Shown here: positions 1-34,627 of the stretch, in pieces
Numbering within the stretch: the stretch's first letter is position 1
Layout: each line of letters opens with the position of its first letter
Assembly (NCBI GenBank): GCA_021811405.1
Contig: JAJZOZ010000011.1
Location: 1-34,627, forward strand
Source of the DNA: a bacterium
GTDB taxonomy: Bacteria; Elusimicrobiota; Elusimicrobia; Elusimicrobiales; UBA9959
Reading direction: 5' to 3'
Length of the DNA: 34,627 bases
Program-made: the position numbers and the translations under genes
Notes under the pieces: model-generated
What the model was told of the DNA's origin: nothing
Databases searched by the model: none
Seen by the model: the letters and a program-made list of their open reading frames with translations, nothing else

Positions 1-83
1 AAGGAGTACTTGCGGGCCCAGTTGACGGCCTCGTCGAGGCGCGTCGTCAGGTAGGAGTGGCCGAACAGCGTCTCTAATCCCAT
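1..83 (-). CDS. nuoB: NADH-quinone oxidoreductase subunit B, N-terminal fragment (runs off window)
   Basis: Reverse complement from ATG at 83 reads MGLETLFGHSYLTTRLDEAVNWARKYS..., NuoB-like, directly downstream of and overlapping nuoA. Confidence 0.8.
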   Translation of the reverse strand, partial: MGLETLFGHSYLTTRLDEAVNWARKYS

Positions 84-427
84 TCCAGGGCTCCTTTCTT
101 CACCGCGTAGACCAGGCCGGCCAGCAGCACGCCGAGGAAGCCGGCCATCGCCCAGAAGGCGGCGGGACCGAGCTGGCGCAGCGAGACGGCCCACGGGTAG
201 AGGAAGACAATCTCCACGTCGAACATCACGAACAGCACGGCCACCAGGTAGAAGTTGACGCGGGCCATGCCGCGCGGTTCCATGGCCGGGGGCATGCCGC
301 ACTCGAAAGGTTCCTGCTTGACGGGGGTGCGCTTCTTCGGCCCGAACAGGGCCGAGAGGACCACCATCCCGCCCGCCACGGCGAGACCGAAACCTGCTGT
401 AAGTAGGATGGCCAGATATTGCCGCAT
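74..427 (-). CDS. nuoA: NADH-quinone oxidoreductase subunit A
   Basis: 117 aa, three TM segments, motif FECGMPP...R..FYLVAVLFVMFDVEIVFLYPWAV typical of NuoA. Confidence 0.95.
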   Translation of the reverse strand: MRQYLAILLTAGFGLAVAGGMVVLSALFGPKKRTPVKQEPFECGMPPAMEPRGMARVNFYLVAVLFVMFDVEIVFLYPWAVSLRQLGPAAFWAMAGFLGVLLAGLVYAVKKGALEWD

Positions 428-434
428 CGTTTAA

Positions 435-440
435 ATTCTA
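435..440 (-). promoter_or_regulatory. -10-like TAGAAT 7 nt upstream of nuoA ATG (putative leaderless promoter)
   Basis: Minus strand TAGAAT-TTAAACG-ATG; no Shine-Dalgarno; -35 weak. Confidence 0.5.
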
Positions 441-537
441 CAAAAATAATCCGGTTTTCTGTAGGCCTTTGCCCGCATTTTTTTACCGCGCCCGATTAGA
501 TGCGCGGGAACGCCTAAAAGTTTCAGCGGAACTTATA

Positions 538-543
538 TATAAT
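538..543 (+). promoter_or_regulatory. -10 TATAAT 8 nt upstream of the ATG at 552 (putative leaderless promoter)
   Basis: acttataTATAATcccttatcATG; no Shine-Dalgarno between. Confidence 0.5.
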
Positions 544-551
544 CCCTTATC

Positions 552-1394
552 ATGAGGATCCTGGTGCTCGGGGGCGGCGGTTTCGTGGGCGGCGCGCTGC
601 TGCGGCGGCTGGCCGGCCACGAGCTGGTGGTCCCTTCGCGCGCTCCGGCGCGGCTGAAGGCGGCCGGCCTGCCGGGCAGTTTCCCCCCGTTCCGCGAGGA
701 CCTGGCCGCGCTGGTGGAGGAAGTCCGGCCCGAGGCCGTGGTGAACCTGCTCGGTATAATAAAGGAAGAGGCGGGCGAGACCTTCGAAAAAGTCCACTTC
801 GAATATACCAGGCGGCTGGCGGCAGGCGCCTCCCGGGCCGGCGTGCGCCGCTTCGTGCAGATGTCGGCCCTCGGGGCCGACCCGGCCTCCCGCTCCCGCT
901 ACCAGGCCAGCAAAGGCCGCGCCGAGGCCTGGCTCGCCTCCTCCGGCCTGGAGCATACCGTCTTCCGGCCTTCGCTGATAACCGGGCCCGGCCAGCGCCT
1001 CTTCGCCGACCTGGCGCGCCTGGCGCGGGTGCTGCCTTTCCTGGCGGCCCCGGCCGACGCCTGGGCCGCGCCGGTGAACGTGGAGGACGTGGCGGACTGT
1101 TTCGCCAAGGCCGTCCTGGAGGGGCTGCCCGCCGGGCTCTACGAGCTGGCCGGAGAGGAGAGGTTGGATTACGCCGAGCTCTTCAGGCGCGGCCTCGCGG
1201 CCGCCGGGGCGCCGCGGCGCCCGGTGATCGGGGTGCCGAAGGCCGTCTTCCTGCCGCTGCTGCCGCTTTTTTCGCTGCTGCCGTCCCCGCCGCTGACGGC
1301 GGACCAGTACAGGATGCTGGCGGCGCCCAACGTGCCGTCGGGCCGCTATCCCGGCGTAGCGGAGATACTCGGCGGGGTCCGTCCCGCCTTCTAG
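552..1394 (+). CDS. NAD(P)-binding epimerase/dehydratase, complex I NDUFA9-like
   Basis: MRILVLGGGGFVGGALLRRL Rossmann motif, extended/atypical SDR; divergent from nuoAB. Confidence 0.85.
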   Translation: MRILVLGGGGFVGGALLRRLAGHELVVPSRAPARLKAAGLPGSFPPFREDLAALVEEVRPEAVVNLLGIIKEEAGETFEKVHFEYTRRLAAGASRAGVRRFVQMSALGADPASRSRYQASKGRAEAWLASSGLEHTVFRPSLITGPGQRLFADLARLARVLPFLAAPADAWAAPVNVEDVADCFAKAVLEGLPAGLYELAGEERLDYAELFRRGLAAAGAPRRPVIGVPKAVFLPLLPLFSLLPSPPLTADQYRMLAAPNVPSGRYPGVAEILGGVRPAF

Positions 1395-1396
1395 AG

Positions 1397-2113
1397 TTAT
1401 TCCTTTAAGAGGATCTTGAGGGCGCTGCGGGCGTCCCTGGTGAGGCGCGCGTCTATCAGGCCGCGCCTGACGGCCCTGGCCTGCGCTTCGCCGGCCCAGT
1501 ACCGCCCGCCTTCCTTTACAAGCCTGGCCAGGATGGCGTCGGCGAAGCGTTCCAGCTCCGCCTGCGGCAGCGGCGGCGCGGCCTGGCGGCCCGCCGGCGG
1601 CGGCTTCAGGCGGGCGCCTGAAAGCTCGTAGGCGGCCACGGCCACGGCCTGCCCCAGGTTCATCGAGGGCTGGGCGGGGCGCGTAGGGATATTGAGGATG
1701 GCCGAGCAGTGCGAGAGGTCTTCCTTGGTGAGCCCGGTCTTCTCCCCCCCGAAAAGGATGCCGGCCTTCCCTCCGGCGGCCGCGGCCAGCGCGGCAGCCT
1801 CGGAGAGCGGGCGTACGTCCCGGTCGGGCTTCAGGCGGTGCAGCGAGGAGGTGCCGAAAAGCACCGAGCAGTCCGCCGCGGCCGAGGGGATGTCGGCGTA
1901 GAGCCGCGTCTTCTCTATTATCTCCATGGCCCCGATAGCCGAGACCGAGGCCTCGGCGCGCCAGCAGGCCTCGGCTTCCGCCCAGTCCGAGGCGAAGGCC
2001 CCGGCCAGCGCCAGGTCCGTGAAACCGAAGTTGGCCATGGCCCGCGCCGCGGCCCCGATGTTGTCAGGGTTGCGCGGGCGGACGAGGATGAACTTTATGC
2101 GGGGCTGGGTCAT
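1397..2113 (-). CDS. trmJ: SpoU/TrmH-superfamily RNA methyltransferase, TrmJ-like
   Basis: Start trimmed to MTQPRIKFILVRPRNPDNIGAAARAMANFGF; GILFGGEKTGLT...; IPTRPAQPSMNLGQAVAVAAYEL motifs. The upstream part of the supplied ORF overlaps the thioredoxin gene in another frame. Confidence 0.85.
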   Translation of the reverse strand: MTQPRIKFILVRPRNPDNIGAAARAMANFGFTDLALAGAFASDWAEAEACWRAEASVSAIGAMEIIEKTRLYADIPSAAADCSVLFGTSSLHRLKPDRDVRPLSEAAALAAAAGGKAGILFGGEKTGLTKEDLSHCSAILNIPTRPAQPSMNLGQAVAVAAYELSGARLKPPPAGRQAAPPLPQAELERFADAILARLVKEGGRYWAGEAQARAVRRGLIDARLTRDARSALKILLKE

Positions 2114-2433
2114 TTGCGCGGCAGGCGCCTGGCCACGAACTCGGCCAGCTGGGCCGCGTTCAGGCCGCGCCCCAGCGCGCCGTCCAGGCGGGCGGCCGTC
2201 CTGCCGCCGCTGAAGATGATGACGGTGGGGACCACGTCCACCGAGAACTTGTCCTCCAGTTCGGGGACGTCGTCGACGCTGACGGCGATGAACCGGGGGT
2301 CGCGGCCGGCCTCCTTCTCGAAGGCCGGCATGAACATGGAGCAGAAGGGGCACCAGGGCGAGTAGAACAGGGCCGCCCTGTCCCCGGCGGAAAGTTCGGC
2401 GTCGAATTCGGTCTTGCTGGAGATCTTCTTCAT
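2110..2433 (-). CDS. Thioredoxin-family protein
   Basis: ALFYSPWCPFCSMFMPAFEK (CPFC active site), VVPTVIIFSGG; 4-nt overlap with trmJ-like gene. Confidence 0.85.
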   Translation of the reverse strand: MKKISSKTEFDAELSAGDRAALFYSPWCPFCSMFMPAFEKEAGRDPRFIAVSVDDVPELEDKFSVDVVPTVIIFSGGRTAARLDGALGRGLNAAQLAEFVARRLPRK

Positions 2434-2450
2434 GGGGGCTCCCGTGCCGC

Positions 2451-3137
2451 TCAGATCTCGCCGCGGCGGATCTCGTGGGTGCGCAGGTAGTCCAGCGCGT
2501 TCCTGGCGGCGGCCTGCTGGGCTTCCTTCTTGTTGCGGCCGGAGCCCAGGCCCAGCGTCTTCCTGCCGAGGTGGACCCGCACCGTGAACACCTTCTCGTG
2601 CTCGGGGCCGGTCTCCTCCATCAGCTCGTAGTCGGGCGGGCGCTTATGCCGCTTCTGGATGAGCTCCTGCAGCGCGCTCTTGTGGTCCACGTCGAGCGCG
2701 GCCGGCACCTGGCCTTCCAGCCAGGGCAGGACTATCGCTTCGACGCTCTTGATCCCGCCGTCCATGTAGACGGCGCCCAGCACGGCCTCCATCGCGTTGG
2801 CGAGGATGCTGTGGCGGCTCGTGCCGCCGGTGAGCTGTTCGCCGGCGCCGAGGTTCAGGTGCCGGCCGAGGCCGATCGCCTCGGCCCAGCGCGCCAGGTT
2901 GGCGCGCGAAACTATGGCCGAGCGCGTTTTTGACAGGAACCCCTCGTCCTCCGAGGGGTTCCTCCGGAAAAGGTAATAGGATACGATCAGGCCCAACACG
3001 CTGTCGCCCAGGAATTCCAGGCGCTCGTTGTGCCGCGGGGACCCCGTTTCAGTCGCGTGCGACTTGTGGGTCAGGGCTTCCGCCAGCAGCTCTTTGTCCC
3101 TGAATGCGTATCCTATTACTTCTTCAAGCGAAGACAT
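2451..3137 (-). CDS. rnc: Ribonuclease III
   Basis: HNERLEFLGDSVLGLIVSYYL signature, C-terminal dsRBD (SALQELIQKRHKRPPDYEL...). Confidence 0.95.
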   Translation of the reverse strand: MSSLEEVIGYAFRDKELLAEALTHKSHATETGSPRHNERLEFLGDSVLGLIVSYYLFRRNPSEDEGFLSKTRSAIVSRANLARWAEAIGLGRHLNLGAGEQLTGGTSRHSILANAMEAVLGAVYMDGGIKSVEAIVLPWLEGQVPAALDVDHKSALQELIQKRHKRPPDYELMEETGPEHEKVFTVRVHLGRKTLGLGSGRNKKEAQQAAARNALDYLRTHEIRRGEI

Positions 3138-3155
3138 CGGGTCCCGTTCGGGAGC

Positions 3156-3410
3156 TCAGTCTTTCTTGCCGGACTTTTCCTTTATGTAGTCGATGGCCAT
3201 GCCGACGGTCCGGATCTTCTCGGCGTCCTCGTCGGGGATCTCGATGTCGAATTCCTCTTCGAGCGCCATCACGAGCTCGACGGTGTCGAGGGAGTCGGCG
3301 CCGAGGTCCTGCACGAACTGGGCCTGCGGGGTGACCTCGGCCGCGTCCACGGCCAGCTGCTCGACGATGATCTTCTTGACTCTCTCTTCCAGGTTTTCGG
3401 TGACTGCCAT
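3156..3410 (-). CDS. acpP: Acyl carrier protein
   Basis: [36 protein letters not shown] phosphopantetheine site. Confidence 0.97.
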
Positions 3411-3445
3411 TGCGTTTGCCTCCTGCTGAGTATGGATCCGCTAAA

Positions 3446-4192
3446 TCACATGTAGAGCCCGCCGTTGACGGCGAGCACCTGGCCCGTTATATAGGCCGAA
3501 TCGTCCGAGGCCAGGAACAGCGCGGCCTTCGCTACCTCGCCGGGCTCGCCCATGCGGCCCAGCGGGATCATCTCCGAGATCTTCGCCTTGGCCTCGTCCT
3601 TGAGGGTTTCGGTCATCCGGGTGCGGATGAAGCCGGGCGCGACCGCGTTGACGAGCACCTGGCGCGGCGCGAACTCGCGCGCGAGCGACTTGGTCAGGCC
3701 GATCAGGCCGGCCTTGGAGGCCGAGTAGTTGGCCTGCCCCGCCTGGCCGCTCTGGCCCACGACGGAAGAAATGTTCACGATGCGGCCCGAACGGGCCTTA
3801 AGCATCAGCTTCGAGGCGGCCTTCGCCATCAGGAAGGCGCCCTTGAGGTTCACGTCGATCACGGCGGAGAAATCAGCTTCCTTCATGCGCAGCACGAGGT
3901 TGTCCTTCGTGATGCCCGCGTTGTTGACGAGGATGTCCAGCCTGCCGAAGGCCTGTTCGGCCTCCGCGACGGCCCGCTCGCAGTCGGCCTCTTTGGAGAC
4001 GTCCAGCCCGAGCCCGAGCGTCTTCGCGCCGGTCTTCGCGGCGATGTCGGCCGCGGCGGCGGCGGAATCGGCCTGCGAGAGGTCCGCCACGGCGACCGAG
4101 GCGCCTTCGGCGGCGAAGGCCAGGGCTATCTCCAGGCCTATGCCGCGGGCGGCGCCGGTGACGAGGGCGGTTTTCCCTTCGAGGCGTTTCAC
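3446..4192 (-). CDS. fabG: 3-oxoacyl-ACP reductase
   Basis: GTG start at 4192: (V)KRLEGKTALVTGAARGIGLEIA; NNAGITKDNLVLRM; YSASKAGLIGLTKSLARE. Confidence 0.95.
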   Translation of the reverse strand: MKRLEGKTALVTGAARGIGLEIALAFAAEGASVAVADLSQADSAAAAADIAAKTGAKTLGLGLDVSKEADCERAVAEAEQAFGRLDILVNNAGITKDNLVLRMKEADFSAVIDVNLKGAFLMAKAASKLMLKARSGRIVNISSVVGQSGQAGQANYSASKAGLIGLTKSLAREFAPRQVLVNAVAPGFIRTRMTETLKDEAKAKISEMIPLGRMGEPGEVAKAALFLASDDSAYITGQVLAVNGGLYM

Positions 4193-5217
4193 GCTTCCTG
4201 CTCCTTGGCCTCGGCTATCCGGTCCTTGACCTGCTCCATGCGCTTGCGGATGTTGGGGACCATCCCGGCAGAGGCCAGCTCCCCCCCGACGCGCACGGCG
4301 TTGAGGACGGCGGTCGGCGTGATGCGGCCGTGGCAGACGAGGACGACGCCGTTGACGCCCAGCAGCGGCGCGCCGCCGTAGACGTCCACGCTCATCTTCG
4401 CCTTCATCTCGGTGAAGAGCTTGCGCATCAGCAGCGCGCCTATCTTGTAGGTGAACTTGCGCATGATCTGCTCTTTGAGCATCTTGAAGACCACCTTGGC
4501 GGTGCCTTCGTAGAGCTTCAGCGCGACGTTGCCGGTGAAGCCGTCGGCCACGACCACGTCGGTCACGCCTTCGGGGATGTCGCGGCCTTCCACCGGGCCG
4601 TAGAAATTGACGCCCATGTTCTTGATCAGCGGCAGCGTCTCCTGCACCAGCGTGTCGCCCTTGGTCTCCTCCTCGCCGATGGAGAGCAGCCCCACCGAGG
4701 GGTTCTCCAGGCGGAAGAGCGACTGCATGTAGACCGAGCCCATCACGGCGAACTGCGCGAGGTGCCAGGGCTTGCAGTCCATGTTGGCGCCCGCGTCGAG
4801 CAGGATCGTGGTGCCTTTGGCGGTCGGCAGCGGGGCCGCGATGGCGGGGCGGATGACGCCGGGGATGCGCTTGAGGGTGAGCAGCGAGGCCACCATGATG
4901 GCCCCGGAGTTGCCGGCCGACACGAAAGCGTCGGCCTTGCCGTCCCGCACGAGGCCGGCGCCCACCATCAGCGAGCAGTCCGGCTTCGAACGGCACTCCT
5001 CCACGGGCTCGGCGTCCATGCCGACGACGTGCGGGGCATGGACGATCGAGACGCGCTCCGGGTCCTGCGCGCCGTGACGGCGCAGCTCCTCCCTGATCTC
5101 GGGGTCCCTGCCTACGAGTATGATCTCGTGCGGCAGCTTCTTTGCCGCCAGCAGGGCCCCCTCGATGTTGGGCTTCAGGCCGAAGTCGCCCCCGTGGGCG
5201 TCAAGCGCTATTCGCAT
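4189..5217 (-). CDS. plsX: Phosphate acyltransferase PlsX
   Basis: MRIALDAHGGDFGLKPNIEGALLA...GNSGAIM...LLDAGANMDCKPWHLAQFA. Confidence 0.95.
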   Translation of the reverse strand: MRIALDAHGGDFGLKPNIEGALLAAKKLPHEIILVGRDPEIREELRRHGAQDPERVSIVHAPHVVGMDAEPVEECRSKPDCSLMVGAGLVRDGKADAFVSAGNSGAIMVASLLTLKRIPGVIRPAIAAPLPTAKGTTILLDAGANMDCKPWHLAQFAVMGSVYMQSLFRLENPSVGLLSIGEEETKGDTLVQETLPLIKNMGVNFYGPVEGRDIPEGVTDVVVADGFTGNVALKLYEGTAKVVFKMLKEQIMRKFTYKIGALLMRKLFTEMKAKMSVDVYGGAPLLGVNGVVLVCHGRITPTAVLNAVRVGGELASAGMVPNIRKRMEQVKDRIAEAKEQEA

Positions 5218-5226
5218 CGGCTGGGA

Positions 5227-5439
5227 CTATTTCTGTTCCCGGCCTTCTTCGCCCTTGGCGGCCTTCTGGGCCACTTCGATCTTGCCGTTGTAGGCGCCGC
5301 AGGACGGGCAGACGCGGTGCGGCAGGCGCAGCGCGCCGCACTGGGGGCAGGCGGAGAGCGACTTCACTTCCAGCTTCCAGTTCTGCGCCCGGCGGGAATC
5401 CCTGCGGGACGGTGTGTGTTTGCGTTTAGGGTTAGGCAT
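5227..5439 (-). CDS. rpmF: 50S ribosomal protein L32
   Basis: MPNPKRKHTPSRRDSRRAQNW; Zn-ribbon CPQC...CPSCGAYNGK. Confidence 0.95.
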   Translation of the reverse strand: MPNPKRKHTPSRRDSRRAQNWKLEVKSLSACPQCGALRLPHRVCPSCGAYNGKIEVAQKAAKGEEGREQK

Positions 5440-5455
5440 CGTAGCTCCTCGTAGT

Positions 5456-5956
5456 TCACTTCGAATTCTTTCCGGGCCCCTCGGGGCCTTTCAGCTTGAG
5501 GCCCTTCAGGGCCTCGAACGGGCTGGACTTGTCCGGCCTGCAGCCGCAGGTCTCGCGGTTCCGGTTGGCCCCGCAGGAGGGGCAGCGCCCCTTGCAGGCC
5601 TCCGAACACAGGACCTTTATAGGCGCGAGCAGGGCGGCGGTCTCCCTTATAACTTCGCGCGTATCTATATATTCTAGCGAATCCGGGTAGACCTCGTCAA
5701 AAGAGTCCTCGTACTGCCGGACCACCGGGTCGCCGCAGCGGGAGCATTCCAGCCTCAGTTCGGCGCGGACGCGGCCCTCCAGCAGCACCGAGTCCCCCCC
5801 GACGGAGAAGTCTAGTTCCGCGGACAGCTTCCGGAGGACGTCCGGGGCGCCGAAGACGTCGGCGTAGGCGGCCGGGGAAAGCTCGAGGACGGCGTTGAGG
5901 CCGCCCTGTTCCCTGATGTCGGCGTATTTGAAGACTAACGGGTCGTGTTCCGCCAT
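5456..5956 (-). CDS. YceD/DUF177 family protein
   Basis: LECSRCGDPVVRQYEDSFDEVY...CKGRCPSCGANRNRETCGC, directly upstream of rpmF. Start set at MAEHDPLVFKY; the upstream 18 codons sit over a promoter. Confidence 0.85.
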   Translation of the reverse strand: MAEHDPLVFKYADIREQGGLNAVLELSPAAYADVFGAPDVLRKLSAELDFSVGGDSVLLEGRVRAELRLECSRCGDPVVRQYEDSFDEVYPDSLEYIDTREVIRETAALLAPIKVLCSEACKGRCPSCGANRNRETCGCRPDKSSPFEALKGLKLKGPEGPGKNSK

Positions 5957-5964
5957 AAGATAAC

Positions 5965-5994
5965 AAGATATCAACTATGGGCGGGGCTAGTCAA
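5965..5994 (-). promoter_or_regulatory. Sigma-70-like promoter for yceD-rpmF-plsX...: TTGACT-N18-TATCTT
   Basis: Minus strand TTGACTAGCCCCGCCCATAGTTGATATCTT followed by 8 nt then ATG (5956). Confidence 0.6.
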
Positions 5995-6014
5995 CGGCGG
6001 GCCGCGGCGGAGCG

Positions 6015-6959
6015 CTAGGAGCCGGCCTTCTCGGCGACCGCCCAGGGCGGCCGGCGGTTGGCGCTGTGGTAGGTGCGGATCAGCACTTCCGCCATCAGGC
6101 CCATGAAGGCGAACTGGACGGCCACGAGGGCGAAGAAGATAGCCACGAGGAAGAGCGGCTGGTCCTTGACGAAGACGCCGTTATGCAGCTTGTTGTAGAG
6201 CGTGTAGCCCGCCATCAGCGAGGAGGCGGCCAGCATCGCGAAGCTGATGCCGCCGAACAGGTAGATCGGCTTCGTGATGAAGTCGCCCATGAACTTGACG
6301 GTCAGCAGGTCCAGCACCACCTTGAACGTGCGGGCGATGCCGTACTTGGAGCTGCCCTTCAGGCGGGGCCGGTGGTTGACCGGCATCTCCGTCACCTTCG
6401 CGCCGGCGTAGGCCAGGATGGCCGGCAGGAAACGGTGCATCTCTCCGTAGAGGTCCGCCGACTTGAGCAGCTGGGCGCGGTAGACCTTCAGCGTGCAGCC
6501 GAAGTCGTGCAGCCTTACGCCGGTGACGGCCGAGATGATCCAGTTGGCGGCGCGCGACGGCAGGATGCGGGAGAAGAAGGCGTCGCGGCGGTCGCGGCGC
6601 CAGCCGCTGACCACGTCGGTGCCGGCCGCGGCGGCCGCGAACAGGCGCGGGATGTCCTCCGGGTCGTTCTGCCCGTCGGCGTCCAGCGTGACTATCCATT
6701 CCCCCCGCGCCTCGGCTATGCCGGCCGCGAGCGCGGCGGTCTGGCCGTAGTTCTTGGCGAGGCGCAGGGCCCTGTGGCCGGGGCGGGAGGCGAAATCTTT
6801 CAGGAGCGCGAAGGAGCCGTCGGAGCTGCCGTCGTCCACCCAGACGGTCTCGGCGGGCACGCCGAGGCGGGCCAGCGCGGCGGAGAGCTCGCGCTCCAGT
6901 TCCTCCAGGCTCTCGCGTTCGTTGAAGACGGGGATAACGGCCGAGACGACTGGGTTCAT
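6015..6959 (-). CDS. Family 2 glycosyltransferase (DPM1/undecaprenyl-P sugar transferase-like) with two C-terminal TM helices
   Basis: VSAVIPVFNERESLEELERELSAAL; WVDDGSSDGS; TLDADGQNDPEDIPRL; two C-terminal TM segments. Confidence 0.9.
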   Translation of the reverse strand: MNPVVSAVIPVFNERESLEELERELSAALARLGVPAETVWVDDGSSDGSFALLKDFASRPGHRALRLAKNYGQTAALAAGIAEARGEWIVTLDADGQNDPEDIPRLFAAAAAGTDVVSGWRRDRRDAFFSRILPSRAANWIISAVTGVRLHDFGCTLKVYRAQLLKSADLYGEMHRFLPAILAYAGAKVTEMPVNHRPRLKGSSKYGIARTFKVVLDLLTVKFMGDFITKPIYLFGGISFAMLAASSLMAGYTLYNKLHNGVFVKDQPLFLVAIFFALVAVQFAFMGLMAEVLIRTYHSANRRPPWAVAEKAGS

Positions 6960-8101
6960 CTTTCGTTTCCTTTCGCGGCCAACAGCGAGGAATAAAGTCC
7001 CTCCTGCCGGCGCACCATCCTGTCGATGTCGAAATCGGAGAGATCGGTGGCGGCGGCTCCGGCGGCCAGCCGCGCCCTCAGGCCGGCGTCGTCCAGGAGC
7101 CGGCCGAGGGCGGCGCAGAAGGCGTCCAGGTCCCCCTGCGGCACCGGGAAGCCGTTGATCCCTTCCTTGAGGATGTCGGTGACCCCGTCGGTGGCGTAGC
7201 AGACGGCCGGCAGGCCGGTCCTCAGGGCCTCGACGAGGGCGCGGGGCAGGCCCTCCCAGTAGGAGGTCAGCGCGAACACGTCCGAGGCCGCGAGCAGCTC
7301 CGCCGTGTCCTCGCGCCAGCCGGTGAAGAGGCAGCTCCTCTCCAGCCCGCGCTCTTTGGCGGCGGACCTAAGACTTTCCAGCTCTTCCCCTCCGCCGACG
7401 AAGACGAAGCGGGCCGACGGGCGGTCTTTCGAGAGCCGGGCCGCGGCCTCGAGGAAATGGCCGGGGTTCTTCTGCGGTTTGGCGTTGCCTATGCTTATGA
7501 TAACGGTGTCCGAGGCGGACAGGCCCAGCCCGGCGCGCTTGAGTTCCCGGTCGGTCCGGGCCGGGTAGGCGCCCAGCGCTATGCCGCTGCGTATCAGCGC
7601 GTATTTCTTCGGGTCGCCTATGCCCAGTTCCCGGGCCGTCGCCATGTTCGCCTCCGAGACGAAGACCAGCGAGTCCGAGAACCGGGCGCAGAATTTTTCC
7701 AGGGCTATATAGAGGTTCCTCTTGAGAAAGCCCTGCCTCGGGTGGAAGCCGAAGCCGTGGAAGGTATGTATTATCACCGGCACTCCGGCGGCGCGGGCGG
7801 CCACGCGGCCCAGTATGCCGGCCTTGGAGGAATGCGTGTGGACGATGTCCGGCTTCCGCTCCCGCAGTATGCGGCGCAGTTCGAAGACGGCGCGCAGGTC
7901 CTTCAGCGGCGAGATCTCTCGCACCAGATTTTCGGCGTAGACGATGTTCCTGTCCCCGACCCTGTGCTCCAGGTCGCCCCAATGCCCGCAGACGATGTAC
8001 GGCTCGAAGCGGGACCTGTCGAGCGTGCGGACCGTGTGCAGGGTGTTGGCCTGGGCCCCGCCGAAGTCCAGGCGGGTTATGACGTGCGCTACCTTCACCA
8101 T
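6956..8101 (-). CDS. Family 4 glycosyltransferase
   Basis: VAHVITRLDFGGAQANTLHTVR; VHTHSSKAGILGRVAA; YWEGLPRALVEAL (EX7E intact). Confidence 0.9.
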   Translation of the reverse strand: MVKVAHVITRLDFGGAQANTLHTVRTLDRSRFEPYIVCGHWGDLEHRVGDRNIVYAENLVREISPLKDLRAVFELRRILRERKPDIVHTHSSKAGILGRVAARAAGVPVIIHTFHGFGFHPRQGFLKRNLYIALEKFCARFSDSLVFVSEANMATARELGIGDPKKYALIRSGIALGAYPARTDRELKRAGLGLSASDTVIISIGNAKPQKNPGHFLEAAARLSKDRPSARFVFVGGGEELESLRSAAKERGLERSCLFTGWREDTAELLAASDVFALTSYWEGLPRALVEALRTGLPAVCYATDGVTDILKEGINGFPVPQGDLDAFCAALGRLLDDAGLRARLAAGAAATDLSDFDIDRMVRRQEGLYSSLLAAKGNER

Positions 8102-10149
8102 CAGCGGCGTCCGCCTCCTACCTTATATAAAGGATAGTAATGGCGCAGGATGTCCCGGTAGGACGCCCCGCGCGCCTTGGCCAGGCCGTAGGCCCCGAGC
8201 AGGCACATGCCGTGCGCGTCGCCGGTGCCGATGCCGCGCAGCAGGAAATAGTCCGGGTACTTGCCGGAGTAGACCGGCCGGATGCTGAAGAGGGTGGAGC
8301 GCAGCGCGCCGGCGCCGAGGGCCTGTTCGATGGCGTCGTCGCCCTCCACCACGGCCGTGCCGGCCGTGCCCTCGAAGCGCACGGCCTTGATGCGGCCGGA
8401 GGGTTCGCGGCCGAGCGGGATCACGGCCCGCAGGTAACCCACCTTGGAGATGCGGTTGACGCGCGACTCTATCCACCGGGGTTTGAGCATCAGAGTCCAG
8501 TAGACGTCGGAAGCGGCGGTCTTGTCCTCGGGCAGGCAGAGCAGGCCGTCCGGCGGGCCCTTGAGCGTGTAGGCGTAGAAGCTGAAAGGCGTCAGCGGAC
8601 GCGGCAGCGGCCGGCCGGCGTCGTCCACGCCCTCCCTGGTGAAGCCGCCGCAGGCGCGGTGGAAATCCGCGGGGGCCGGCGCGCCGCCGGCCACGGTCAG
8701 CATCTCGCCGCGGGTCGCCTTGGCGGCCGCCGCGGAGGCCGAGCTCTCGGCCTGCAGGCCCGCGTACGGCAGGCAGTGCGAGGAATCGCAGAGATCGTAT
8801 TCGCGGCTGCCGTGTCCGGCGGCGCGGGCCAGCCGGGTCAGGCGGGTGCGGACGGCCACGGCTATGGCCTTGAGCTGTTCCGGCATCCTGGAGCCGGAGG
8901 CCTGCTGCGCCGTGACGGGGCTGACCATGGTCTCGAGCGAGGTCTCGTTGATGAGCCACCAGCCCTTGTCCCGGACGAGCGCCGTAAGCTCGCCGGAGAT
9001 CTCCTTGTCGCCGCGGTTGACGCCGTGCGCGCCGGGCAGCTCCGGGTTCTTTATAAGGATGACCCCGCCCTTTACCTTGGGCACTATGCGCAGGGTGTTG
9101 TTGGTGGTGTGGGCGGTGGCGCCCATACTGTCGGTCACCCGGTAGACCCGGTTGAGCTCGTCGTAGGCCAGCGTCCACTGCATGCCGCTGCGGCCCGCTA
9201 AGACCTTGCCCAGCCTGGCGTCCACTATGTCGAAGTCGCAGGCGGCGATGAAACTGAAGCTCTTCACGAGCGACGGCACGCCGTCCCGGCCGGCGTAGAG
9301 GCCCACCTTCACGGCGGGGCCGCTGTCCCGCGGCGGCGCCTCCTTGTGCTCGGGCCAAGCCATGCGGGCCCAGTAGAGCAGGTTGTCGATCTTGCCTTTG
9401 ACGTACTTGCGGAGCTTCTTCTCCTTATCGGCGAAGTCCCGCTCGCCGGGGTCCATGTCGGAGAGGGTGTAGTAGGTCTGCCAGGCCGGTACGAAGAAGC
9501 CCGAGTCCTCGTAGAGCTGCGCGAGGTCGATCTCGGCCTGGATGTTGCGCGGGTCGTAGCCGAGGGCCTCCTTGACGAAGTTGACGGCGTGCGGGCGCTT
9601 CTTGAGGCGCTCGAAGTCGGCGCCGATCAGCTGGGCGGTGGGCGAGAGCAGGTAGGGATAACGGCTGTAGACGGAGCGCAGCTCGGAGATGGCGGCGGCA
9701 GGGCCCCCTAGCTGGGCCTCCGCGATGCCGAGGCCGAAGCGGGCCTGGTTGGCCAGGTCCTGGTCCGCCGTCAGCGTGCCGGCCTTCTCGAAAGCGGCGC
9801 GCGCGTCCTGGAACTTCTCGAGCGAGAGCAGGTTCCAGCCTTTTTCCAGCTGGACGTAGAAGTCCTCCGGGGAGAGCAGCTCCGCCTTCGCCAGGTAGGC
9901 GAGGGCCTCGGCGTTCTTGCCGGCCTCGGCCAGCAGCGCCGCCAGGTCCAGCAGCGCGGCCGAGGTCAGGCCCTGGTCGGAGGAGCGGTAGACCACGTAC
10001 TTCAGCGCGCCGGCGGCGTCCTCGGGGCGGCCGTCCAGCCACTGCGCGGCGGCGTCGGAATAGACCTTGGTCAGGTCTTCCTCCGCCGCGAGCGGGGCGG
10101 CGGCCAGCAGGGCGGCCAGGCACAGCAGCGCGGTCTTGCTCTTTATCAT
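8101..10149 (-). CDS. TPR-repeat protein with C-terminal SpoIID/LytB domain, exported
   Basis: Start trimmed to MIKSKTALLCLAALLAAAPLAAEE (signal peptide); N-terminal TPRs; LKAIAVAVRTRL...HCLPYAGLQAE...ATRGEMLTVAGG...HRACGGFT...GTGDAHGMCLLGAYGLAKARGASYRDILRHYY. Confidence 0.85.
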   Translation of the reverse strand: MIKSKTALLCLAALLAAAPLAAEEDLTKVYSDAAAQWLDGRPEDAAGALKYVVYRSSDQGLTSAALLDLAALLAEAGKNAEALAYLAKAELLSPEDFYVQLEKGWNLLSLEKFQDARAAFEKAGTLTADQDLANQARFGLGIAEAQLGGPAAAISELRSVYSRYPYLLSPTAQLIGADFERLKKRPHAVNFVKEALGYDPRNIQAEIDLAQLYEDSGFFVPAWQTYYTLSDMDPGERDFADKEKKLRKYVKGKIDNLLYWARMAWPEHKEAPPRDSGPAVKVGLYAGRDGVPSLVKSFSFIAACDFDIVDARLGKVLAGRSGMQWTLAYDELNRVYRVTDSMGATAHTTNNTLRIVPKVKGGVILIKNPELPGAHGVNRGDKEISGELTALVRDKGWWLINETSLETMVSPVTAQQASGSRMPEQLKAIAVAVRTRLTRLARAAGHGSREYDLCDSSHCLPYAGLQAESSASAAAAKATRGEMLTVAGGAPAPADFHRACGGFTREGVDDAGRPLPRPLTPFSFYAYTLKGPPDGLLCLPEDKTAASDVYWTLMLKPRWIESRVNRISKVGYLRAVIPLGREPSGRIKAVRFEGTAGTAVVEGDDAIEQALGAGALRSTLFSIRPVYSGKYPDYFLLRGIGTGDAHGMCLLGAYGLAKARGASYRDILRHYYPLYKVGGGRR

Positions 10150-10224
10150 AAGTGACAAAATAGCAATTATCGGAGCGTAAAGGGAATAGCGCGCCCCACG
10201 GCGGAGATATAAGGAAAAAATATT

Positions 10225-10252
10225 TTGAATTTTTTTCCAGTTTATGTATAAT
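10225..10252 (+). promoter_or_regulatory. Sigma-70-like promoter of tRNA-Lys: TTGAAT-N16-TATAAT
   Basis: TTGAAT 10225-10230, TATAAT 10247-10252; predicted TSS a few nt before tRNA 5' end at 10263. Confidence 0.7.
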
Positions 10253-10262
10253 AGATAGCGAC

Positions 10263-10334
10263 GGGCCATTAGCTCAACGGTAGAGCAGGCGCCTCTTAAG
10301 CGCAAGGTTACAGGTTCGAATCCCGTATGGCCCA
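10263..10334 (+). tRNA. tRNA-Lys (anticodon CUU)
   Basis: GGGCCAT...ATGGCCC acceptor stem, D-arm GCTC..GAGC, anticodon loop CTCTTAA, T-loop GGTTCGAATCC; CCA not encoded. Possible mismatches at 27:43 (G.A) and in the T-stem (A.C) by hand folding. Confidence 0.9.
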
Positions 10335-10352
10335 CTTCGATTTCGCAGCTAC

Positions 10353-10421
10353 GGAGTAATGAGTAGACGGCGAGTAAAGGGCGAAGGCGCGACCTCCCCG
10401 AAGCTCAGAACTCATTACTCC
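10353..10421 (+). terminator. Long-loop inverted repeat with downstream U-tract between two tRNA genes (terminator or small structured element)
   Basis: GGAGTAATGAGT (10353-10364) perfectly complementary to ACTCATTACTCC (10410-10421), then TTTTTCTTT. Confidence 0.6.
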
Positions 10422-10501
10422 TTTTTCTTTGTGCCGGTCTTTATATAAGGAAGAGAGCCGCTCCCGCGCGACCCCGCGGCGGCGGCGCCAGTACCGGAAA
10501 C

Positions 10502-10582
10502 GGACGGGTGGTGGAATGGCAGACACGTACGGCTTAGGACCGTATGCCGCAAGGCGTAAGGGTTCAAGTCCCTTCCCGTCCA
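10502..10582 (+). tRNA. tRNA-Leu (anticodon UAG)
   Basis: GGACGGG...CCCGTCC acceptor; anticodon loop CTTAGGA; long variable arm TGCCGCAAGGCGT; T-arm GGTTCAAGTCC. Confidence 0.92.
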
Positions 10583-10619
10583 TTAAGATCCAGAGCTATA
10601 CTAGAGACGGAGAGGAATC

Positions 10620-11885
10620 ATGAACATCACCCTAGGTTTCGGCGACAAGATAAAGAAGATCAAGCAGGAAGGCTGCGTGCACGTGTTCGCGGTCAACGTG
10701 GACGCGAAGGCGCTCGGAGAGGCGACGCAGGAGTCGCTCGTGCGCCTGCAGAGCGTGGTCAGCCTGCCCGGCTTCCGCGTCGGCAAGGTGCCGCTCGGCA
10801 TGATCAAGGAGCAGTTCCCCTCGATGGTCAAGGACGAGGTCCTCGACATGGCCGCCAAGGCCTCCCTCCCCGAGATCATGAAGGGTTCCGGCCTCAACCC
10901 GGTGGTCTCGCCGCTGCTCAAGAACGTCAACTACGAGCCCGGCAAGGCCCTCTATTTCGAAGTGCAGTTCGAGTGCTCCCCCTCCATCGAGCCCAAGGGC
11001 TACGAGAAGATCCAGGCCGTCCGCAAGGTGCACGACATCACCGACGCCGAGGTCGACAGGTACATCGACCAGGTCCGCGAGTATAACGCCTACCTGAAGC
11101 CGGCCGAAGAGAACGAGGCCGCCTCCAAGGAGCATTTCGTCATCGTCGACTACGACACCTTCGACGACGGCAAGCCCGTGGCCGACGGCTCCGTGAAGGG
11201 CGAGATCGTGGACCTGTCCAGCCCGCAGACCATCGCCGGCCTGGCCGACGCCGTGGCCGGCGCGAAGAAGGGCGAGACCCGCGAGTTCGACGCGCCGTTC
11301 GGGGACAAGAAGATGCATTTCAAGGTCACCGTCACCGAGATCAAGAAGAAGGTGGTGCCCCCGCTGGACGAGAACTTCCTCAAGGAAGCCGGCGTCAAGA
11401 CCGTGGAGGAGCTGAAGGCCAACGTACGCAAGCTCCTGGAGCAGGGCTCCTCCGAGAAGACGGAGAAGGACCTGCTCGGCCAGATCGAGGACTCGCTGCT
11501 CAAGAGCAACCCGCTGACCCTCCCCCCGACCCTCGTCAGGGAGGAGGCCCAGGAGCTGCTCGAGCTCTTCAAGAAGCGCGCCCCCGCCGAGCAGCACCTG
11601 CCCGACGACTCCCTGCTGGAGCGCCTCAAGCCGGTCGCCGAGCGCAACCTCTCCCTCACCTACATCCTGCACCACATCGCCAAGAAGGAGAAGGTGGAAG
11701 CCACCGACGCCGAGCTCGACGCCGAGCTGGAGAAGGTCATGGCCCGCCTGAACACCGAAGAGGAGAAGAAGAAGGGCCGCGAGCTCTTCGAGAAGCGCAA
11801 GGAGTACATCCGCGCGTCCATGGTCGAGAGCAAGACCATGGCGCTCGTCAAGGAACGCGCCGAGATAAAGGAAGAGAAGAACTGA
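10620..11885 (+). CDS. tig: Trigger factor
   Basis: [18 protein letters not shown]...; PPIase and C-terminal domain; upstream of clpP; SD gagagg. Confidence 0.95.
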
Positions 11886-11904
11886 CCTTACTGGAGGATT
11901 AAGG

Positions 11905-12513
11905 ATGATAATACCGACGATCATTGAGACCTGGAAAGGCGCGGGCGCGATGGTGGGGTATGACATATACTCCCGCCTGCTGCGCGACCGCATCATCTTC
12001 ATAGGCGACCCGGAGGGCGCGGTCTCGACCGCCTCCGCCAACACGGTCATAGCCCAGCTGCTGTACCTCGACGCCGAAGACCCGGAGAAGGAGATCAACC
12101 TCTACATCAACTCCCCCGGCGGCATGGTGACGGCGGGCCTGGCGGTCTACGACACGATGCAGTTCATCAAGGCCCCGATCTCGACGATCTGCATGGGCAT
12201 GGCGATGAGCTTCGGCGCGGTGCTGCTGGCCGCCGGCTCCAAGGGCAAGCGCTACGCGCTGCCGAACTCCCGCATCATGATCCACCAGCCCCTGATCTGG
12301 GGCGGCGGCATCTCCGGCCAGGCGACCGACATCGAGATCGAGAGCAAGGAAATGCAGGAGAACAAGACCCGGCTCATCGAGATCATGGCCAAGCACACCG
12401 GCCAGTCCGCCGAGAAGGTGCGCGCCGACATGGAGCGCAACTTCTACCTCTCCGCCGAAGAGGCCGCGAAGTACGGCATCATCGACTCGGTGCTCGAGCA
12501 CCGCAAGAAGTAG
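11905..12513 (+). CDS. clpP: ATP-dependent Clp protease proteolytic subunit (atypical triad)
   Basis: [48 protein letters not shown] (Ser); MIHQP (His); [21 protein letters not shown] (Asn at Asp position). Confidence 0.95.
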
Positions 12514-12517
12514 GCGT

Positions 12518-12555
12518 TCCGGCCTCCCCTCCCCGCGCTTGCGGGGAGGGCCGGA
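12518..12555. repeat. GC-rich hairpin between clpP and lon
   Basis: CCCTCCCCGC (12527-12536) / GCGGGGAGGG (12541-12550), outer TCCGG/CCGGA; no U-tract. Confidence 0.6.
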
Positions 12556-12602
12556 GCGCGGGGGCGGGTCCGCCGCGGGCGATTTCAGCAGGACATATCC
12601 AC

Positions 12603-14984
12603 ATGCAAGAGAAGAAAACCACCGAACAGGCATATCCTCAGGCCCTGCCGGCCATAGCGATACGGGACGTAGTGATGTTCCCGTACATGGCGCTGCCGCT
12701 CTCCGTAGACCGGCCGAAGTCCGTGGCCGCCATCGAGGCGGGCCTCGCCGCCGGCAAGTTCCTGCTGGCGGTGGCGCAGCGCAAGCCTGCCACCAACGAC
12801 CCCTCCCCTTCCGAGCTCTACGACTACGGCGTCGTCAGCTCCATCTCCCAGTCCCTCAAAATGCCCGACGGCACGATGCGGGTCTTCCTGGAGGGCCGCC
12901 GCCGCGCCCGCGTGAAGCGGATGGCGCCGGACGGCTCCGGGACCTACCTGAGCGCCGAGGTCGAGTACGTCGAGGAGGCGGTGGAGAAGACGCCCGAGGT
13001 GATAGCGCTGATGCGCCACGCGGTGGAGGCCTTCGAGACCTACGTGAAGCTGGGCACCCGCATTACGCTGGATTCCGCCTCGCTGCTGCAGCAGATGGAG
13101 GACCCCTCCAGGCTGGCCGACACGATAGCCGCCAACGTCGTGCTCGCGCTGCCGGACAAGCAGGACGTGCTCGAGACCGAGAGCCCGCGCGAGCGCCTGG
13201 AGAAGCTGGTCAAGTTCCTGGCCAAGGAAGTGGAGATCCTCGATATCGAGCAGAAGATCCACACCCGCGTCAAGACGCAGATCGAGAAGTCCCAGAAGGA
13301 ATATTATCTCAACGAGCAGATGAAGGCCATCCAGAAGGAGCTCCACCAGAAGGACGACTTCTCGAAGGAGATAGACGAGCTGAAAAAGCGCGTCAAGGCC
13401 GCCAGGATGCCCAAGGAGGCCGAGGCCGCCGCCGAGAAGGAACTGGCCCGCCTGTCGAAGATGATGCCGTTCTCCCCGGAGACCACCGTCAGCCGCACCT
13501 ACCTGGACTGGCTGGTCTCGCTGCCGTGGGGCGTGGAGACCAAGGACGAGATCGACCTGGGCAAGGCCAAGAAGATCCTCGACGAGGACCATTTCGGCCT
13601 CAAGAAGCCCAAGGACCGCGTGCTGGAGTACCTGGCCGTCTGCAAGCTCACCGAGAAGCTCAAGGGCCCGATCCTCTGCTTCGTCGGCCCCCCCGGCGTG
13701 GGCAAGACCTCGATAGCCCGCTCGATCGCGCGCTCGATGGGGCGCAATTTCGTGCGGATGTCGCTGGGCGGCGTGCGCGACGAGAGCGAGATCCGCGGCC
13801 ACCGCCGCACCTACGTCGCCTCGATGCCCGGCCGCATCGTCCAGAGCATGAAGAAGGCCAAGAGCCGCAACCCGGTCTTCCTGATGGACGAGATAGACAA
13901 GATGGGCACCGACTGGCGCGGCGACCCGGCCGCGGCGCTGCTCGAGGTGCTCGACCCGGAACAGAACACCGAGTTCAACGACCATTTCCTCGACGTGCCT
14001 TTCGACATCTCCAAGGTGATGTTCATCGCCACGGCCAACACGCTGTGGGGCATCCCGGTCAGCCTGCGCGACCGCATGGAGATCATCGACTTCAGCGGCT
14101 ACACGCACGACGAGAAGATCGAGATCGCCAAGAAGTTCCTGATCCCCCGCCAGCTCCGCGAGCACGGCCTGAAGGAAGGCTCGCTCCGGATAGACGACAA
14201 GGGCATCGACGCCGTGATCCGCGGCTACACCCGCGAGGCCGGCGTGCGCAACCTCAACCGCGAGTTCGCCTCCATGTGCAGGCGGGCCGCCCGCAAGATA
14301 GTCGAGACCAAGGTCGAGTCCGTGAAGGTCACGCCTGACAACGTCGGAGACTTCCTCGGCGTGCCCAAATTCCTCGACACCAAAGCCTCTTACAACGCCG
14401 TCGGCATAGCCACCGGGCTCGCCTGGACCGAGAACGGCGGCGAGGTGCTGGCCGTGGAGGCGGTGGCCGTGCCCGGCAAGGGCGGCCTGACGCTGACCGG
14501 CAAGCTCGGCGACGTGATGAAGGAGTCCGCGCAGGCGGCCTTCTCGTACGTGCGCTCGAAGGAACTCGCCCCGGCCTCCTACGTGAACGCGCATAATTTC
14601 CACGTGCATATCCCGGAAGGCGCCATCCCCAAGGACGGCCCCTCCGCCGGCGTGACGATGGCCACCGCCCTCGCCAGCCTGTTCTGCGGCCGCCCGGTCA
14701 GGAAAAACCTTTCGATGACCGGCGAGATAACTCTGACCGGCCGCGTGCTGCCGATAGGGGGCCTCAAGGAGAAGGTGATAGCCTCCTTCCGCGACGACAT
14801 CAACACCGTGCTTTTCCCCAAGGCCAACCTGAAGGAACTGGAGGAGATCCCCTCCGAGATCCGCTCCAGGATGCGCCTGCACCCGGTGGAAAGCATGGAC
14901 GAAGTGCTGGAGCTGGCCCTCGAGCCCGCCGCGAAGCGCGGCGGCCGGGCGGCCGGCAAGAAAAAGGCCGTCGGGAGCCGGTAG
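12603..14984 (+). CDS. lon: ATP-dependent protease La
   Basis: [20 protein letters not shown] Walker [17 protein letters not shown] catalytic Ser; [13 protein letters not shown] catalytic Lys. Confidence 0.97.
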
Positions 14985-15026
14985 TCCGGCAGCCGGCGGG
15001 ACGGCCTAAATCAAGCGAGGCTGACA

Positions 15027-16802
15027 ATGTCGCTCTCAACACTGCGTCTGGCGCTGCTGCTGCTGTGCGCCGCGCTTCCGGCCGGCGCCTACGAGGACAC
15101 GCTGACCACCGAGGAGATCCAGGGCACCCTCGAGAACACCAAGCTCAACGAGGTCTTCTCCCAGTACCTCGCCACCATCCAGATGTACGACCCCGAGCGG
15201 GCGACCCGCCTGGGCCTGCACGGCTCGGACGCGGCCCTGACCGCGCGCACGCCCGAGCGCGTCGCCAAGGAGCTCGAGGCCGTCAAGCGCCTGCGCGCCA
15301 AGCTCGGCGAGGTCCGCAAGGACGCGATGGCCGCCGACCTGCAGGTGGACTACGTCACGCTGGACCATATGCTGGAGGTCGACATCTACGAGATGGAGAA
15401 CCTGGACCGGCTGGCCCGCCGTCCCCAGTACTACCTCGAGCCGCTGTTCCTCGTCTACCAGATGATGAGCAAGGACTACGAGGACTATAACACCCGCTCC
15501 GCCAACGCGATCTCCCGTCTGAAGGCCTTCCCCGCCGTGCTGGAGCAGGCGGAGCGCAACCTCGCCCACCCGCCGGCGCTCTGGACGCGCCAGGCCATCC
15601 GCCAGGCCGACGACGCGCTCAACTACGTCTCCGACTTCGTGCCGGTCTTCCGCGGCTACACCCGCTACGACCCCGTCCTCAAGACCCAGGTCGACGACAC
15701 GATGGCCAAGGTGAAGACCGCGCTCGAGCGCTACGCCGCCTTCCTGCGCAAGGACATCCTGCCCGCCTCCGACGGCGACCCCCGTTCCGGAGAGTACACC
15801 TACGGCTTCTACCTGGAGCGCCTGCACGGCCTGGACATGACGCCGGGCTCGGCGCTGAGCTATTCCAAGAAGGCCTTCAAGAAGTCGATGAAGGAACTGG
15901 AGAAGGAAGCCGCCAATATCGACGGGATCCTCGCTTCCGAGAAGGGCTGGAAGGGCGTCATGGACAAGCTCCCGAAGGAGCACCCGCCCGTCTCCGACGT
16001 CCTGAAGGTGTTCCAGGACGAGATGGACCGCGCCTACCAGCATTTCGACGAGCACAAGGTGGTGGAGTTCCCGAAACAGCGGCTGCTGATAAAGCGTATG
16101 CCGGGCATGATGGCGCCGGTGCTGCCCTACGTCTACTACGACCCGCCGTTCTCCCTGGACGACACGCGCGTCTCGGAGCTCTTCGTCCTGCTGCCGCCGG
16201 CCGCGCTGCCCGAGGCGGCGCGCGAGCGCGTGCTGGCGGCCGGCTTCAACTACGCCCAGGTGGAACTGCTGACGGCCTACGCCATCATGCCGGGCATGCA
16301 TCTGCGCGCCTATGAGGCGTCCATGAACAAATCCCGCATCCGCCGCGTGTCCCGCCAGCCGGTGGTGGTCAACGGCTGGGCCTGTTACGCCGAGCTGCTG
16401 GCCGAGGAGATGGGCTATTACAGTTCCTACTGGTCCCCGTTCCTGCGCCGCTACGTGCGCGCGCTGCGCGCGGCCCGCGCCTACGCCGACGCGGCGCTGC
16501 ACCTTAAAAAATGGACCCCGGCGGAGGCCTCCGCCTTTTTCCAGGACAAGCTCTACATGACCAAGGCGCAGGCCGACGCCGAAGTGCTGAAGGCGACGCT
16601 GGCCCCCACCGAGGGGCTCAGCTACATCATCGGCCTGGACCGCATACTCGAGATGCGCCGCTACTACGAGCGCACCGAGGCCAAGTACTTCGACCTGCGC
16701 CGCTTCCACACGCTGTTCCTGCGGATGGGCGAGATCCCGATAGACCTGATCGCCGACGAGATGCGCAGGCAGAAGAGAGAGGAGAAGAAGATCGTCCGAT
16801 GA
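15027..16802 (+). CDS. DUF885-family exported protein with degenerate metallopeptidase-like motifs
   Basis: Signal peptide MSLSTLRLALLLLCAALPAGA; overall DUF885 pattern, with AIMPGMHLRAYEAS and NGWACYAELLAEEMGYY at the HEAxPGHHLQ and EGWALYAE positions. Confidence 0.75.
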   Translation: MSLSTLRLALLLLCAALPAGAYEDTLTTEEIQGTLENTKLNEVFSQYLATIQMYDPERATRLGLHGSDAALTARTPERVAKELEAVKRLRAKLGEVRKDAMAADLQVDYVTLDHMLEVDIYEMENLDRLARRPQYYLEPLFLVYQMMSKDYEDYNTRSANAISRLKAFPAVLEQAERNLAHPPALWTRQAIRQADDALNYVSDFVPVFRGYTRYDPVLKTQVDDTMAKVKTALERYAAFLRKDILPASDGDPRSGEYTYGFYLERLHGLDMTPGSALSYSKKAFKKSMKELEKEAANIDGILASEKGWKGVMDKLPKEHPPVSDVLKVFQDEMDRAYQHFDEHKVVEFPKQRLLIKRMPGMMAPVLPYVYYDPPFSLDDTRVSELFVLLPPAALPEAARERVLAAGFNYAQVELLTAYAIMPGMHLRAYEASMNKSRIRRVSRQPVVVNGWACYAELLAEEMGYYSSYWSPFLRRYVRALRAARAYADAALHLKKWTPAEASAFFQDKLYMTKAQADAEVLKATLAPTEGLSYIIGLDRILEMRRYYERTEAKYFDLRRFHTLFLRMGEIPIDLIADEMRRQKREEKKIVR

Positions 16803-17533
16803 CCCGCGCGATAACCTTCGCTTCGGTGGAGAAGACCTACAGGAGGCCCGGCCTCCTGGGCTCCTCCTACGTCACCGCCGTCAAGGACCTCTCCTTCGAA
16901 GTCCGCTCCGGCGAGGTGGTGGGTCTGCTGGGCCTCAACGGCGCGGGCAAGACCACGATCATGAAGCTGCTGACCGGCCTGCTCTTCCCGACGGCCGGCC
17001 GCATCCGCGTCTTCGGCCATCCGCCGACCGACCCGGCCGCCAAGGCCAGGGTAGGCTTCCTGCCGGAGCTCCCGTATTTCCCCCCGCGCCTGCGCCCCTA
17101 CGAGGCCCTCGCCTACTACGGCCGGCTGTCGGGGCTTTCGGGGGCCGCGCTGGCCGAGGCCGTGCGCGGCGCCGCCGGGCGCACCGGCCTGGAACCGCAC
17201 GCCGGCAAGCGCGTTTCCGAGTTCTCCAAGGGTATGATGCAGCGCCTCGGCCTGGCCCAGGCCCTGCTGCACGGCCCGGACCTGCTGGTCCTCGACGAAC
17301 CGGTCAGCGGCCTGGACCCGCTGGCCATCCACGATATCCGCGGCCTGCTCGCCGGGCTAAACGCCGAAGGCCGCACCGTGCTCCTCTCCTCCCACAGCAT
17401 CTCGGAGGTTGAGAAGCTCTGCTCGCGGGTCCTCATTATCGTGAAGGGCCGCCTGGCCGCCGCCGTGGAGCGGGCCGCCTGGGAAGGCGCCCCCGGCGGG
17501 CTGGAGTCCATCTTCGTGGAGGCCGTGAGATGA
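16799..17533 (+). CDS. ABC transporter ATP-binding protein (ABC-2/NatA type)
   Basis: GLLGLNGAGKTTIMKLLTG; FSKGMMQRLGLAQALLHGPDLLVLDEPVSGLDP; start trimmed to MTRAITFASVEKTY. Confidence 0.93.
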   Translation: MTRAITFASVEKTYRRPGLLGSSYVTAVKDLSFEVRSGEVVGLLGLNGAGKTTIMKLLTGLLFPTAGRIRVFGHPPTDPAAKARVGFLPELPYFPPRLRPYEALAYYGRLSGLSGAALAEAVRGAAGRTGLEPHAGKRVSEFSKGMMQRLGLAQALLHGPDLLVLDEPVSGLDPLAIHDIRGLLAGLNAEGRTVLLSSHSISEVEKLCSRVLIIVKGRLAAAVERAAWEGAPGGLESIFVEAVR

Positions 17534-18291
17534 AAGCCCTGCGCGTGGCCGCCGGCGTGGCCCTCTATTCCTTCCGCGACTCGGTCCGGGACCGTTTCTT
17601 CGCGCTGTTCGCGGTCTTCGCCGTGGCGGCGGTCTACGCCTCGGTCCTGGCGGGCGTGATGGCCGTCGACCAGGAGGGCCGGGTCCTGACCGATATCGGT
17701 TTGCTGCTGATAGAGCTCACCGCGCTCGCCTATTCCCTCTACGGCGCCTCGACGTCGCTGCTGCGCGAGGCCGAGACCAAGACCATCTACCTGGTCTTCT
17801 CCCGGCCCGTGCCCCGCTGGGCCTACCTGGCCGGCAAGGTGGCCGGCGCGCTGCTGACCGCCGCTTTCATGCTGCTCGTCATGGGCGCGCTGCACCTGCT
17901 GCTGCTGCGCCTGCGCGGCTTCGGTGTTCCGGCCTGCTACGCGCAGGCCCTCTTCGGTTCTTTCCTGAAGCTGGCCGTCATCGTCTCGGCCGCTTTCTGC
18001 GTGTCCCTCTTCTCCACCTCCGCCGTCTCGACCCTGGTCATCTCCGGATTTCTCTGGACCGCCGGGCATTTCGTCCCGGAGACGCGCTTCCTGGCGGACC
18101 GGGCCGCGGGCCTTTCCGGTTACGCGCTCAAGGCCGGCCTGCTGCTGGTCCCGAACCTGCAGCTCTTCAACGCCCGCGACGCCGCCGGGACGGCCTGCTT
18201 CCAGGCCGGTCCGGCGCTGGGCGCCGCGGCCGGCTGGGTGCTGGCCGCCTACCTGGCCTCGCTGTGGCTGCTCTCCCGTAAGGAATTCTAG
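17530..18291 (+). CDS. ABC-2 type permease
   Basis: Multiple TM helices; ETKTIYLVFSRPVPRWAYLAGKVAGALL motif; 4-nt overlap with the ATPase gene. Confidence 0.85.
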   Translation: MKALRVAAGVALYSFRDSVRDRFFALFAVFAVAAVYASVLAGVMAVDQEGRVLTDIGLLLIELTALAYSLYGASTSLLREAETKTIYLVFSRPVPRWAYLAGKVAGALLTAAFMLLVMGALHLLLLRLRGFGVPACYAQALFGSFLKLAVIVSAAFCVSLFSTSAVSTLVISGFLWTAGHFVPETRFLADRAAGLSGYALKAGLLLVPNLQLFNARDAAGTACFQAGPALGAAAGWVLAAYLASLWLLSRKEF

Positions 18292-18292
18292 C

Positions 18293-19042
18293 GTGACCCG
18301 AGCCGACCTGCTGCTGCCCGCCGCCCTGCTGGCCTTGCTGGCCGGCTCGCTGGCCTCCTCCCGCGCTGTCGCACCGTCATACCCTCCCCTCTCCGAGCTG
18401 CGGTCGCCGCAGGGCGGGGCCGGAGAAGATATGCTGGCGCTGGCGCTCGGCGCGCGCCGCCTGGCGGCCGACCTCTGGTTCGTGCGGCTGATGCAGTATT
18501 ACGGCACCCGCGAACTGCAGGAGGGAGAGGCGGAGGAGCCTTACGCCTGGCTGCTGCCGCGGAAGCCCGGCGGGCAAGACGAGGATTTTCATGCCGAGAA
18601 CGGCGAAGGCCGCTACCCCGAGTTCCTGCCGCTGGCGCTGCACGTGATGCGGCTGGACCCGGGCTTCAGCGCGGCGGGGCTATATGCCGCCGGTTCGCTG
18701 GCCTTCAACATGGACCGCCCCGCGGAAGCCGAGCAGGTGCTCAGGCTGGGCATCAGGTACCGGCCGGACGATTGGAAATACGCCACGCTGCTGGCGGCGA
18801 TAGGCTACTCCAGATCCTCCTCCCCCGAGGAGGTGGCGCGGGCGATAAAACCCCTGCTAGCGGAGAAGGACTGCCCGGTAATGCTCAAGCAGCTGGCCGC
18901 CTTCCTCGACAAAAAAGCCGGGGATTACGCCGGGGCCGCGGCCGTCTACGCCGATATCGCGGCCACCTCGCGCGACGCGGCCTACGTGGCCAACGCCCGC
19001 CGCGAGCTGCGGCTGCTCTCCGGGCGGCGGGGCGGCAGATGA
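18293..19042 (+). CDS. TPR-like membrane-anchored hypothetical protein
   Basis: GTG start; N-terminal hydrophobic anchor; ALGARRLAADLWFVRLMQYYGT and TPR-like helices. Confidence 0.7.
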   Translation: MTRADLLLPAALLALLAGSLASSRAVAPSYPPLSELRSPQGGAGEDMLALALGARRLAADLWFVRLMQYYGTRELQEGEAEEPYAWLLPRKPGGQDEDFHAENGEGRYPEFLPLALHVMRLDPGFSAAGLYAAGSLAFNMDRPAEAEQVLRLGIRYRPDDWKYATLLAAIGYSRSSSPEEVARAIKPLLAEKDCPVMLKQLAAFLDKKAGDYAGAAAVYADIAATSRDAAYVANARRELRLLSGRRGGR

Positions 19043-20076
19043 ACATCCTGAACGTCTACGACGGGCGGGGCTGGGATATAGTGGCCTACCAGGCCCTCTA
19101 TACCGCGCTCCAGTTCTCGCGCCTCGGACACGACGCGGCCGTGCTCTGCCCGAAGGGGTCGCGCCTCGAGGCCGAGTGCCAGCGGCTGAAGGTGCCGGTC
19201 CGCCAGCTGACGCTGGGCGCCAAGTTCGGCTTCTTCGAGGCGGGCGGTTGGGATATAGCGCATTTCTACGACCCCGCCGAAGTCCCGCCCCTCTTCCTGA
19301 AAAAGGTCAAGGCTTCCTCGCGCGTCTTCGTGTCCCGGGTCCGCCTGGGCGGCTCGAAGGCGCCGGAGAGGCTGGCCGCCCTGGCCCCTCACGTGGACCG
19401 CTACCTGGCCTCCTGCGAGTCGGCCCGCGAGGACCTCGCGGCCGCCGGCGTGCCGCGCGAGCGCATCTTCGTGGTCCCCCCCGCCATCAACATCGGCCGC
19501 TGGGAGAGCGCCATGCTCATCAAGCCGGCCATGTTCCAGAAACGGCCCTACAAGGTGGGCACGATCAGCATGGACACCTCGCTCAAGGAACAGGAACTGT
19601 TCCTGATGATGGCGAAGGACGTGCTGGAAGTACTGCCGGAGACCAACTTCATGGTGGTCGGGCTCAAGGACGACCGGATACGCAAGCTGGCCCGCGCGCT
19701 GGGCATCAGCCACAAGGTGGACGTGCTCTGGGACCGCAACGACGTGCCGGAGATCATGGCGATGATGCACATCTACGCCAAGACGGCCCGCCGGGCGGGC
19801 CTGTCGATGTCGCTTATAGAGGCGCAGGCCTCGGGCGTGGCCTGCGTGGTGCCGCGCCTGCGCGGCCTGAGCGATTTCACGGTGCACGACCGCAACGGGC
19901 TGATAGTCGAGCCGGACAATATCGCGGCCTGCGCCGGGGCGGTAGTCCGCCTGGTCAACGATCCTAAACTCTGCCACGAGATGTCGAAGATGGCCTTCGA
20001 CTACGTCGATAACAACATGTCCCTGCCGGTAGTGGCCAACCTGCTGCTGGGGCTCTACGAGGAAGCCCTCGCCTGA
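19039..20076 (+). CDS. Family 4-like glycosyltransferase
   Basis: MNILNVYDGRGWDIVAYQALYTALQFSRLGHDAAVLCPKGS; MMVVGLK-type C-domain; MSLIEAQASGVACVVPRLRGLSDF; overlaps the upstream gene by 4 nt. Confidence 0.8.
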   Translation: MNILNVYDGRGWDIVAYQALYTALQFSRLGHDAAVLCPKGSRLEAECQRLKVPVRQLTLGAKFGFFEAGGWDIAHFYDPAEVPPLFLKKVKASSRVFVSRVRLGGSKAPERLAALAPHVDRYLASCESAREDLAAAGVPRERIFVVPPAINIGRWESAMLIKPAMFQKRPYKVGTISMDTSLKEQELFLMMAKDVLEVLPETNFMVVGLKDDRIRKLARALGISHKVDVLWDRNDVPEIMAMMHIYAKTARRAGLSMSLIEAQASGVACVVPRLRGLSDFTVHDRNGLIVEPDNIAACAGAVVRLVNDPKLCHEMSKMAFDYVDNNMSLPVVANLLLGLYEEALA

Positions 20077-20080
20077 AGCC

Positions 20081-20467
20081 TCAGAACTCGCTCCAGAACC
20101 TTCCTTTCGCGTCCGAATGGGAGCAATCTATATAGACCAGCCCGAAGTCCGGCGACTTCGGGTCGTTCACGTAGGCCCAGCCGCCGGTGTCGCTGACGGC
20201 CGCGGAGGCTGTGTCCCTCACCCCGGCGCGCCGCGGGTGTCCCGGCAGTTTCAGGTCCGGCACGCTCTCCAGCTCGCCGGAGCGCAGCGTCTCCCCGAAG
20301 GAGGCCGGGGGCCGGCCGGCGTGCTGCTGGCGGTATAGTTCCACGGCGACGCGCAGCCCGGAAAGGCGGCGCACGGCCTCGGCCGCGCCCATGCCCCCGC
20401 GAAGGTAGTTCCACCATCCCGCGGCGCCCAGCAGCAGCGCCGCCGCGGCCGCGATCTTTTTCGTCAT
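20081..20467 (-). CDS. Small membrane-anchored protein with pseudopilin-like C-terminus
   Basis: MTKKIAAAAALLLGAAGWW...GGWAYVNDPKSPDFGLVYIDCSHSDAKGRFWSEF; SD GGAGG precedes ATG at 20467. Confidence 0.6.
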   Translation of the reverse strand: MTKKIAAAAALLLGAAGWWNYLRGGMGAAEAVRRLSGLRVAVELYRQQHAGRPPASFGETLRSGELESVPDLKLPGHPRRAGVRDTASAAVSDTGGWAYVNDPKSPDFGLVYIDCSHSDAKGRFWSEF

Positions 20468-20579
20468 AAAAGTGAATCCTCCGGAAGAACGGCCCACAGT
20501 GTTTTATTGTAGAATAAGATTATAGAAAAACGGCAGGACCGTGCGTAATCTCCGGCCCGCACATTAAGGGGACCCCACA

Positions 20580-21938
20580 ATGAAAATACTCTGTCTGAAC
20601 TGCGGCAGCTCTTCCGTGAAGTACCTGCTCTTCGACTGGAAGGCCAGGATGACGGTCGCTTCCGGCGTCGTCGAGCGCGTCGGCGTGGGCGCGTCGTTCA
20701 TCAATATCGAGGCTCCCGGCCGCGAGAAGGTCACCGTCAACCAGGACTGCCCCACCCATAAGGACGCCATCCAGCTGGTGATCGACACGCTGACGCACAA
20801 GGAACACGGCGTGATCGACAGCCTCGCCGGCATCACCGCCGTCGGGCACCGCGTCGTGCACGGCGGAGAGAAATTCGTCAAGTCGGTGATCATCGACGAT
20901 AAGGTCGTCGAGACTTTCCGCGAGCTCTCCTCGCTGGCGCCGCTGCACAACCCGCCGAACATCCAGGGTATCGAAGCCGCCCGCGCGCTGATGCCGAAGG
21001 TCCCGCACATGGCCATCATGGACACCGCGTGGCACCAGACCATGCCCGAGTCCTCCTATATGTACGCGCTGCCCCGCGCCTGGTACGAAAAGTACGGCAT
21101 CCGCCGCTACGGCTTTCACGGCACTTCCTTCCTTTATAACGCCAAGCGCGCCGCGGTGCTGCTCGGCAAGGACCCCTTCAAGACCAACCTCGTGATCTGC
21201 CACATCGGCAACGGCGCGTCGGTCAACGCCGTCAGGAACGGCCTTTCCTACGATACCAGCATGGGCTTCACCCCGCTGGAAGGCCTGGTGATGGGCACCC
21301 GCGCCGGCGACCACGACCCGGCCATCCCGCTCTACGTGATGGCCCGCGAGAGCATGAACCCCGGCGAGATGGACGCTATCCTCAATAAGAAGTCCGGCAA
21401 GCTCGGGATCACCGGCAAATACAGCGACGCCCGCGACGTCGAGATCGCGGCCGAGCAGGGCGACGCGCGCTGCCAGCTGGCCCTCGATATGGAGGCCAAC
21501 AGGATCAAGAAGTACATCGGCGCCTACGCGGCCGAGGTCGGCGGCATCGACGCGGTGGTCTTCACCGCCGGCGTCGGCGAGATGGGGCCCGTGACCCGCG
21601 CCGGGGCCCTGCAGGGCCTGGACTTCATGGGCGTCAAGCTGGACGAGGAGAAGAACGGCATCTCCAAGACCCGCAACGCCGAGACCGAGATCTCGGCCAA
21701 GGGCTCCAAGGTCAAGGTCTACGTGATCCCGACCGACGAGGAGCGCGTGTTCGTCGAGGACGTCGTCGGCCTGATGAACGGCACCTACGATATCCACACC
21801 CGCTTCGACTACACCTTCCAGCACCCGGAGTACCGCAACAAGCTGCGCGACGACGCATTCGCCAAGCAGTGCGGCAAGAAGCCGGACCTGCACAAGGTGG
21901 CGGCCAACCCGCCCGCGGAGCACGCCAGGCACAAATAG
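20580..21938 (+). CDS. ackA: Acetate kinase
   Basis: MKILCLNCGSSSVKYLLFDW; RRYGFHGTSF; CHIGNGASVNAVRNGLSYDTSMGFTPLEGLVMGTRAGDHDP. Confidence 0.96.
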   Translation: MKILCLNCGSSSVKYLLFDWKARMTVASGVVERVGVGASFINIEAPGREKVTVNQDCPTHKDAIQLVIDTLTHKEHGVIDSLAGITAVGHRVVHGGEKFVKSVIIDDKVVETFRELSSLAPLHNPPNIQGIEAARALMPKVPHMAIMDTAWHQTMPESSYMYALPRAWYEKYGIRRYGFHGTSFLYNAKRAAVLLGKDPFKTNLVICHIGNGASVNAVRNGLSYDTSMGFTPLEGLVMGTRAGDHDPAIPLYVMARESMNPGEMDAILNKKSGKLGITGKYSDARDVEIAAEQGDARCQLALDMEANRIKKYIGAYAAEVGGIDAVVFTAGVGEMGPVTRAGALQGLDFMGVKLDEEKNGISKTRNAETEISAKGSKVKVYVIPTDEERVFVEDVVGLMNGTYDIHTRFDYTFQHPEYRNKLRDDAFAKQCGKKPDLHKVAANPPAEHARHK

Positions 21939-21941
21939 CCG

Positions 21942-22943
21942 ATGCGCGACGTCCGCAAGAAGCTGCTGCGTACCTTCGCCCTCCTGGCCGTGCTCTGCGC
22001 GGCCGGGGTGGGCGGGTACATGGGCTTCGAAGGCTGGAGCTTCCTCGACAGCCTCTACATGACCATCATCACCCTCGCCACGATAGGCTACGGCGAGGTG
22101 CGCCCGCTGGACACGTCCGGCAGGATCTTCACGATCCTGCTGATCCTGGGCGGGCTCGGCGTGATGACCTATATCTTTACCGCCATCAGCGAGCTGCTGA
22201 TGGAAGGCGGCCTCAAGGAGGCTTTCCGGAGGATGCGCATGCAGGACAGGATAGAGAAGATGGCCGGGCATTTCGTGGTCTGCGGGGCCTCGCGCCCGGG
22301 CCTGAGCGTCTGCGAGGAACTGGCGAAGACCAACAGGGATTTCGTGCTGGTCGTCCTTTCCGAGGACGAGGTCAGGAAGTTCATGGGGCAGGGGTGGTGC
22401 GCGGTCGCCGGCGACGCCTCCTCCTCCGCCGTGCTCGAGGCGGCCGGCATCCGGCGCGCGGCCGGCGTTTTCTGCGCGCTGTCCAACGACAAGGACAACG
22501 CTTTCATCGCGATCACCGCCCGCGGCCTCAGCCAGGCCCTCAAGGTCGTGACGGTCCAGAACGACCACGACCCGGAGATGAAGGACAAGCTGCTGCGGGC
22601 CGGTTCCGATATCGTCATCAATCCCTCCCACATCGGCGGCCTGCGCATGGCCTCCGAGATGGTCCGCCCCGCGACGGTCCAGTTCCTGGACTCGATGCTG
22701 CGCGGCCAGCGTTCCGGCGCCCGGTTCGAGGACATCCCCGTCGGCGCCGCCGCCAAGGGGCTGCCGGTGGGCCGGTTCAAGGGCGCCGACAGGCGCGGCG
22801 CGCTGGTGGTGGCGCTGCGGCGCAGCGCCGCCGATTCCTACGAGCTCAACCCGCTGCCGGACGCCGTGCTGGCGCCGGGCGACATGCTGGTGGCCCTGGG
22901 CACCCCGGAAGAGCTCCGGGCCCTGGCCGAATCCCTGGCCTGA
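21942..22943 (+). CDS. Two-TM potassium channel with C-terminal RCK/TrkA domains
   Basis: Selectivity filter TLATIGYGEVRPL; FVVCGASRPGLSVCEEL; TrkA-C-like end. Confidence 0.9.
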   Translation: MRDVRKKLLRTFALLAVLCAAGVGGYMGFEGWSFLDSLYMTIITLATIGYGEVRPLDTSGRIFTILLILGGLGVMTYIFTAISELLMEGGLKEAFRRMRMQDRIEKMAGHFVVCGASRPGLSVCEELAKTNRDFVLVVLSEDEVRKFMGQGWCAVAGDASSSAVLEAAGIRRAAGVFCALSNDKDNAFIAITARGLSQALKVVTVQNDHDPEMKDKLLRAGSDIVINPSHIGGLRMASEMVRPATVQFLDSMLRGQRSGARFEDIPVGAAAKGLPVGRFKGADRRGALVVALRRSAADSYELNPLPDAVLAPGDMLVALGTPEELRALAESLA

Positions 22944-22950
22944 GGCGGGC

Positions 22951-22978
22951 TTGCGGCGGCCTTAAAATTTGTTAGAAT
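22951..22978 (+). promoter_or_regulatory. Promoter TTGCGG-N16-TAGAAT upstream of ORF 22985 (putative leaderless)
   Basis: -10 at 22973-22978, ATG at 22985; no SD between. Confidence 0.5.
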
Positions 22979-22984
22979 TCATTA

Positions 22985-23221
22985 ATGAAGCTCCGTGACA
23001 TCATCTTCCTGGGCCTGCCGGCCATCGTACTCTGGGTGGCCGGCATTTTCGTGCTCGGGATCTTCCTCATCAAGTGGTTCTGGATGTGGACGATCCCCGC
23101 GCTGTTCCCCAAGGCCGTGGAAGCCGGCTACGTCGCCGGGGTGATCTCCTGGTGGACGGCGCTCAAGCTTTCGGTGCTGGTGGCGCTGCTCGCCGCCATC
23201 ACCAACATCTCCAAGAGCTGA
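22985..23221 (+). CDS. Small two-to-three TM hypothetical membrane protein
   Basis: 78 aa, hydrophobic segments, 17 nt upstream of the SBP gene. Confidence 0.6.
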   Translation: MKLRDIIFLGLPAIVLWVAGIFVLGIFLIKWFWMWTIPALFPKAVEAGYVAGVISWWTALKLSVLVALLAAITNISKS

Positions 23222-23238
23222 CTTCCAAGGGGCAAGGG

Positions 23239-24456
23239 GTGAAAAAGAACATACTACTCGCGGCGCTGACGGCGGTCCTCGCCGCCTGCGCCCGCCCCGC
23301 AGCCGACGAGTCCAAAACCATAGTGGTCTGGGAGCAGGAGGACGCCCAGGTCGCGCCCTATATCGATTCCGTCTTCCGGGCCTTCGAGGCCCTTCCCGAG
23401 AACGCCGGCGTCAAGGTGGTGCGGACACATTACCAGACCGAGGACCTGCGCCAGCAGTTCCAGGCGGCGTCGCTCGCCGGCGTTCCCCCCGACCTGCTGC
23501 TCGGGCCCTCCGATACCGCCGGCCTTTATGCCGTCTCCGGCTTCATCGTGCCGCTCGAGGGCATGTTCGATTTCTCGAAGTATAACGACCCGGTGGTGCA
23601 GGCGATCTCGCTGGACGGCCACGTCTGGGGCGTGCCGGTCTCCAACGGCAATCACCTGATGATGTTCTACAACAGGAAGTTCGTCAAGGCGGCCCCGAAG
23701 ACCACCGACGAGCTTTTCGCCTTTTGCGCGAAGGACGCTAAAAAGGACAAACTGGACCGCTGCCTGGCCTTCGATATGGGCGAGCCCTTCTGGCTGATGC
23801 CGTGGCTCGGCGCCTTCGGCGGCTGGCCGATGGAAGGCAAGCGCCCGACGCTGGACACGCAGGCGATGCGCGACACGCTGAATTTCTACCTGGACCTCAA
23901 GTACGTCAAGCGGTACGTGCCGATGGAGTGCGACTACAACTGCATGGATTCGCTGTTCAAGGAGAACAAGACGGCCTTCATCATAAACGGCGACTGGGCC
24001 ATCTCCGGCTACCAGAAGCACTTCGGAAAGGATTTCGGCCTCGCCCTGATCCCCAGGCTCTCCGCTACGGGCCGCTGGCCCACGCCGATGGTCAGCGGCA
24101 AGTACTTCACCGTCAGCTCCGGCCTCACCCCGGAGAAGATGGAACTGGTCAAACGGCTGCTCGAGTTCTACACCTCGAAAGAGAACCAGCTGCGCCAGTA
24201 CCGGGAATTGACCCGCCTGCCCGCCCTGAAGGAGGCCGCCGCGGCCCCCGAGATAACCTCCGACCCGGTCGCCAAGGTCTCGATGGAGGAGATCCTGAAA
24301 GGCCGCCCGATGCCGATGGCCACCGAGATGCGCGCCGTCTGGGACTCCGCCCGCAACTACATGGGCCTGGCCACCACGAAGAAGCTCGACGTCGACACCG
24401 CCGTCCGGCGCATGCAGCAGAACGCGGAGAGGAAGATAGCGGAGATGGACAGGTAA
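23239..24456 (+). CDS. ABC transporter extracellular solute-binding lipoprotein (family 1, carbohydrate)
   Basis: GTG start; lipobox LAAC; NGDWAISGY; adjacent to MalFGK-like genes. Confidence 0.9.
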   Translation: MKKNILLAALTAVLAACARPAADESKTIVVWEQEDAQVAPYIDSVFRAFEALPENAGVKVVRTHYQTEDLRQQFQAASLAGVPPDLLLGPSDTAGLYAVSGFIVPLEGMFDFSKYNDPVVQAISLDGHVWGVPVSNGNHLMMFYNRKFVKAAPKTTDELFAFCAKDAKKDKLDRCLAFDMGEPFWLMPWLGAFGGWPMEGKRPTLDTQAMRDTLNFYLDLKYVKRYVPMECDYNCMDSLFKENKTAFIINGDWAISGYQKHFGKDFGLALIPRLSATGRWPTPMVSGKYFTVSSGLTPEKMELVKRLLEFYTSKENQLRQYRELTRLPALKEAAAAPEITSDPVAKVSMEEILKGRPMPMATEMRAVWDSARNYMGLATTKKLDVDTAVRRMQQNAERKIAEMDR

Positions 24457-24461
24457 AAGGC

Positions 24462-25649
24462 ATGGAGATATTCAGGTCCCTCTACGAAGTGGTCTGGTTC
24501 ATCCTGCTGATAGCCCTCGGCGTCGCCGCGCTGGAGGGCTACTTCTACTACCACTTCAAGTGCCACGAGCGCCCGTGGTTCTTCCCGGTGGCGCTGGCGG
24601 CGTTCCCGGCCGCGGCGCTGGTCGTGTCCGGGGCCGTGCTCGGCGACTATTATTTCCACGTCTGGGCTTATTTCCTGCTCGCGGAAGGCGCGGTAGCCGC
24701 CGCCTTCAAATACGTGGTCAAAGGGCGGCACACGCTGCCGTACCTGCTTCTGGCCCCGGCCTTCGTGGGCCTGGCGCTGCTGCTGGTCTACCCGTTCGTC
24801 TTCGAGGTCTACCTGTCGTTCCACGACCTGAAACTGACGACGATCATGCAGTGGAAGAACACCGGTACCATCCCGTTCGCCGGCATCGGCCAGTACATAA
24901 AGGTCTTTACCACGTCCCCCCTCTCCGAGGTCTCGTTCTGGGCGCTGCTCGGCCGCACGCTGCTGTGGACCTTCTCCAACGTCTTCTTCCACGTGGCCGG
25001 AGGCTTCGCGCTGGCGCTGCTGCTGAACAACAGCATCCGCTTCAAGGGCGTCTACCGCACGCTGCTCGTCATCCCGTGGGCGATGCCCCAGGTGGTGGCG
25101 GTGCTCGCGATGCGCGGAGAGTTCCACGCGACGAACGGCTTCGTCAACATCGCGCTCTCCAAGATCGCGGCCGCCTTCCCGTTCCTGGCGCACCTCGGCC
25201 TGGGGCCGGTGCAGTGGCTCTCCGACTACCCGCTGCTGACCTGCACGATCATCAACGTCTGGCTCGGCATCCCGTTCATGATGGTCGTGATCCTCGGCGG
25301 CCTGCAGAGCATCTCGACCTCCTATTACGACGCGGCCGACATCGACGGCGCCTCCTATTTCCAGAAGCTGCGCTATATCACGCTGCCGCTGATCAAGCCG
25401 GTGCTGATGCCGGCCGTCACGCTGGGCACGGTCTGGACTTTCAACAACATCAACGTGATCTACCTGGTCACCGGTCAGGCCGGAGGCACCGAGCAGGCCG
25501 ACATCCTGGTGTCGGCGCTCTACAAGGCCGCCTTCACCTACAACCGCTACAGCTACTCGGCCGCTTTCGCTATCGTGGTGTTCGCGCTGCTGTTCTTCAT
25601 CTCGGTGACCTACCTGCACGGCTTCGACGCGGCAAAGGAAGAGCGATGA
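24462..25649 (+). CDS. Carbohydrate ABC transporter permease, MalF-like, with N-terminal TM extension
   Basis: YYDAADIDGASYFQKLRYITLPLIKPVL EAA loop; about 85-100 aa hydrophobic N-terminal extension. Confidence 0.9.
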   Translation: MEIFRSLYEVVWFILLIALGVAALEGYFYYHFKCHERPWFFPVALAAFPAAALVVSGAVLGDYYFHVWAYFLLAEGAVAAAFKYVVKGRHTLPYLLLAPAFVGLALLLVYPFVFEVYLSFHDLKLTTIMQWKNTGTIPFAGIGQYIKVFTTSPLSEVSFWALLGRTLLWTFSNVFFHVAGGFALALLLNNSIRFKGVYRTLLVIPWAMPQVVAVLAMRGEFHATNGFVNIALSKIAAAFPFLAHLGLGPVQWLSDYPLLTCTIINVWLGIPFMMVVILGGLQSISTSYYDAADIDGASYFQKLRYITLPLIKPVLMPAVTLGTVWTFNNINVIYLVTGQAGGTEQADILVSALYKAAFTYNRYSYSAAFAIVVFALLFFISVTYLHGFDAAKEER

Positions 25650-26497
25650 CGGAGAAAGAGAGGCTCGAGCGCCTGCGGACGCTCAAATACGTGCTGATCC
25701 ACGCGGCGGTGATCCTGGCGGCCGCGGTCTGCGTCTACCCGCTGCTGCGCATCTTCTCGGTGTCGCTGCGCCCCGGCGACAAGCTGTTCTCGACCGACCT
25801 CTCGCTGATCCCGGCCGGCGCCACGTTCAAGGCCTACGCGAGCCTGCTGAAGGACACGATGTTCCTGCGCTGGCTGTGGAACTCGCTCGTGATCACGCTG
25901 GCCACGTCGCTCATCGGCGTGTCGCTCGCCTCCACGGCGGCGTACGCGTTCAGCCGCTTCCGCTTCCCCGGCAAGAAGGCCGGCCTGATCCTGCTGCTCT
26001 CGAGCCAGATGATCCCGGCCGGCATGCTGATCCTGCCGCTGTTCCTGATGATCATGAAACTGCGGCTGATGAACACCTACCTGGGCATGATCATCGCCTA
26101 CTCGGTCAGCTCGCTGCCGTTCAGCATCTGGATCCTCAAGGGCTATTACGACACGATCCCGCGCTCCCTGGAGGAGGCGGCGCTCGTGGACGGCACCAGC
26201 CAGGTCGGCGCGTTCTGGCGCATCATCCTGCCGCTGTCCACGCCGGCCCTGAGCATCGCGTTCCTGTTCAATTTCACCACCGCCTGGAACGAGTACCTGG
26301 TCGCGCGCGTGGTGCTGTTCAGCGCCAAGCAGTACACCTGGACCCTCGGCCTCTTCGAGCTGCAGGGCCAGTACATAACCCAGTGGGGCATGTTCGCCGC
26401 CGGCTCCATGCTTGTGACGCTGCCGGTGCTCGCGGTGTTCCTGTACTCCTCGAAGTGGCTCATCTCCGGCCTTACCCTCGGCAGCGTGAAAGGATAA
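25646..26497 (+). CDS. Carbohydrate ABC transporter permease, MalG-like
   Basis: IPRSLEEAALVDGTSQVGAFWRIILPLSTPAL EAA loop. Confidence 0.92.
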   Translation: MTEKERLERLRTLKYVLIHAAVILAAAVCVYPLLRIFSVSLRPGDKLFSTDLSLIPAGATFKAYASLLKDTMFLRWLWNSLVITLATSLIGVSLASTAAYAFSRFRFPGKKAGLILLLSSQMIPAGMLILPLFLMIMKLRLMNTYLGMIIAYSVSSLPFSIWILKGYYDTIPRSLEEAALVDGTSQVGAFWRIILPLSTPALSIAFLFNFTTAWNEYLVARVVLFSAKQYTWTLGLFELQGQYITQWGMFAAGSMLVTLPVLAVFLYSSKWLISGLTLGSVKG

Positions 26498-26500
26498 CCT

Positions 26501-27601
26501 ATGGCCTCCGTGCAATTCAAAGGCATCGTCAAGAAGTTCAAGGACAACCTGGTCCTCAACGGCGTGGATGTGGACATAAAGGACCACGAGTTCGTCGTGA
26601 TCGTCGGCCCGTCCGGCTGCGGCAAGACCACGCTGCTCAGGATGCTGGCCGGCCTCGAGGAGGTCACGGACGGCGACATCCTGATAGACGGCCTGCGCGT
26701 CAACGAGCTGCACCCGTCCAAGCGGCAGATCGCCATGGTGTTCCAGGACTACGCGCTCTACCCCCACATGACCGTGGAGGAGAACATGAGCTTCGCGCTG
26801 CGCCTGAAGAAGACCGACAGGACCGAGATAGACGCCCGCGTTTCCGAGGCCGCCGCCATCCTGCAGCTGCAGAAGTTCCTCAAGCGCATGCCCAAGCAGC
26901 TCTCCGGCGGCCAGCGCCAGCGCGTGGCCATAGGCCGCGCCATAGTGCGCAAGCCCAAGGTCTTCCTCTTCGACGAGCCGCTCTCCAACCTGGACGCCAA
27001 GCTGCGCGAGGAGATGCGCGTAGAGATAGCCAAACTTTACCAGCGCCTGAACGCCACCATCCTTTATGTCACCCACGACCAGGTGGAGGCCATGACGCTG
27101 GCCGGCCGCATCGTGATAATGAACCACGGCATCGTGCAGCAGGTCGGTTCGCCGATCGAGGTTTACCGCAAACCCTGCAACCTCTTCGTGGCGGGCTTCA
27201 TAGGCAGCCCCACCATGAACTTCCTTTCCGGCCGTCTAGCGACCGCGGACGGCGTAGCGCTGTTCTCTAACGAATTCCTCGAACTGCCGATCCCGGCTTA
27301 TGTGCTGCCCCAGAAAGAGGCGCAGGACGGGCGGGAGGTAATTCTGGGCATAAGGCCGGACGATGTCCTTGTGGAGCGGCCCGGCGGGGATAAATGCTCC
27401 TGCAAGATAGCGGCCGTGCTAGAAGTATGCGAGCTGCTCGGGCACCGCGAGAACCTTTACCTGAAAGTCGGCGCGCAGCGCCTGCTGGCCACGGTGGAGG
27501 CTTTCTTCAACCGCAGCCCGGGCAGCGCGGTCAGCCTGTGTTTCAATTACCAGAACATGCACGTGTTCGACAAGGCCACCGAGCGGCGCATAAGCGAATA
27601 G
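26501..27601 (+). CDS. Carbohydrate ABC transporter ATPase, MalK/UgpC-like
   Basis: [54 protein letters not shown]-terminal OB/TOBE region. Confidence 0.95.
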
Positions 27602-27606
27602 CTGCT

Positions 27607-27630
27607 CCGGCGGCTATGGCCCGCCGCCGG
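27607..27630 (+). terminator. Hairpin after the malK-like gene
   Basis: CCGGCGG (27607-27613) / CCGCCGG (27624-27630); no clear U-tract. Confidence 0.35.
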
Positions 27631-27711
27631 CAAGCCGTATGGCATTCATTCCTGAACTTTAAGTATAATTATATACGTAAGATTTAGCGGTTAAATTACG
27701 GAGGTATTAAC

Positions 27712-27897
27712 ATGAAAGCTACTATAGACGTGGACGCCTGCATAGGATGCGGCCTGTGTGTCAACGATTGCCCCGACGTTTTCGAAATGGCCGCCGACAA
27801 GGCCGCGGTGAAAGCGACCCCCGTCCCCGCCGACAAGGAAGACGCCTGCAAGACCGCCGCCACCAACTGCCCGGTCCAGTGCATCAAGGTCGAGTAA
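27712..27897 (+). CDS. Small [4Fe-4S] ferredoxin
   Basis: DACIGCGLCVNDCPDVF ... CPVQCIKVE; SD ggaggt. Confidence 0.95.
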   Translation: MKATIDVDACIGCGLCVNDCPDVFEMAADKAAVKATPVPADKEDACKTAATNCPVQCIKVE

Positions 27898-27931
27898 ATT
27901 AGCTCCGAAGCCGTCCCCGAGCGGGACGCAC

Positions 27932-27972
27932 AGGCCCGCCTGGGTTTCTATACAGGAAATGCAGGCGGGCCT
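27932..27972 (+). terminator. Inverted repeat after ferredoxin
   Basis: AGGCCCGCCTG (27932-27942) / CAGGCGGGCCT (27962-27972), 11-bp perfect stem, 19-nt loop. Confidence 0.65.
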
Positions 27973-27979
27973 ACTATTT

Positions 27980-28924
27980 ATGCCTGAAAAAGACATTAAT
28001 ACCGCTAAACTCGGAGTGGTAAAGCTGTCCGTAGCGTCGAATACGCTGCTTGTCGTTTTTAAGCTTATCGTCGGCGCAGCGATAGGGTCCGTTTCGGTGC
28101 TCTCCGAGGCCATCCACTCCGGCATAGACCTCGCGGCCGCGATGATCGCTTATTTCGCGGTGCGCTCCTCTGCCCAGCCGGCCGACCGTGACCACCACTA
28201 CGGCCACGGCAAATTCGAGAACATCTCCGGCTTCGTCGAAGCTATCCTGATCTTTCTCGCGGCCGCCTGGATCATACTTGAGGCCGTAAAAAAGCTCGTC
28301 CATCCCGCCCCCCTGGACCAGGTCGGCTGGGGCATTTTGGTAATGGGCCTTTCTTCCTTCGTGAACATGGCGGTTTCGCAGATGCTTTTCAAGGTCGGGA
28401 ACGAGACGGACTCTATCGCTATAAAAGCCGACGCCTGGCATCTGCGCACGGACGTTTATACCTCCCTGGGCGTTATGGGCGGCCTCGCCCTTATCTGGCT
28501 GATAGAACTGGTCTGGGCCGGGCATCATGTGCACTGGATAGACCCGCTGGCCGCCATAGCGGTCGCCCTGCTGATCATAAAGGCCGCTTATGACCTTACG
28601 GTGCAGTCCCTCGGCGACCTGCTGGACGCTTCGCTGCCGGAAGACGACAATATTAAAATAGCCGGGCTGATAAAAAAACAGCACGGGGTCATCAGCTTCA
28701 AGACCCTGCGTACCCGCAAGGCCGGACACACGAAATTCATAGAGTTCGATATCCTTGTCGACGGCAGCATGCCTGTAGAAAAGGCGCACGCCCTTACGGA
28801 CCGCATAATAGAAGATATAGAAAAAGTGCTCTCGGATTCCAAGGTCACCATACACATCGAGCCTTGTGCCGGGAGCTGCCCGCAGGAATGCCTTCCTAAT
28901 TGTTCCGTCCCGCAAAAAAGCTGA
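27980..28924 (+). CDS. Cation diffusion facilitator family transporter
   Basis: SEAIHSGIDLAAAM ... DHHYGHGKFENISGFVEA ... ADAWHLRTDVYTSLGV; start trimmed to MPEKDINTAKL because the upstream ATG lies in the terminator stem. Confidence 0.92.
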   Translation: MPEKDINTAKLGVVKLSVASNTLLVVFKLIVGAAIGSVSVLSEAIHSGIDLAAAMIAYFAVRSSAQPADRDHHYGHGKFENISGFVEAILIFLAAAWIILEAVKKLVHPAPLDQVGWGILVMGLSSFVNMAVSQMLFKVGNETDSIAIKADAWHLRTDVYTSLGVMGGLALIWLIELVWAGHHVHWIDPLAAIAVALLIIKAAYDLTVQSLGDLLDASLPEDDNIKIAGLIKKQHGVISFKTLRTRKAGHTKFIEFDILVDGSMPVEKAHALTDRIIEDIEKVLSDSKVTIHIEPCAGSCPQECLPNCSVPQKS

Positions 28925-28938
28925 CGCGGCGCGAAAAT

Positions 28939-28968
28939 ACGGAGGGCGGCCGTATAAGCCGCCCCCCG
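28939..28968. terminator. Bidirectional terminator between convergent CDF and MFS genes
   Basis: ACGGaGGGCGGC-cgtataa-GCCGCCCCCCGT region flanked by AAAAT and TTCATTTT. Confidence 0.6.
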
Positions 28969-28990
28969 TTCATTTTCCGCCGGGCCCCGG

Positions 28991-30478
28991 TCAGGCCGTC
29001 TTTTCTTCCGCCTTCATAGGCAGTTTGAAGATGACCAGGATGCCCGGTATCGTCAGAAGGCAGACAGCCAGGAAAAAGTGGCGGTATCCGAGATGTTCCT
29101 GCAGGATGCCGCTCACCATGCCGGGGACCATCATGCCCAGCGCCATTATGCCGGTCGAGATAGCGTAGTTAGCCGTCTTGTATTTGCCCTTGGAGATCAT
29201 GATCAGGTAAACGGTAAATATGGTGAACCCGATCCCGTAGCCGAACTGTTCCGCGGCCACCAGCAGCGGCACCGGGCCGAAAGGAATGCTGCGCCCGAAG
29301 ACGACCGCCTTTTCCAGGGCCGGCTGGGCGTAGGACATGTAGAGATAGAATACGTCGGGTGCGTGCAGCGCCAGGACCATAGGCCAGAGGCAGCGGCGGA
29401 AGCCGTACCTGGATACAAGCCAGCCGCCAAGGATCCCTCCGACCACGAGAGCCAGCATGCCTATTGTCCCGTAGATGACCCCTACTTCCGCGGTCGGGAT
29501 GCCCAGCCCTCCGCTGGAAACGGCGTCGAGCAAAAAGGGCTGGGTGAGCTTGAGGAGCATGGCCTCGGCCAGGCGGTAGAGCAGGATGAAGGCTACAATG
29601 TAGCCGATCCCGTCCATCGTGAAGTAGGCTATGAACGCTTCGTTGAAGGAACTGCCTTCCTTCGCCAGCTGCGCCTTCATATAAGGGAAAAAATACAGCC
29701 GGCAGGCGAACACCAGCGCCGCGGTCAGCAGGGCGGCCGCCCCGAGTTTCGTCCACATACCGCCCAGGCTGTTAAAAAGCCAGATCAGCAGGCCGGCCGC
29801 GGCGAGATAGGCCGCCAGCGCGGCGACCGAGCGCATTATTTCCCGGGGAGCGGCCTCGGCCTTGGGCACGTCCTCGGCCGGGCAGGGCAGCATGAATTTG
29901 TGATAAACGAACAGCGCCAGGAATAATACGGCCGAGACCGTGAGCATCGTGCCCCAGCTGGCCGCGGCGCTGCTGCCCGCCTCCTGCAGCTTGCCGGCGC
30001 GGTAGACCAGGAAGCCGGTGCCGAAGATCATGGCGAAGCGGTAGAACATGGAGCGTATTCCGACAAAGAGAGCCTGGTCCTCGCTGGTCAGCCCCAGCAT
30101 GTAGAAGCCGTCCACGGCTATATCGTGCGTGGCGGAGACGAAAGCCCCGGCCGCGAACGTGACCAGCGAGACGGCGAAGAAATGCTGCCCGGCCAGCGAC
30201 AGGGCCGAGGCCCCGAGGCAGCAGGCGAGTATCAGCTGCGTCCAGACCACCCAGCCCCGGCGGGTTCCGTACATGTCCACCATGGGGCCCCAGAGCATCT
30301 TTATCACCCAGGGCAGGTACAGCCAGCTGGTCCAGAACGCCATCTCGGCGTTGGAGACGCCCATGTTCTTGTAGATGATGACCGAAACCGAGTTGATGAG
30401 TATGTAAGGCAGGCCTTCGGCGAAATAGGTGGAAGGGACAAAGAGCCAGGCGTTGCGATTTTCAGCTTTAGAAATCAT
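28991..30478 (-). CDS. MFS transporter, AmpG/PAT-like
   Basis: 12-TM pattern, FVPSTYFAEGLPYILINSVSVIIYKNMGVSNAEMAFWTSWLYLPWVIKMLWGPMVD; SD GGAGAG. Confidence 0.85.
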   Translation of the reverse strand: MISKAENRNAWLFVPSTYFAEGLPYILINSVSVIIYKNMGVSNAEMAFWTSWLYLPWVIKMLWGPMVDMYGTRRGWVVWTQLILACCLGASALSLAGQHFFAVSLVTFAAGAFVSATHDIAVDGFYMLGLTSEDQALFVGIRSMFYRFAMIFGTGFLVYRAGKLQEAGSSAAASWGTMLTVSAVLFLALFVYHKFMLPCPAEDVPKAEAAPREIMRSVAALAAYLAAAGLLIWLFNSLGGMWTKLGAAALLTAALVFACRLYFFPYMKAQLAKEGSSFNEAFIAYFTMDGIGYIVAFILLYRLAEAMLLKLTQPFLLDAVSSGGLGIPTAEVGVIYGTIGMLALVVGGILGGWLVSRYGFRRCLWPMVLALHAPDVFYLYMSYAQPALEKAVVFGRSIPFGPVPLLVAAEQFGYGIGFTIFTVYLIMISKGKYKTANYAISTGIMALGMMVPGMVSGILQEHLGYRHFFLAVCLLTIPGILVIFKLPMKAEEKTA

Positions 30479-30609
30479 GTTCTCTCCATTATGCTTGTGG
30501 GGCGCTGTTTACATAATATTATATTACCTAATGCCGGTAGTAGTTAAACTGGGACGGAACGGCGGAATCATTTTGCTAGAATAAGTATGCAGCCGCCCAT
30601 GGAGAGTGT

Positions 30610-32265
30610 ATGTCCTTCTTTTCGCAGCTTTTTTCGCCTCAATCCGCGGCCTGGTCCGTTTTTGTGATCATGCTGGTCGCTTCGTCCGGGCTGGCGCTCG
30701 GGAATATTAAAGTCTTCGGTATTAACCTAGGGATCGCCGGCGTGCTCTTCTCCGGCATCCTGGCGGGGCACGTGGGGCTCGCAATAAACCCGGAGATCAT
30801 GGAGTTCCTGCGGGATTTCGGCCTGATACTCTTCGTTTACTCTATCGGGACCCAGGTCGGGCCAGGTTTTTTTTCCTCCTTCCGTAAACAGGGCATACAA
30901 CTGAACCTGCTGGCCGCCGGCGCGGTGCTGGGCGGCGTCGCCGTCACGCTTGCCGTGGCGAAATTCGCCGGGTTCAACATCGCCACAGCCGTCGGGATGT
31001 ACGCCGGCGCCGTAACCAATACCCCCTCCCTGGCGGCGGCCCAGCAGACCCTTGGCGCGGTGAACCCGGAAGCGGCCAACAGCGCCTCCGTGGGCTACGC
31101 CCTGGCCTATCCGGGCGCTATCCTGGGCATTATCGCGGCCATGCTGCTGATACGCCGCATCTTCAAAGAGCAGGCCGCCCGTGATATGCTCCTGGTCCAT
31201 TCCGACAAGGCGGCCTCGGCGCTTATAAACGCGAGCATCACGGTGGAGAACAAGAACCTGGAGGGCCTGCAGGTAAAGGACATCCCGGCCATAAGCGAGC
31301 TGGGAGTGGTGGTCTCGCGGACTTATCATGCCGGGCTGCTGGGCGTGGCGCACGACGACACCGTCATCCATCTCGGCGACGTTCTGCTTGCCGTGGGGCT
31401 CGCGGAGAATATCCGCAAGTTCACGGTGGTGGTGGGCTCGGGCAGCGGGATGGACCTGAAAAAGATGCCCAGCCGCATAATTCATTCGCGCGTGATAGTC
31501 ACGCATAAGGAAGTAATAGGCAAGACGCTGGAAGAGCTGGGCCTGGAAGCCAGGTATGACGTGCTGGCCACCCGCGTAGCGCGCGCCGACGTGGAATTCC
31601 TGGTGTCGGACACTTATGTGCTCCAGTTCGCGGATAACCTGGTGCTGGTCGGAGAAGAGGCCTCCGTGGCCAAAGCGGCGGAAACGCTCGGCAATTCCCC
31701 TAAGGACCTGAACCACCCGCAGCTTATCCCGGCTTTCATCGGCATAGCCGCCGGAGTATTGCTCGGCACCATTCCTCTCACGATACCCGGCCTTTCGGGG
31801 ACGGTAAAGCTCGGCCTTGCCGGCGGGCCGCTTATCATGGCCATACTCCTTAGCTATGTCCAGCACATCGGTCCGCTCAACTGGTACCTGCCGCCCGCCG
31901 GCAACCTGATGCTGCGCGAGCTGGGGATAGTGCTGTTCCTCTCCTGCGTGGGCCTGAAGGCCGGCGGCAAGTTCTTCGAGACCCTGCTCAACGGCAACGG
32001 GATGTACATCGTGCTCTTCTCTTTCCTGATAACGGTGCTGCCGCTGCTGATAGTGGGCATATTCGCTAAAGCCAGGCTCAAGCTGAACTATGTCTCCCTT
32101 TGCGGCATGCTGGCCGGGTCCATGACCGATCCCCCCGCGCTCGCCTTCGCCAACAGCCTCAGCTCGTCGAACCTCTCGGCCATGTCGTACGCCACGGTCT
32201 ACCCGCTGGTGATGATACTGCGCGTGCTCTCCGCGCAGGTGATGGTGATGCTGGTCCTGAAGTGA
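30610..32265 (+). CDS. AspT/YidE/YbjL-type transporter with two central TrkA-C (RCK_C) domains
   Basis: DFGLILFVYSIGTQVGPGFFSSFRKQG; YAGAVTNTPSLAAAQ; LFLSCVGLKAGGKF; MLAGSMTDPPALAFAN. Confidence 0.9.
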   Translation: MSFFSQLFSPQSAAWSVFVIMLVASSGLALGNIKVFGINLGIAGVLFSGILAGHVGLAINPEIMEFLRDFGLILFVYSIGTQVGPGFFSSFRKQGIQLNLLAAGAVLGGVAVTLAVAKFAGFNIATAVGMYAGAVTNTPSLAAAQQTLGAVNPEAANSASVGYALAYPGAILGIIAAMLLIRRIFKEQAARDMLLVHSDKAASALINASITVENKNLEGLQVKDIPAISELGVVVSRTYHAGLLGVAHDDTVIHLGDVLLAVGLAENIRKFTVVVGSGSGMDLKKMPSRIIHSRVIVTHKEVIGKTLEELGLEARYDVLATRVARADVEFLVSDTYVLQFADNLVLVGEEASVAKAAETLGNSPKDLNHPQLIPAFIGIAAGVLLGTIPLTIPGLSGTVKLGLAGGPLIMAILLSYVQHIGPLNWYLPPAGNLMLRELGIVLFLSCVGLKAGGKFFETLLNGNGMYIVLFSFLITVLPLLIVGIFAKARLKLNYVSLCGMLAGSMTDPPALAFANSLSSSNLSAMSYATVYPLVMILRVLSAQVMVMLVLK

Positions 32266-32278
32266 GGTGCGTCGGGGC

Positions 32279-32297
32279 CACCCTTCCCCAAAGGGTG
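32279..32297 (+). terminator. Short hairpin downstream of the AspT-like gene
   Basis: CACCCTT-CCCCA-AAGGGTG; no U-tract. Confidence 0.35.
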
Positions 32298-32340
32298 CGC
32301 AGGGAACACACCGGCCATCCTCTCTGATTTTCTTATTTAA

Positions 32341-33543
32341 TTAGCTCAGGCGGGAGTCGATTATCCATTTGGTGAAGGGGAAGCTGCCGGTGAAGGCGGG
32401 GCTGACGGCGTTGAGGATGTGGGTGCTGGAAGCGTCGCCTTCGACGACGAAGTCCTGGACCAGTTCGAGGGTTTTCGTGTTCAGGAGCTGGGCGCGGATG
32501 CCGGGACGGGTCCATTCGGTGAAGCCGCCGGGGTCCAGTTCATTTACCAGCTTCTGACCCAGGCCGACGAAAAAAGGTTTGTAATATTTCCGCATTTCTT
32601 CAAAGGCCAGGTTCCTGAAGCCGAAAGAATTCTTCAGGAAAAGCAGGCTTTCGTAAGATGCCGTCTCTAACAGTTCCGGCAGGCTGAAATTATCCATCCC
32701 CGCGTAGTTCTCGCGCCAGAAGGCCGGGATGGCCGTCGGGCCCAGCTTCACGTGGCCGTCCACGGTGACCGTGTAATGGACGCCCAGGAAGGGGTTTTTA
32801 AGGTTCGGCACGGGGTATACGTTCACTTTCAGCGGGGTTACGGCGCCGGTATATTTTAAATACATGCCTTTGAAGGGGATTATCACGTAATTCTTTGAAA
32901 ACCCGAAATCCCCGGCTACTTTGTCGGCATAAAGGCCCGCGGCGTTTATAAGGTGCCCCGCGTGTATCAGCCGCCCGGTGGTGGTCTCTACAAGGTTCCT
33001 GCCGGCGAGTCTTTTATACCCTTCGCTGAATAAGATCTCAACGCCGGACTCCACGAGCCGGTCTTTTAACGAGGCGCAGATCGCGGCCGGGTCTACGGTG
33101 GCGGTGGACGGGGAATAGAGCGCTGATCTGTGGGTCCTGGCGTTAGGCTCTAGCCCGGCAAGTTCTCCCTCGCCTATCAGCCGTACGTCCACGCCGTTGG
33201 CTTTCCCGCGTTTCTCCAGCTCGAACAAAGCCTGGAGTTCGGTTTCATCCGAGGCGACCACTACTTTGCCGCATTCGTTGAGGGGCAGGCCGTTGTCCCT
33301 GCAGTATCTTTTCATGGCCAGGTTCCCGTCGCGGGTAAACCTCGCCTTAAGTGAATTGGAGGTGTAATAAAAGCCGGCGTGCAGGACGCCGCTGTTGCGG
33401 CCGCTGCCGTGCAGCGCGGCGTCAGGCTCTTTTTCAAGCAGGACTATCTTCTTTCCGGGAAACCTGCCCTGGAGCTGGCGGGCCAGCGTCAGGCCGATTA
33501 TACCGGCGCCGATCACGAGGTGATCTGTTTCCTGCGCGGGCAT
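32341..33543 (-). CDS. lhgO: L-2-hydroxyglutarate oxidase/dehydrogenase-type FAD oxidoreductase
   Basis: DHLVIGAGIIGLTLARQLQ; GSGRNSGVLHAGFYYTSNSLKA; LGVHYTVTVDGHVKLGPTAIPAF. Start trimmed to MPAQETDHLVI at 33543. Confidence 0.9.
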   Translation of the reverse strand: MPAQETDHLVIGAGIIGLTLARQLQGRFPGKKIVLLEKEPDAALHGSGRNSGVLHAGFYYTSNSLKARFTRDGNLAMKRYCRDNGLPLNECGKVVVASDETELQALFELEKRGKANGVDVRLIGEGELAGLEPNARTHRSALYSPSTATVDPAAICASLKDRLVESGVEILFSEGYKRLAGRNLVETTTGRLIHAGHLINAAGLYADKVAGDFGFSKNYVIIPFKGMYLKYTGAVTPLKVNVYPVPNLKNPFLGVHYTVTVDGHVKLGPTAIPAFWRENYAGMDNFSLPELLETASYESLLFLKNSFGFRNLAFEEMRKYYKPFFVGLGQKLVNELDPGGFTEWTRPGIRAQLLNTKTLELVQDFVVEGDASSTHILNAVSPAFTGSFPFTKWIIDSRLS

Positions 33544-34627
33544 CAGCCGGCCCCCGGCCCCAGCTCTTCTTCCAGTTTCCTCCGCTCGTAGATCTGCCTG
33601 TAAAGGCCGTTCAGCTCCATCAGCTCGGCGTGTGTCCCCCGCTCCGTCAGGCGCCCCTCCTCCAGGACCAGTATCAGGTCCGAGGTCTCGATGGTCCGGG
33701 CGCGGTGGGTGACCGCCAGGCAGAGCGTGTCCGGGTGCTGCCTGCGGAAGGCGGTCCAGAACAGGTGCTCGGTCTGCGCGTCCATCGCGCTGGTAGCGTC
33801 GTCGAGCAGCAGCACGTCCGGCGCGGTCAGCAGCGCGCGGGCTATGGCGACGCGCTGCTTCTGCCCGCCGGAAAGGGCGAAGCCACGGGTGCCCACCACG
33901 GTGTCCAGGCCTTTCGGGAATTTGTGCAGCTCGGCCGCGAGCTGCGCGGTTTCCAGGGCCTTCTCCAGCATCCCCGGCTTCACCCCGAAGGTGCGGTCCA
34001 TGAGGATGTTGTCGCGCAGGGTGCCGCTGAAGATGGCCGCTTCCTGGGCGGTGTAGCCCACGCGCTCCCGGAAAAGGCGCAGGTTCCATTCGCGGATGTC
34101 GGTACCGTTCACCAGCATCTCTCCGGAGTCATGTTCCGAGAGGCGCAGCGCAAGCGACAGCAGGGTGGACTTGCCGCACCCGATCCTGCCTACTACGGCT
34201 ACGCGCTGGCCCCGGACGGCCTTGAAGGTTATGTCCCGGATAAGGGTACTGTCGCCCTTGGGGCTTTTCAGGCAGGCCTTGCGGAATTCCAGCGTGGTGA
34301 TGTGGTCGGGAGTGGTCTTGTCGCCCAGCCCCGACTTCAGCGAGGAGCGGGCCGTCAGCAGCTCGTTGACGCGGGCTATCGAGACGCCGGCGCGGTTGCC
34401 GGCCACCACGAACTGGCTTATGTCCATCAGCGGCTGGACGATCATACTGGCATAGAGCTGGAAGGCTACAAGCTCGCCCAGCGTGGCGAGGCCGTTTATC
34501 ACCATCAGGCCGCCGACCGCGTAGAGCAGCGCGATGGAGACGAAGCCGGCCTCGCTCCAGAAGTAGGAGAAGAAGACCTGCAGTTTCGCGGTGGCGATCT
34601 CGGCCTGGCTCTGGGCGGCGGTGCGGG
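33543..34627 (-). CDS. ABC exporter half-transporter (TMD-NBD fusion), 5' end beyond window
   Basis: Frame stays open to 34627 (..RTAAQSQAEIATAKLQVFFSYFWSEAGF..); GRIGCGKSTLLSLALRL; LSGGQKQRVAIARALLTAPDVLLLDDATSAMD. Confidence 0.92.
   Translation of the reverse strand, partial: RTAAQSQAEIATAKLQVFFSYFWSEAGFVSIALLYAVGGLMVINGLATLGELVAFQLYASMIVQPLMDISQFVVAGNRAGVSIARVNELLTARSSLKSGLGDKTTPDHITTLEFRKACLKSPKGDSTLIRDITFKAVRGQRVAVVGRIGCGKSTLLSLALRLSEHDSGEMLVNGTDIREWNLRLFRERVGYTAQEAAIFSGTLRDNILMDRTFGVKPGMLEKALETAQLAAELHKFPKGLDTVVGTRGFALSGGQKQRVAIARALLTAPDVLLLDDATSAMDAQTEHLFWTAFRRQHPDTLCLAVTHRARTIETSDLILVLEEGRLTERGTHAELMELNGLYRQIYERRKLEEELGPGAG

What the first reader, a model, noticed from the sequence alone, without database searches (positions are those of the whole stretch)
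425..554. Divergent nuoA / epimerase pair: both genes appear leaderless
On the minus strand TAGAAT ends 7 nt before the nuoA ATG (427). On the plus strand TATAAT ends 8 nt before the epimerase ATG (552). With a normal -10 to +1 spacing of about 6-8 nt, both transcripts would start at or within about 2 nt of the A of ATG. Neither has a Shine-Dalgarno, unlike other genes here (tig gagagg, clpP tggagg, ferredoxin ggaggt). The spliced pattern recurs in this window (5956, 22985, perhaps 10149). The -35 boxes are weak for this pair.
Basis: partly seen in the sequence, partly recalled or inferred. Interest (0 to 1): 0.6.

Follow-up and report, generated by a model that had tools for sequence, protein, structure and literature searches.

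The report
Leaderless genes in Elusimicrobia bacteria
Two back-to-back genes in this uncultured Elusimicrobia bacterium have their promoter box so close to the start codon that the mRNA almost certainly begins at, or within a few bases of, the start codon; this is a known way of expressing genes, but here it turns out to be a regular habit of the whole class Elusimicrobia and apparently not of its sister classes.

Summary
TAGAAT lies 7 nt before the nuoA ATG (427, minus strand), TATAAT lies 8 nt before the ATG of the divergent gene (552, plus strand), and neither gene has a Shine-Dalgarno (SD) sequence.

It is not chance. In a 0.8-Mb sample of the same genome, with gene starts called blind to upstream sequence, TANAAT peaks at -12, where a -10 box belongs if transcription starts at the A of ATG. 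The -14..-10 window holds 21 sites among 222 first genes (shuffled mean 2.3); 0 of 21 have an SD, against 96 of 201 other first genes. The excess recurs in three other genomes of the class and is absent from E. coli.

Across the phylum, TATAAT-N6-ATG exceeds TATAAT-N16-ATG in 108 of 115 tabulated genomes of the class and 6 of 42 outside it. In relatives the two -10 boxes are the conserved parts of this intergenic region.

Best reading: leaderless or near-leaderless mRNAs from a -10 promoter abutting the ORF, coexisting with SD-led genes. The kind is well known (Deinococcus-Thermus, Actinobacteria); I found no report for Elusimicrobia. The double divergent arrangement is no more frequent than independence predicts. 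No transcript data were available; the TSS is inferred.

The parts
74..427 (-). nuoA (complex I chain 3), SD-less; start codon ATG at 427
   Evidence: Pfam PF00507 E 8.7e-35; start conserved at the same residue in orthologues
435..440 (-). -10 box TAGAAT of nuoA, 7 nt from the ATG; predicted TSS at 428 (G) or 427 (A of ATG)
   Evidence: sequence; conserved as TARAAT-N7 in most orthologues of the genus
538..543 (+). -10 box TATAAT of the divergent SDR gene, 8 nt from the ATG; predicted TSS at 549 (A) or 552 (A of ATG)
   Evidence: sequence; conserved in L039 (N8), L040 (N6) and, as TAGAAT-N7, in G115
552..1394 (+). SDR/epimerase-like gene, NDUFA9-like, SD-less
   Evidence: Pfam PF01370 E 7.4e-12; PDB 9g83_P E 2.7e-36 and complex I 39-kDa/NDUFA9 chains
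22973..22978 (+). -10 box TAGAAT, 6 nt before the ATG at 22985 of a 78-aa hydrophobic ORF, no SD
5965..5970 (-). -10-like TATCTT (first T at -14) of the YceD-family gene starting at 5956, TTGACT 18 nt upstream, no SD
10157..10162 (-). weaker -10-like TATTTT (first T at -13) before the possible start at 10149; start uncertain
30577..30604 (+). contrast, leadered gene at 30610: TAGAAT at -33 (30577-30582) and SD GGAG at -9 (30601-30604)

Best explanation
Both genes are transcribed by the housekeeping RNA polymerase from promoters whose -10 box abuts the ORF, so the mRNAs start at the A of ATG or within about 3 nt of it. They are translated without an SD, by recognition of a 5'-terminal AUG (70S or IF2-loaded ribosome). 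This is one of two parallel initiation modes in the class Elusimicrobia. Shown: the hexamers, the absence of SDs, the genome-wide -12 peak and its mutual exclusion with SD, conservation in relatives, and the class-wide distribution. Inferred: the TSS positions, the sigma factor and the ribosomal pathway.
For: Sequence. TANAAT peak at -12 in 222 first genes: 12 against 0.43 in shuffles; 21 against 2.3 in -14..-10; 0/21 with SD against 96/201, Fisher 3.3e-6. Unbiased hexamer ranking finds SD words and TATAAT/TAGAAT near -12; extended -10 TGN in 32% against 6% shuffled. Replicated in G034, G190 and G111. E. coli control has no site in the window. N6 exceeds N16 in 108/115 tabulated class genomes and 6/42 outside. 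Orthologues keep the -10 next to the ATG, and these boxes are the conserved ends of the intergenic region.
Against: No transcript or proteome data. This pair's spacers (N7, N8) are slightly longer than the modal N6. nuoA orthologues outside the genus have N9 to N16, compatible with a short leader. The start calls are computational. The MAG is 6.5% contaminated.
Confidence: 0.87

Rival explanations
1. Leadered genes: the real promoters lie farther upstream, and the A/T-rich hexamer near the ATG is an unstructured or S1-binding translational enhancer, or chance.
For: A/T-rich, SD-less initiation regions exist in other bacteria (non-SD groups, PMC9581028); no TSS is mapped here.
Against: The signal is the specific -10 word at a fixed phase with extended -10 bases, not general A/T-richness. 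No better sigma-70 promoter was found in 300..700. Conservation is confined to the hexamers.
Confidence: 0.08
2. Short-leader, SD-less mRNAs (about 1-10 nt of 5' UTR) rather than strictly leaderless ones.
For: Spacers N7 and N8 here, and N9-N16 in distant nuoA orthologues. A purine at 549 could be the SDR start site, giving a 3-nt leader.
Against: The genome-wide mode is exactly N6, and N7 is kept in most of the genus for nuoA.
Confidence: 0.3
3. The divergent pair is a dedicated coupled regulatory unit (co-regulated leaderless pair or shared bidirectional promoter).
For: nuoA and the NDUFA9-like SDR gene stay divergent in at least two genera (g1 and g6), SD-less on both sides; the SDR resembles a complex I subunit.
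Against: Both-leaderless divergent pairs occur at about the independence rate: 2 against 1.39 here, 2 against 0.76 in G190, 1 against 1.41 in G034. The two -10 boxes are about 100 bp apart. In other members of the genus the SDR gene has no near -10.
Confidence: 0.1

Closest known systems
-10-adjacent leaderless genes of Deinococcus-Thermus (PMC12340547; Zheng et al. 2011, PMC3160421)
   Same: A -10 motif a few bp upstream of the ORF, no SD, weak dependence on a -35, a sizeable minority of genes
   Different: Other phylum; here the share is about 11-20% in f1 and f2 and about 40% in f7 of divergent genes, and TATAAT/TAGAAT with TGN is the usual word. TSSs not measured.
Leaderless genes of Actinobacteria (Mycobacterium, Streptomyces; PMC3160421, PMC9581028)
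   Same: High-GC genomes in which a TA-like signal about 12 bp upstream coexists with SD-led genes
   Different: No experimental TSSs here; other lineage
Pseudo-symmetric bidirectional promoters (PMC10268837, PMC12825309)
   Same: Locus L021:9483-9510 shares one palindromic ATTATATAAT as the -10 of two divergent genes
   Different: The nuoA/SDR pair has two separate -10 boxes about 100 bp apart, so it is not of this type

Membership tests
Bacterial leaderless (TA-led) genes sensu Zheng et al. 2011 | TANNNT/TATAAT-like signal about 12 bp upstream of the start codon | tested here: met
   First T at -13 (nuoA) and -14 (SDR); genome-wide mode -12
Bacterial leaderless (TA-led) genes sensu Zheng et al. 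2011 | No Shine-Dalgarno upstream | tested here: met
   None within 18 nt for the pair; 0/21 in the genome set
Bacterial leaderless (TA-led) genes sensu Zheng et al. 2011 | More such genes than in dinucleotide-shuffled upstream sequences | tested here: met
   21 against mean 2.27, maximum 8 of 300 shuffles
Leaderless mRNA (experimental definition) | 5' end of the mRNA at the start codon | not testable with these tools
   No RNA data at hand
Leaderless mRNA (experimental definition) | Translated from the 5'-terminal AUG | not testable with these tools
   No ribosome profiling or N-terminal data at hand
Pseudo-symmetric bidirectional promoter | Overlapping -10 elements on the two strands | tested here: not met
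   -10 boxes at 435-440 and 538-543; met instead at L021:9483-9510

The most novel reading that the evidence does not exclude
Class Elusimicrobia is a further bacterial lineage in which leaderless transcription is a standing second mode of gene expression (about 11-20% of divergently transcribed genes in f1 and f2, about 40% in family f7). The trait switches at the class boundary within one phylum, so the class and its sister classes form a natural comparison for how leaderless usage evolves.
Probability: 0.6. Interest if true: 0.5.

Novelty: new member of a known kind. Interest (0 to 1): 0.36.

Why it matters
Leaderless genes affect start-site annotation, antibiotic response and views on early translation. 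This is sequence-level evidence that a poorly cultured class uses them widely while its sister classes in the same phylum appear not to. A genome that by its size looks like the cultured Elusimicrobium minutum shows the signal, so the claim can be tested directly by TSS mapping.

Tried and rejected
(1) That the divergent pair is special: rejected, double-leaderless pairs occur at the independence rate. (2) An RNA element in the enlarged L040 intergenic region: no Rfam match in L039, L040 or L021. (3) 16S 3' end of this MAG: no 16S gene found. (7) An artefact of A/T-richness or of the gene caller: rejected by the unbiased hexamer ranking and the E. coli control.

Full report
Identity. The window is contig C62 of a 2.83-Mb metagenome-assembled genome (88% complete, 6.5% contaminated) of the class Elusimicrobia. 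The class is inferred from the closest named relatives of the divergent gene, Elusimicrobia bacterium GWA2_61_42 (71% identity) and CG1_02_56_21 (62%).

Observation. Searches confirm TAGAAT-N7-ATG for nuoA (minus strand, ATG at 427) and TATAAT-N8-ATG for the SDR gene (plus strand, ATG at 552). Neither has an SD. No -35/-10 pair passes a 9/12 sigma-70 test in 300..700. In the same window, some SD-bearing genes have their -10-like boxes farther away (10620: TATACT at -23; 30610: TAGAAT at -33).

Genome-wide test. I sampled 0.8 Mb of the genome and called genes by dicodon score without looking upstream. In 222 first genes TANAAT peaks at first T = -12, the canonical position if +1 is the A of ATG: 12 sites against 0.43 in dinucleotide shuffles. 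In -14..-10 there are 21 against 2.3 (maximum 8 of 300 shuffles). None of the 21 has an SD, against 96 of the 201 remaining first genes (Fisher 3.3e-6). An unbiased ranking of hexamers at -14..-11 returns, at the top, SD words and TATAAT/TAGAAT. Pooled over the four genomes, the hexamers carry an extended -10 TGN in 32% against 6% after shuffling; -35 agreement is only slightly above shuffled. The E. coli K-12 control (250 kb, 110 first genes) has no site in -14..-10, although SDs are found and 28 of 34 annotated starts checked are recovered exactly.

Replication. The excess in -14..-10 recurs in G034 (19 against 5.1), G190 (12 against 0.6) and, in a small sample, G111 (5 against 0.5). The mode is -12 in G034 and G190 and -13 in G111. 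G034 is a single contig of 1,643,562 bp, which from memory is the size of the E. minutum Pei191 chromosome. By excess over background in divergently transcribed genes, the leaderless fraction is about 11-12% in this genome, 11-20% in G034 and about 38-40% in G190 with the looser TANNNT-type words (12% with TANAAT alone).

Distribution. TATAAT-N6-ATG was compared with TATAAT-N16-ATG in 248 Elusimicrobiota genomes; 157 of these rows were tabulated by hand. N6 exceeds N16 in 108 of 115 tabulated genomes of the class and 6 of 42 of other classes. The rows left out are mostly further members of f2 and f12. Genomes of one genus are not independent, so the p-values overstate the evidence and the family tallies are the fairer view: ten of the eleven class families have a summed N6/N16 ratio above 1 (f4 is the exception), and none of the 14 outside families does. 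Some of these families are represented by one genome.

Conservation of this pair. nuoA orthologues in the genus keep TARAAT at N7 (this genome; L039; L040/L123; the second copy on C90; G111; G121), with N9 in G057. Members of other genera of the family have N9 (G028) and N11-12 (G087, G115); a member of another family has N16 (G061). The SDR gene has TATAAT-N8 in L039, TATAAT-N6 in L040 and TAGAAT-N7 in G115. In the three-way alignment of the intergenic region the two -10 boxes are the conserved ends and most of the middle has diverged. The predicted leader is thus 0 to a few nt within the genus and perhaps up to 10 nt, still SD-less, farther out.

Is the pair special? No. Two of 52 divergent pairs in this genome sample have both sides leaderless, against 1.4 expected. 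The other one is notable: at L021:9483-9510 two genes lie 26 nt apart and share a palindromic ATTATATAAT as -10 for both strands.

Mechanism. Shown: promoter word, phase, mutual exclusion with SD, conservation, taxonomic distribution. Inferred: housekeeping sigma, transcription starting at or next to the ATG, translation by recognition of a 5'-terminal AUG. The class is reported with a normal anti-SD (PMC10783764), and SD-led genes are common here, so both modes coexist.

Prior knowledge. TA-like signals about 12 bp upstream as a mark of leaderless bacterial genes, their high use in Deinococcus-Thermus and Actinobacteria, and the -10 adjacent to the ORF are published (PMC3160421, PMC12340547). 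[quoted passage not shown] A full-text search found no paper linking leaderless genes to Elusimicrobia, but supplements were not readable, and E. minutum may be listed in one. Verdict: a true, well-supported instance of a known kind in a lineage where I found no prior report.

Noticed in passing
L021:9483-9510 (G000:C3): Two divergent genes (polyprenyl synthetase and cation efflux) are only 26 nt apart and share a palindromic ATTATATAAT, giving TATAAT on both strands next to both ATGs: a candidate symmetric bidirectional promoter making two leaderless mRNAs.
   Followed up: partly
window:552-1394: The 'epimerase' is closest in the PDB to an NAD-dependent epimerase/dehydratase (9g83 chain P, E 2.7e-36) and to NDUFA9/39-kDa complex I subunits. 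Its divergent position beside the nuo operon suggests a bacterial complex I accessory protein.
   Followed up: partly
G190 (family f7): This 69% GC relative has TANNNT-type words at -14..-10 in excess in about 40% of divergently transcribed genes, against about 12% in the window's genome.
   Followed up: partly
G000:C90 (L091) and G000:C62: The MAG holds a second nuoA 83% identical to the window's and a third more distant one; with 6.5% contamination, C90 may come from a related strain. The second copy also has TAGAAT-N7-ATG.
   Followed up: no
L040:2804-3000: The nuoA/SDR intergenic region is 197 bp in CG1_02_56_21 against 120-124 bp in the two others, with a GC-rich insert that matches no Rfam family.
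   Followed up: partly
window:22985-23221: A 78-aa hydrophobic ORF with TAGAAT-N6-ATG and no Pfam match; too short for my gene caller.
   Followed up: no
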